From a virus, in IMG/VR virus record IMGVR_UViG_3300024346_000117, positions 1-47,671 of that record: DNA of 47,671 nucleotides, one strand, 5' to 3'. Made by a program: the position numbers and the translations under genes. Each line of letters opens with the position of its first letter. Positions within the stretch are counted from its first letter, which is position 1. The notes under the pieces were generated by a model, which did not search any database, had not been told where the DNA came from, and worked only from the letters and a program-made list of their open reading frames with translations. Shown here in pieces: positions 1 to 47,671 of the stretch.

Positions 1-111
1 ATCATCTGATTTTTTATAACCAACTGATGATGATATTTTATTACCTGATTTACCCTTTACTAGGTTTCGGATTCTTGTAACGTCCTTCTTTTCGAACTGT
101 TTTTTTAACAT
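1..111 (-). CDS. Hypothetical phage protein, N-terminal fragment cut by the window edge
   Basis: The frame opens at ATG 111-109 and stays open to the left edge, giving 37 residues that begin MLKKQFEKKDVTRIRNLV. The peptide is strongly basic (Lys/Arg-rich). Its start overlaps the stop of the HNH gene by seven bases, so the two are probably translated together. The N-terminus resembles small conserved hypothetical proteins of marine T4-like phages, but I cannot assign a function. The reading frame and the tight overlap are seen directly; the family link is recollection only. Confidence 0.55.
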   Translation of the reverse strand, partial: MLKKQFEKKDVTRIRNLVKGKSGNKISSSVGYKKSDD

Positions 112-584
112 AATATTTTATCTCCTTTTTCTCTATTTTCTATTATAGATAGTGGTTGTGTATTGGTATAGTGGAAACTTCCACCTTTACTTAGTGGGTG
201 GGTATGATCTATTTCCCAGTAACCATCTTTACCGTAGTTATCCCAAGTCATATGTTGATCAAATCTTTTTTCTAAGTATATTTTATACTCGTTCATATCA
301 CAGCCTAATAAATCTTTTAGACTATCATCTTTAACCCTTCCGTTTAGGGCGTGATTAATACGAGATCTGATTCGGGATGTAAGTTTATATTTTAAATCTG
401 TATTTTGTTTATTATGTTCCCAAATACGTTTTCTTTCACCATATTGGTTAATATGCCAATCTTTATCTGCTCGTTTTACTTTCACACAGGGTTTACACCA
501 ATAGTTGTAACCATCTTTTTGATTTCTCATCTTAGCAAAGGAATCATAAGATTTGGTTTCTTTACAAATAGTACACTTTTTCAT
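105..584 (-). CDS. HNH endonuclease, probable homing/free-standing type
   Basis: A 159-residue protein. The N-terminus has two CxxC pairs (CTIC near residue 4 and CKPC near 30), which form a zinc knuckle. The C-terminal part carries an HNH core, EIDHTHPLSKGG near residues 124-135, followed by a conserved N-T-Q-P-L and a late Asn/Lys. This is the usual layout of phage HNH nucleases that nick or cut DNA and often spread as homing enzymes. Its ATG overlaps the stop of the upstream fusion gene in an ATGA arrangement, so it is translationally coupled. It could be a mobile gene inserted between two older genes, or a domesticated nuclease. Confidence 0.85.
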   Translation of the reverse strand: MKKCTICKETKSYDSFAKMRNQKDGYNYWCKPCVKVKRADKDWHINQYGERKRIWEHNKQNTDLKYKLTSRIRSRINHALNGRVKDDSLKDLLGCDMNEYKIYLEKRFDQHMTWDNYGKDGYWEIDHTHPLSKGGSFHYTNTQPLSIIENREKGDKILC

Positions 585-2260
585 AAACCAAGTTGTTTCA
601 ACGCCTCAATAGTTTGGGGTGTAGACGTGAACAATATACCAGTCCCTCCTGCAGATTCCCAGTTACTTATAGTAGATGCTTTATCATCTATTAATATATC
701 ATATTGAGTAAGGTTTGGTTTTACCTTATGTTTTTCCTTAGCAAATCTGAAGTTTACTTTAGGTTTGGATGGGAATAACTTACCAATATGTTTTTTAACC
801 CAAAGATTTTTTCCTAATACAGATTGCTTCTTAATAGAAGGAGCAGTTAATACCTCGTAATCGTGTTGAGATACATAATCTACTAGTGTTTTAGCTTGAG
901 GCATAGGTGGTATACCTACCCAAAACGCTACTTTATGTTTTACATCAATAAAATCCCAAAACGCGTTTTTACCGTTTTTAGATTCGTAATCACTTGGGGA
1001 CATACCAGATAAATCTCTAAATCGTTGATCAAAATCAGCTACAACACCATCTAAATCTAAATAGATTTTATATTCTTCTTCGTCTTCTCTTAATCTACCT
1101 AACTCAGCAGCATATGCATTTAAACCAAATGGATCTTTAGTTTTTTCTTCAACTATGGGTTGATTATCCTCACTACCACACTTATGGCAAGTAAACATAT
1201 CGTCTCCCCCATCATCAATATTCCAACTCCAACCGCAGTTATCACATACGATTTTTTGACCTACTATTGATTCGTCTAACTTATTACCTGTTATGCTATC
1301 AGTCCAGTTTCTAAACGTCATAGTACCTCTTAGATTTGCTTCTTGTTCTAACTTATCTAAATCACCATCTTCTTGAGTATTAGTAGTAGTTATATCACCT
1401 AAACGTCCTTCTAGATTTTGAATATGATGAATCATCTCGTGAGCATATGAACGTACTATATCTTTAGGATGTCTACCTTCAGTATATAATACAATATGTT
1501 TATTTTCTGGGTCGTAATATGCTGTTTTACCTAAAAAATCACTTGCATTATCTGAATCACCATCTATAAACTCCATAGTTGGTAAGGGTTCTATATTCAT
1601 ACCCTTATCTATCATATGGTTAGTTAGTTGAGATATTTTTTCTACTACATCAATACTATCAGTATATGAAGCGTGTTCGTTAAGTGATTCTTTTACAGAT
1701 ACTATATCAAATACTTCTTGTACCTCACCATCAGTTAACTCATCAGGTAGAAAATCTCTAAACTTATCTTTACTTACTTTAAGAGCATTTCTAGCAGCAG
1801 TACCAGATACACCACCTGGTGTTACTATAGTTCTTAACTCCATATTAGGGTATTTAGATATGGATTTGGTTCTACTTGAAATATCTTTAAAATCTTCTTC
1901 GTTATCTTGTCTAGCACCTATAATCCATAATACTTCCTCTTGTGGGTGTTCCTTAGCATAATCGTAAATAGCTCTTATTGGTGCTTTTTTAGTAGGAATA
2001 ACTGTTACTTTCATAGGAAGTGATCGTTTGTAAACCTCCCAAATAAGTGTTGATTGGATTTGAGTTACACCATCACGTTCTTTAGCACCAACATAAATAA
2101 TAAACTCATCTATCGATGGGTTTTGTCTAAGTGCTTCTTTAACTACTTCAAAGTGCCCGGAAGTTGGTGGTTTAAATCCTCCCCCGTAAACCGCAGTAGT
2201 TTTTTTATTTTTATCTTCGTTAAGTATAGTTTTAACTATAAAGTTAGTTAATAAACGCAT
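581..2260 (-). CDS. Four-part fusion: nucleotidyltransferase, HExxH metalloprotease-like domain, zinc ribbon, HAD 5'-nucleotidase
   Basis: A 559-residue protein with four separable parts. Residues about 20-185 are a nucleotidyltransferase: GGGFKPPTSGH at 26-36 is the HxGH-type loop and GVSGTAAR at 150-157 matches the ISSTxxR motif. Residues about 200-320 contain HEMIH at 274-278 with a downstream EQEAN, as in zinc metallopeptidases. C339, C342, C358 and C361 form a zinc ribbon. Residues 397-559 start with LDLDGVVADFD, the HAD motif of 5'(3')-deoxyribonucleotidases (D402, D404). The N-terminus MRLLTNFIVKTILNE resembles a T4 capsid-targeting sequence. L-x-E motifs also occur near 193-195, 328-331 and 391-394, at the domain borders. 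The start overlaps the kinase gene by 17 bases. The domain calls are firm; the cellular role is not known. Confidence 0.85.
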   Translation of the reverse strand: MRLLTNFIVKTILNEDKNKKTTAVYGGGFKPPTSGHFEVVKEALRQNPSIDEFIIYVGAKERDGVTQIQSTLIWEVYKRSLPMKVTVIPTKKAPIRAIYDYAKEHPQEEVLWIIGARQDNEEDFKDISSRTKSISKYPNMELRTIVTPGGVSGTAARNALKVSKDKFRDFLPDELTDGEVQEVFDIVSVKESLNEHASYTDSIDVVEKISQLTNHMIDKGMNIEPLPTMEFIDGDSDNASDFLGKTAYYDPENKHIVLYTEGRHPKDIVRSYAHEMIHHIQNLEGRLGDITTTNTQEDGDLDKLEQEANLRGTMTFRNWTDSITGNKLDESIVGQKIVCDNCGWSWNIDDGGDDMFTCHKCGSEDNQPIVEEKTKDPFGLNAYAAELGRLREDEEEYKIYLDLDGVVADFDQRFRDLSGMSPSDYESKNGKNAFWDFIDVKHKVAFWVGIPPMPQAKTLVDYVSQHDYEVLTAPSIKKQSVLGKNLWVKKHIGKLFPSKPKVNFRFAKEKHKVKPNLTQYDILIDDKASTISNWESAGGTGILFTSTPQTIEALKQLGL

Positions 2261-3014
2261 TTATTTTATTTGTTATAGTGGATTGATCATCAAAATCAGG
2301 AGTATTAGATAATGCTTGTTTAATATTAGCAATCATATCTTTTTGTTCCTTATCTTTCTTTGCTTGCTCCTCAGGTGATTTAGGTTTACCTGAATATGTA
2401 ACTGTCGCAAAGTATTTATCTATTTGTTCTTGACTATAATCTTTAATAGCATCTTTGGGATCGTTATCTAAAATAACGAAGTTATTACCAAACATCTTTT
2501 CAAACGTTTCTATATTTTTAGTTGTACTATCCCAAGTTCTTAATATGATTGAAGGACGTAATGCCCTACCACCTTTTTCACCTCGTTCTTTATTACGTTG
2601 TAAAGAAGTTAAAGGTGAAACATATACAAATGCCATAAAAGTTTCATAACCTAGATCTTCTAGTTGTTGTTTCTTTTTAGCTATAGGATTTGAAGCAGCG
2701 CCTGTACCATCTATGATTAGATTTTCACTATCATCCATAGATTGTTGTAGTTTGGATGTAGTATCCTTACGTGCTTGTCCCATAAGTTTTGCTGCTGAAG
2801 ATAACTCCTCGGCACCATATTCTGCTTGTGGTTTATCTAAACCAGATGCTCTAAGTAGTTCCTCATAGGTATCGTCTATGTTTATAGATTTTAAACCCTT
2901 GTTACTCAAATATTGTTTAACAAAAGTGGATTTACCACTCCCAGCAGGTCCTGCTAAGAACACTGCTTTAGGTTTTTGTTCATTTTCTAATAATAGATCT
3001 ACTAGTTTTATCAT
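2244..3014 (-). CDS. P-loop kinase, zeta-toxin/AAA_33-like
   Basis: A 256-residue protein with a Walker A motif AGPAGSGKST at residues 21-30, followed by an acidic INIDD strand. This is the arrangement of small-molecule kinases such as zeta-toxin-like, polynucleotide or nucleoside kinases. The substrate cannot be read from the sequence. The N-terminus MIKLVDLLLENE has the short amphipathic L-x-E form seen in T4 capsid-targeting peptides. The C-terminus is Lys/Glu-rich and probably helical. It is the first gene behind early promoter 3031-3062 and shares a 17-base overlap with the downstream fusion enzyme. The shared operon suggests a joint role in nucleotide or cofactor metabolism, which is inference. 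Confidence 0.8.
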   Translation of the reverse strand: MIKLVDLLLENEQKPKAVFLAGPAGSGKSTFVKQYLSNKGLKSINIDDTYEELLRASGLDKPQAEYGAEELSSAAKLMGQARKDTTSKLQQSMDDSENLIIDGTGAASNPIAKKKQQLEDLGYETFMAFVYVSPLTSLQRNKERGEKGGRALRPSIILRTWDSTTKNIETFEKMFGNNFVILDNDPKDAIKDYSQEQIDKYFATVTYSGKPKSPEEQAKKDKEQKDMIANIKQALSNTPDFDDQSTITNKINAFIN

Positions 3015-3030
3015 ATCTTATTTATTGTTA

Positions 3031-3062
3031 TAAATATACGAAAAATATCTTGGGAAACCTAG
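3031..3062 (-). promoter_or_regulatory. Host-type early promoter (P1)
   Basis: On the minus strand the boxes are CTAGG (3062-3058) and TATATTTA (3038-3031), exactly 19 bases apart. This fits the Bacteroidota layout of a -33 TTTG-like box and a -7 TAnnTTTG box. Transcription would start near 3025, about ten bases before the kinase ATG. The -33 box overlaps the last codons of the exonuclease gene. A TATTTATA late-type box (3036-3029) overlaps it, so the site may serve both early and late. Confidence 0.7.
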
Positions 3063-3832
3063 GAACGCTGAACTACTGTTGTATACTTTTCGCTAAGTGG
3101 TTTTAGTACAGGGTGTTCAATATCGAATAAAGCACGTACGTGGGTATAGATTTCTAAGTTTTCCTCTACACTTCTAGGTGATTCATGAACTAACCATCCT
3201 TTACCTTTAAGTACTTTACCTTTTTTATCCTCACCTCGTGATTTAGATTTTAACCATAATACACCTACCCTATCAACTTTGGTATCATAACACTCTTCAT
3301 AACATCTAGTATAAAGTGCTGACTGGATATCATATGTAGTTTGTAAGTGATTGGATGTTTTTAAATCAATAACCCACACTTCACCATCGATTTTACATAC
3401 CAAGTCACAAGTACCTGCTACTTTAAGTGTATCACTATATAGGAATACTTCTGTCTCGAGTAACTCAGCGCCACTTGTCTCCCAAAAATCTACAAACGAA
3501 AGAAACATCTTCCATACTTTTAAATCGTATTGGGGTGAGTGTGTGTGGGGGTTGATTAACTCAATCTTATCTCCCTTTAAATATTGTTCAGCCAACTCAT
3601 GAACTATAGTACCCTCTCCTGCTGCTTTCTTCGCTATAAAATCTGCGTTTGAACCTACTTTTTTTAACCACTCCTCAAAGTATTTACCTTTTGGATAATA
3701 TGATAACACAAACGTTACCGATGGGTATGTTTTTTCGCCGTCTTCGTAGAAACGAGAATCGTTAGTAGTAACTTGAGTAAACGTTTTGTTATACTCTTGT
3801 TTAGGGAAGTTAGCTTTTCTTAACTTTGTCAT
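3059..3832 (-). CDS. RecB/Cas4-like PD-(D/E)XK exonuclease
   Basis: A 257-residue protein with the motif set of RecB-type nucleases: GTIVHELAEQYL (H78), E128, GTCDLVCKIDG (D143), VIDLKTS (D156 and K158), and QSALY (Q170-x3-Y174). These residues bind metal and cut DNA in Cas4, RecB and phage recombination exonucleases. The start overlaps the end of the primase gene by four bases (ATGA), so the two are coupled. This fits a role in replication, recombination or end processing. There are no four clustered cysteines, so an iron-sulphur cluster of the Cas4 kind is unlikely. Confidence 0.85.
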   Translation of the reverse strand: MTKLRKANFPKQEYNKTFTQVTTNDSRFYEDGEKTYPSVTFVLSYYPKGKYFEEWLKKVGSNADFIAKKAAGEGTIVHELAEQYLKGDKIELINPHTHSPQYDLKVWKMFLSFVDFWETSGAELLETEVFLYSDTLKVAGTCDLVCKIDGEVWVIDLKTSNHLQTTYDIQSALYTRCYEECYDTKVDRVGVLWLKSKSRGEDKKGKVLKGKGWLVHESPRSVEENLEIYTHVRALFDIEHPVLKPLSEKYTTVVQRS

Positions 3833-4761
3833 AAAGATAGTTTGTATTCTAATAACTTAGAATAGGTTAGTGGTTTTGTTTGTTGTATGATTTTAGTAAA
3901 GTCGTGGAAACCGTGCTCACTGGCATCCTTATCTCCTACGTCTACTAGGTATATTTCTTTACCTTCGTTCATCAACTTCTCACAAAACCGAAGTGATTGT
4001 TTAAACGCATCACTATCCAACGCAATATAGATTTTATCTACAATAGATGTGATTATTTTTTTCATTAAAGATGATTGTATATTTTTACCTAATAAAGGTA
4101 TTGCGTTTCTTTTTATTGCTATTGCATCAAATATACCTTCACATAATACTATTGGTAAGTTCCAGTTTATAAAATATTCGTTAGGTATGATGTCTCTTGA
4201 TACTGATGGGTTTTTATATTTTAAAGATGATGATGCATCAAAGTTTCTTGCTGTAAAATAGTTTAAATATCCCTCTGCGTCAAACGTTGGTAATATTAAC
4301 ATATTTCTATAAGGCCCTTCCTCACAATATCCTATTTGGTATTTTAATATGTCTTCTTGCGTTATACCTCTTCGTTTAAGGTAAGCCGCTGCATGTCTGT
4401 ATGTTATTTTCGATGTATCAGCGTTATATAACGCAATGTATTCCTTAGGTAATGCAATCGCTGATTCGTCAACTTTAGTGTGTTTAAACGACTTTGAGTT
4501 AGCTATTAGTTTTTTAGCTTGTTGTATTTTGTCGTTAGATGCTTTAGCTAGTTTGAATAAAGCGTAGACTGACTGTCCCCGTACTCCGCAACTCCAACAG
4601 GCCCATTTATTTTTACCTTCTCTATTTTCAGTAAGTTGGATTTCAAGTTTGGGTTTGGCATGATGACAACTAGGACAGTGATATGCGTAGTTATCTCTAG
4701 CAGTGGGTTTACCACTACCTAAAACTGAGTTAACTAAACTAACTAATAACTGATTTGTCAT
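3829..4761 (-). CDS. DNA primase, DnaG type (zinc finger plus TOPRIM)
   Basis: A single-chain primase, the counterpart of T4 gp61. Counting from the ATG at 4761, a zinc finger is formed by CPSC and CWSC near residues 29-32 and 55-58. The TOPRIM core is VLCEGIFDAIAI near 205-216 with YIALDSDAF near 245-253, holding the metal-binding Glu and Asp-x-Asp. It would make RNA primers for lagging-strand synthesis at the phage fork. An ATG at 4788 adds nine residues but overlaps the upstream gene by 50 bases. I prefer 4761, where the natural N-terminus MTNQLLVSLVN begins. No helicase domain is fused to it. Confidence 0.9.
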   Translation of the reverse strand: MTNQLLVSLVNSVLGSGKPTARDNYAYHCPSCHHAKPKLEIQLTENREGKNKWACWSCGVRGQSVYALFKLAKASNDKIQQAKKLIANSKSFKHTKVDESAIALPKEYIALYNADTSKITYRHAAAYLKRRGITQEDILKYQIGYCEEGPYRNMLILPTFDAEGYLNYFTARNFDASSSLKYKNPSVSRDIIPNEYFINWNLPIVLCEGIFDAIAIKRNAIPLLGKNIQSSLMKKIITSIVDKIYIALDSDAFKQSLRFCEKLMNEGKEIYLVDVGDKDASEHGFHDFTKIIQQTKPLTYSKLLEYKLSL

Positions 4762-5167
4762 ATAAATCTTTCCTAAAGAATTTTCCAAGAATATTTGAAT
4801 TAAGGTATTCGTCGTTTTCTAATACCTCATTTACGAATTGTAATTTCGTTTCAAAGTAAGTGAGTTGTTTTTTCGTTGACGTAAATATAATAATCTCTCT
4901 TACAAACTCCAACTTATCTTTAGATTCCTTAACTAGTTGTTTTACTTCGGATTGGGAACCATAATATGTTTTCCAATCACTTTCCTTTTGGATTTTACGC
5001 TTTTTCTTTTGCCCTTTAAGTGGGGGTAAAGTGCGATTTGCTATTAGTTGTTTTTTACCTAAATATTTTTTACCGCTTGGGGTGTGTGTAACTAAATATA
5101 CGAAACCGAAAGTATCGGCAGGCATATCCTCTATTGAGTTGATTTCTTTGTTTTTGTATAACCACAT
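4739..5167 (-). CDS. GIY-YIG-like endonuclease
   Basis: A 142-residue protein. FGFVYLVTHTPSGKKYLGKK near residues 20-39 matches the two short strands (GIY and YIG equivalents) of the GIY-YIG fold. YYGSQSEVKQL and a later YFETKLQF supply the usual following segments, the last with the catalytic Glu. It resembles the Seg-type nucleases of T4-like phages. It is the first gene after the intrinsic terminator at 5180-5202, and its end overlaps the primase start by 23 or 50 bases. It could be a homing enzyme or a resident DNA repair/recombination nuclease. Confidence 0.7.
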   Translation of the reverse strand: MWLYKNKEINSIEDMPADTFGFVYLVTHTPSGKKYLGKKQLIANRTLPPLKGQKKKRKIQKESDWKTYYGSQSEVKQLVKESKDKLEFVREIIIFTSTKKQLTYFETKLQFVNEVLENDEYLNSNILGKFFRKDLYDKSVIS

Positions 5168-5179
5168 ATCATATAATAT

Positions 5180-5202
5180 AAAAAGGCTCCCTATGGGAGC
5201 CT
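5180..5202 (-). terminator. Intrinsic terminator at the end of the tail-fibre block
   Basis: A perfect 8-base stem AGGCTCCC/GGGAGCCT (5184-5191 and 5195-5202) with a TAT loop. On the minus strand it is followed at once by TTTTTATATT, a classic rho-independent terminator. It lies 26 bases past the stop of the last fibre gene and just ahead of the replication genes, so it separates the two transcription units. Confidence 0.9.
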
Positions 5203-5227
5203 AGTTATTTTATTGTTATTATAGTGT

Positions 5228-6163
5228 TTATCCTATTCTTACAAATAGGGGTTGAGCTGAATCTGTGTCTGTTCTGGCTGTTGAGTCTCCAAAAACTGCA
5301 TTATTTACCCACTCAAATATTTGGTTTGCTCCTTGTCTACTTGCAACGTAAAAACTTCCATCTTGGGTAGACGTTAAACCAGATGGTGATGAGTTAAGGG
5401 AACTGTAGGACAACCCAGTGTAAACACCTGCTGAAGTATATTGATACATAATTCTAGCGTTACTACTTGCCCAAAAATGGGTTCCATCCCATGTAAGTCC
5501 ATTAGCGGCTTGGGTTAACTCTGAAGCGGTAAAGTTATTACCCGTGTAAACGCCTGATGTTGTAATTTCATAAGCGGTTTTGTTTATGCTCTGCGCCCAT
5601 AAATTAGTACCATCATAAGTTAAATCAAAATATCCAAAATAGCCAATAAGGGTTGATAAATCAAAACTAGTTCCTGTATAAACACCTGCTGTAGTGTATT
5701 TGAATATTTTGTTACTTCCTTGAAGATAATAGAAACTTCCATCAGATACAAGACTCGTTGGTTCACCTGTTTCATTGCTAGTACTAAAACTAGTTCCTGT
5801 ATAAACACCCGCTGATGTGTATTCATAAGCTGCGTCACTTGCAAAATCTAAAGCCCAGACATTAGTACCACCAGTCCACCCTGTAGATCTGAAATCCATT
5901 CCTTGGGAAGCAGCACTAAAATTTAAAGGGGAAGTAAATAAGGTTGGACCAGTGGCGTTTGGGTAATCACTTGGTTGACCTAATACTGTGTTTCCAGTTT
6001 TTACCCAAAAAGTTCCATCTGGGTGTGTATATAAACCTGTGGTGGAATCATATCCTGTTGGTATACCTGTAGATGATACAATAAATGGAAAATACCCATT
6101 GATTGGTATACCACCACCACCACCACTAGATGGAATAGGAAAATATGTTGAGAAATTGCTCAT
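5228..6163 (-). CDS. Tail fibre/adhesin with beta-propeller-like repeats
   Basis: A 311-residue protein. The N-terminus MSNFSTYFPIPSSGGGGG is shared with the fibre at 6628-7833 and probably docks to the same tail part. From about residue 100 on, a blade of about 35-40 residues repeats: a Y-x-Y-T/S-x-x-GVYTGxSF strand followed by a D-G-T/S-x-x-W/Y strand, at least four times. This pattern suggests a small beta-propeller, suited to binding host surface sugar or protein. There is no enzyme motif and almost no cysteine. It is the last gene before the terminator at 5180-5202. Its role as a receptor-binding protein is inferred from repeats and position. Confidence 0.7.
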   Translation of the reverse strand: MSNFSTYFPIPSSGGGGGIPINGYFPFIVSSTGIPTGYDSTTGLYTHPDGTFWVKTGNTVLGQPSDYPNATGPTLFTSPLNFSAASQGMDFRSTGWTGGTNVWALDFASDAAYEYTSAGVYTGTSFSTSNETGEPTSLVSDGSFYYLQGSNKIFKYTTAGVYTGTSFDLSTLIGYFGYFDLTYDGTNLWAQSINKTAYEITTSGVYTGNNFTASELTQAANGLTWDGTHFWASSNARIMYQYTSAGVYTGLSYSSLNSSPSGLTSTQDGSFYVASRQGANQIFEWVNNAVFGDSTARTDTDSAQPLFVRIG

Positions 6164-6177
6164 ATTGTTTTATTGTT
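6111..6177. repeat. Copy 1 of a fibre-gene 5'-end repeat
   Basis: 67 bases covering the leader and first 17 or so codons of the fibre gene. They match 7781-7847 except at two positions (6119 and 6150). The identity extends into the non-coding leader, which points to recent duplication or ongoing recombination between the two fibre genes. Confidence 0.9.
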
Positions 6178-6183
6178 TTATTA

Positions 6184-6366
6184 TTATAGGGTTGGTCTTG
6201 AACTAGCTGAAGGGAAAGTATCAAGTGTAGGCCAATCTCTAAGTTTTTGTCTATATGTGTAATATAAAGGTCTTTCTGGATGGTCGTTTACTTGAACAAT
6301 CCAATCGGTTGATTTAAGTTCTTCGTTTCTCCAAGTTAGTGAAGATGAAATTTCTGTATCTGTCAT
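6184..6366 (-). CDS. Small tail assembly chaperone-like protein
   Basis: A 60-residue protein with the pattern WRNEELKSTDW ... YRQKLRDWP, typical of small tail-fibre assembly chaperones (the R-N/D-x-L-x-x-T-D and Y-R-Q-x-L-R-D signature). It is a paralogue of the next upstream gene (6387-6626), with which it shares W-R-x-E/D-E-L-K-x-T-D and YRQ-x-LRDWP. The two lie between two fibre genes. Each may help fold or attach a neighbouring fibre. Confidence 0.65.
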   Translation of the reverse strand: MTDTEISSSLTWRNEELKSTDWIVQVNDHPERPLYYTYRQKLRDWPTLDTFPSASSRPTL

Positions 6367-6386
6367 GATTGTTTTATAATATATTA

Positions 6387-6626
6387 TTAAAGGTTAATCA
6401 GAGGTAAGGAACCTGTTATTAAATTTGATCCTGTAGGGTGGGAAGATGGGAAATTTTGAGATGAAGGCCAATCTCTTAAATCTTGCCTGTATGCTATATA
6501 CTCATCTTTATTAGGATAGTCTGAGATCATAGAGATATGATCTGTTGCCTTCAATTCGTCATCTCTCCATTGTTTAGCTTGTGTTTCAATGAAGTATTCT
6601 TCAGTTTTTATTCTTCTATATGCCAT
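6387..6626 (-). CDS. Small tail assembly chaperone-like protein (paralogue)
   Basis: A 79-residue protein with WRDDELKATDH near residues 20-30 and YRQDLRDWPSS near 46-56, matching its neighbour at 6184-6366 and the tail-assembly chaperone signature. It has a longer hydrophobic C-terminus (ITGSLPLINL). It sits directly after the fibre gene 6628-7833 with a one-base gap, so it is probably co-translated with that fibre. Confidence 0.65.
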   Translation of the reverse strand: MAYRRIKTEEYFIETQAKQWRDDELKATDHISMISDYPNKDEYIAYRQDLRDWPSSQNFPSSHPTGSNLITGSLPLINL

Positions 6627-6627
6627 A

Positions 6628-7833
6628 TTATCCTATTTTAAAAAATACAGTTTGAGATAAATTACTACTCATACCTGATATTGTTGTTATTGTTCTTACT
6701 GTACCATCCCCAATTAAATCTGTTGCTGTGAATGACCATTTGAAGAGTACTAACCCATTACCATCATCTAGATCAGCAAAGGCTAAAATATTATCATCAC
6801 TATCTATAGCAAATGAGTTACCCATCACTATGTTAGCTGTTGTATCAGTAAAAGTTTCATCTACAGTTGTGGTTGTCCCATCAGCAAAGCTTGAAAACCC
6901 ATTAGTTATTGGCTGTATAGATTTATTTCCTTGTTGTTTTCTATAAAAAGATATTGGGACAGTAGCAGAATTCCCAGTAGAACCCACTATAGCATATGTA
7001 CTAGCATTAAAACTTATTTGATAAGCAGAAGGTATAACTCTAGGGACTAAATAACAATATACTAACCCATCCCAAACCCTAAGATTCCATCTCCTATTAG
7101 CGTCTGTATTTGTTTCAAATCTAGTGTATTCTTCGTTATCTGCACTATTTGCTGCTTGATCTGGCCATGCTAAGGGACAACTATGACCAGCTCTAAAAAC
7201 CCAAGTTCCATCTATTGTATCACATGTCCAAAAAGTTACTTGTCCAGTTCGAAAAGGTAATCCTTTATAATTATATTCTAATCCTACCCAAACTTCATTT
7301 GTAGGGTCCCAAATTATTTCTCGAAGATTTCTACCTGATGCCACTGCTGGGAGAGTCTTATCAGCGTTTCTTGTGTATATACCATCTGATTGTTTAGTCC
7401 ATGAAGGGATAAGGGTTTCTGGGGCGTTGTTTTGGATTTGGTTTTGTAATTGGTAGTAAGTTAAATAAATGGTATCCTCACTATCTACGTAGTGCATAGC
7501 AGGTGGTTGTAATACATTTGGAGTACCACTAGTTAATATAGGTTTAGAATAATCTGGAAAGGCCGCAGAACTATTAATTATAGGATTGGGCACTGCTCCT
7601 ATCCTTTCAGAGTAGGAAGCTCCTGTCTTTACAGCATTTGGGTATGTGGCTGCATCTGATGAGAGGAAACCTGTTTGAAGAAATACTCCCCCTTCAGGGT
7701 GGTTGTAAATCCCAGTTGAGGGATCATAACCTGGTGTTGTTGAGGTAACATGAAATGAAGCATAAGTATTTGTTAAAGCTCCACCACCCCCACCACTAGA
7801 TGGAATAGGAAAATATGTTGAGAAATTGCCCAT
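6628..7833 (-). CDS. Tail fibre/adhesin
   Basis: A 401-residue protein with the docking N-terminus MGNFSTYFPIPSSGGGGG, the same as the fibre at 5228-6163, followed by an unrelated body rich in Trp, Asn and Thr. Segments such as WDPTNEVWVGLEY and TFWTCDTIDGTWVFRAG look like strands of a beta-propeller or sialidase-like fold, but no catalytic motif is clear. The first 75 residues (YDPSTGIYNHPEGGVF) also match the other fibre, so the two share an N-terminal domain and differ in the receptor-binding part. A TATTTATA box lies 34 bases upstream. Confidence 0.7.
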   Translation of the reverse strand: MGNFSTYFPIPSSGGGGGALTNTYASFHVTSTTPGYDPSTGIYNHPEGGVFLQTGFLSSDAATYPNAVKTGASYSERIGAVPNPIINSSAAFPDYSKPILTSGTPNVLQPPAMHYVDSEDTIYLTYYQLQNQIQNNAPETLIPSWTKQSDGIYTRNADKTLPAVASGRNLREIIWDPTNEVWVGLEYNYKGLPFRTGQVTFWTCDTIDGTWVFRAGHSCPLAWPDQAANSADNEEYTRFETNTDANRRWNLRVWDGLVYCYLVPRVIPSAYQISFNASTYAIVGSTGNSATVPISFYRKQQGNKSIQPITNGFSSFADGTTTTVDETFTDTTANIVMGNSFAIDSDDNILAFADLDDGNGLVLFKWSFTATDLIGDGTVRTITTISGMSSNLSQTVFFKIG

Positions 7834-7847
7834 ATTGTTTTATTGTT
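7781..7847. repeat. Copy 2 of a fibre-gene 5'-end repeat
   Basis: Matches 6111-6177 with two substitutions. It covers the A-rich leader and the Gly-rich N-terminal codons of the fibre gene at 6628-7833. Confidence 0.9.
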
Positions 7848-7867
7848 ATATTGTTATATTATTTTAT

Positions 7868-7875
7868 TATAAATA
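7868..7875 (-). promoter_or_regulatory. Late-promoter-like box TATTTATA
   Basis: On the coding strand TATTTATA is followed by ATAAAATAA, 34 bases upstream of the fibre ATG at 7833. The same box recurs before many late genes in this window. Confidence 0.5.
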
Positions 7876-7877
7876 TG

Positions 7878-8036
7878 TTATTTATTATTCCTATATGGAA
7901 ACTTTTTATTTAAATAATCTTTTCTAACATCACAACCGCAATCTTCACCTAAAATAAATTTAGTGAGGGATTTAATACCTGTTGATGAGGTAAACTTTTC
8001 AATAGTATCTCCTAATCCTTTACTCTTGTTGGGCAT
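7878..8036 (-). CDS. Small conserved phage protein with CGC motif
   Basis: A 52-residue reading frame, MPNKSKGLGDTIEKFT at the start and DCGCDVRKDYLNKKFPY near the end. The pattern G-L-G-D-T followed by C-G-C and L-N-x-x-F-P-Y resembles a small protein found repeatedly in tail regions of marine Bacteroidota phages; that link is from memory. The CxC pair could bind a metal, but one pair alone is weak evidence. The start overlaps the end of the glutaredoxin gene by 17 bases, which supports coupled translation. Confidence 0.7.
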   Translation of the reverse strand: MPNKSKGLGDTIEKFTSSTGIKSLTKFILGEDCGCDVRKDYLNKKFPYRNNK

Positions 8037-8238
8037 TTTTAATCATTTTAAAAAATTCGTTTATCTGGTATGGTCCCTCTAATTGAAAGGTAGTAAATTG
8101 GATAACTGGTACTTGTGGTGGTTTGAAACCATCAAAGTCATCCCTATTGATATAAATTTTTTCAATGTTAATACCTTCTGGTGATTCTAGTTGTTGGCAG
8201 AACTCACATTCGTCTTGTACGTAAATTTTGTATTTCAT
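8020..8238 (-). CDS. Glutaredoxin-like thiol-disulphide protein
   Basis: A 72-residue protein. The first strand KYKIYVQDE leads into the redox pair C11-E-F-C14, and a later QVPVIQF supplies the cis-proline of the thioredoxin fold. Both fit a short glutaredoxin, like the T4 nrdC product. Phage glutaredoxins usually reduce ribonucleotide reductase, but no reductase gene is in this window. Its position next to a cysteine-rich tail adhesin (8319-10196) leaves open a role in that protein's assembly. The upstream 80 bases hold an A/T-rich leader. Confidence 0.8.
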   Translation of the reverse strand: MKYKIYVQDECEFCQQLESPEGINIEKIYINRDDFDGFKPPQVPVIQFTTFQLEGPYQINEFFKMIKNAQQE

Positions 8239-8318
8239 AACTTACTTGTATTTATTTATTATATAATATACTATTTTTATTTTCAACAACCAAGGTATTT
8301 GTTGGATTAAAATATTTT

Positions 8319-10196
8319 TTAAGTGGAGGTGTAACCATTCATTGGAGTTGCTACTGCAGCCAATTCACCTTCAGCTGGACATTTTCTCTCAATTGATGTT
8401 CCAACGGAAGCTAATACTTCACCTCCAGGGTCTGTGGTAGAATATCGTGGTAGAGGACCCTTTCTAATAGAAGCTGTAACACGTTGTCCTACTGTAACAT
8501 AAACTGTATCACCACTTGATGGAGTTAGCCAACGGGTATTACCTACATTAATAATAATCTGATGTGTAGGGTCAACGACAGTGGTGACTGTGTATGTTGG
8601 ATCTGGGTTTGAGTTGTATACTGAATAACCATCGCATGTTACCCCAAAACTAACTGATGAAAAAGCAGGTAATGTATAACCACACTTTCCTACAACTTGG
8701 GTTTTTCTGAAAGTAATACCACAATTTCCATCAGCTATTTGTTCAGTAAATATAGTTCCGTTACAATAATCTCCAAGTACTGTTCCTGCTGATGGGCAAG
8801 TGTCATAGGTTTCAAACTCCTTAGTATATCTATTTGCCCCAGGTCCTTTATTAAATGTACCTCCCGCAGCTAATCTATAATCACCCCCATATATTGGTTT
8901 TGTATTAGTTGTTCCCACTGAGTTGAATGAAGCCGCATATGATGTGTCTCCATAAACACCTGGAGGGGATATGGATACATAGGGGGAGTTAATACTTAAT
9001 GTTGTGTATCTAAAATCTTGTCCTCTATCATACAAGCTACCAACTCCTGTAGTACCTTTCCTTCCTCTAATACCATCCACAAAACTTGTATATGGGATAT
9101 TGGTGGTTGTCTTTCTATAATCCCCACCTTGGCAAGTGTAACTAAGGGTTGTTCCATTTACTGATGGTACTATAAATGCAGGTTGAAAGCGTACTATTGC
9201 TGATCGTTCATAATAAGGTGTAGTTACATCTCCGTTGTCATTGTTATAGAGGTTGGGGAATGAAGTTCCTGTATAAACTTGACCAGTACTAGGACGTAGT
9301 TCTACAAATGCATTACGAAGTTGCCCCACACCTGATATAACCCCACCACAGGTTTGGGAGGTTGTATTGTTAGACACCCTAAGAGATGAGTAAACACAAT
9401 TAGATAAACTTACGGGGAAGGAAACACTAGGTGCGCTTACAGAAAAAGTTGATGAAGCATAATTACCAATTGCTGTTGTTGATCCTGTTTTAATTGATCT
9501 ACAATATACTGTAACTGAAGAGTAACCACCACATGAGATTGTTGTGCTTCGATAAATTCCATAACCATTATAGTTACTCCAATTTACATTATCATATGAG
9601 AATTGTGCTATATAACCGGCTGCGGATGTTTCTGAGGGTTGGGTTATTACCCATTCTGCTGATGCACTTTGGGGACCATTACTAGTTAAAGCAGATTTAG
9701 ATCCAAATTCTTTTCTAACAGAGATTGTTGGGGGAGGGACAGAAACACCTATTACTGTGACTGTGTATATCCCATCTTTACCTCTTTGATCTGTAACCGT
9801 AACTGTAAATACGTTATTTGTAGTTGGTTCTCCAGCGTTTGTAAATAATGTATCCGGTATAGTAAATGTAAGACCTGAAACTGGGTTACCTGGAGTTATA
9901 GGTGTAGTTGGGACTGGTGTAAAACCTGTTGGTCCATCAACCGCATAACTAACTATGGTATCTAAGGGATCTAAATCTTGAGCTGAAAATATTATATTTA
10001 CATTGGAGGCTACTGTTATCCCTATAGGGAAATCTAAATCTCCATATTCTCCTACTTGTGGGGTTGTTAGGACAATTTGAGGGGCTATATTATTTTGCCA
10101 AACTAAGATCCTCCCCAAACGAACCTCTTCGATTTCTTTGGATCCAAGGTTTATGTTTTTTGCATTCTTTGAAGAACCTAACTTAATTTCTGGCAT
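8319..10196 (-). CDS. Cysteine-rich tail adhesin with Ig/cadherin-like domain
   Basis: A 625-residue protein. The first 35 residues (NINLGSKEIEEVRLGRILVW) are a short repeat found at the start of many phage tail proteins. Residues about 40-150 resemble an Ig/cadherin-like domain (FSAQDLDPLDTIVSY, VFTVTVTDQRGKDG). The rest is Ser/Thr/Tyr-rich and carries eleven cysteines, mostly as single C-G or C-x-G sites. Such a number is rare in phage fibres and absent from the neighbouring ones. It is probably a receptor-binding or decorating protein. Function is inferred from position and composition. Confidence 0.65.
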   Translation of the reverse strand: MPEIKLGSSKNAKNINLGSKEIEEVRLGRILVWQNNIAPQIVLTTPQVGEYGDLDFPIGITVASNVNIIFSAQDLDPLDTIVSYAVDGPTGFTPVPTTPITPGNPVSGLTFTIPDTLFTNAGEPTTNNVFTVTVTDQRGKDGIYTVTVIGVSVPPPTISVRKEFGSKSALTSNGPQSASAEWVITQPSETSAAGYIAQFSYDNVNWSNYNGYGIYRSTTISCGGYSSVTVYCRSIKTGSTTAIGNYASSTFSVSAPSVSFPVSLSNCVYSSLRVSNNTTSQTCGGVISGVGQLRNAFVELRPSTGQVYTGTSFPNLYNNDNGDVTTPYYERSAIVRFQPAFIVPSVNGTTLSYTCQGGDYRKTTTNIPYTSFVDGIRGRKGTTGVGSLYDRGQDFRYTTLSINSPYVSISPPGVYGDTSYAASFNSVGTTNTKPIYGGDYRLAAGGTFNKGPGANRYTKEFETYDTCPSAGTVLGDYCNGTIFTEQIADGNCGITFRKTQVVGKCGYTLPAFSSVSFGVTCDGYSVYNSNPDPTYTVTTVVDPTHQIIINVGNTRWLTPSSGDTVYVTVGQRVTASIRKGPLPRYSTTDPGGEVLASVGTSIERKCPAEGELAAVATPMNGYTST

Positions 10197-10230
10197 ATCC
10201 TATGGTAACTATTTGGATTAATAAACTATA

Positions 10231-10485
10231 TTATACTTCATATATTAAGTACAGTGTTTGAGGATTAGGTGTAAAACTTGGGTCTTCATAATCTGTATTT
10301 AATATATAAACCATAGCGGATGCTGTTGGTTCAGATGTTGGATAGTTTGTTATCCAAACTTTTGAGGAACTTACTGCATATGATGATGTTTCAATATGCC
10401 CTGAACCTGTATATGATCCTGATATGGATACTACTGCGCTTGAACCTAATACTGATCCACTTAATATTGCGTCATCTATTCTCAT
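10231..10485 (-). CDS. Small tail-fibre-related protein
   Basis: An 84-residue protein with GSVLGSSAVVSISGSYTGSGHIETSSYAVSSS-type Ser/Gly-rich strands, like the repeat modules of the large fibre genes upstream. The C-terminus TLYLIYEV is hydrophobic. It looks like a free-standing short fibre piece or a connector between fibre subunits. A TATTTATA box lies 15 bases upstream of its ATG. Confidence 0.6.
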   Translation of the reverse strand: MRIDDAILSGSVLGSSAVVSISGSYTGSGHIETSSYAVSSSKVWITNYPTSEPTASAMVYILNTDYEDPSFTPNPQTLYLIYEV

Positions 10486-10499
10486 CTAACTTATTTTAT

Positions 10500-10507
10500 T
10501 ATAAATA
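10500..10507 (-). promoter_or_regulatory. Late-promoter-like box TATTTATA
   Basis: On the coding strand AATATTTATAATAAAATAAG precedes the ATG at 10485 by about 15 bases, between two fibre-type genes. Confidence 0.5.
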
Positions 10508-10509
10508 TT

Positions 10510-11643
10510 TTATTTTATTACTACTATAGTACCATCAAAGTTGTTAATGAAGGTAATATCTATTGAGTTTGCTCCTGTTGATGTTATTGAGGATGGTATC
10601 TCTTGTGATAGTGATACTTGTTCATATGCTTGTACTATAGGGAAGTTTTCGTTTAAGTTATGTGTAATAGTATAACTTGTAGCACCACTAACTGCTTCTC
10701 TATATGAAGTTGGATTGACAATTGAATCACTTAAAACATATGATGCTGTTACTGCGTATGATGAAGTTTGGGCATATGATGAACTTACTTCATGAACAAT
10801 TTCATGTGAAGATGATAAAGCATAAGATGCGGATACAGCATATAATGAGTGGGATGATGTTACCGCTGTTCCTGCTGTTTTAGCGTAGGTAGCATATGAT
10901 GAACTTAATGTAAATCCAGTATTAGCAACACCTTTACCATCTGTTACTATTACATAACCATCTATATTTGTGGCAAAAGTTACTACAGCTGTATTATCAT
11001 TGGTTAATGTAACACTTTGTGGTATTATTAGTTGTGGTGATGTCCCTCCTGTTGTTTCATAAACTGCTACTAAAACATCTTCCGTATCTCTATTATGGTT
11101 TACAGTTATATTAGAAACATTAGTAAAGTCTTCTCTATAAGCATCAGACATTTCAATATATGATGCAGTTACTGCATATGATGCTGATTCAACAAAACCA
11201 TCGAAGTATGAAGCTGTTGCAGCGAATGATGCTGATTCAATAAAACCATCTAAATACGATGCTGTTAAGGCATGTGAAGCAGTAGCAGCAAACGATGCTG
11301 ATTCTATATACCCTTCTAAGTATGATGCTGTGAGGGCGTATGAAGATGAAACAATGTTAGTTAACCCACTTCCATCTCCTTGAAATGAACCACTAAATGA
11401 TCCTGAGTTGCTTACAGATGATCCTGAAACTGGGTATATTATATCCCAGTTAGAGTTATTAGTTGGGTCAGATGCATTTGTTAAAACATATATTTCATTT
11501 GTATCTTGTTGGTAAACAAGTAAACCTTCATACACGTTTGCAGCTGAAAATCCTAAACGTGCTGTTTGGTCAGCTACGCTTATTCTTGAATCAACTGCTT
11601 CGTTGTTTGTTATCTGAAACCCTCCAGGTAATATAATTGCCAT
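10510..11643 (-). CDS. Tail fibre with Ser/Ala/Tyr-rich repeats
   Basis: A 377-residue protein. Residues 1-70 form a head domain (GLLVYQQDTNEIYVLTN) seen at the start of several marine phage fibres. GSFSGSFQGDGSGLTNI follows, and then tandem YALTASYLDGFIESAS-type repeats. A further domain near 165-225 and another near 310-377 share the pattern of a short beta-sandwich (YREDFTN ... NHNRDTEDVLVAVYE and YREAVSG ... THNLNENFPIVQAYE). These two are internal duplicates. The repeats also occur in the fibres at 11654-14335 and 15315-19835. Confidence 0.7.
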   Translation of the reverse strand: MAIILPGGFQITNNEAVDSRISVADQTARLGFSAANVYEGLLVYQQDTNEIYVLTNASDPTNNSNWDIIYPVSGSSVSNSGSFSGSFQGDGSGLTNIVSSSYALTASYLEGYIESASFAATASHALTASYLDGFIESASFAATASYFDGFVESASYAVTASYIEMSDAYREDFTNVSNITVNHNRDTEDVLVAVYETTGGTSPQLIIPQSVTLTNDNTAVVTFATNIDGYVIVTDGKGVANTGFTLSSSYATYAKTAGTAVTSSHSLYAVSASYALSSSHEIVHEVSSSYAQTSSYAVTASYVLSDSIVNPTSYREAVSGATSYTITHNLNENFPIVQAYEQVSLSQEIPSSITSTGANSIDITFINNFDGTIVVIK

Positions 11644-11653
11644 CTGCTATATT

Positions 11654-14335
11654 TTATGTTAAGTTATAGGTTATACTAGCACTACTACCACCAGCTTGTA
11701 ATACATTTGTTCTATAAACTGTATAGTCTCCTACTGTTGATTTTGTAAATTGACCTATCACTCCAAATCCACTTGTTGCAATGCCAGTTAAATCACTTTC
11801 ATTGCCATCATAAATAATGTATTGATATTTATCTCCACTCCAAGTTATGGTTAATGTATCTCCTGAAGGGTTTGTATTTCCTTTATCTATTGTTCCTATA
11901 GTTCCTCCTAATGTTGTATCCCAAGATCCTAAATCTTCAAGTTCTGTTTGTGTAAATGATGCAGCAGTAGATGCTCCATATCTTACACTACGTATTTTAC
12001 TAAATGTTCTAGTGGCAGTTCTACTAGTTGATAATTGAGGACTATTTTCACCTGTTGGTGATTGATATGCTGTTACTGATTGAATGGTTATACCAGCTGA
12101 ACCTGCTCCAGTAAATACTATTGGACTATTAGGTGGTGTGTTTGTTATTGATACTTGATCCCACCCATTTGAAGCTCCATAGTTAGTAGTAAAAGCTATA
12201 TTACCTGAAGCACCTTGTTCAAATTGATTATTAGTATCTCCTAATTGAATGGTTACTGTATCTGATATAGATGGTAATCCAGGACTACTTTTACTTAAAT
12301 TACTAGTTGCAGTACTTGATAGTTTATATTCTGAACCATCTAGTGGGCTAGAACCAGTATAGATTAAAGTATATGATTGGGAACCTGCTGTTGATTGAGG
12401 GAGAGTTAAATTAGTACTACCAGCTGTTGTTGTAGTAGATAAAACTGTACTCCCTTGTAATATAGAAGCTTCTACAAATGTGTATCCACCATTATCCCAA
12501 TTACCTATAGTATTGTAAGAATCTAATACTTGATTAAATCGGTCTGTAAGGAATCCACTATTAAAAAAGCTTGAAATAGAAGGTGTTGCTGGTGAGCCAA
12601 ATGTTAATGTTAATTTAGAATCTTGAAATGTAACACCTACATTATCATCAAAATCGTTAATTTTTATTTCATCTAAACCTGTTATTACCCCGGAACCTGA
12701 ATCATATTTTATTGAAGATGTTGCGGCATATTCAGCGTATGATGCTGACTCAATGAAACCATCTAAATATGATGCTGTTGCTGCATATGACGATGATTCA
12801 ACAAATCCTTCTAAGTATGAGGCTGTTAAAGCGTATGATGATGTTACTGATGTACCACTACCATTTAAAGCATATGATGCTGTTAGAGCGTATGATGATG
12901 ATTCAATGAAACCATCTAAATATGATGCTGTTAAGGCGTATGATGCTGTATCTATATTAGTTAACCCACTACCATCTCCTACAAATGAACCACTAAACGA
13001 TCCACTACCAATTACTTCAACTAAGGTTGAACTTGATATCACAGAATCTACAATAGTTGAACCTGTGATTGATGATTCTACAATAGTTGATCCAGATCCA
13101 ATTATACCTCCACTACTAATATTTAAAGCATGTGAAGCTGTTGCTGCGTATGATGCTGATTCAACAAATCCTTCTAAATATGAAGCTGTTAATGCATATG
13201 ATGAGGTTACTGAATTACCACTTCCATTTAAAGCATATGATGCTGTTAAAGCATATGACGCTGTAAGTTGGTTAACTATTGAAGGTGTAACTGTTATACT
13301 ACCTGAGTGGATGTCTATTGACCCCGATACGGTTAAATTACCCGCTACTGTTGCAAAATCAGTTTGTACAGATGTTCCAATTAAAGTTATAGCACCAGAT
13401 GTAGTGTATGTTTCTACTACCGATGTAGTAAATGTTACAAGGTTTGTGGCTGTAGAGGCAACAATCAATGTTTCTGTAGTAGCTCCTTGTATTAGTGTAA
13501 CTGAGGTTCCATCAGCAAGTGAAGAAAAATCTACACCCCCACTATTGATAGTAGTAAGACCATTCTGGAAAATCCACGTATTACCGTTTAGTACAATAGG
13601 GAGTGGAGTGGATCCTTCTATTACCCCAGTTGATATTAGTGAATCCCCAACTCCGTCTGATGAAGTATCAAACACTGGAATGGTTCCTGTTGTTCCAGAC
13701 ACACCACCACCTCCACCATTTAAGGCGTATGATGCTGTTAATGAGTATGAAGAAGTTTCAGCATATGATGAACTTATTTCATGAATAATCTCATGTGATG
13801 ATGATATAGCATATGATGCTGTAAGTGCAAATGATGATGTACTTATATTAGTTAGTTGACTACCATCTCCTACAAACGAACCACTAAATGATCCACTACC
13901 TACTACGTCAACTAAAGTTGAACTTGTAATAATAGTGTCTACTATGGTTGAACTTGATATAGTAGTATCTAATACAGTTGAACCTGTTATTGTAGTGTCT
14001 ACTATGGTTGAACTTGATATAGTAGTATCTAATACAGTTGAACCTGTAATAGTAGATTCTATAATAGTTGAACTTGTAATAGTAGATTCTATAATAGTTG
14101 AACCTGTAACTACTGATCCAGAAGTTAAACCACCACTACCTGCATTTAAGGCATATGATGCTGTTAAGGCATATGATGCTGATTCAATAAAACCATCTAA
14201 ATATGATGCTGTAAGTGCAAATGATGAGGTATCTATATTGGTTAATCCACTACCATCTCCTTGAAATGAACCACTAAATGATCCACTATTTCCAGAAGGC
14301 CCTGATGAAGGGAAAAACTGATCAAATGTACTCAT
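11654..14335 (-). CDS. Large tail fibre with decapeptide and YALTASY repeats
   Basis: An 893-residue protein. After a short N-terminal plug (MSTFDQFFPSSG) it alternates GSFSGSF(Q/V)GDGS repeats, YALTASY repeats and a run of ten-residue units of the form STIVDTTITG. The last third (from about residue 590) is repeat-free and probably folds as the distal receptor-binding or trimerisation domain. It has no visible cysteine. A TATTTATA box lies 25 bases upstream of the ATG. The coding repeats are near-perfect at DNA level, so their length may vary between strains. Confidence 0.75.
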   Translation of the reverse strand: MSTFDQFFPSSGPSGNSGSFSGSFQGDGSGLTNIDTSSFALTASYLDGFIESASYALTASYALNAGSGGLTSGSVVTGSTIIESTITSSTIIESTITGSTVLDTTISSSTIVDTTITGSTVLDTTISSSTIVDTIITSSTLVDVVGSGSFSGSFVGDGSQLTNISTSSFALTASYAISSSHEIIHEISSSYAETSSYSLTASYALNGGGGGVSGTTGTIPVFDTSSDGVGDSLISTGVIEGSTPLPIVLNGNTWIFQNGLTTINSGGVDFSSLADGTSVTLIQGATTETLIVASTATNLVTFTTSVVETYTTSGAITLIGTSVQTDFATVAGNLTVSGSIDIHSGSITVTPSIVNQLTASYALTASYALNGSGNSVTSSYALTASYLEGFVESASYAATASHALNISSGGIIGSGSTIVESSITGSTIVDSVISSSTLVEVIGSGSFSGSFVGDGSGLTNIDTASYALTASYLDGFIESSSYALTASYALNGSGTSVTSSYALTASYLEGFVESSSYAATASYLDGFIESASYAEYAATSSIKYDSGSGVITGLDEIKINDFDDNVGVTFQDSKLTLTFGSPATPSISSFFNSGFLTDRFNQVLDSYNTIGNWDNGGYTFVEASILQGSTVLSTTTTAGSTNLTLPQSTAGSQSYTLIYTGSSPLDGSEYKLSSTATSNLSKSSPGLPSISDTVTIQLGDTNNQFEQGASGNIAFTTNYGASNGWDQVSITNTPPNSPIVFTGAGSAGITIQSVTAYQSPTGENSPQLSTSRTATRTFSKIRSVRYGASTAASFTQTELEDLGSWDTTLGGTIGTIDKGNTNPSGDTLTITWSGDKYQYIIYDGNESDLTGIATSGFGVIGQFTKSTVGDYTVYRTNVLQAGGSSASITYNLT
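13921..14100. repeat. Six tandem 30-bp repeats inside a fibre gene
   Basis: Six exact 30-base units, each ending GTTG on the plus strand, encode ten-residue units of the type STIVDTTITG / STVLDTTISS. Units 13951-13980 and 14011-14040 are identical. Every fifth residue is small or acidic and the centre is Ile/Val, so the protein unit is really two five-residue halves, reminiscent of beta-helix proteins. Confidence 0.9.
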
Positions 14336-14359
14336 ATTATTTGTATTATTTTATTTTAT

Positions 14360-14367
14360 TATAAATA
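14360..14367 (-). promoter_or_regulatory. Late-promoter-like box TATTTATA
   Basis: On the coding strand TATTTATAATAAAATAAAAT lies 25 bases upstream of the ATG of the large fibre gene at 14335. Confidence 0.55.
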
Positions 14368-14440
14368 TTACCTTCCCATCCTATGGTTGAAATATTTTTA
14401 TTTTATTTTACTAGTTCTATTACAGCATAACAATATAAGA

Positions 14441-14456
14441 ATTCTATCTATAGAAT
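14441..14456 (-). other. Small hairpin between fibre genes, possible weak terminator
   Basis: ATTCTAT and ATAGAAT flank a two-base loop (14441-14447 and 14450-14456), 18 bases past the stop of the lectin-like gene. No long T-run follows on the minus strand, so termination would be weak. The rest of the 138-base gap holds only an A/T-rich leader and the box at 14360. Confidence 0.35.
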
Positions 14457-14473
14457 CCAAATTATTTTATAAA

Positions 14474-15313
14474 TTATGTAGGTGGGTTATTTTTATATGG
14501 ATGGTTAGAGGGTAGGTTGCCTTGCAATCCCCATTTCCAAGCTAAATATCCTTCTGCTTGTCGACTATAGAACCAAGTATTTTGGAAAATACTAGGATCA
14601 CCATCAAATAATACTAGTTCCCCAAAACGTCCTGTTAGTTTTTTATTACCACCTCTGTTAGCCATTATACTTAATTTTTGACTAGTTGATAAGCTACTAA
14701 GGTACTGCATCACATGGTTATTCCCACCACCCAAACTATCACCATTTAAAAACTGTCTTATTCTTCTCCATCCCATCTCGTTGGAAAATGTCACAGTGTA
14801 TATAATCCAAGTATTCTCTCTATTTACAGTACTAATGGGTCCTAATACTCCATTACTCCCTACCCCATTTCCTAAATCCATTTCTCCCCAAAACTGGGAT
14901 GTGCTAGCAGAAGAAACAGCATAATCTCGAGTAGCACTTAAACTCCATAAAGAATCTTTAGAAGCATTAACAAGCATAGGTCGAAATGTTCCCACAGCAA
15001 AGTGGTAACCACTACTATTAACTAAAGTGTCTGTGAAACTATTTTGAAAAGCAGTACTACCATTAAAATATAAACAATCTAAACTATTTTGTTGAGTCCC
15101 TGCTACTGGATTACTATTACCTATTACACCTAAATTATCACCATAATTGCTTTGTGATCTAATTCCTGTTATTGACGTTCCGCTTTTTATATAACTGGTA
15201 GTATCACTAGCATCATACCATCCTGCTAAATTAGGGATATCAGTAGGAGAAAAAGCTGGAGGTGCTGGTGTAGATGCTTCCCCCCAATATGGGGTTGGTG
15301 TAAATAAAGCCAT
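14474..15313 (-). CDS. Concanavalin A-like lectin (LamG-type) tail adhesin
   Basis: A 279-residue protein. PNLAGWYDASDTTSYI near residues 28-43 opens a typical jelly-roll lectin domain. The C-terminus EGYLAWKWGLQGNLPSNHPY is the hallmark ending of this family. Such domains bind glycans, so the protein probably touches host polysaccharide. It lies one base past the stop of the 1506-residue fibre gene and is probably co-expressed and co-assembled with it. No catalytic Glu pair typical of glucanases is evident, so I call it a binding protein. Confidence 0.8.
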   Translation of the reverse strand: MALFTPTPYWGEASTPAPPAFSPTDIPNLAGWYDASDTTSYIKSGTSITGIRSQSNYGDNLGVIGNSNPVAGTQQNSLDCLYFNGSTAFQNSFTDTLVNSSGYHFAVGTFRPMLVNASKDSLWSLSATRDYAVSSASTSQFWGEMDLGNGVGSNGVLGPISTVNRENTWIIYTVTFSNEMGWRRIRQFLNGDSLGGGNNHVMQYLSSLSTSQKLSIMANRGGNKKLTGRFGELVLFDGDPSIFQNTWFYSRQAEGYLAWKWGLQGNLPSNHPYKNNPPT

Positions 15314-15314
15314 A

Positions 15315-18300
15315 TTATGAGAAGTTTTTTAAACCAGTTGCATAATAATTAGTACCATTAAAAGTAACTAAAGACCAAACGTCTATATCTCCTACCCCTG
15401 TAGAAGCAGATGAATCAAAACCATCCGCAAACTTAATATTACTAGACCAACTAATGGTACCTGGGTTTGTTGGATGTTGAGTAATTTTTATGTTAATGGT
15501 TTGTCCAATAGGACCATCAAGACCCAAAATAATACTATTAAGAGAGCCTGCTGCTAGAGTAGTTTGAAAGAAGTTACCTGTAGAAACAGGATATATAACT
15601 GTCCATCCCGTGGGTTGAAAAGTAGCAGGGATATATTGGGTTGGAGAAGATAAACTACCAGTTACAATCACATCTCCTTGTACTTCTAAGTTAGAAGTGT
15701 TACCACTAATTTTTACACTATCATCAAATACTGTAGAACTACCAGTTGATATATTAACCCCTAAATTTTCTAATTGAGTTGAAGAGGAAATTATACCTGA
15801 AGGCGCACTATCTAACTCACTATACTGTATACTTGCATTTTCCCAAACACCCGCATCATATTTTAAATACTGTCCTGTTGTTGGTGCTGAAATATTAACA
15901 TCGGTTATATCTCCTAAATTACTAATAGTTGAAGTACCACCACCTGATGAACCTGCTGTGTTTCTAAATAAACCTGCGTTTATAATGTTAGCACAAGTTT
16001 CATCAGCTAAATCTGTAGTATTTGCTTTAACTACTAAGTAACCTATAAATGTTAGAGATTTAGAAGTAGTAAGTGATTCTGTAAATTGTTCTGTAGTAAG
16101 GTTTTGGAGAGCGGTTGCTACACTATCGTAAGTGTCTTGACCATAGTAAACGTAGAATCTTTCACTAGTTGGTCCTACAAATACTCTTTGTATTGTAGTT
16201 GTTGAACCACTAATGTTAACTAAGGTACCTGACCCATCATCATATTTAGTAGGATCTATATCATTATAGAAGTTACCAGCATTAATATCACCAACAAACT
16301 CACTACCAGATTGATATACTCTAACTATTTTACCAGTAGAAGCTAATGCTGGGGTATCATATACACTTGGATTATTAGGATCTTTAGAATAAAATCCTCC
16401 TAACTTATAAGTAATACCAGAAGCTGCATTAAATCCTAATGATGAGGTGATTGCTGATAAATCGTATCCTTGTTGTTTTAAAGGACCAAATGCTCTAATA
16501 AACTGATTAGCTTGAGCTGGTCCAGCATATGTTGTTTGTTTTTCTTCACCAAATGCATCAATATAAGCATTGGTTAAGTGACCTAAAGTACCTAATGGAA
16601 TTTTTTCTAAATATTGTGCAGTAGTAAAGTCTTCAATTTGTTGTTTTAAATCCCCATTCTCATCTATATAAAGGTGAGAGTATTGAGATGAAGTTAAATA
16701 TGTAGCACTTGAAGTAATTGGACCCCATTTAACCTGTGTAGGTACTACAGCATTAGCTGAACCAGTTTCAGCGTTATAGTTTACTACTAAACCACCACCT
16801 GGTGAGACAAATAAATCTGTACCGCTAAAAGTTACAACACCACCATAGATAAGACCTGATCCTACTCCGTATTCTAACCATTCTTGATCCCATAGTGTAC
16901 CTTTATTTCTATAGTAGAAATCACATTCATCTTCACTAAAGTTAGAAGCTGAAGTGAATAGATAAGTAGCATTTAAGTTATTAGTCCCTGGGTCTTCAGA
17001 TGGAGCCATTACTACTGATCCACTAATATATTGATTTGCTTTAAAATCATTTGAACCTGTTGTTGCAAATGTAGCTGAATCTTTACCATCAAGTAATAAA
17101 CTATCTAATGATACAGAAGATGTACCATGAAGTGATCCTGTAATTCCTTTGGTAACTGTTAAACTACCAGTAATATCAACATTATCTGTAAAGGACGATG
17201 TTGTGTTAACTTTAAAACTATTACCTTGAATTATAGTATCACCTTGAAAAAGGTTACTACCAGTTAAAACTGTATTACCCTCTACTCTAAATCCTTGGTT
17301 ATCTATTACAGTTAATGAACCTGACATTGTTGTAGATCCAGTAAATGAAGTATCCCCTTCAAATGAAGTTGAACCTGAAAAGTTCATAGAACCACTTGTT
17401 GATATAAACCCTAAATCAGTTAATTGAGCTGAAGATGAGATACTTCCAGTTGGAAGATATTCAGCTAATGAGGAGGTTGTTATAAATGATCCTGTATTTA
17501 TTGTTTGGGATGAAGTAACAAATCCTAATTCAAAGATTTGAGCTGATGATGAAATGCTTCCTGTTGGAAGGTATTCAACTAATGAGGAGGTTGTTATAAA
17601 CCCTAAATCAGTTAATTGTGCTGAAGATGAGATACTACCTGTAGGTAGGTATTCATCTAAAGAAGATGATGTAATGAATCCTAATTCTTCAATTTGAGCT
17701 GAAGATGAAATACTACCTGTAGGTAGATATTCACTTAATGAGGATGTTGTAATAAATGATCCTGTATCTATTGTTTGGGATGAAGTAATAAACCCTAATT
17801 CTGCTATTTGAGCTGAAGATGAAATACTACCTGTTGGTAATATTACAGTATCACCGGCTATTGGTGTTATAATACCCCCTGATATTTCAGTGTTTACAAC
17901 ATCACCAATAATAGTCATATCGTCTCCACTACCACTTACTACTGATATGGATCCTGTACCTATAAAAATATTACCAATACGAACACCACCATCTTCTCCA
18001 TTTAAGTCAGCTATAATAACAGCGTCCCTAACAAATTTTAGTGATGAAGTTGATACATATAAATCTCTCCATGGGTGTGTTTGTGATCCTACATCATATA
18101 TCCCATTACCACCTACAGCTTCTGGAATAAGAGAACCAGTAAAGAATTGATCACCTTTAAATTGGTTTGAAGAGGTTACAGCGAATGATCCTGTATTTAA
18201 ATCACTACTTCCTGTGATAGCTCCACCTCCACCACTACCAGCTCCTGTTATTACCCATCCTTGAGTACCAGAAGCATATGTAAACATAAATGAAGCTGGA

Positions 18301-19835
18301 GGAATGTTTAATTCCATATCCTCTGCTATCCCCATTATCAATTCACCATTTCTACCTATTAAATTGGTTGTTATACCTGATCTATTAGATATTAAGATTG
18401 AGTCTCCATTTGATGGAGATAATGGTAAAGTAAGGGTATATGGAGTAGATTCTTCAAAAACATATATTCTATCCTTTTCAGCTGTTATATCTGAAGTTAC
18501 ATATGTTGAAGTGTATGTTCCGCCTCCACCTCCACCCCCATTAAGGGCGTATGATGCTGTTAAAGCGTATGATGCAGATATTGAATTACTAGCAAATGGC
18601 ACTTCAGCCATGGGACCATTTACCAATATTTTACCACTACTAAAATCTTCTGCACTTACAATTCCTATGGGTTGTATGATTGCAGGGAATGATGGTGGTG
18701 TTTCTGTAAAACCACTTCCGGTTTGTACATAAATATTTTTACCAACATGGGTTCCAAAAGTATCAAGGTTTTTAACTTCACCTAATACTATAAGTTCAGT
18801 TGATTCACCTGGAGCTGATGTCGTAGCAGCAACACCCACCGCTGGCATTCTGTTTGGATCACTAGCGTTTGCTCTTCTAACATTATATACATTATGAGGT
18901 GTAACATTCATAACATGTAATGGAGTACCTGCTGGTATAGTTACGTTATCATCATTGGTTGCAACAAATGATATTCGTCTAGTTAGTTCTGATCTTTCAG
19001 CAAATGATGCTGATGCTACAGGTCCTTTAACATAAGATGATGTTAAGGCATATGATGAGGATATTGACGATGAAGCAGCTATTGCATACGATGCAGAGTT
19101 TATAAGTACTACATCAGTAAACCCTCCAGGTTTATTAAATATAATAACATTACCATCTGTACTTGATGAAATGTATGTATTTGGATCAACATTTAGAGCA
19201 TGGGATGATGTAATAGCATATGAAGAGGTTTCAGCATATGATGAAGTTACCCTTTGTAAGATTTCATGTGATGCAGATATAGCATATGATGCTGTTAATG
19301 CATACGATGCTGTTGTGATTTCATTTGTTATTTGTGAACCATCACTTTTAGTAAATGTTATAGTATTTTCACTAATAGAAGATGACACATATGAAGCACT
19401 ACGTTCACCTATTAAATATGATGCTGTAAGAGCGTATGAAGCTGAGGTTGCTGTTTGAGCATTTTGTGAATCTAAAGTAAATAAAGATGTTTCTGCTATT
19501 TTTGAAAAATCAGCAACTGATGATGATGGAGCGTATGATGCTGTTTGGATTGAATCCGCTCCAAATGGACCATATACGTTAGATGAACTTACGTATGAAG
19601 CAGTACCAACTGTTGTTACGTGTTGGAGTGTAAGATTTCCAGCTCCATCAGTGATTAAAGCTTGACCAGGTGTTCCATCAACTATAGGATACTTTAAGGT
19701 ATTTACTGTTAATGATCCTGATATGAGTATGTCGTAAGCCTCAGCACCAGTTAAGGCATTAACCGATTGAGATACGTGTTCCGCCTCTACTGGTAACCCT
19801 GTAACTATGCCTGCATTTGATAGTATCTTAGCCAT
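15315..19835 (-). CDS. Giant tail fibre protein (1506 residues)
   Basis: The largest fibre gene here. The N-terminus MAKILSNAGIVTGLPVEAEHVSQSVNALTG begins a head domain. SASYALTASYA repeats fill about 100-430. A middle region near 620-790 has at least five units of about 30 residues of the form YLPTGSISSSAQIxELGFITSS. A repeat-free stretch follows, with a C-terminal domain ending in TWSSNIKFADGF-like strands. This layout fits a long trimeric fibre with a folded distal tip. The gene heads a fibre operon and is preceded 19 bases upstream by a TATTTATA box. Confidence 0.75.
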   Translation of the reverse strand: MAKILSNAGIVTGLPVEAEHVSQSVNALTGAEAYDILISGSLTVNTLKYPIVDGTPGQALITDGAGNLTLQHVTTVGTASYVSSSNVYGPFGADSIQTASYAPSSSVADFSKIAETSLFTLDSQNAQTATSASYALTASYLIGERSASYVSSSISENTITFTKSDGSQITNEITTASYALTASYAISASHEILQRVTSSYAETSSYAITSSHALNVDPNTYISSSTDGNVIIFNKPGGFTDVVLINSASYAIAASSSISSSYALTSSYVKGPVASASFAERSELTRRISFVATNDDNVTIPAGTPLHVMNVTPHNVYNVRRANASDPNRMPAVGVAATTSAPGESTELIVLGEVKNLDTFGTHVGKNIYVQTGSGFTETPPSFPAIIQPIGIVSAEDFSSGKILVNGPMAEVPFASNSISASYALTASYALNGGGGGGGTYTSTYVTSDITAEKDRIYVFEESTPYTLTLPLSPSNGDSILISNRSGITTNLIGRNGELIMGIAEDMELNIPPASFMFTYASGTQGWVITGAGSGGGGAITGSSDLNTGSFAVTSSNQFKGDQFFTGSLIPEAVGGNGIYDVGSQTHPWRDLYVSTSSLKFVRDAVIIADLNGEDGGVRIGNIFIGTGSISVVSGSGDDMTIIGDVVNTEISGGIITPIAGDTVILPTGSISSSAQIAELGFITSSQTIDTGSFITTSSLSEYLPTGSISSSAQIEELGFITSSSLDEYLPTGSISSSAQLTDLGFITTSSLVEYLPTGSISSSAQIFELGFVTSSQTINTGSFITTSSLAEYLPTGSISSSAQLTDLGFISTSGSMNFSGSTSFEGDTSFTGSTTMSGSLTVIDNQGFRVEGNTVLTGSNLFQGDTIIQGNSFKVNTTSSFTDNVDITGSLTVTKGITGSLHGTSSVSLDSLLLDGKDSATFATTGSNDFKANQYISGSVVMAPSEDPGTNNLNATYLFTSASNFSEDECDFYYRNKGTLWDQEWLEYGVGSGLIYGGVVTFSGTDLFVSPGGGLVVNYNAETGSANAVVPTQVKWGPITSSATYLTSSQYSHLYIDENGDLKQQIEDFTTAQYLEKIPLGTLGHLTNAYIDAFGEEKQTTYAGPAQANQFIRAFGPLKQQGYDLSAITSSLGFNAASGITYKLGGFYSKDPNNPSVYDTPALASTGKIVRVYQSGSEFVGDINAGNFYNDIDPTKYDDGSGTLVNISGSTTTIQRVFVGPTSERFYVYYGQDTYDSVATALQNLTTEQFTESLTTSKSLTFIGYLVVKANTTDLADETCANIINAGLFRNTAGSSGGGTSTISNLGDITDVNISAPTTGQYLKYDAGVWENASIQYSELDSAPSGIISSSTQLENLGVNISTGSSTVFDDSVKISGNTSNLEVQGDVIVTGSLSSPTQYIPATFQPTGWTVIYPVSTGNFFQTTLAAGSLNSIILGLDGPIGQTINIKITQHPTNPGTISWSSNIKFADGFDSSASTGVGDIDVWSLVTFNGTNYYATGLKNFS

Positions 19836-19853
19836 TGGTTTTATTTGATATAT

Positions 19854-19861
19854 TATAAATA
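19854..19861 (-). promoter_or_regulatory. Late-promoter-like box TATTTATA
   Basis: On the coding strand TATTTATAATATATC lies 19 bases upstream of the ATG at 19835, so the giant fibre gene probably has its own late start. Confidence 0.55.
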
Positions 19862-19871
19862 CTAAACATCC

Positions 19872-20954
19872 TTAGTGCCTATCGATGTTTATTAAAATAG
19901 TTGTGTCTGTTGTTTTAGATGTCGGTAAAGGTTTCGCTAACTTACCAACAGCTAGTAATTCATGTGCATCATTATATAAACCTACAGTTGAAATATAGGG
20001 TGTAAAATATGAGCCTGTTATATAATTAAAAGGGATTCCGTCATTCCCTGATGTTATGGTTGGGTTTTGTGAGTAATTAAATTCACTTTCACCTATTGTT
20101 ACTTTATATTGTGTCTCATAAAGTGTATACGATGATGATAATGATACTTCTAAGTCGGATCCAGATATGAATCCTTTAAAAAAGTCTCTACTAACCTGAC
20201 CACCATCTCCATAGTTACTATACTTATAGGGATTTTTACCATAACCAAATTCATTAGAAAATGGATTAGTTATTGTAGCTACTCCATGAGTGTATATTAT
20301 ATTACCCACTACATCACCAAATAATGATATTAATCTACCTTCCCCATCATCTGTAAAAGTTCCTCCTGATGATTCTTCATATACCCCAAAATCAAACTTA
20401 AATGATCCTGGTTGTATTTTATCACCAAATATATTGGAAGGGATAGATAATACAGCTATATCAGAAACACCAGGTTTAGTTTTCTGAGTGGGGATTGATT
20501 TTTGTTCTAGTAAATCTGTTTGTCTGTAATTATCGTATATTGTATTATACTTAGAACCTTCTACAACTCCATCAGATCCAAAATATGGTAGACTAGCATC
20601 GGACATTGTAAAATCTCCATTACTATCTACACTCCCTGAGATATAGTTTGTATAGTATAAATGTTTTACAGAATTGTATATAGATGATTCTTTGAAAGAA
20701 GAATAAAGACCAGATGAATAATTATATTCACTATTGTAATCAATATTTTTACCTACATATCTTTCTATTTGACCACCAAAACCATAATCATCAATTCTCT
20801 CTAGACTTTCTGAATAACTACCAGTACCAAAAGATATAAAGGAATATCCTCCAGATGAGGAAAATATTGGTATAATATTAAATTTATACCCCTTGTTTAC
20901 CTCTAATGGTGAAACAATTATGTCTGATGAGTTGAATTGTTTGTATGCGCTCAT
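19872..20954 (-). CDS. Tail/baseplate structural protein, paralogue of the next gene
   Basis: A 360-residue protein rich in Ser, Tyr and Gly. Its last 90 residues match those of the upstream gene product: SEFNYSQNPT, TVGLYNDAHELLAVGKLAKPL here against SEFNYSENPS, TIGLYNDQNDLLAVAKLSKPL there. The shared end probably docks to the same baseplate partner, while the front halves differ. Homologues are annotated as structural in marine T4-like phages. The precise part is unknown. Confidence 0.65.
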   Translation of the reverse strand: MSAYKQFNSSDIIVSPLEVNKGYKFNIIPIFSSSGGYSFISFGTGSYSESLERIDDYGFGGQIERYVGKNIDYNSEYNYSSGLYSSFKESSIYNSVKHLYYTNYISGSVDSNGDFTMSDASLPYFGSDGVVEGSKYNTIYDNYRQTDLLEQKSIPTQKTKPGVSDIAVLSIPSNIFGDKIQPGSFKFDFGVYEESSGGTFTDDGEGRLISLFGDVVGNIIYTHGVATITNPFSNEFGYGKNPYKYSNYGDGGQVSRDFFKGFISGSDLEVSLSSSYTLYETQYKVTIGESEFNYSQNPTITSGNDGIPFNYITGSYFTPYISTVGLYNDAHELLAVGKLAKPLPTSKTTDTTILINIDRH

Positions 20955-20958
20955 TCAT

Positions 20959-22011
20959 TTAGAAATCTAACTTTACTCTAACAAGTGATTCTTTTGTAAA
21001 ATCCTTTAAAAGCGGTTTTGACAACTTGGCTACTGCTAGTAAATCGTTTTGGTCATTATATAATCCAATCGTTGTTACATACGTTTGTGGTGCATTTATG
21101 TATGAATCCCAATACACCTCACCTGTAGCTCCTTTAATGAACGATGGATTTTCTGAGTAGTTAAATTCTGAGTTTCTTGATCTGACAAATATAAAATCTG
21201 ATGTTAGGGTTTCTTCACAGTTTACTCTAAACGATGAACCTCTTACAATAGCACCAAATAGTTTTGAGTTATTTTCCCCATCAACATCTAAGTTTCTATT
21301 AGTTTGTAAATCTATACCTATATTAGGATTATCTGTAGTTGCTATAGTTGTAGTTGAAGGTTGATCTAATGCTGAACCATTTAGTAAAATTAATCCTGTG
21401 TCAGGTAAAAATAAACCATATGATCCTGAGTTAGTATAACCTGCGTTGATTCCGTCTGATGTACCTGGTATAGCTCCTTGTCTTACTATTTGATAAGCTC
21501 TTTGAGTACCAAAATATGATGGTATAGTTACATCGTTTGAGTTATCTGTAAGTGTAAGAGCTTTTCCTGTTGCTCCTTGTAGTGTTAAAGATAAAGTTCC
21601 AGGTAATAGTTTTTCTTTATATCTAGCTCTTTCGATTGATAGAGCATAGATGTATCCTGGTGTGTAGGATGAACCGAATTGAAAATCTTTATCTTCATCT
21701 TCTAATACTAAAGTACGATATTGACCATAGATAGTTGATGTTGTAGATTTATTAGGAACAGCATCATTAAAGTAAACCCCACCACCTGATGTTTTATCAC
21801 CATAGGCTATATCAAACTGAGGAGTAGATCCTGCAACTGTTGTTTCTGATTGGTTTACTGCTAAATAGTATTCACCTGAAAGAGAGGCTACTCGTTGTGC
21901 TGATGAAGTGAAGAAGGTAGATAACTCTACAGTCTCGTTACTCCATACGGTTTGTGATACAGAATCTGCACTTACTAAAAAATCTTCTGGATCTAATCTT
22001 TTGAATCCCAT
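20959..22011 (-). CDS. Tail/baseplate structural protein, paralogue of the preceding gene
   Basis: A 350-residue protein whose C-terminal 90 residues match 19872-20954 (SEFNYSENP ... GLYNDQNDLLAVAKLSKPL). The N-terminal half has a GSSYTPGYIYALSIERARYKEKL stretch that looks like part of a compact domain. Only four bases separate it from its paralogue and three from the gene upstream, so all are one operon. The likely place is at the baseplate rim where fibres attach, inferred from its position between baseplate and fibre genes. Confidence 0.65.
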   Translation of the reverse strand: MGFKRLDPEDFLVSADSVSQTVWSNETVELSTFFTSSAQRVASLSGEYYLAVNQSETTVAGSTPQFDIAYGDKTSGGGVYFNDAVPNKSTTSTIYGQYRTLVLEDEDKDFQFGSSYTPGYIYALSIERARYKEKLLPGTLSLTLQGATGKALTLTDNSNDVTIPSYFGTQRAYQIVRQGAIPGTSDGINAGYTNSGSYGLFLPDTGLILLNGSALDQPSTTTIATTDNPNIGIDLQTNRNLDVDGENNSKLFGAIVRGSSFRVNCEETLTSDFIFVRSRNSEFNYSENPSFIKGATGEVYWDSYINAPQTYVTTIGLYNDQNDLLAVAKLSKPLLKDFTKESLVRVKLDF

Positions 22012-22014
22012 ATC

Positions 22015-22683
22015 TTATTTTGTTGATGTTTTATTAATAGTAATAGGAACAGTAATACGAGCACCTGAGTCTAAACCAATGATAGTTAGAGTGGTTGTTA
22101 TTGATGAGTTAGACCCAAATAACGTATTAATAGTAGTTGCTCTTAGGTTGATTTGTGTTCCAATAACAGTTTTGGATACGTTTGTACCTATAGTTGTTGT
22201 TGAGTTAGCGTTTGCGGATGTTGCTGCTTCTGTATTAATACCAACACCGTTGAAGTTAGATAATAATCTAATATCAGCGATTGTTGCTGCGTATCCACTT
22301 GTTTCAAATGACTGAGCTGCGTCAAGATAGTTAAGTGTTTGAGGTGTAATAGCAAGTTGAGCACCTTGTTTTAAAGTGATTGCTGTATAACCAACATCTA
22401 ATACTGGAAGTTTAGCTGTTCCCCTTGGTAGAGTTACTAACTTATACTTCATGATTTGTGATTCATCAGGAAATGCTTCTAATAAAGGCATATTGTCAAT
22501 AGCTTCTCCATAATATGAAGAACCAGATGGGTGATTTGGATTATATTGTGTATAATCGATTTCGTCATCTGCTAAAGCGAACTGAGTAATTTGGAATGAT
22601 CCGTCGTTTTTAGCTAACGATTCTCTTCCTTTTTTTGTTAGAATAGCGTCAACTGTTACAACGCTGTTATTTAAATAGCCCAT
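22015..22683 (-). CDS. Conserved virion structural protein
   Basis: A 222-residue protein. The start VTVDAILTKKGRESLAKNDG and the following ITQFALADDEIDY form a strongly conserved opening in marine T4-like phages (family from memory). The C-terminus is Thr/Ile-rich and likely all beta strand (TTTLTIIGLDSGARITVPITI). There is no enzyme motif. Position after the baseplate genes suggests a tail or baseplate part. A TATTTATA box lies 20 bases upstream. Confidence 0.65.
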   Translation of the reverse strand: MGYLNNSVVTVDAILTKKGRESLAKNDGSFQITQFALADDEIDYTQYNPNHPSGSSYYGEAIDNMPLLEAFPDESQIMKYKLVTLPRGTAKLPVLDVGYTAITLKQGAQLAITPQTLNYLDAAQSFETSGYAATIADIRLLSNFNGVGINTEAATSANANSTTTIGTNVSKTVIGTQINLRATTINTLFGSNSSITTTLTIIGLDSGARITVPITINKTSTK

Positions 22684-22702
22684 TTTGTATGTTGTATTTT
22701 AT

Positions 22703-22710
22703 TATAAATA
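22703..22710 (-). promoter_or_regulatory. Late-promoter-like box TATTTATA
   Basis: On the coding strand CATATTTATAATAAAATACA lies 20 bases upstream of the ATG at 22683. Confidence 0.55.
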
Positions 22711-22713
22711 TGA

Positions 22714-24780
22714 TTATATTAAGTTCTTTTCAATAAGTGATGTTATAATATCGTCTGGGTTTTTCCTTAGTGCATCTACTCTATATTGGGGTGTGACTAT
22801 ACCCGGTGATGATGATGCCGAAACAGGAAATCCATATGGTTTTTGCTCGTTCAAGATAACGAAGCCTGGGTTATAGGCCAACCTCCTTATTAAAAAGAAG
22901 TTAGGATTTACGCTTGCGTCTACTTCTTTGTCTAAAGTAACGGTTAACGATACTGAAGATGTGTAATTCACGTTTACTACTTTGTAACTATAGTCTTCGT
23001 TATTTTCAAATCTAAACTCATCTCCTGGTGTTGATAAACTTTGAGATACTAAAGACCAAGGTGATGTAACAGGATCAAACTTCGTAAACGATGGTTCTAC
23101 ACCTGAAGGGAAATCTGTATTTTCACCTGGATTGTATGGTAGGTCTCCCATATAGTAGTTTGAATCATATGTATTAATCAAATCAGATGATACACAACGA
23201 AGTTCTTTTCTATTAGATACGTTTACAGACCACCAAGGACTTATTGATGTAATATTAGTAGTTCCTAATAGTGGTATTGTATTAGAGTTAGTAGTTGATG
23301 AGTTTTGTGAAAATAAAATAGGGTTAGGATAAGTACCTACAGAATAAACTGATGGGGTAACTGATTCTAATTTCTTTAATTCTTTAGCTTCATCAATATT
23401 TTGTATACTTACTATAACGTTAGTTGGAGTACTATTTGAATCTTTTAGTTTAAACGTATTCTCTAAGTTATTAAAGTTTATATCAGATAATGATGGATCA
23501 TATAGTGTTGATGATGCGTCAATAAGATATTTTACAAATAAAGCGGTTTTATTATTTAAGTTAGGATATGGATCCACAACTTTACTAAAGTATCCTAAAT
23601 AAGCGTTTAATGATTCAACATTAGGTATAGATCCTAAGTTATTAGTAGGTTCACCTTCTTGATATTGGTTTACCTCTTTACGTGTTGTTTTAGTTCCTAT
23701 ATATCTAATACCAGTATGTGATGTTTGACTGTAGTTCGAATCAGGTGTTGCTGCTTTTTCAGCAGAATTTTGACGTAATAACTCAATATTTTGTGGTAAT
23801 AAAATACCAGACCCACTTAAGTTAGATGAGTTTGAGTAATCTACATCCTCTATAAATAAAGATTGTCTAGATGATATTACGTTATTTAAAACAGGTTGAC
23901 AATCGGGGTTATTTTCTAAGTCTAACCCTGTTGTTAACCCTAAATATGATTCAGTGTCAATAGCTTCACCGGGTGTTGAAAATGACATTGAGTATTCAGT
24001 TACTATTAAATGATCATATGCTGTAGAATCATCATCAACTGATACTGATAGTTTTACAGTATCGTTAATTTGGATATTAGATGAATCGAAAGTTGTTTTC
24101 ATTTCAATACTACCTGATTTAGTAGTTGGAGATAAAACATAAGATGATGTGTATATCGTATTATTAAGATACATATTCAACGATGCCTTACCCCAAGTAT
24201 CTAACCCATTAGGTGATTCAAATGTTGCTGATGCTGTTACTGATACATCCACAACGGGTTGTGCTGAAAATGTATATATACCATCATTAGGGTCTTGTGA
24301 AGCGTCTTTATAAACTATATAAGCATTGGAAACTTCCCAATTATAATATAATTGACTATTTATAGTGCTAACTTCAGTATAGGATAATACAACATATATT
24401 TTATATGCCCTATGTGCTTGAGTATCATACCACCAACTATTAGCAAATTGTTGAGAGTTATAATCTCTACTTATATTTTGTGATCCAAAGTAGTTAGATG
24501 AAGCATATATCTCATCATCAGAGTTATGTGGAATACTTTCACCTTCAGGAGTAATAAATATACCACCATTTATAATAGGATCAGTTTTTGCCTTTATGAG
24601 TGTTGTTTTACTTCTAGTAGATGGATCTAGGTTTACAAATTTAGGTTCAAATAGGTTTTCAGTACCAGTAGCCCAAATCCTACCTTCTCTATAGTAATAT
24701 TCTAAATCATTATTACCTTGAAGGGTGCTAGCATTTGTAAGCCTTAAAAATATGTTATCTGGTTGTATGTCTCTTGCCAT
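22714..24780 (-). CDS. Large baseplate/tail structural protein
   Basis: A 688-residue protein starting MARDIQPDNIFLRLTNASTLQ. It has several beta-rich regions (VVDVSVTASATFESPNG; SVSLTVTLDKEVDASVNP) and no enzyme motif. It follows the 1560-residue gene with an 11-base gap, in the place where T4 carries wedge proteins gp8-gp10. I do not recognise a T4 homologue from the sequence alone, so the link is positional. Confidence 0.6.
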   Translation of the reverse strand: MARDIQPDNIFLRLTNASTLQGNNDLEYYYREGRIWATGTENLFEPKFVNLDPSTRSKTTLIKAKTDPIINGGIFITPEGESIPHNSDDEIYASSNYFGSQNISRDYNSQQFANSWWYDTQAHRAYKIYVVLSYTEVSTINSQLYYNWEVSNAYIVYKDASQDPNDGIYTFSAQPVVDVSVTASATFESPNGLDTWGKASLNMYLNNTIYTSSYVLSPTTKSGSIEMKTTFDSSNIQINDTVKLSVSVDDDSTAYDHLIVTEYSMSFSTPGEAIDTESYLGLTTGLDLENNPDCQPVLNNVISSRQSLFIEDVDYSNSSNLSGSGILLPQNIELLRQNSAEKAATPDSNYSQTSHTGIRYIGTKTTRKEVNQYQEGEPTNNLGSIPNVESLNAYLGYFSKVVDPYPNLNNKTALFVKYLIDASSTLYDPSLSDINFNNLENTFKLKDSNSTPTNVIVSIQNIDEAKELKKLESVTPSVYSVGTYPNPILFSQNSSTTNSNTIPLLGTTNITSISPWWSVNVSNRKELRCVSSDLINTYDSNYYMGDLPYNPGENTDFPSGVEPSFTKFDPVTSPWSLVSQSLSTPGDEFRFENNEDYSYKVVNVNYTSSVSLTVTLDKEVDASVNPNFFLIRRLAYNPGFVILNEQKPYGFPVSASSSPGIVTPQYRVDALRKNPDDIITSLIEKNLI

Positions 24781-24791
24781 TTATTTAATAT

Positions 24792-27700
24792 TTAGAAGCA
24801 ATATGCTATTTGTGTAATCGTTTGTCTTCCATTAACTGTTTCAACCTGTACAATCATCTTATCTTCGTTTTGAGCTGAGTATTTGTATACTCCATACTTA
24901 CCAGTAGGTAAGTTAGCGGCTGTTGATGTTGGGTTACCAGGTGATGTAATAGAGGAAGATGTCCAATCTACATTATCATCTGCTGAGTTGTATAGTGTTA
25001 TATCTTTTACCACAGCGAATCCATTTCTTCCCTCTTTTAGTATTAGCTTATTTTTATTAAGAGGTGTTGTTCCTAACACAAATAACTCTTCATTACCTTG
25101 ATATCGCACAGCAACAGTAAATTCATTTAAACTATTATTTAATGTAGAACAATTAGTAGTTATAGGAGTTAAATATATAGCACACACTACAATAGATCTA
25201 GGTATAACATTTGGATCTTGATCCTTTATTAATGCCGATGGGTATGATACCATTTGTTGTGGGGCATTCATAAACCAAGGTGTTTTTGGTGTTTCTGCTA
25301 ATCTTCCATATACAGAAGAGAGTGATGATGTAAATGCTGTGTTTACTTCTCCTGTACCTGTATCAAAATTCCCTATACTATCAACTATAATCCCCTCTGA
25401 TTCTATATATTCGTTTGGTTCTATTAGATAATCAGCACCATCCCATCCTCTAAAAAACTGTTCTCGTGGGTAAGTAGGTGTTGTTGGGAAATACCCTTGA
25501 GGTATTGATTCATATATCCCATCTAATCTAAGAGGGTTTGAAGGTGTTCCTGATGATGAGGCATACCATATAAAGTCTCCAGTTGAATCAAACTCTATAT
25601 CAAATATATTAGCATCTTCTGATGTTAATATAAGTGGGGATTGGGCTATGTCTATTTCAAAATACACATAATCATCAAAAACTTGCTTACTAGTTACTTC
25701 CCAAGTGTAGAAACCTGATTTTAGTTTTGGTAAACTAGGGGGGATTGGATTTTCTGATGGGTTGTTTAATAAGATAGGAATTGATGTCGCTTGAGATAAT
25801 TCTCTTAATATACTAACACCCTCTCTAGATCTACTAGCTACCTTAATATGTTTAACGTTAAACCCATCATGCCATAACCAAACAATACCCTTATTAGGTG
25901 TGGTATCTCGAGATAAAAACTCATCTTCTGTAAAGTTATTAGATGTTAAAAATACAGGTGTTACTTGAGTATCTTGGAAATTAGGATTGGTAAATTCAGA
26001 ACAATCTACCCCACCATCTCCCTTTACTACATTAATAAACGATGCGTTATCTAAAGTGGGATTACCATATTCCCCATTATAAAATCCAGATTGGTCTTTA
26101 GTTGAAAGAGTAGTTGGACCTTTTAGGGTTTGAATTATTTCTGACCAAGATTGGGTTATATTGAAAGTTGGTTTACTTTGATTTTGATATCTATTTACTT
26201 GACCACCAGCACCACCTGAAAACGTTTCTACTTGACCTATTGATCCAGTTAGAGTTTCGTTAGTAGATGATACTAAAGTTCTTCTATGTTTATTTCTTTC
26301 TAAAATATGTTGTTTTACTACAACACCTGATGATAATGATACGTTAGATGGAGTAAAATCTTTAACCATCTTAAATAAAGAGTTATCATAAAACTTTATT
26401 AGTCTTACAAAATCATTTAAATCATATGACTTAGTATATTTAGCAAAGTATTCATCTCTTAATATATCCAAACTAGGATAACTATTGGTGTCAGTTGATC
26501 TAGTTGATAGATTACCTAAATAATCACCTAAGTTAAAATATCCTACTTGACCAACAATATCTTTATTGATTTGGTTAGCAGGTGAAAATGCGACTTCAAC
26601 ATACCCCGAGTCTACATCTCTTTGATTACTATAATCTTTTTGTTGGATACTTCTCATAGGTGACAACGTTGTCGATTCTAATTTAGAAGTATCTATAATA
26701 ATCTTATTGTTTATTTCTGAACTAATACCTGCTGGTATTTGGTTTCTAGCTATCTTTTCTCTATTTACCCCAAAAGCAGAAGAAGAAATGTTGAATTTAC
26801 TATCATTCTCAAATGAATTTATACCTGATTTGAATTTATCAATAGGGTGTAATGCTATCAATCCTGAGTCTTCTAATAGTAAACTATACCCAGTTTCTAA
26901 TAGAATGTGGGGTGGGATAGAAGGAGCAGGTGGTGTTTTTGGGTGGATACTTACTGAACCTGTGTATAATTCACCTCCTAAAGATGCTCTAAAAGCTAAT
27001 TCTTCAGGAGCTGTATTTACTCCAGTACCAACATATGATTGTGGGTTTAAAGTAAAATATGAAAAAACATTATCAGGTATTTCTGATGTGTAGTATCTTA
27101 TTTCTTGTAACCCTCCTGAAAAATGTGATGCAGGTGATAACGCTGTCCCAAAATCTGATGATGTAGCCGAAATCCATTCTGTAGACCCTGTTAAAGGTAG
27201 TGTACTAATACTACTATGTTGAATAGCAGATGTGGATACATATTCGCTATTTTTATTTTTAGCTGTTAAAGTATAACCTGATTGTTGATTATGGTTAACC
27301 ATAACACTCCACCAATCCCCATTAAAAAATGGTAAATATACTGATGATGAAAGTGGTGTTCCCTGACCATTAGGGAATAATTTCAAATTACCAAATTGGT
27401 ATTCAGGATCAACTACTGATCCACTATATGAACTTACAATCCCTGATGATCCAGTGTATTCTAATGTTAATGTAAGTCCAGTATCTAATGAAAGTACTTT
27501 TTGGATATTATTTGTAGGACCTAAAGATGAAGAATGAACAGTTTCAGGTTTTATCCTAAACATTACTGTTTGAGGTCTATCATAAGAACTACTCCAATCA
27601 GAATTTAATTTAAACTCAGTTTGTACTGATTGAGATCCAGTCATACCTAAATAATAATCATAGATATTTTCTTGAGTTTTATATACAGCTGGTTTTTTAG

Positions 27701-29474
27701 GTGAACCACCATATTCTTTTACATCTAATATAGTATTAGATATACCAAAAGTTGATATTAACGCTCTTAAACCTGCTTTAGTACCTTTAGTTTTTAATAA
27801 GTAAGGTATGTTATGGTATATTCGTTTGTAAACACGCTTTAAAACGTCGTTCTGAGCTATTACAGCGCTTGATGCGCTTATGGCGTTTGTCACTAGATCA
27901 ATACCCTCTGAAGGAGAACTACCAGTAATATTTGCTACTGGGAATGTTGAACCTTCTGATGTTATACCTAGGAATGCTTGATATAAATCATCTTGATCAT
28001 AGTTATTTGAATATAGTTTTATACCAAACTCTCTAATAGCATCTGCTACTAAATCCTTTGATATACCATAGTCTAATCTATTGTCAGCATCGAATCTATT
28101 AGTTACATCTTTAGTATAAGTCCAAACGTTATCAAAATGTTGACCTATCATCTCTATAAACAACTGATATTGTTCATTTGCTGGGTCTTCAACTAAGTAT
28201 TCTGGTATAGTGTTTAATAAAGCATCATTATTGTTTTCATCATATAAAGATGCTGATGATATTTGACCACCATAGTAAATAGACCCTTCGTTAAGTGAAC
28301 CAAACCATTCTGCTACTTGGGTTGAACCAGTAGGATATAAAGTGTAAGGTAAAGTAGAAGTAGATTTAGGCCAAGATGCCGATGATCCACTATTAAAATA
28401 TAAAAAATATTCATATCCATCAAAGTTATCTATTGTACTATCTACGATAGCCTCTAAAGTAGCTTTGGATGATGAGAAAGCGATTGAACTAGTAGCTGAA
28501 CCAGTTATTGAATATATGTCTTGTTCAAGTTGGTTATGTGTTGCCTCTAATAAAGATGCTTTATAATAAAAGTTTTTTAAACGTTCCCCTGATGTTGAAA
28601 ACTTAATAAACTGATTGTATTTAGAGTAATCAATATTAATATTAATACTCTTTTCAGCTAAAAGTGATTTTAGTTGTTGTAGTGAAGATGTAAGAGGTGT
28701 TTCAAGTATTGAACTGTATGTGAAAGTATCTGATGCTACACCTACTTCGTTATTTACGTTTAGGTTAAAGTTAGGTCCTTTAATAAATTCAAAATCATCA
28801 TCGATTTCAACTTCTTCAATAGCGTATTCTACTTTATATGCTTGTGGTGTTGATATTTCTTCAACAATCCATAATGTATCCTTTACTAAAAAGTTTGGTG
28901 GTAAAGGTTCGTATAATTTTATTAATACTGTTATTTGTTGATCTATTGTTGTTGGAGTAACATCAATATTATTAGCAATAACTTGTTGGTTATTACCAAA
29001 GTTAAGTTGAAAATCAACAAAATACGGTCTTGTTTCTCTATATTCTTGGAAATTAACAAAAGTATTGAATACTTGTTGGTCATCTAACTGATTAGTTTTT
29101 AATCTAATCTCTGTTCTAGATGGTGATATTTCATCAATATAATATCTATCCTTAATGGATGATCCTAATCTACGTCTGTATGTGTTATATACTGTATAAT
29201 AGTTACCCTCTGTAAATCCTAGTTCTTTAAGATTTTTAGTTGGGTTTAATACTATGTCCCCTTCTTGTACTTTATATTGTTTTAACTCATAAGTTTCATC
29301 TGGTGAAACTATTTGTTTATTATCATCGTAAACATAAAGTTCGATGTAATCAGAAGATTCAATAAAATTAGTATCAAAGGAGGAAGATGGTATTAACTGC
29401 TCATCAGCAGTTTTATACTCCTGATATTCAAAAGTAGTTGGATCAACTTGGGTTAGTATAGTATTTTCTTCCAT
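24792..29474 (-). CDS. Very large baseplate structural protein with lectin-like domain (gp7 position)
   Basis: A 1560-residue protein, the longest in the window. Residues about 640-810 look like a concanavalin A/LamG jelly roll (LSLDTGLTLTLEYTGSSG, FFNGDWWSVMVNH, GGLQEIRYYTSEIPDNVF). Elsewhere it is mixed alpha/beta, with a helical stretch near 505-580 (DVLKRVYKRIYHNIPYLLKT). It directly follows gp25, gp6 and two smaller structural genes, the place of gp7 in T4, but is half again as long as T4 gp7. Its start overlaps the stop of the preceding gene by one base (TAATG). The gp7 role is inference from order. Confidence 0.65.
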   Translation of the reverse strand: MEENTILTQVDPTTFEYQEYKTADEQLIPSSSFDTNFIESSDYIELYVYDDNKQIVSPDETYELKQYKVQEGDIVLNPTKNLKELGFTEGNYYTVYNTYRRRLGSSIKDRYYIDEISPSRTEIRLKTNQLDDQQVFNTFVNFQEYRETRPYFVDFQLNFGNNQQVIANNIDVTPTTIDQQITVLIKLYEPLPPNFLVKDTLWIVEEISTPQAYKVEYAIEEVEIDDDFEFIKGPNFNLNVNNEVGVASDTFTYSSILETPLTSSLQQLKSLLAEKSININIDYSKYNQFIKFSTSGERLKNFYYKASLLEATHNQLEQDIYSITGSATSSIAFSSSKATLEAIVDSTIDNFDGYEYFLYFNSGSSASWPKSTSTLPYTLYPTGSTQVAEWFGSLNEGSIYYGGQISSASLYDENNNDALLNTIPEYLVEDPANEQYQLFIEMIGQHFDNVWTYTKDVTNRFDADNRLDYGISKDLVADAIREFGIKLYSNNYDQDDLYQAFLGITSEGSTFPVANITGSSPSEGIDLVTNAISASSAVIAQNDVLKRVYKRIYHNIPYLLKTKGTKAGLRALISTFGISNTILDVKEYGGSPKKPAVYKTQENIYDYYLGMTGSQSVQTEFKLNSDWSSSYDRPQTVMFRIKPETVHSSSLGPTNNIQKVLSLDTGLTLTLEYTGSSGIVSSYSGSVVDPEYQFGNLKLFPNGQGTPLSSSVYLPFFNGDWWSVMVNHNQQSGYTLTAKNKNSEYVSTSAIQHSSISTLPLTGSTEWISATSSDFGTALSPASHFSGGLQEIRYYTSEIPDNVFSYFTLNPQSYVGTGVNTAPEELAFRASLGGELYTGSVSIHPKTPPAPSIPPHILLETGYSLLLEDSGLIALHPIDKFKSGINSFENDSKFNISSSAFGVNREKIARNQIPAGISSEINNKIIIDTSKLESTTLSPMRSIQQKDYSNQRDVDSGYVEVAFSPANQINKDIVGQVGYFNLGDYLGNLSTRSTDTNSYPSLDILRDEYFAKYTKSYDLNDFVRLIKFYDNSLFKMVKDFTPSNVSLSSGVVVKQHILERNKHRRTLVSSTNETLTGSIGQVETFSGGAGGQVNRYQNQSKPTFNITQSWSEIIQTLKGPTTLSTKDQSGFYNGEYGNPTLDNASFINVVKGDGGVDCSEFTNPNFQDTQVTPVFLTSNNFTEDEFLSRDTTPNKGIVWLWHDGFNVKHIKVASRSREGVSILRELSQATSIPILLNNPSENPIPPSLPKLKSGFYTWEVTSKQVFDDYVYFEIDIAQSPLILTSEDANIFDIEFDSTGDFIWYASSSGTPSNPLRLDGIYESIPQGYFPTTPTYPREQFFRGWDGADYLIEPNEYIESEGIIVDSIGNFDTGTGEVNTAFTSSLSSVYGRLAETPKTPWFMNAPQQMVSYPSALIKDQDPNVIPRSIVVCAIYLTPITTNCSTLNNSLNEFTVAVRYQGNEELFVLGTTPLNKNKLILKEGRNGFAVVKDITLYNSADDNVDWTSSSITSPGNPTSTAANLPTGKYGVYKYSAQNEDKMIVQVETVNGRQTITQIAYCF

Positions 29475-29827
29475 TATTCAATTGTGGGATTAGACAATGT
29501 AACTATTTCTTGTTCTAATTCCAAGTTATTTTCTCTAAGTGTTGTTATTTCCTTTCTTAATGCTTCTATTTCAGCGTCTGTTTCATCAAACGAAATATAC
29601 TCACCTGACGTTTTTACTAAAAACTCATGGGAATTACTTTCACCTTCAGCAGGAATATCATAAAATAACTCGTTGTAAAGGTTAAAAAAATCTTCAACTG
29701 TAACTTGTGTCTCTAAGTCATCATTGACTGTAGGGACACTTAGTTCAGTGAATGTTGTTTTAATAGTTCTTGGATAATCAAGTTTATTAAATACTTCTTT
29801 TTGAAGGTCTACTCTCTTTTCTGACAT
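29474..29827 (-). CDS. Small baseplate-region protein with C-terminal coiled coil
   Basis: A 117-residue acidic protein. Residues about 82-112 (ETDAEIEALRKEITTLRENN and on) form a heptad-patterned coiled coil, suited to oligomer contacts. The N-terminal part has no recognisable domain. It lies between two large baseplate genes with a two-base gap on one side and a TAATG overlap on the other. A structural or assembly role is likely. Confidence 0.6.
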   Translation of the reverse strand: MSEKRVDLQKEVFNKLDYPRTIKTTFTELSVPTVNDDLETQVTVEDFFNLYNELFYDIPAEGESNSHEFLVKTSGEYISFDETDAEIEALRKEITTLRENNLELEQEIVTLSNPTIE

Positions 29828-29829
29828 AA

Positions 29830-31086
29830 CTATCCATTTTTAACTTTAAAGTTAAAGTTATTATCTTTGTATACTATTATTTCGTTACCTACAAATGTTT
29901 TAATCAATATTTGATATTGACGTTCTGGTTCTAAACCATTCATATAAACTGTAAAATATGATGATTGTGGGTCCGCAGATATCTTAGTATAGTTTTCGTC
30001 AAAATCTACAACGTATTCATTAGTATCTAAATCTTTAATAGCGTAGTATGAACTAGATGGTAAAAGATAGTTTTGAGTATATGATGATGCGGTTTGGAAA
30101 GTACGAACTGGGTATTTAGGTCTACAGTTGACTCTAAAACGGTTAATACTATCTTCATAAAACACACCTGGGTTTTCATCTAACGCCATATAAATATCTG
30201 TGTCGTCTATAACGTTTAACGATCCAGTAGTAAAATCTGAATCATCCCACTTAACACAAAGTTCAGGTGGGTATATAGTATATGTGTCTGATGAATAAAA
30301 CTTAATTTGGGGTACTATAGAAGATGAAGGTTCAAACTCTAAACTTCCAGTCCACTTAACTATAAATCCGTTGTTGTCTATAGTTGTATATGGATTAATA
30401 CCTTTAGATTGTGAATACCAAACATCAACTATGTCAGTTACTTTAACATCTAAATCTTTTTTAGTTCTAACATCGTATGATTGTGATGCAGATGATAAAT
30501 CTATATTTGGGTTTGTTGAACCTGTATACCAAACTCCACCTCCTGGTGTTGCTTCGATAGATTCATAGTGTTGGTAATCAGGTAGTGAACTTGAAGGCCA
30601 TAAATTATTTGAAAAATTATCGTTTCGTTGTCCCCAACTTACACCATCGGTTGTTTCAGGTTTATTTCCATAATGACCAGTACCATTAGTCCAATCATAT
30701 GCTATGGGAAATACCTCTAACTTTGATTGTTGAGCTATACCTTGAGCTGTTGCTACATAAGATTTTAAGTGAACATCATAAGGATCGTCTTTAACTATAT
30801 TATCAAAAACATAGTTAATATCATCTTGATCAAATTTTATTAGGAAACGAGATACTGCTGTTGTAGTATATCCTTCTAAAGATTCTGTATTATATGTTAT
30901 TGAACTACTAACCCAAGTTTCTCCTACATCACCCCATAAATTAGGGTGGTATACTGGGTTAGATAAATCTATTAATGGATTTTTCCAATTACGAGACTCA
31001 TTCATAGCATCTAACCCTGTGTTCATTAAGGGGTATTCACTATACATAGTGGCATCGTTTACCGCAAAGATTTTATATACTGCCAT
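29830..31086 (-). CDS. Baseplate/tail structural protein, DNRLRE-like N-terminus
   Basis: A 418-residue protein. The opening VYKIFAVNDATMYSEYPLMN and the later FLIKFDQDDINYVFDNI resemble the DNRLRE beta-sandwich, where a line of short strands precedes an F-x-I/L-K-F segment. The rest is Tyr/Ser-rich beta structure. It starts one base after gp6, the position of a wedge component. The DNRLRE resemblance is by eye and uncertain. Confidence 0.6.
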   Translation of the reverse strand: MAVYKIFAVNDATMYSEYPLMNTGLDAMNESRNWKNPLIDLSNPVYHPNLWGDVGETWVSSSITYNTESLEGYTTTAVSRFLIKFDQDDINYVFDNIVKDDPYDVHLKSYVATAQGIAQQSKLEVFPIAYDWTNGTGHYGNKPETTDGVSWGQRNDNFSNNLWPSSSLPDYQHYESIEATPGGGVWYTGSTNPNIDLSSASQSYDVRTKKDLDVKVTDIVDVWYSQSKGINPYTTIDNNGFIVKWTGSLEFEPSSSIVPQIKFYSSDTYTIYPPELCVKWDDSDFTTGSLNVIDDTDIYMALDENPGVFYEDSINRFRVNCRPKYPVRTFQTASSYTQNYLLPSSSYYAIKDLDTNEYVVDFDENYTKISADPQSSYFTVYMNGLEPERQYQILIKTFVGNEIIVYKDNNFNFKVKNG

Positions 31087-31087
31087 A

Positions 31088-32926
31088 TTAGAATGTTACT
31101 ACTCTACCACTAATATCTCTATTGGGATACTTTATCTCAAATATAGATGGATCGATTGAGGGGTATATTACACCACTTTGTGTAGCTCCTTCAATGTCAT
31201 AGCCATATTGAGAATATCCTTCAGATACACCAGCTTTGTTGGTTATTGTTACTTGTTTAACTGTCTGTACTCCTGTTACTTGATCTAATAAAACATTTAT
31301 ATTTCTTAAAATAATAGGTTGGTTTATTTGCCATTTATCTACGTTAAAGAAATCTATTAAAGCAGTTAAACAGTTACGTATTACTTCGTTGTTGTTATAG
31401 TTAGGTAATGTTATGATTTCAAAATCAACAGCTATGTTTACTATGTAAGCATCTTTGATAGTGATTGAATCACCTATCATTTTATATTGATTTAGATATG
31501 TTGATAAGTTTTCTTTTAAAGCTGATGATGCTATTCTTAGATTTTTATTTATATCATAAGATAAAGTGTAAATCTCTAATGTTGTATTTGAGTTAGCGTT
31601 TAGTGGTTTTTGAACATGCGCTTTAGATATTGATCCAAAGTTAGAAGGCATAGATAAAGTACGTACTAAGTAATCATCTGCTGTTACGTTTCGTAACTGA
31701 GTACCATAACTAGATATTGTGTTTTGTCTTAGTTCTTCTGTTGAATCCCCATCTGCCCCTCCAGTTGCTGCTCCAGCATTATTTACTGCTACAGAATCGA
31801 AAACATATTGAGCTAACGATGCGTTTAGTGTTGGTTGTATAAACGTCGTATTTGTAGTGTCAACGTTGGTTAACGTATTTGCAGCGACGTTAGACGCAAC
31901 ACCACCGCCAGTTATGTATCGAACTGTTAGTGTAGTATTTGATGGTGCTATACCATAGGTATTTGTAAAAATAAAGTTAGTAGGTGAATAAGCTGTTGTA
32001 AGTTTATCTTGAGTATAAGGTAAACCTAAACCTACGTTATGTGGGTTTGGTATAATCTCTTCGTCATTTGCTTCAGCGTTACCTGATCCAAACTGGATTT
32101 GGAGTGTTGTATTATCTATAAATCTAGTAGCAAAACGTCTTTGTACTTGCTTTAGTTGTAAAATATAAGGTGTATCTTCTTGACTATTGGAGTTATTAGG
32201 ATCGTTTACGTTTGTGTTTTTAATCTTATCATAAACTGAATCTTGCCCTAGAGCACTAACTTGATACCATTCGTTACCATCAGAATCAAATACATCTAAT
32301 ATTTGAGCTATATTTTCTCCTTGTAAATCAACTGTTGGAAATTCTTGATGTATTCCAAACGAAAAAGTTGTTGTTTGAATATCACCTGATGTTGCATTAC
32401 GTTTTTTATTTAATAAGTAATAAGTTGGTGTAGCACCGTTTACTTGAGCTATAGTTACTAGTGTAGGATCTTGAGATGATGATACTGTAAAATCAATATT
32501 ATCTTGGATAGTGAAAGTTTGACCATCTCCTGTAACTTCTGTATTCTCTGGAAAATCGAGAGCGTATGTAAAATCAGGTTGTGATCCTGTACCTACAGTT
32601 TTAGCAGGTACTATTTGAAATATATCTAATTCGGTTGAAGATAAAGATGTTACTTTAGGAGTGTAACCAAACATATATGCTAAATCGAATAAGTTATTCG
32701 TTTGTCTAGCATATTGTATGAATGTTTCTTGTAGTTGGTTATCTAAATAAAAACTTAAAACATCCCCTACATAAGATGCTTGTTCCATAAACATCATACC
32801 GGGTGATGCTGGAGAAAAGTCTGTATAGGTTGTTGGGAAGTATGTTTTAGAAAAGTTTATTAACTGATTTCTAAAATCTCCAAAATCCTTATTTAAATAC
32901 GATATGTCTCTTTTTACTTTTGCCAT
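31088..32926 (-). CDS. gp6: Baseplate wedge protein gp6 (baseplate J family)
   Basis: A 612-residue protein, near the T4 gp6 length. The N-terminus has DISYLNKDFGDFRNQLINF and DFSPASPGMMFMEQASYVGD, the wedge-protein signature that precedes a long helical and beta-rich body. GQTFTIQDNIDFTVSSS and the repeated VTADDYLVRTLSMPSNFGSI are typical of the J family. In T4, gp6 dimers link the six wedges into the ring around the hub. The one-base overlap with gp25 conserves the T4 pairing. Confidence 0.9.
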   Translation of the reverse strand: MAKVKRDISYLNKDFGDFRNQLINFSKTYFPTTYTDFSPASPGMMFMEQASYVGDVLSFYLDNQLQETFIQYARQTNNLFDLAYMFGYTPKVTSLSSTELDIFQIVPAKTVGTGSQPDFTYALDFPENTEVTGDGQTFTIQDNIDFTVSSSQDPTLVTIAQVNGATPTYYLLNKKRNATSGDIQTTTFSFGIHQEFPTVDLQGENIAQILDVFDSDGNEWYQVSALGQDSVYDKIKNTNVNDPNNSNSQEDTPYILQLKQVQRRFATRFIDNTTLQIQFGSGNAEANDEEIIPNPHNVGLGLPYTQDKLTTAYSPTNFIFTNTYGIAPSNTTLTVRYITGGGVASNVAANTLTNVDTTNTTFIQPTLNASLAQYVFDSVAVNNAGAATGGADGDSTEELRQNTISSYGTQLRNVTADDYLVRTLSMPSNFGSISKAHVQKPLNANSNTTLEIYTLSYDINKNLRIASSALKENLSTYLNQYKMIGDSITIKDAYIVNIAVDFEIITLPNYNNNEVIRNCLTALIDFFNVDKWQINQPIILRNINVLLDQVTGVQTVKQVTITNKAGVSEGYSQYGYDIEGATQSGVIYPSIDPSIFEIKYPNRDISGRVVTF

Positions 32927-33333
32927 TATTGAAATGTTAACTCAACGTTATCTGTTAATCCAGTTTGAGCAATACTATATTTTAGTGATACTGTCACTGT
33001 ATATTGATCAGGATTTGATGCTACTTCTAAATCATCTATAATAACGTTAGGGATATTTTCGTTTATACCTTGTTGTATAGTTTCTTCTAGACCTTCTAGG
33101 TTATCGTTTTCTATTTGTTCAAATATAAAGTTTTTTAAACCTGCTCCAAAAGTAGGATTAGCGATTCGTTCTCCTGGGTTCGTTAATAAATAGTTAACTA
33201 AGTTGTATTTTATAGCATCCTTAGTTTGATAGGTTTGGTTAAAGACAGCCGGAGCACTAAAGGGTAAAGCTACACCTATAGCGACTCTAGGTCGTAAATC
33301 GTTAGGAAATATTTGTCTTTCTCCGAATGCCAT
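32926..33333 (-). CDS. gp25: Baseplate wedge protein gp25 (GPW/gp25 family)
   Basis: A 135-residue protein with the hallmark LLTNPGERIANPTFGAGLKN near residues 49-68, the gp25 lysozyme-like fold that nucleates sheath assembly. T4 gp25 is 132 residues long. It is flanked by gp6 on one side and a small structural gene on the other, both with one-base TAATG overlaps. It acts in the baseplate wedge that starts sheath polymerisation. Confidence 0.95.
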   Translation of the reverse strand: MAFGERQIFPNDLRPRVAIGVALPFSAPAVFNQTYQTKDAIKYNLVNYLLTNPGERIANPTFGAGLKNFIFEQIENDNLEGLEETIQQGINENIPNVIIDDLEVASNPDQYTVTVSLKYSIAQTGLTDNVELTFQ

Positions 33334-33683
33334 TATTTATTCATTATACCCATTATTTGATCCATTGATACTTCACCTTCAGGTAACTTACCATTTGGAG
33401 AAGTTGTATCAACCGGACCGTTTATTTGTAGACCTTGTCGTGGTGCTACGTCTCCTGATGTAAACTGTGCTTTCATATCACCTAAAACATTCATATAGTT
33501 TTCTCTGATATTTTGTTTAACTTCTGGGGTAGCATGTGGTGCTGTTGGGGTTGAATAAGTTGGTTGTTCGATTATTGGTTGTTTATTTGACTTAATTGCC
33601 TCCAATAAAATGTCCTTTAGTTCCTCTTGGATTACTTCCTTTACTACTTCTTTTAGTGTGTTTTTAAGTTCTGTTAGTTTCAT
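33333..33683 (-). CDS. Small coiled-coil protein of the baseplate operon
   Basis: A 116-residue protein. Residues 1-33 form a Lys/Glu/Leu-rich amphipathic helix (MKLTELKNTLKEVVKEVIQ at the start), followed by a Pro/Thr-rich linker. The last 50 residues (NYMNVLGDMKAQF ... VSMDQIMGIMN) are predicted helical. The N-terminal helix could be an assembly or capsid-targeting type signal. It is not a known T4 part. A TATTTATA box sits only five bases before the ATG. Confidence 0.55.
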   Translation of the reverse strand: MKLTELKNTLKEVVKEVIQEELKDILLEAIKSNKQPIIEQPTYSTPTAPHATPEVKQNIRENYMNVLGDMKAQFTSGDVAPRQGLQINGPVDTTSPNGKLPEGEVSMDQIMGIMNK

Positions 33684-33688
33684 ATGAT

Positions 33689-33696
33689 TATAAATA
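33689..33696 (-). promoter_or_regulatory. Late-promoter-like box TATTTATA, unusually close to the ATG
   Basis: TATTTATA ends five bases before the ATG at 33683. If it acts as a -10 box, transcription would start at or after the ATG, so here it may instead be a chance match or part of a translation start region. Confidence 0.3.
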
Positions 33697-33701
33697 TAAC
33701 G

Positions 33702-35312
33702 TTAGTTTGGTTTTAAATCGTTTTGTTCAATAGTGAATATAAGTTCGTTTATTAGTATTTGATCTGATGAAGCGTATGATGGTTCTCCTTTAACTACCAC
33801 CACACCTTGGCTATCTTTACCAACAGCATAGCGACGTTTTAGGTCTTTATTAGTTTCACCTTCTTGTGTTTCTACACCTAAAATAAACCCGTTATATTCT
33901 GTTTGTATGGTTTCACCAGCATCAGCTGATTCTTTAGTAATATTTGTAAGTTCCTCATCTAGTTGTACTTGTAGATAGGTTCCTGATAATAGATCTTGGA
34001 TATTAAAGTCGGCGTTAGGTGAAATACCTAATATTCTTCTTATTCTAGAGTCATCTACTTTTGAAAAATCAACATCTTGAATAGTTAAACTACCAGGTTG
34101 GATAGTTACCCCGTTTGTAAGGTTTTTATCTATTTCTTCTTCCTTATTTAACTCATCTACTACTGCTTGTCTGGATTCATCTAAACACTCCCCTATTAAA
34201 CCATCTATTGCGCTTAGTATGTTTAATACCTTAGTTAAAACGGATACAAGTGGTATTGTTGATGGAGTTAGTATACCTACAATATTACCAAACTTATCTA
34301 CTAGTTTAGTAAGTTTATCTTTTTTATCTTCTATTACTGATATTTTACCTAAGGAAGTTGATATAATAACACCCCCTGCTGGTCCTGGTGGTAAACCTAT
34401 GGTTGATGGTATTGGGTTTACTGTTATTATTTTTCTTACTACCTTAAATGCTATTACTAAGGCTTTGAGTATAGAAGAAATAGTTTTTACTTTACTTGCT
34501 ATTTTTAGTATATTATTTAACTGTCTTGTTAGTTTATTCTTTTTACTAATAAGTCTAGGTATACCTCCTATAGAGGGGCATGATTTTTTTGCTAGTTGGT
34601 TTAAAGCAGTTATACCAAACTGTGCTAATAGGTTTAAAGCAAAAGGTATTACTCTTTCATTTATTTTATTTACCTCTTTATTAATAGTTTCGGTTATAAT
34701 AGCCTCAGCTGATTTAAGGTTGAAGGAGTTCATTTTATTAACATCACCCTCATCCATAACTAAAAGTTTAGATTCTTCTTTTTCTAAGGATTTCTTAATA
34801 GTGTTTAACTCAATAACGTTAATACGAGTTTTAAGTTTACCATCTAAAGTTGTGGATGGTGCGTCTTGGGGTTCATATTTATTTTTAGAAAAATCTATAT
34901 TACTTTGAGGTATTTCTTCTCCTACGGGGACAGTTATTCGTAGTGTAAAACCACCTCCTGGATTTGTTGTTGTGTTAGATTTATCTAAACTAACTTTAAC
35001 TCCCCTTAATCCCTCTTTAGTTATAGAATCTATTACTCTACCTTTTATTTGAAACTTAGTAGGTTTTGGTGCTACCTCTTCCCTAACTACAGTTGGAACG
35101 TTTATCCAGTTACTAGTGTCATTTTTCCTACCTGTTGGTGTGTAGTCATTAACTACTTGCTTAACTAAGTTTAAAAGGGCATCTGAGATGGTTTTTGGGC
35201 CTTCATTTACTTTAAATCCAAAAGGATCATACAGTATAGCAAAATTTTGGGGACCAAAGGTTTCAATCTCTACATAGTAATCATTCGATAAAATATATTT
35301 GTCGTTTGCCAT
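33702..35312 (-). CDS. Baseplate hub-region protein with Ig-like and hydrophobic helical parts
   Basis: A 536-residue protein. Residues about 85-165 (FQIKGRVIDSITKEGLRGVKVSLD) look like a carboxypeptidase-regulatory (Ig-like) domain. Residues about 220-390 are long, hydrophobic, Lys/Ile-rich helices (KVKTISSILKALVIAFKVV; LTPSTIPLVSVLTKVLNIL), unusual for a baseplate protein and closer to tape-measure or membrane-interacting proteins. It lies between the gp5-like hub gene and gp25, with a TAATG overlap at its start. The hydrophobic core could contact the tape measure or host membrane during DNA entry. Confidence 0.55.
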   Translation of the reverse strand: MANDKYILSNDYYVEIETFGPQNFAILYDPFGFKVNEGPKTISDALLNLVKQVVNDYTPTGRKNDTSNWINVPTVVREEVAPKPTKFQIKGRVIDSITKEGLRGVKVSLDKSNTTTNPGGGFTLRITVPVGEEIPQSNIDFSKNKYEPQDAPSTTLDGKLKTRINVIELNTIKKSLEKEESKLLVMDEGDVNKMNSFNLKSAEAIITETINKEVNKINERVIPFALNLLAQFGITALNQLAKKSCPSIGGIPRLISKKNKLTRQLNNILKIASKVKTISSILKALVIAFKVVRKIITVNPIPSTIGLPPGPAGGVIISTSLGKISVIEDKKDKLTKLVDKFGNIVGILTPSTIPLVSVLTKVLNILSAIDGLIGECLDESRQAVVDELNKEEEIDKNLTNGVTIQPGSLTIQDVDFSKVDDSRIRRILGISPNADFNIQDLLSGTYLQVQLDEELTNITKESADAGETIQTEYNGFILGVETQEGETNKDLKRRYAVGKDSQGVVVVKGEPSYASSDQILINELIFTIEQNDLKPN

Positions 35313-36580
35313 TATACAGTTCTACTAACTTTAGATATTAGTTTATCGTTTTTAACTAGGTTAAGAATAGATTGGGATACTGCTTTAGTATTAGATGCTG
35401 CTGCGCTAACGGGAATATTAGGTACTGGAGAACCACCAGGCCAGTTTTGACTTTTTTCTAAAGCACCACATACATTTTTTATACCTTTTAATAATGATTC
35501 AAACTGCTGCATAAAATCATCACCTAAGATTAGGGCTTGAGCTGCGTTTTTTGAACCTAGGTTTACTTTAGGTGCAACAAGGTTAATATCAGAATCTGAT
35601 GCTATACCTACTGTACCTATAGATGTTATTGCTATTTGTTTATTAGCAGATATTAATAATGAGTCTGTTTTTGCGTTAAGTACTAATCTACCACTATTTA
35701 ATACTATTTGATTTTCTAAATATTCTGGGGTTGTTGTAGGTGGTTCTTCAAACGCTTCATATAACTCGTTATCTAACTCTAAAGGTATTTTTTGATCTTT
35801 GGTTAGATAAATAGACGATAAATCTTTATTAATATTTTCAGTTACAGGTAACCATCCTAACTCAGATGAGTCTTCGGGTTGGCCGTTTCTAATAATAGTA
35901 ATGGGTGAACCATTTTCTCCGTTTTCAGACCAATCGTTAGTATATTCTGAGTCTGTTTTTGATGTATTACCTAATCTTATACTGTTACCAAATCTACCTT
36001 CAACTATATTATCACCAGCAAAGGGTAAAATAGGATGTATGTTAGTTTCTTCTACAAAAGTACCACCTGATTCTCCGTTTAAATCTATCTCAGTTGAACC
36101 ATCCTTAACTCGTCTAACGTTCCCACCTGATGTTTGAGCGTAATCTTGTGTTTGTTCGTCTGATTGTGGTTTTAGTGGGTTTGGATATGCGTTGTGGTGT
36201 GGGTGGTTCCAAAGTGAAAGTGTATTTAAATAATAAAACTTCTCTGAACCAGTACGTGTCCCTAAACCTGTATCTGGTAGTTTAAATATTAATACTAACT
36301 CGTTTATTAAAGGATATTTTTTACTATTAGATAATAGTGGGGTTGCTATAGCTTTATTTTCCCCTCTTGATGATTGATAATTTACTAACTCGAACTCAAT
36401 AGTTCCTATACCATTCCATTCACCATAACTCTCAAAGTTACTTGAGTTTTCATCCAATATAATATTTAATACTCTACCAGTTTGGAAGGTATTATCTAAG
36501 TTATTTGCTCTAACTGCTAAGCCAGATACATCAACTTGATTTAAGTTATTATTTAATGCAGCAAATCCTAATGTAGACAT
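35312..36580 (-). CDS. gp5: Baseplate hub/spike protein, gp5-like, without a lysozyme domain
   Basis: A 422-residue protein. The N-terminal half (GRVLNIILDENSSNFESYG, ELVLIFKLPDTG) resembles the OB-fold of T4 gp5. ILPFAGDNIVEGRFGNSIRL near residues 180-200 is typical of phage hub proteins. Residues about 285-350 show the short beta-helix repeat of the spike (RLVLNAKTDSLLISANKQIA, then SIGTVGIASDSDINLVAPKV). T4 gp5 carries a lysozyme between the OB-fold and the helix, but none is visible here. It sits at the start of the baseplate operon and would form the membrane-piercing tip. Confidence 0.8.
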   Translation of the reverse strand: MSTLGFAALNNNLNQVDVSGLAVRANNLDNTFQTGRVLNIILDENSSNFESYGEWNGIGTIEFELVNYQSSRGENKAIATPLLSNSKKYPLINELVLIFKLPDTGLGTRTGSEKFYYLNTLSLWNHPHHNAYPNPLKPQSDEQTQDYAQTSGGNVRRVKDGSTEIDLNGESGGTFVEETNIHPILPFAGDNIVEGRFGNSIRLGNTSKTDSEYTNDWSENGENGSPITIIRNGQPEDSSELGWLPVTENINKDLSSIYLTKDQKIPLELDNELYEAFEEPPTTTPEYLENQIVLNSGRLVLNAKTDSLLISANKQIAITSIGTVGIASDSDINLVAPKVNLGSKNAAQALILGDDFMQQFESLLKGIKNVCGALEKSQNWPGGSPVPNIPVSAAASNTKAVSQSILNLVKNDKLISKVSRTV

Positions 36581-36921
36581 TACTTAGTTGATTCTGGAAG
36601 GTTCTTTATTTCTCCTAAAAGTTGTGCTTTTTCCTCTTCAGTTAATAGTGTAGTTTCAACATCACTACCCTTATTTTGAGTTGCTCTTTGGACTATAGTA
36701 GCCATTTTAACTAATACTTCATCGTTTTTGATACCCAATTCCATATATTCTTTGATTAGTGGTACTATAAGAGTGGCATCACCAATGTCCTCGATTAATG
36801 GTTTTAACTCTGAGATTAAACCTATGATTTGGGCACCTCTAGTATTTTGATTTTCGTGGATTTCTTGGAGTATATCGGAGAACTTCTTCTTACCGAATAT
36901 TTTATCGTCAAACTTACCCAT
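36580..36921 (-). CDS. Conserved phage protein of unknown function between gp55 and the hub gene
   Basis: A 113-residue, mostly helical acidic protein (QIIGLISELKPLIEDIGDAT; LIVPLIKEYMELGIKND). It overlaps the hub gene by one base (TAATG) and begins 25 bases after the late sigma gene. The length is close to T4 gp33, the gp55 co-activator, but I see no sequence similarity. It has no catalytic motif. A TATTTATA box lies ten bases upstream. Confidence 0.6.
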   Translation of the reverse strand: MGKFDDKIFGKKKFSDILQEIHENQNTRGAQIIGLISELKPLIEDIGDATLIVPLIKEYMELGIKNDEVLVKMATIVQRATQNKGSDVETTLLTEEEKAQLLGEIKNLPESTK

Positions 36922-36931
36922 AATATTTTAT

Positions 36932-36939
36932 TATAAATA
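36932..36939 (-). promoter_or_regulatory. Late-promoter-like box TATTTATA
   Basis: AATATTTATAATAAAATATT on the coding strand ends at the ATG of the 113-residue gene (36921). It would start the whole baseplate operon. Confidence 0.6.
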
Positions 36940-36946
36940 TTAGATA

Positions 36947-37651
36947 TTAAAATCTTGCGTATCCATTATCTAAATAGAATAAATATTCTGATTTGAATAT
37001 GGTATGTAGTTGTTGAGCTATTCGTGTGATTTTTGGTGTTTTAACATCTACCATTTCTCTGATGTAGATGTATAGTGCCTTTTTGTTAAAGATCTCTATA
37101 TTTTCTCTCTTACGAAATAACTCTAAAATAGCATCTGCGATTTGAGCATCATTACCTTTAGGAAATAAATCAAAAATATTTGATGATACATGCTCCACAT
37201 ATAAATCCATATACTTATCCAAATCACTTTTCACATACTCTTCATCCTGATTATATCTAAAATCATCGTTTCTGTCTAACTCGGAAGCATCTACCTTTTG
37301 GATTCGTTTCTTATAGTTTTTAGTATTATATAAGATTAACCATCGTTTTACAATAGTACCAAAATAAGAATATGCCTTAGCACCCCTAGATGGATCAAAT
37401 AAGTGAATTTTAGAGAGTAGATATGTTATAATCTCATGTTGGAGATGTTCTATTTGATCTACTTCAGTATAATAAAATTTAAATGTGTGAATGATATTCT
37501 GAGTTAATTTGAAGAATGCATAGTGTATCTCTTCTCCATAAATCTTAGAACGTTCATCGAAATCAGAAGACGCATTGTATCTTACTATAGCGTCTTCAGT
37601 TTCGTCTGTAAAGTAGTATCTAGAACTACCTGGTGCTGCTTTTCTTGGCAT
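36947..37651 (-). CDS. gp55: Late transcription sigma factor, gp55 family
   Basis: A 234-residue protein, longer than T4 gp55 (185). Residues about 55-125 contain the sigma region-2 type core: QIEHLQHEIITYLLSKIHLF, DPSRGAKAYSYFGTIVKRWL. This binds core RNA polymerase and recognises the late -10 box. The C-terminal half is Lys/Ile-rich and helical. It is read together with the downstream baseplate operon it should activate, 25 bases apart. The late genes here carry TATTTATA in front, which is its probable target. Confidence 0.9.
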   Translation of the reverse strand: MPRKAAPGSSRYYFTDETEDAIVRYNASSDFDERSKIYGEEIHYAFFKLTQNIIHTFKFYYTEVDQIEHLQHEIITYLLSKIHLFDPSRGAKAYSYFGTIVKRWLILYNTKNYKKRIQKVDASELDRNDDFRYNQDEEYVKSDLDKYMDLYVEHVSSNIFDLFPKGNDAQIADAILELFRKRENIEIFNKKALYIYIREMVDVKTPKITRIAQQLHTIFKSEYLFYLDNGYARF

Positions 37652-37660
37652 GTTGTAGGT

Positions 37661-37954
37661 TTATTCCTCGACTCTAAAGTTAGTTAATGAGTCTTGGATT
37701 TTCTTTAATTCGTTGAAAAAATAGCCTACTTCATCATCACTTTTGAATGTACCCTTAGAATCGATTTCTTTGATTCGTTTGTCTGATTCCTTTACCTGTT
37801 GCTGGAATCTAAGGATGAACACTCTATACCCTTCTACAAGATCCTCATATTTCTCATTTTTCATAAGTAGATTACGAGTAACATAAAGTAAAACAATTAC
37901 AATAGTAACTAAAATTGATACGATTATGTATAGTGTTGTTGGGTGAAAATTCAT
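37661..37954 (-). CDS. Small membrane protein with coiled coil
   Basis: A 97-residue protein starting MNFHPTTLYIIVSILVT. One transmembrane helix (residues about 7-27) is followed by a charged heptad-type helix (VFILRFQQQVKESDKRIKEI). It is probably inner-membrane anchored with a cytosolic coiled coil. An ATG at 37969 adds five residues, but 37954 follows the stop of the HD gene by one base and is preferred. Function is not recognisable. Confidence 0.6.
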   Translation of the reverse strand: MNFHPTTLYIIVSILVTIVIVLLYVTRNLLMKNEKYEDLVEGYRVFILRFQQQVKESDKRIKEIDSKGTFKSDDEVGYFFNELKKIQDSLTNFRVEE

Positions 37955-37955
37955 G

Positions 37956-38723
37956 TTATAGGTTATCAAGCATATTTTTTAACCCTGCTGATTTAACAGA
38001 TGATAATGCTTTTGATTTATTATTGTTGGTAGTGAAGTTACGTTTACTATTTGGCTTAGCCAAGTTACTTTCTCCTATAGTAGGTAAATATTGTTGTTCC
38101 CACTCAATTCTTGCTGAACGCATATCGGCTTCATGTATGATTAATGCTAAAGGTGTTCTAAATCTATTTTCTGGAATGAATGATTTAAAATATGGTGTAT
38201 TTGCTTCATCAAAAAGCCCATCATGAGTTTTAATAGCGATAAACTCATCTTGAGACATAGGTATCCCAGCTTCCTGAAGTAGAAATAATGAACGGTCGGG
38301 CACAGTCATATAAGCTAGATTAGTATTAAACTTATATAATTCACCTAAATTCTTCTTACGCCACTCATCCTGGGAAGGGTAAACAGCATCCTCATCTTTA
38401 GTACCTAGTTTACCTAAATCATGGTTTAATGCGCAAAATACAACATTATCCAACGTGATACCTTCGAGATTACTACCAGCTCGACGCCACACATCAAGTG
38501 ATACAATAGCGTTTTTAATCACATTTAAAACATGAAATACATAACCACCAGCAAATGCAGAATGGTAAGCAGCTTTATGGGCCGCAGGTAATAATATTAG
38601 ACGTTCTTCATGTTGTTTGTAAAAATCTAGTACTTTTTCTTTACGAGGTGATTCAATATATTTTTCAATATACGAAATTAACTCATCATAGTTCGATTGT
38701 AATTGTTGTGCATTCATTTCCAT
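37956..38723 (-). CDS. HD-domain phosphohydrolase
   Basis: A 255-residue protein. The metal-binding set H54 (or H64), H101-D102 in ALNHDLGKLG, H167 and H197-E-A-D200 is the arrangement of HD-domain hydrolases. These break down nucleotides (dNTPs, cyclic or alarmone nucleotides). A separate C-terminal tail is Ser/Asn/Lys-rich. The substrate cannot be read. Such enzymes in phages can rework the nucleotide pool or clear host signal nucleotides used in defence. The A-rich leader contains AAATAAAAGTTATG. Confidence 0.8.
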   Translation of the reverse strand: MEMNAQQLQSNYDELISYIEKYIESPRKEKVLDFYKQHEERLILLPAAHKAAYHSAFAGGYVFHVLNVIKNAIVSLDVWRRAGSNLEGITLDNVVFCALNHDLGKLGTKDEDAVYPSQDEWRKKNLGELYKFNTNLAYMTVPDRSLFLLQEAGIPMSQDEFIAIKTHDGLFDEANTPYFKSFIPENRFRTPLALIIHEADMRSARIEWEQQYLPTIGESNLAKPNSKRNFTTNNNKSKALSSVKSAGLKNMLDNL

Positions 38724-38741
38724 AACTTTTATTTATTTAAT

Positions 38742-38942
38742 TTATCTTACTTTATTCATTTCATGGCCATCTAACGGTTCACGTTGCACCATATCATCAA
38801 TACCTTGTCTTAGAACTTCAATCTCATCTAATAACTTGACAAAATCCGAAACAGGATATTGCTGTTGTACGGCTCTTTTAGCCATTTGGATTTTGGCTCG
38901 CATACCTTCTAGGTTGCGATCGTATAAATCTCTATTTCTCAT
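38742..38942 (-). CDS. Small conserved helical protein
   Basis: A 66-residue protein from the ATG at 38942 (MRNRDLYDRNLEGMRAKIQM). It is charged, helical and ends LDEIEVLRQGIDDMVQREPL. The longer frame that starts at 39050 is Lys/Ile/Asn-rich and looks like non-coding leader, so I use the inner ATG. Similar small helical proteins occur in marine T4-like phages, but without a known role. The 167 bases upstream hold only A/T-rich leader. Confidence 0.6.
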   Translation of the reverse strand: MRNRDLYDRNLEGMRAKIQMAKRAVQQQYPVSDFVKLLDEIEVLRQGIDDMVQREPLDGHEMNKVR

Positions 38943-39109
38943 AGGGTTATTGTTTAGTATTATTTGTTTTATTTTTGTATTTTTATACCTTGATTTTTCT
39001 ATATATTTGTCACTATTTATTTTTAATAGTTTATCATATATTGTTATCAATATTTCGATATGTTTTTATTTATGTTGGGAAGGTAATAAACTTCTCTCTG
39101 GTATCCAAG

Positions 39110-39550
39110 TTATTTTAACCAATTCTCAAGAAATCTTTGGATTTTAAGTAAGTGAGCGCACTTTTCATACTCTTCTCCACTCTCATGGAACTTAATAGCT
39201 AACTGGAGTACGTAAGCTAAATCGTATGGGTTGAATAAAGTTAAATCTAAAACCTCTTCCTTATTGTCTAAATCAAAATCCTTAATATAATACCAAGCAC
39301 GATTATAGACTATGAACGATGCTTGTCTCTTGGTTTCCTCGTGATCATAGTTCTTAGCATCTGCTTCTTTCATCCCACGTTTAAAGTGTTCAAAAAATAG
39401 TTGATGATTTTCAATCAACTTCTTAAACTTACCAATCTTAAAGTGAGTTGATGATGATACCTCAATTTCAATCTCATCATCATTCATTTCTACCTTACCT
39501 CTATCTTCAGGTTGGGGAAATAAGTTAAATAAGTCGTTCTTATCAATCAT
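39110..39550 (-). CDS. Hypothetical early protein
   Basis: A 146-residue, largely helical acidic protein. NDDEIEIEVSSSTHFKIGKF opens it and LAIKFHESGEEYEKCAHLLK closes it, a TPR-like or scaffold type pattern, but there is no clear signature. It begins seven bases after the -7 box of early promoter 39557-39588, so it should be among the first genes expressed. Function not recognised. Confidence 0.6.
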   Translation of the reverse strand: MIDKNDLFNLFPQPEDRGKVEMNDDEIEIEVSSSTHFKIGKFKKLIENHQLFFEHFKRGMKEADAKNYDHEETKRQASFIVYNRAWYYIKDFDLDNKEEVLDLTLFNPYDLAYVLQLAIKFHESGEEYEKCAHLLKIQRFLENWLK

Positions 39551-39556
39551 ATGTTA

Positions 39557-39588
39557 TAAATATACGAAAAAAATATCGCTTCTCCAAA
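39557..39588 (-). promoter_or_regulatory. Host-type early promoter (P2)
   Basis: TTTGG (39588-39584) and TATATTTA (39564-39557) are 19 bases apart on the minus strand. The -33 box begins right after the T-rich tail of the terminator at 39597-39614. The ATG at 39550 lies seven bases past the -7 box, so the message would have almost no leader. A TATTTATA box overlaps it (39562-39555). Confidence 0.7.
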
Positions 39589-39596
39589 TAAGAAAA

Positions 39597-39614
39597 GAGG
39601 CACTTATGTGCCCC
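39597..39614 (-). terminator. Intrinsic terminator after the histone-like gene
   Basis: GGCAC (39599-39603) and GTGCC (39608-39612) with a TTAT loop form a five-base stem, extended by one more pair past a mismatch. On the minus strand it is followed by TCTTTTCTTATTT. It ends the transcript of 39641-39808 just before early promoter P2. Confidence 0.75.
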
Positions 39615-39640
39615 TTATTAATAGATATTCTATAAGTATC

Positions 39641-39808
39641 TTATTTATCTTCAGCTACAGATGCCTTACGATATTCAGTAACTAGGTTTTTAATACTACC
39701 TATAGCTTTACGAGCACGTTGGTGTGCTGCTTTTGATTTTGCATTGTGTTCTGTTGAAAACGTTTCATACAACGCATCTAATTGTTCTTTAATTTCTTGT
39801 GATGTCAT
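39641..39808 (-). CDS. Histone H1-like DNA-binding protein
   Basis: A 55-residue protein, MTSQEIKEQLDALYETF then SKAAHQRARKAIGSIKNLV then TEYRKASVAEDK. The A-x-x-R-A-R-K-A and EYRKASV pattern matches the Hc1/H1-like proteins common in Bacteroidota, which bind and compact DNA. The phage version may help condense or protect phage DNA, or alter host chromatin. It lies between a downstream terminator (39597-39614) and the gene at 39815-40264 with a six-base gap. The family match is by eye. Confidence 0.7.
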   Translation of the reverse strand: MTSQEIKEQLDALYETFSTEHNAKSKAAHQRARKAIGSIKNLVTEYRKASVAEDK

Positions 39809-39814
39809 TTTAAT

Positions 39815-40264
39815 TTAAATTTTAGTTAATAACTGTTTTAATACACGATTGTGTTTATTCGTGGATAAATACGCACAAAATTCATTAAAATCGATGTTAC
39901 GTTGGATTTTGCTGGATCTGTATCTCTCTCCTTTTTCAAATTTAAAACCCGCATTAGTATCATACCATTTATTATCTATGGTTTCAACATATTGTCTATT
40001 ATAGATATTATTGGGGTTGTCTTCAAAAAACAAACAAAACGTTTGATTTTTATCAAATATAACTGCTGATTCCTCACCCTGACTCTCAATATCTTCTTCT
40101 AGCATAAATACATGATTTTCACCAGCGGTTTTGATTTTAGTATTATAATAAAAATTTCTAGATGGTTCTAACACCTTACCATTTTCATCAACAACTGGCT
40201 CAGTAAACCATGCTGGGTTTTCAAAATAGGGTGTTCTTGTAAATCTTTGTGGATCTTTGTTCAT
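39815..40264 (-). CDS. Hypothetical early protein
   Basis: A 149-residue protein, rich in Asn, Phe and Tyr, with no clear motif. NKDPQRFTRTPYFENPAWF opens it and the C-terminus KHNRVLKQLLTK is basic and helical. It is the first gene behind early promoter 40293-40324 and is probably co-transcribed with the histone-like gene. No known family recognised. Confidence 0.6.
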   Translation of the reverse strand: MNKDPQRFTRTPYFENPAWFTEPVVDENGKVLEPSRNFYYNTKIKTAGENHVFMLEEDIESQGEESAVIFDKNQTFCLFFEDNPNNIYNRQYVETIDNKWYDTNAGFKFEKGERYRSSKIQRNIDFNEFCAYLSTNKHNRVLKQLLTKI

Positions 40265-40292
40265 ATATTATATTTTTATGTTTATGTTACCC

Positions 40293-40324
40293 ATAATATA
40301 CGAAATATATCTACGGTAGCCAAA
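40293..40324 (-). promoter_or_regulatory. Host-type early promoter (P3)
   Basis: TTTGG (40324-40320) and TATATTAT (40300-40293) lie 19 bases apart on the minus strand. It drives 39815-40264 and probably the histone-like gene, and stands back to back with the plus-strand gene at 40397. Confidence 0.7.
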
Positions 40325-40361
40325 TACTTACTATAAGATAGGGTGGAGTGGTTAAAACCTT

Positions 40362-40369
40362 TATTTATA
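40362..40369 (+). promoter_or_regulatory. Late-promoter-like box TATTTATA on the plus strand
   Basis: TATTTATA on the plus strand lies 27 bases upstream of the ATG of the only confident plus-strand gene (40397). That the box turns with the gene supports it being a real promoter element read in the TATTTATA direction. Confidence 0.5.
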
Positions 40370-40396
40370 TTATATATACACACTAAAAAACAAACT

Positions 40397-40786
40397 ATGG
40401 AATTAGCAATATTTTTTATAAGCGGAATTCAACTTACACTATTAGCGATACTTTTATACCAATATGGTTCAATCAATAAAAACTATAATGTTATAAAGAA
40501 AAATCAAACCACAACAGATGATAGTTATGAAAAGTGGATTCAAATGACCACTAAACAATTAGATGAAATAAGAGAACACATTTCTACATCTGATTTCGCT
40601 GACGCTGCCACATTTAACCGCGAAATTACCGCATTTTCTGAGCGTTTAAACGCGGTTGAATCATCAATCACCATACTCGCTAACAAGGAAGATAACGACG
40701 TTAAAACGCTAAAAGACAGCATTAAGGAAATTAAGATATACCTACATGGAGTAATATCTGGTGAGGCAAGTAATAAAGGTTATTAG
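40397..40786 (+). CDS. Membrane-anchored coiled-coil protein
   Basis: A 129-residue protein starting MELAIFFISGIQLTLLAIL. One transmembrane helix (residues 3-22) is followed by a long charged helix with heptad spacing (ITAFSERLNAVESSITILAN). It should face the cytoplasm from the inner membrane. The inner ATG at 40397 is preferred to 40343, since the extra residues would place charged residues before the membrane helix. It is convergent with 40795-41112 (8-base gap). It could be a spanin-like, exclusion or scaffold protein; there is no clear signature. Confidence 0.65.
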   Translation: MELAIFFISGIQLTLLAILLYQYGSINKNYNVIKKNQTTTDDSYEKWIQMTTKQLDEIREHISTSDFADAATFNREITAFSERLNAVESSITILANKEDNDVKTLKDSIKEIKIYLHGVISGEASNKGY

Positions 40787-40794
40787 GTAAGGTA

Positions 40795-41112
40795 TTAGGA
40801 GTAAAGAGAAGAATCAATTTCATCATCTAAATCGAAACCATCTCCAGCTTTAGCAGCTTCTTCTTTTCCAATCCAGTATATTACTTTACTAAAACCATCA
40901 TCGTTTGGTTTAGTAATTGTAAAATAATTCATATACTTTTCTTTAACTTTTCTAGTTGTTCTTTTACTATCTATTGGTAATAGACCCAACTCTTTTGCTT
41001 GTTTAAAAGTAATGGCACTATCATATTCCATTTCTTCAGCACCTTCCCCAACCATCTTCATCACTTTGGCTACGTTAAGAAACTTCTTAAATCTACTTTC
41101 AAATAATTCCAT
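40795..41112 (-). CDS. Hypothetical protein of unknown function
   Basis: A 105-residue charged protein. FKKFLNVAKVMKMVGEGAEE near the start is amphipathic, and the C-terminal DGFDLDDEIDSS is acidic. A TATTTATA box lies 15 bases upstream, suggesting late expression, unlike its neighbours to the right. It converges on the plus-strand gene. No family recognised. Confidence 0.6.
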   Translation of the reverse strand: MELFESRFKKFLNVAKVMKMVGEGAEEMEYDSAITFKQAKELGLLPIDSKRTTRKVKEKYMNYFTITKPNDDGFSKVIYWIGKEEAAKAGDGFDLDDEIDSSLYS

Positions 41113-41127
41113 ACTATTATATTTTAT

Positions 41128-41135
41128 TATAAATA
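41128..41135 (-). promoter_or_regulatory. Late-promoter-like box TATTTATA
   Basis: CATATTTATAATAAAATATA on the coding strand lies 15 bases upstream of the ATG at 41112. Confidence 0.5.
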
Positions 41136-41138
41136 TGA

Positions 41139-41249
41139 TTACTTAACGGTAGATACAATCTCCCTAACTTTTTCCCCTAACTCCATATTATTAGGTGTGG
41201 TTTTTACTAAATCTAAAATCGACTTTAAAAGTATTAAATCTTCCATCAT
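41139..41249 (-). CDS. Tiny early protein
   Basis: A 36-residue frame (MMEDLILLKSILDLVKTT to the C-terminal VREIVSTVK) that is helical and mixed in charge. Two ATG codons stand in a row (41249 and 41246). Its place in a chain of small early genes with short spacers supports it. No known relatives recognised. Confidence 0.5.
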   Translation of the reverse strand: MMEDLILLKSILDLVKTTPNNMELGEKVREIVSTVK

Positions 41250-41265
41250 AACTGTTTTTTAATTA

Positions 41266-41517
41266 TTATTTTTTTATCCAATCAAACCTATCTTCAAGTT
41301 TACTAACTACTTCTTTAACTTCATCACTAGACCAATCTAAACAATCTAATGTTAATCTAGACTTATGAAACGATACGGAGTTATCACCAATACCATCACT
41401 AAAAAAGTTAATATCCATATATTGCCCTTCATCAAACATATCTGCTTGTGGGTATTCACTCTCAATAAACCTATAAAGTTCTGAGTGTAGTTGTCTTAGT
41501 TGTTCTCTTTTTGTCAT
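41266..41517 (-). CDS. Small hypothetical early protein
   Basis: An 83-residue protein with no clear motif: MTKREQLRQLHSELYRFIE, then a Ser/Asp-rich stretch and SKLEDRFDWIKK. The start overlaps the stop of 41514-41630 by four bases (ATGA). A leader AAAGGGTTATG with a purine run supports the start. Probably one of a set of host-takeover genes, judging by size and position only. Confidence 0.6.
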   Translation of the reverse strand: MTKREQLRQLHSELYRFIESEYPQADMFDEGQYMDINFFSDGIGDNSVSFHKSRLTLDCLDWSSDEVKEVVSKLEDRFDWIKK

Positions 41518-41630
41518 AACCCTTTATTTTTTCTTGTATATTTCTTTTTATTTTTATATATATTAGGTCTTGACGCTTGCCATATTTTTATTAAAGTTTC
41601 TTTACTAAGTTTTGGGGACTTGGTTTTCAT
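41514..41630 (-). CDS. Tiny basic early protein
   Basis: A 38-residue, very basic frame (MKTKSPKLSKETLIKIWQAS, then IYKNKKKYTRKNKG). The high Lys/Arg content suggests nucleic-acid binding. It ends in an ATGA overlap with the next gene, and its start has the shared early leader AAATAAAGGTTATG. Confidence 0.55.
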   Translation of the reverse strand: MKTKSPKLSKETLIKIWQASRPNIYKNKKKYTRKNKGL

Positions 41631-41635
41631 AACCT

Positions 41636-41779
41636 TTATTTATTAAACCATTCTTTCATCATCTCTCTCATCTCTTGAATATTTTCATCTACAAGACTTT
41701 GTTCATACTCATCTAACTTAGAGTATTTTACACCTGTGGTGGATTCTGATAATTCGTTTTTTAATTGTCTCTTTGTCAT
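41636..41779 (-). CDS. Tiny helical early protein
   Basis: A 47-residue frame (MTKRQLKNELSESTTGVKYS, then IQEMREMMKEWF). It is acidic/basic and helical. It is the first gene behind early promoter 41803-41834, with leader AAATAAAGGTATG. Its N-terminal MTKRxQL matches that of 41266-41517 (MTKREQL), so the two may be distant paralogues. Confidence 0.55.
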   Translation of the reverse strand: MTKRQLKNELSESTTGVKYSKLDEYEQSLVDENIQEMREMMKEWFNK

Positions 41780-41802
41780 ACCTTTATTTTTAATATTATA
41801 CG

Positions 41803-41834
41803 TCAATATACGAATAATATCTACGGTAACCTAA
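41803..41834 (-). promoter_or_regulatory. Host-type early promoter (P4)
   Basis: TTAGG (41834-41830) and TATATTGA (41810-41803) lie 19 bases apart on the minus strand. It drives the run of tiny genes 41779 to 41139. Confidence 0.75.
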
Positions 41835-41845
41835 CAAGTCACATA

Positions 41846-42457
41846 TTACTTTTCAGCGTATAGGTAAGTACTTAATAAAGTCCCTATAGTAATAGATTTA
41901 GTACGAGCATCATTAAGTTGTTCTTCACTTAGTTTTTTAACTCTAGAACAATATTCGATTCCTAACGTACCAATAAACTCATCGTTAATAGAGTTTAAAG
42001 CAAATAAATATGATGATTTAGACCCAGTCCCCTCAGCAAATATTTTTAAACCAAAGTGATTTCCCTTTTTATAGTTGGGGATTAATATTTCACCATCACT
42101 ATATAGATGTGAAATCGGTTTACTAAACAGGGAAACAGGAATATTTTTAAAGGTATCACTTATAGGACTAACACCTGGAGTAAACATTTCATGAAATATA
42201 GAAAACTTTTGTATCGACTTACCAGTAGGGTAGAAGTTTCCACCATTATGGAATTGAGATATCCATACTCGACAAGCGTCTAACTCATCCTTAAGTTGTT
42301 CTAGTTGATCATCCACTAACATATTAGTTTGTAGGGCGGATTTTATAGGGTCGATTTTAGTTTTATTATTAAGATAATGACGGTAACGAGTTACCAATAA
42401 GGGACCTACTACGGCACTTATGATGACCACTAAGATTGCTAATTCCAATTCAAACAC
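41846..42457 (-). CDS. Membrane-anchored GAF-like protein
   Basis: A 203-residue protein. A transmembrane helix (residues about 4-22, LAILVVIISAVVGPLLVTR) is followed by a coil (residues 40-60) and a GAF-like sensor domain: ACRVWISQFHNGGNFYPTGK near 62-81 and FIGTLGIEYC near 160-170. This pattern is found in marine phage proteins of unknown role. It could sense a small ligand at the host membrane. The early promoter at 41803-41834 lies after its stop and does not drive it; a TATTTATA box is 40 bases upstream of its start. Confidence 0.7.
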   Translation of the reverse strand: MFELELAILVVIISAVVGPLLVTRYRHYLNNKTKIDPIKSALQTNMLVDDQLEQLKDELDACRVWISQFHNGGNFYPTGKSIQKFSIFHEMFTPGVSPISDTFKNIPVSLFSKPISHLYSDGEILIPNYKKGNHFGLKIFAEGTGSKSSYLFALNSINDEFIGTLGIEYCSRVKKLSEEQLNDARTKSITIGTLLSTYLYAEK

Positions 42458-42496
42458 AATTTAATTTTTAAACATTTATAAACAACCCTATATAGT

Positions 42497-42504
42497 TATA
42501 AATA
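42497..42504 (-). promoter_or_regulatory. Late-promoter-like box TATTTATA
   Basis: TATTTATAACTATATAGG on the coding strand lies 40 bases before the ATG at 42457, directly after the stop of the lipoprotein gene. Confidence 0.45.
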
Positions 42505-43032
42505 CTAATTTTTCCTCCCAATAACATTAGAACTATTACTTCCCCTTCTGGTAGTTGGTCTAACTCTACGTGGTGGGGGAGAAGGTGGATTAACTCTCCT
42601 AGGTGGATTATTAGAAGGTATTATTCTAGGTCTGTTTGGTGTCCTTGGTCTTGGTTCATTTGGTCTAATCCTTGGCCTAGGTCTAGGTTTTGGTTTAACC
42701 TTTGGTCTAACACTCGGGCGATTAGGAACAATATACCTATTATTAGATACTCTATACTGACTCCAGTATCTATAGTTGTCCCAGTTATAGTATTGATTCC
42801 AGAAGTAAGGATCGTTGTATCTCCAGTTGTTCCAGTACCAGTTATTATTGTGTCTATATCTAAGAAACTCAGTGTCTCTATATTTGACAAACTGTCTATA
42901 GGGGACACTAATGGTATCTCCAACTTCTGTAATGGCGAGTATACTTTTAACTTCATATCCTTTGTTTGTTGTGAATGTATAAGACCCACATGATTGAATA
43001 ACTAAATAAAATAAGATTAATAATTTTTTCAT
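42505..43032 (-). CDS. Arg/Pro-rich lipoprotein
   Basis: A 175-residue protein with a lipoprotein signal: MKKLLILFYLVIQSC, where Cys15 follows a hydrophobic run and would be lipidated. The middle is Trp/Tyr/Asn-rich (WYWNNWRYNDPYFWNQYYNW). The last 70 residues are almost only Arg, Pro, Lys, Asn (KVKPKPRPRPRIRPNEPRPR). It should reach the periplasm or outer surface of an infected cell. Together with the upstream DUF285 gene (eight-base gap) it could act in superinfection exclusion or be a late surface protein; this is inference. Confidence 0.75.
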   Translation of the reverse strand: MKKLLILFYLVIQSCGSYTFTTNKGYEVKSILAITEVGDTISVPYRQFVKYRDTEFLRYRHNNNWYWNNWRYNDPYFWNQYYNWDNYRYWSQYRVSNNRYIVPNRPSVRPKVKPKPRPRPRIRPNEPRPRTPNRPRIIPSNNPPRRVNPPSPPPRRVRPTTRRGSNSSNVIGRKN

Positions 43033-43040
43033 ATTTTTTA

Positions 43041-44888
43041 TTATATAGGACCACCATCAGTTATGGTCCACGGTGTATTTACTAAATTTGTATGTGCCAC
43101 TCCAGATACACTGGAGTTATATTGTAAGTCATTACTAAACTCTACCCCTGCTAAACGTGTGCTATTTACCCACCCATTAAGTAAATTATCATAGTTAGTT
43201 GTAGTCATATCACTACTAACAAACATATTAATTGCTGTAGTTAAAGCTCCAACATCCCATGCCCCAATATCTTGATTGAAGGATGTTGATTCATAAAACA
43301 TTTCATCCATATCTGTAATAGTACTTGTATCCCATGCTGATAGATCTCGGTTAAATAAGGTAGCATTTTTGAACATTTCGTTAGTTCTAATAACACCATT
43401 CATATCCCAAGTAGATAAATCTTGATTGAATACATCAGCCCCATTAAACATTGCTTTCATAGTAGTTACGTTAGGTATATTCCAATTCCCAATAGGTTGG
43501 TTAAATACTGTTGAATAAGCAAACATAAAGTCTGTATCCTGAAGTTGTGGGGTTTGCCAATTACTTATGTCCTGATTGAAGGAAGTTCCATAAAACATAG
43601 AATCCATAGTAGTAGCTGATCTCACATCCCAATTAGAAATGTCTTTATCAAAAACTGTATTATCCTTAAACATATTTCTAAAAACTTGGACAATGCAAGT
43701 ATCCCAATTACTTAATTCCTGATTGAAGTTTTCAGCAGCATTGAACATCTGAAACATTGTAAGGACATTAGAAGTATCCCAATTATTTAGAGGTTGATTA
43801 AATACAACAGCATTTCTGAACATACTAGACATATTAGTGACACTACTAACATCCCAGTTAGTTAGGGGTTGATTAAATGCTGGGGTAAAACCAAACATAT
43901 TATTCATATTAGTAACACTACTAACATCCCAATCCTTAATACTATCACTCTCACCATTATTAAATTTTGGCATAGAACTAAACATCCCCGCAGTTCTAAC
44001 AACATTAGACATTCTCCAAGCACCAATATTTTGATTAAATACCTCAGCACCACCAAACATTGCTTGCATATCAGTCACATTGCCCACATCCCAACTATCT
44101 AATGGTTGATCAAAGGCATCTGCTCGTCTAAACATTTGTCTCATATCTGTAACATTACCCACATCCCAATTATTTAGGGGTTTATTATATGAGTCTGTAT
44201 TAAAAAACATACTCTCCATATTAGTCACATTAGAAACATCCCAATTAGATATATCATAATCAAAGTTGATGGCAAAAGTAAACATCATCCTCATATTAGT
44301 TAATAGACTTGTATCGGGTAAATCTTTAGCTGAAAAACCAATTAGGTTGACACAACTACTAAACATCTGATACATTGAAACCCACTTAGTATCTCCCCAG
44401 TTTAAAATATCAACTACAGTAGCTCTTATCGTATTATTCATCCCAGTATAATCTTGGGTGTACGAGTTAAAACCACCACTTTCGATTTCAACATCATAAA
44501 TTCCAGCTACGGGCCAAGTGCGAGTAGGAACACCAGTTCCACTTTCAGTAGTACCATCACCCCAATTAATAGTCCAAGTAGTAGGATCACCACCATCTTG
44601 TTGAAGAGCTAATATAGTTTGAAAACCAGCAGTAGGTATATTAAGTTGGATAACAAACTTAGTACCATAACCATCAATAATAGCTTGGGCAGCTTTCTCT
44701 TCTTCACTCCCACCTGCAGCCCTTTGAGCAATCATTAACTTGTGTTGGTCAAGGTTAGTTATATAGTTTTCAAATAAGATTTTCTCATCTCTATATTTTT
44801 CCTTTAACTCCAATATAGTTAAACCTTCATTATCTTCCCTTTCTATAAAGTGTAACCACTCTCCAGGATTTTCTTGTGCTATTAACAT
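43041..44888 (-). CDS. DUF285 (BspA-like) repeat protein with PKD domain
   Basis: A 615-residue protein. An N-terminal coiled region (residues 25-60) is followed by a PKD-like domain (WTINWGDGTTESGTG near 106-120, then VAGIYDVEI). From about 165 on there are some 14-16 repeats of about 25 residues, NWDVSNVTNMESMF ... FNQPLNNWD. These DUF285 repeats are known from Bacteroidota and Mycoplasma surface proteins. There is no signal peptide, so it is probably a virion component that binds a surface ligand. A TATTTATA box lies 18 bases upstream, which supports late expression. Confidence 0.85.
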   Translation of the reverse strand: MLIAQENPGEWLHFIEREDNEGLTILELKEKYRDEKILFENYITNLDQHKLMIAQRAAGGSEEEKAAQAIIDGYGTKFVIQLNIPTAGFQTILALQQDGGDPTTWTINWGDGTTESGTGVPTRTWPVAGIYDVEIESGGFNSYTQDYTGMNNTIRATVVDILNWGDTKWVSMYQMFSSCVNLIGFSAKDLPDTSLLTNMRMMFTFAINFDYDISNWDVSNVTNMESMFFNTDSYNKPLNNWDVGNVTDMRQMFRRADAFDQPLDSWDVGNVTDMQAMFGGAEVFNQNIGAWRMSNVVRTAGMFSSMPKFNNGESDSIKDWDVSSVTNMNNMFGFTPAFNQPLTNWDVSSVTNMSSMFRNAVVFNQPLNNWDTSNVLTMFQMFNAAENFNQELSNWDTCIVQVFRNMFKDNTVFDKDISNWDVRSATTMDSMFYGTSFNQDISNWQTPQLQDTDFMFAYSTVFNQPIGNWNIPNVTTMKAMFNGADVFNQDLSTWDMNGVIRTNEMFKNATLFNRDLSAWDTSTITDMDEMFYESTSFNQDIGAWDVGALTTAINMFVSSDMTTTNYDNLLNGWVNSTRLAGVEFSNDLQYNSSVSGVAHTNLVNTPWTITDGGPI

Positions 44889-44906
44889 ATGCGATTATTC
44901 ATTTAT

Positions 44907-44914
44907 TATAAATA
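44907..44914 (-). promoter_or_regulatory. Late-promoter-like box TATTTATA
   Basis: TATTTATAATAAATGAATAA on the coding strand lies 18 bases upstream of the ATG at 44888. From here to 45017 I see no gene or RNA. Confidence 0.55.
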
Positions 44915-45017
44915 TTAACAATAAAACCAGCCCGAAAACTCTTTTTTACATACGACTATCCTACTTTAACATATAGAACTTACTAAATACGGATATACCT
45001 ACCATACACACCTAAAC

Positions 45018-45140
45018 TCAACTATCTTCCCCGTCACGATTACCTCCCTCACCGTAGGAGGATAGGAATATCGTGGAAGATACCCCACGTGGATTACTGG
45101 TGTTATTTTTAAAGTCGTCTACATCGTTATATATCCACAT
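45018..45140 (-). CDS. Possible small protein (or gene remnant)
   Basis: A 40-residue frame (MWIYNDVDDFKNNTSNPRGV, then SSYGEGGNRDGEDS). Upstream of its ATG the same frame is open for another 38 codons with no start codon. It lies in a GC-richer patch than its surroundings. It may be a real small gene, or the second half of a frame-shifted gene whose first half is 45212-45313. Confidence 0.35.
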   Translation of the reverse strand: MWIYNDVDDFKNNTSNPRGVSSTIFLSSYGEGGNRDGEDS

Positions 45141-45211
45141 ATCGTGTTGATTAACGTTGGAAAATGCTGGATATAACGTGGATACGACGTGGGTTTGGGG
45201 TGTATAACGTT

Positions 45212-45313
45212 TTACCCAACTACGATTCCCGATTCGATTGCCGCTACTATAAAGTTATATTCCTTATCGACGTAGGTATCCATCCAATCCCACTCTCTTC
45301 CACTATTAATCAT
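45212..45313 (-). CDS. Possible small protein (or gene remnant)
   Basis: A 33-residue frame (MINSGREWDWMDTYVDKEYN, then VAAIESGIVVG). Its ATG follows the stop of 45315-45542 by one base, which supports translation. After its stop, the -1 frame stays open to 45018 for about 65 codons. It is therefore either a small gene or the front of a broken gene. Confidence 0.4.
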   Translation of the reverse strand: MINSGREWDWMDTYVDKEYNFIVAAIESGIVVG

Positions 45314-45314
45314 A

Positions 45315-45542
45315 TTATTTGGTTTTGTTTGAAAATCGTCCTCGTTTCTTTACGTTGGTGTCTTTAAATACCGTTTTACCGCTCATTATATCTTTTTCTA
45401 ATTGAGGATCCATTGGTGCAATCATTGTATCTGTTCTCATATTGTACTGTTTATCCTCTTGCATCTCATGGAATACTTCCCAATATAGGGGGCTACTCTC
45501 TTCACATCGTATGGTATTACCCCATCCTTGTTTTCCTTTCAT
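45315..45542 (-). CDS. Small hypothetical early protein
   Basis: A 75-residue protein, MKGKQGWGNTIRCEES to the basic end KKRGRFSNKTK. It has a central acidic/Met-rich part and a basic tail that could bind nucleic acid. Its ATG overlaps the stop of 45539-45850 by four bases. No family recognised. Confidence 0.6.
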   Translation of the reverse strand: MKGKQGWGNTIRCEESSPLYWEVFHEMQEDKQYNMRTDTMIAPMDPQLEKDIMSGKTVFKDTNVKKRGRFSNKTK

Positions 45543-45850
45543 ATCGTCACATCGTTAGGAAGTGTACCGTCTGGATTTAACTTAGATATAGCGGTTAATA
45601 TCCTATCGATATCACCTTCATCTTGCCAACCTAATACATCGTCAGTTATGTCGGTTGTTGAGTTAATATTCCCAGTATCGTTGTCTAATACGGCAAGTTC
45701 GAATAATCCACTCTTACCACCATGGCTAAAATCAGATTTTACGATGGATGCTCCAAACCCATTAGGGAAATCAGCAAACGCTTGTATACCATTTTGATTT
45801 TTCATATCCTCAAATATGAGTAAATCGAATTTTGTAATATTATTTTTCAT
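45539..45850 (-). CDS. Conserved small phage protein (FPNGFGAS family)
   Basis: A 103-residue protein. FADFPNGFGASIVKSDFSHG near residues 25-44 and ITDDVLGWQDEGDIDRIL near 70-87 form a conserved pattern seen in small phage proteins of unknown role (family from memory). The start could also be the Met at residue 16. It is joined to its neighbour by an ATGA overlap. Confidence 0.6.
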   Translation of the reverse strand: MKNNITKFDLLIFEDMKNQNGIQAFADFPNGFGASIVKSDFSHGGKSGLFELAVLDNDTGNINSTTDITDDVLGWQDEGDIDRILTAISKLNPDGTLPNDVTI

Positions 45851-45860
45851 TTGTAAATTT

Positions 45861-46160
45861 TTATTGTTTATGTCTTCTTAAATTAAACGTTGTATAAACC
45901 CAACGATTACTATAAACTCTAATCACTTTATATTGTTTGTGACCTATATGTGTAATTTTTACAATCCTACCACCTATATGTGATAAGTTTTCTCTAAGAT
46001 ATTTTATATCCTTCTTTTTCTCACTTCTACTACAAATGTGGAAATTATCAACTACGGTATGGATTTCATTTTTACCAGATGAGGAATGTGTCACTTTACC
46101 TTGAGAATATAAAAAACAACTCACAAACACTAAACTAACTAAAACTAATACTTTTTTCAT
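45861..46160 (-). CDS. Exported small basic protein
   Basis: A 99-residue protein. The signal MKKVLVLVSLVFVSCFLYSQG ends in the S-Q-G form typical of Bacteroidota signal peptides; the cysteine at 15 could alternatively make it a lipoprotein. The mature part is basic with several His and Arg residues (SRSEKKKDIKYLRENLSHIG). It would act in the periplasm or at the surface. Its leader carries AAATAAAGGTTTATG, behind early promoter 46197-46228. Confidence 0.7.
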   Translation of the reverse strand: MKKVLVLVSLVFVSCFLYSQGKVTHSSSGKNEIHTVVDNFHICSRSEKKKDIKYLRENLSHIGGRIVKITHIGHKQYKVIRVYSNRWVYTTFNLRRHKQ

Positions 46161-46196
46161 AAACCTTTATTTGTTATTAATTACTTATTTACTCCA

Positions 46197-46228
46197 TAAA
46201 TATACGATGAGGATCTCGGGTAACCTAA
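46197..46228 (-). promoter_or_regulatory. Host-type early promoter (P5)
   Basis: TTAGG (46228-46224) and TATATTTA (46204-46197) lie 19 bases apart. Just upstream on the coding strand is AGTAATTGCGGGGATA, related to the stretch before promoters P6 and P7. Confidence 0.75.
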
Positions 46229-46239
46229 TATCCCCGCAA

Positions 46240-46389
46240 TTACTTTATAAACTTATGATATTTTCCAATAATCATATCTTTATCATCAAATATATCGATG
46301 GTTTCGGGTTCACCCATAGATTCTACTTCTCCAATACGTCTTTGTTGTATAAAATACTCAATAGTATCTTGCATATATATCACTTTCAT
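46240..46389 (-). CDS. Small hypothetical early protein
   Basis: A 49-residue frame (MKVIYMQDTIEYFIQQRRIG, then DIFDDKDMIIGKYHKF). The stop lies inside the conserved stretch before promoter P5, and its ATG lies three bases past the stop of the nuclease-like gene, so it is probably co-translated with it. No family recognised. Confidence 0.55.
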   Translation of the reverse strand: MKVIYMQDTIEYFIQQRRIGEVESMGEPETIDIFDDKDMIIGKYHKFIK

Positions 46390-46392
46390 AGA

Positions 46393-46860
46393 TTATCGTT
46401 TAAAATTCTTACTTTCATATTTTTCAAATATAGCTTGAAACCTAGCTGATTGTCTTTGTTTACCTAATGTGGTTAAAAGTGATTCATTAAAATTCAAACG
46501 TAATGTTGTGCTGATAGTATCAATGTATTCATTAATAACTTCTCTAGGTATAATAGATACGCGATTTAAATCATAATGGAAAACAACTAAATAATCATAT
46601 CTATCTTTCTTCTTACTATGATTATATGCTACATAATGAGTATCGGTCTCATTTGACATAGTTTTAATCTCATATAATGCTCCTTCATCATCTATAGCAT
46701 CAAATCCATCTTCATCGATATTTTTCCAACCAAAAGCATTACATACAATAGTTTCACCAATAGTGCCAATAGCTGTTGCAATTTGGTTCTTATCTGCGTT
46801 TGGTACTAATAAATGAATATCTTTTAACAATTTCATTCTAGTTTCTGATAGTTTATTCAT
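46393..46860 (-). CDS. PD-(D/E)XK-like nuclease
   Basis: A 155-residue protein. GTIGETIVCNAFGW near residues 32-45, DGFDAIDDEGALYEIKTMS near 56-74 and the KDRYDYLVVFHYD strand that follows give the E, D and E-x-K pattern of the PD-(D/E)XK fold (putative E36, D57/D60 and E69-x-K71). A restriction-like or defence-related nuclease is likely, possibly acting on host DNA early in infection. It is the first gene behind promoter 46895-46926. The fold is by eye. Confidence 0.65.
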   Translation of the reverse strand: MNKLSETRMKLLKDIHLLVPNADKNQIATAIGTIGETIVCNAFGWKNIDEDGFDAIDDEGALYEIKTMSNETDTHYVAYNHSKKKDRYDYLVVFHYDLNRVSIIPREVINEYIDTISTTLRLNFNESLLTTLGKQRQSARFQAIFEKYESKNFKR

Positions 46861-46894
46861 GACCTTTATTTTTAATTAATTACTTATTTACCCG

Positions 46895-46926
46895 TAAATA
46901 TACGAACAAAAAATACGATATCAAAA
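46895..46926 (-). promoter_or_regulatory. Host-type early promoter (P6)
   Basis: TTTTG (46926-46922) and TATATTTA (46902-46895) lie 19 bases apart. It is part of a 47-base perfect repeat also found at P7. Confidence 0.8.
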
Positions 46927-46943
46927 TATTCCCGCGATTACTT
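46897..46943. repeat. 47-bp perfect repeat, copy 1
   Basis: Identical over all 47 bases to 47418-47464. It covers most of promoter P6 and its upstream extension with the GC-rich core CGCGGG. Confidence 0.95.
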
Positions 46944-46950
46944 CCATAGT

Positions 46951-47388
46951 TTATCCTTTATTTTTATTCCAAGGAAGGGGATATCCTAACTCTATTGCTT
47001 TTTCTATTAACTCTTTTTCAAATAAGGGACCTTTTACAGATCCTTTAGTTTTTATTCCAAAATGTTCTTCTTCAATAGGTGGAAAATCTATAAAAAATAT
47101 TTGTATATTATTGCCTTCTCTAATTGATTCTTTTATCAAAACACCAACTGGATCCGTAGATCTATAATCAAGGACTCTCCCATCCATACAACGGCTTCCA
47201 CCACCTACTTTTCCAATTTTGAATAATTTATTATTAACAAAAACAAAATAAACACAATCTGTAAATAGGCCTTTCTTTAATCGAGGATTTTTCATTAATT
47301 CATAACCATCTGAAGCTGCTGCTGCAAATAAATGATTTTCATAATTTTTTAATCCTAAATTAGACAATATTAAATGAATTTTTTTCAT
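46951..47388 (-). CDS. GIY-YIG/T5orf172-like early protein
   Basis: A 145-residue protein. VYFVFVNNKLFKIGKVGGG near residues 46-64 gives the two short strands of the GIY-YIG fold, an R follows in GRVLDY, and a later FEKELIEKAIELG could hold the catalytic Glu. T5orf172-type proteins share this pattern. It is the first gene behind promoter 47416-47447 and so among the earliest expressed. It could be a host DNA-targeting or counter-defence nuclease. The fold call is by eye. Confidence 0.5.
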   Translation of the reverse strand: MKKIHLILSNLGLKNYENHLFAAAASDGYELMKNPRLKKGLFTDCVYFVFVNNKLFKIGKVGGGSRCMDGRVLDYRSTDPVGVLIKESIREGNNIQIFFIDFPPIEEEHFGIKTKGSVKGPLFEKELIEKAIELGYPLPWNKNKG

Positions 47389-47415
47389 ATAATTATCTTA
47401 ATTATTAATACGATG

Positions 47416-47447
47416 TCAATATACGAACAAAAAATACGATATCAAAA
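47416..47447 (-). promoter_or_regulatory. Host-type early promoter (P7)
   Basis: TTTTG (47447-47443) and TATATTGA (47423-47416) lie 19 bases apart, 28 bases upstream of the ATG at 47388. Confidence 0.8.
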
Positions 47448-47464
47448 TATTCCCGCGATTACTT
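47418..47464. repeat. 47-bp perfect repeat, copy 2
   Basis: Identical to 46897-46943. It contains promoter P7 and the GC-rich CGCGGG element. Confidence 0.95.
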
Positions 47465-47489
47465 TAAAAAAATCTGAGGAGATGCTATA

Positions 47490-47671
47490 ATGATATATCC
47501 AGTCGATAAAACGAAAATTTTTAGAGAGACTCTTTTTGGGATCTCACCGACGAATTCCTCTTTGGCGAAACGGGGTTTACGTATGAACATTTATATACTA
47601 TGCGTTTTAACGTGTTTACTTGGTATATATTTTTATCGATGTGAGTTTCGGTGTATCCGTATATATTATTC
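47490..47671 (+). CDS. Possible plus-strand gene cut by the right edge
   Basis: From ATG 47490 the plus frame is open to the edge (60 codons), preceded by GAGGAG nine bases upstream. It begins MIYPVDKTKIFRETLFG and has a hydrophobic stretch NIYILCVLTCLLGIYFY that could be a membrane helix. A GAGGAG site is atypical for this phage, and the open frame is short, so it may be chance. I see no minus-strand gene in 47448-47671. Confidence 0.3.
   Translation, partial: MIYPVDKTKIFRETLFGISPTNSSLAKRGLRMNIYILCVLTCLLGIYFYRCEFRCIRIYY

Follow-up and report, generated by a model that had tools for sequence, protein, structure and literature searches.

A modular phage gene with prohead protease-type sites at its domain joints: a probable capsid-targeted polyprotein

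Results

The window analysed here, the whole stretch of 47,671 nucleotides, is a viral contig from IMG/VR that carries baseplate and tail genes. Close to its start, on the minus strand, lies a gene for a modular polyprotein of 559 aa (581..2260), supported by its ORF, domain matches, an alignment of 30 relatives and an AlphaFold model; the reading-frame check found the plus strand of 581-2260 filled with stops. The whole chain gave no significant match by sequence to solved structures, and a fold search (Foldseek) was used in place of that search. The initial annotation had described four enzyme-like domains. All four are real, and they comprise three enzymes plus a zinc ribbon, which is a domain but no enzyme. 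Their identities were borne out, the HAD module lying above the Pfam cut-off, the nucleotidyltransferase (NTase) being recognized by its fold and the other two modules by their HExxH and CxxC/CxxC residues.

The first 15 residues (MRLLTNFIVKTILNE; 2216..2260, minus strand) form a predicted capsid-targeting leader, with a cut predicted after E15 from the model and the relatives. In the AlphaFold model the leader is helical at residues 2-13 and has low pLDDT at 8-16, and in the family alignment most relatives keep a MSLVNELIKGLLPE-type sequence at this position. The resemblance of the N-terminus to T4 capsid-targeting sequences, which had been remarked on earlier, was upheld in that aa 1-15 are a short leader ending in (L/I)xE. 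The leader is followed by an adenylyltransferase with a CoaD/NadD-type fold (aa 16-195; 1676..2215, minus strand), which ends in LNE (193-195, at 1676-1684) and was assigned by Foldseek and invariant residues. Its Pfam match (CTP_transf_like) was weak and below the cut-off, phrog_3041 matched with an E-value of 2e-5, and no cut-off was reached against the adenylyltransferase profiles of curated families. The fold matches were to PPAT/NadD (E 1e-6 to 1e-4), with CoaD and NadD matched alike and not told apart. The TxGH and SxTxxR-type motifs are present, T33-G35-H36 and S152-G153-T154-x-A156-R157 being invariant in the 30 relatives.

The next module (aa 196-330; 1271..1675, minus strand), with LDE at its C-terminus (328-330, at 1271-1279), is a metallopeptidase-like HExxH domain. 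It had no Pfam match above the cut-off and was recognized by invariant residues, namely H274, E275 and H278 of the HEMIH motif together with the downstream E305/E307 (30 relatives). The zinc ribbon (aa 331-371; 1148..1270, minus strand), delimited by its contexts in the family, shows CxxC...CxxC directly in the sequence and ends in IVE (369-371, at 1148-1156). A spacer, KDPFGLNAYAAELGRLRE (aa 372-392; 1085..1147, minus strand), ends in LRE (390-392, at 1085-1093) and has low pLDDT at 370-375 and 382-394. The chain is completed by a HAD 5'(3')-deoxyribonucleotidase (NT5C) module (aa 393-559; 584..1084, minus strand), identified by Pfam (NT5C, E 1.4e-6, above the cut-off) and by phrog_2643 (E 1.8e-23), which carries the DxD motif I and a DD motif with D402, D404, D525 and D526 invariant. 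Given that the catalytic residues of the three enzymes are invariant in the 30 relatives, enzymatic use is implied.

The start of the polyprotein gene is overlapped by the gene for a P-loop kinase (zeta-toxin/AAA_33-like; 2244..3014, minus strand), identified by domain match and orthologues. Comparison of the orthologues predicts a leader at aa 1-10, MIKLVDLLLE (2985..3014, minus strand), whose residues 8-10 are the sole [LI]xE of the whole protein. This LxE is kept in about 50 orthologues with an intact N-terminus; in three loci (L098, L125 and L170) the leader is replaced by unrelated ones, each ending in L-x-E, while the domain is unchanged. Directly downstream of the polyprotein gene, an endonuclease VII/HNH-like gene (105-584, minus strand; phrog_1035, E 1.6e-21) has no leader. 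The neighbours of the polyprotein gene in the window are baseplate and tail genes, and in relatives head genes come next. Among the baseplate genes, a 116-aa protein with a helical start, MKLTELKNTLKEVVKEVIQEELKDILLE (33333-33683, minus strand), has a counterpart at the same place in a 120-kb relative (13392-13778). Elsewhere in the window, a 615-aa protein (43041-44888, minus strand) consists of DUF285 repeats (Pfam E 9.5e-156) and also shows a weak PKD domain. Only metagenome bins, one of them Flavobacteriales, were matched among cellular genomes, so that the host assignment is an indirect one: the phage is probably T4-like, with a host in the Bacteroidetes (Flavobacteriales).

The chain contains seven [LI]xE triplets: LNE at 13-15, IDE at 50-52, IWE at 73-75, LNE at 193-195, LDE at 328-330, IVE at 369-371 and LRE at 390-392. 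Two of the positions reported earlier (13-15 and 193-195) are confirmed, two have been adjusted (from 328-331 to 328-330 and from 391-394 to 390-392) and the IVE at 369-371 had been overlooked. In the AlphaFold model, the joints with pLDDT below 50 (8-16, 190-200, 325-334, 370-375 and 382-394) each contain or abut an [LI]xE, and five of the seven triplets (E15, E195, E330, E371 and E392) fall within the 59 residues with pLDDT below 50 (hypergeometric p = 2e-4). The sites are also kept in the aligned relatives: position 193 is L or I in 28 of 30 and position 195 is E in 29 of 30, with P2 and P1' variable, and position 392 is E in 27 of 30, with variable flanks. The placing of these motifs at domain borders, as first proposed, is thus well founded.

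Scans of viral contigs yielded a family of 75 distinct proteins, between 154 and 1148 aa long and in part clipped by contig ends. Their chains are mosaics in which the NTase, metallopeptidase, zinc ribbon and HAD occur in varying order together with extra modules, among them a second HEIEH peptidase, a basic GTGKKPKGSGRR module and an ART-PolyVal-like domain. Flavobacterium phage immuto, the closest relative in culture, has these enzyme modules (NTase, metallopeptidase and HAD) divided between gp88 and gp87, with candidate joints TLAE|ALDD and VMAE|GRYD in gp88 and a gp87 leader whose predicted cut lies behind E14 or E15. Further recurrent modules (GTGKKPKGSGRRLYTDEDPKDT..., LWANIHAKRKRGEKP..., LPRGKK... 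and PPxFLEG...) move between chains (L007 1601-3859; L081, L066, L050) and received no Pfam name above the cut-off in the chains scanned.

Module boundaries were defined as the ends of BLAST matches between differently built family members. Where a Glu lay close to a boundary, its P3 residue was L, I or V in 52% of cases, as opposed to 14% elsewhere, and L-x-E ranked first of 400 residue pairs near boundaries. At the P3 spacing L or I was found in 166 sequence windows, compared with 47-91 at other spacings. The motif was present at 125 of the 210 well-supported boundaries (42 in shuffles); in leaderless proteins of the same contigs there was no clear excess at supported boundaries (7 of 36, against 5.1 in shuffles), a comparison based on few proteins. 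A statistic built on single BLAST ends was discarded as noisy, with a slight excess in leaderless proteins too, which was no longer clear with supported boundaries. An artefact of composition in E-rich linkers was ruled out by the within-window shuffles and the spacing test.

Homologues lacking L-x-E sites at the domain borders, which the initial annotation had named as counter-evidence, were also looked for, and the outcome did not speak against its proposal. Among distinct junctions between a module and its upstream neighbour, [LIV]xE was found in 131 of 145 (41 expected), and about 10% of junctions were without the motif. Each module was counted only with clearly different upstream neighbours; the figures ignore deep shared ancestry, whose effect on them is limited by this way of counting. 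The zinc ribbon, seen in 65 contexts, had [LIV]xE upstream in 62 and downstream in 55 of 63.

The zinc ribbon is also the first module in two loci (L126 and L192), directly after the leaders MIKLKHILTE (followed by AIIG) and MIKLKDILEE (followed by SIIG), and stand-alone HADs start with leaders of their own (MSKSIVDLLE, MPNLLDLYE and, in immuto, MKKVMGNLADLLLEE). Since the same modules stand directly behind leaders, leader sites and inner joints look interchangeable. In two T4-like phages of other hosts, a HAD among S-layer-type-annotated, probably structural genes has a [LIV]xE leader (LVQE in pelagiphage HTVC008M, INE in Melnitz); in Caulobacter Cr30 and Synechococcus BUCT-ZZ01, a HAD near nucleotide/DNA metabolism genes has none. 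It must be noted that 11 relatives have the same chain and joints with no N-terminal leader (L125, L137, L141, L149, L167, L170, L181, L183, L187, L188 and L193). A missed upstream start codon was rejected, as the frames are closed within 0-10 codons upstream, and the leaders are therefore truly absent; perhaps a different signal serves in these relatives, or the leader is dispensable.

A T4 gp21-type protease (Peptidase_S77) is encoded by the 120-kb relative, by immuto and by 9 of 15 further long contigs in which the family occurs. No such gene was found in the 47.7-kb window contig, which is a fragment that lacks head genes. The S77 protease of the relatives carries LIE-8 near its own start, and T4 gp21 starts with LIE-9. 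The capsid protein of the relatives has [LIV]xE at about residues 8, 34, 49 and 58, the last as V-x-E, conserved in ten genomes, and their core protein has PIVE near its C-terminus, IVE being the same tripeptide as at 369-371 of the chain. In the head/cargo zone of immuto, [LI]xE occurs at residues 8-22 in 19 of 31 genes, compared with 29 of 176 elsewhere (p = 6.5e-7). Similarly, 23 of 38 genes in the head/cargo zone of the 120-kb relative have [LI]xE leaders, compared with 15 of 95 elsewhere (p = 7e-7).

Two stretches of these genomes deserve separate description. In immuto (NC_055915, 101.3-119 kb; L010, L034), about 20 mostly unannotated genes lie between the tail spike and the terminase; 12 of them have capsid-targeting-like leaders, and on this account the region looks like the cargo zone of a testable isolate. 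In the 120-kb contig (61961-64979; L013-L018), six tandem genes just before the head genes have near-identical leaders, MDNFDLKKYLAEGRL(F/L)KE, on unrelated bodies, with MDNFDLKKYLAEG(R/K)L or a near copy as the common leader. One kind of leader on unrelated bodies within a genome is thus seen both in the immuto cargo zone and in the 120-kb relative.

Discussion

In our opinion, the chain is most likely a polyprotein addressed to the capsid, akin to the "polyvalent proteins" and processed in trans by the prohead protease of a T4-like phage; the case for its packaging and cutting is inferential but strong. The interpretation put forward in the initial annotation is supported in part. The first 15 residues or so would act as a capsid-targeting sequence that delivers the chain to the core of the prohead. 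As the head matures, a gp21-type serine protease (Peptidase_S77) would then cleave after the Glu of (L/I/V)-x-E, removing the leader and releasing the adenylyltransferase (aa 16-195, 20 kDa), the metallopeptidase (196-330, 15 kDa), the zinc ribbon (331-371, 4.5 kDa), the short spacer (372-392) and the HAD nucleotidase (393-559, 19 kDa). The released enzymes would share the head with the packaged DNA and would probably be ejected into the host cell. With the same kind of site at every joint, modules can be gained, lost and reordered. We infer that the enzymes would act in early host takeover or counter-defence, possibly in nucleotide or NAD metabolism, NAD repair included. The combination of adenylyltransferase, kinase and nucleotidase suggests that their substrates may be NAD, precursors of coenzyme A or nucleotides.

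The main alternative is an ordinary polyvalent protein, packed and injected as a single chain or freed by its embedded metallopeptidase, with no cutting by the prohead protease. The virion RNA polymerase of phage N4 is packaged without cutting, and the position of the gene near structural genes is likewise in keeping with this explanation, as are the domain repertoire and the mosaicism (zincin-like metallopeptidases, an ART-PolyVal match in a relative). In the proposal of Iyer et al. (2017; PMC5512222), such proteins would be released by the peptidase domains that they contain. We nevertheless regard it as unlikely, given that it leaves unexplained why the P3/P1 motif at each joint is that of the phage's own prohead protease and why the same motif ends the leaders, and that proteins with no peptidase, such as the kinase and the stand-alone HADs, bear the same site.

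The L-x-E could also be a mere linker or recombination landmark, that is, a short conserved DNA sequence or flexible peptide that aids shuffling and is never cut. The sites do coincide with recombination boundaries, and LNE before the zinc ribbon is frequently encoded by TTAAATGAA (27 of 60). However, codon use at the sites is broadly that of the background (TTA 0.73, GAA 0.89), with synonymous variants and exchange among L, I and V, which indicates that the constraint acts on the protein; a DNA-level recombination word at the joints was accordingly judged unlikely. As the enrichment is, moreover, specific to one spacing, and N-terminal leaders, though not internal joints, retain the motif as well, we consider this explanation very improbable. 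That the chain is a prohead core component degraded in maturation like T4 gp22, its domains having no job after assembly, has a parallel in T4 gp22, gp67 and gp68, which undergo cleavage at numerous L/I-x-E sites and for the most part exit the head (PMC9026906), but is hardly credible with five of seven sites between folded domains rather than inside them and with invariant catalytic residues in all three enzymes. On the favoured reading, too, some modules of the polyprotein might not survive the protease, given that the core proteins of T4 end up as small fragments.

The features of the capsid-targeted polyprotein that we favour are partly shared with known systems. T4 gp21 cleaves after L/I-x-E, and the T4 targeting sequences have 10-19 residues; an Asp at the IPIII site prevents processing there and leaves targeting intact (PMC9026906). 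As here, T4 IPI-III and Alt (PMC9026906, PMC3012670) have an N-terminal leader of 10-20 residues ending in (L/I)xE, one type being found on unrelated bodies, and T4 shares with the relatives described here the S77 protease, the T4-like capsid and core proteins and cargo genes near head genes. T4 cargo, however, has one body per leader, Alt with an extra C-terminal site, whereas here several enzyme modules follow one another with a site at each joint. In addition, V at P3 is commoner in the present family than the T4 motif, stated as L/I, would have it. Polyvalent proteins, described from phages and from conjugative elements (Iyer et al., 2017; PMC5512222), resemble the present chains in having many catalytic domains per chain, a common metallopeptidase and shuffled architectures, and the family shows their trait of several unrelated catalytic domains per chain, shuffled between members. 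Their packaging and injection were predicted, with release proposed through embedded peptidases; prohead-protease sites, a zinc ribbon or an NMNAT-type match were not found in the main text of that paper.

In the giant phages phiKZ and SPN3US (PMC5694885, PMC10052503), a gp21 relative matures packaged and ejected head proteins at (S/A)xE, likewise a short x-E motif. These cleavages strip propeptides, often of more than 100 residues, and the available text of the two papers reports no parting of several enzymes. DarB and DdrB of phage P1 (PMC9024508, PMC5512222) are large multidomain cargo with an N-terminal packaging signal within 30 residues, as is predicted here; DarB was detected in virions as a single 250-kDa chain, and no comparable joint motif is described in the available portions of these sources. 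Finally, the NMNAT/NadR-type NAD synthesis genes of phages and NARP1 (PMC7824862, PMC12774641) also place a HIGH-type adenylyltransferase beside a P-loop kinase. At our locus, in contrast, no phosphoribosyltransferase was noticed beside the NTase. The kinase and the NTase could form a split NadR-like pair.

Our search of the open-licence literature found no description of modules separated by prohead-protease sites. The prohead proteases of T4 and SPN3US mostly strip terminal propeptides or shred core proteins, and to our knowledge there is no tested precedent for the separation of several folded enzymes in one chain by such a protease. The opinion voiced at the outset, that this exact arrangement is not a described system, holds only in part: packaged multidomain polyvalent proteins had already been predicted (PMC5512222), with release proposed by embedded peptidases rather than at prohead-protease sites. 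Both polyvalent proteins (PMC5512222) and the capsid targeting of T4 cargo (PMC9026906, PMC3012670) are known; their union did not turn up in the literature searched.

If the proposed reading is true, these two themes would meet in a single mechanism, in which the capsid protease processes a phage polyprotein in trans, and a single gene could supply the virus particle with several separate enzymes. A single short motif would then show, from sequence, which uncharacterised proteins in this marine group of phages are packed in the head and where they are cut. The predictions are exact and cheap, consisting of new N-termini in virions of an existing isolate, Flavobacterium phage immuto; virion proteomics did not appear to be part of any paper found on this phage. 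Such leaders and protease sites might also serve to fill phage heads with more than one enzyme. On balance, we also lean, with less confidence, towards a broader "cut-and-carry" scheme in T4-like phages of marine Bacteroidetes, in which the prohead protease would be the universal processor of fast-evolving modular cargo polyproteins and of leader-bearing single enzymes. Were this scheme true, any domain flanked by (L/I/V)xE would become packable and separable, and the whole injected arsenal of such phages would be readable from sequence, site by site.
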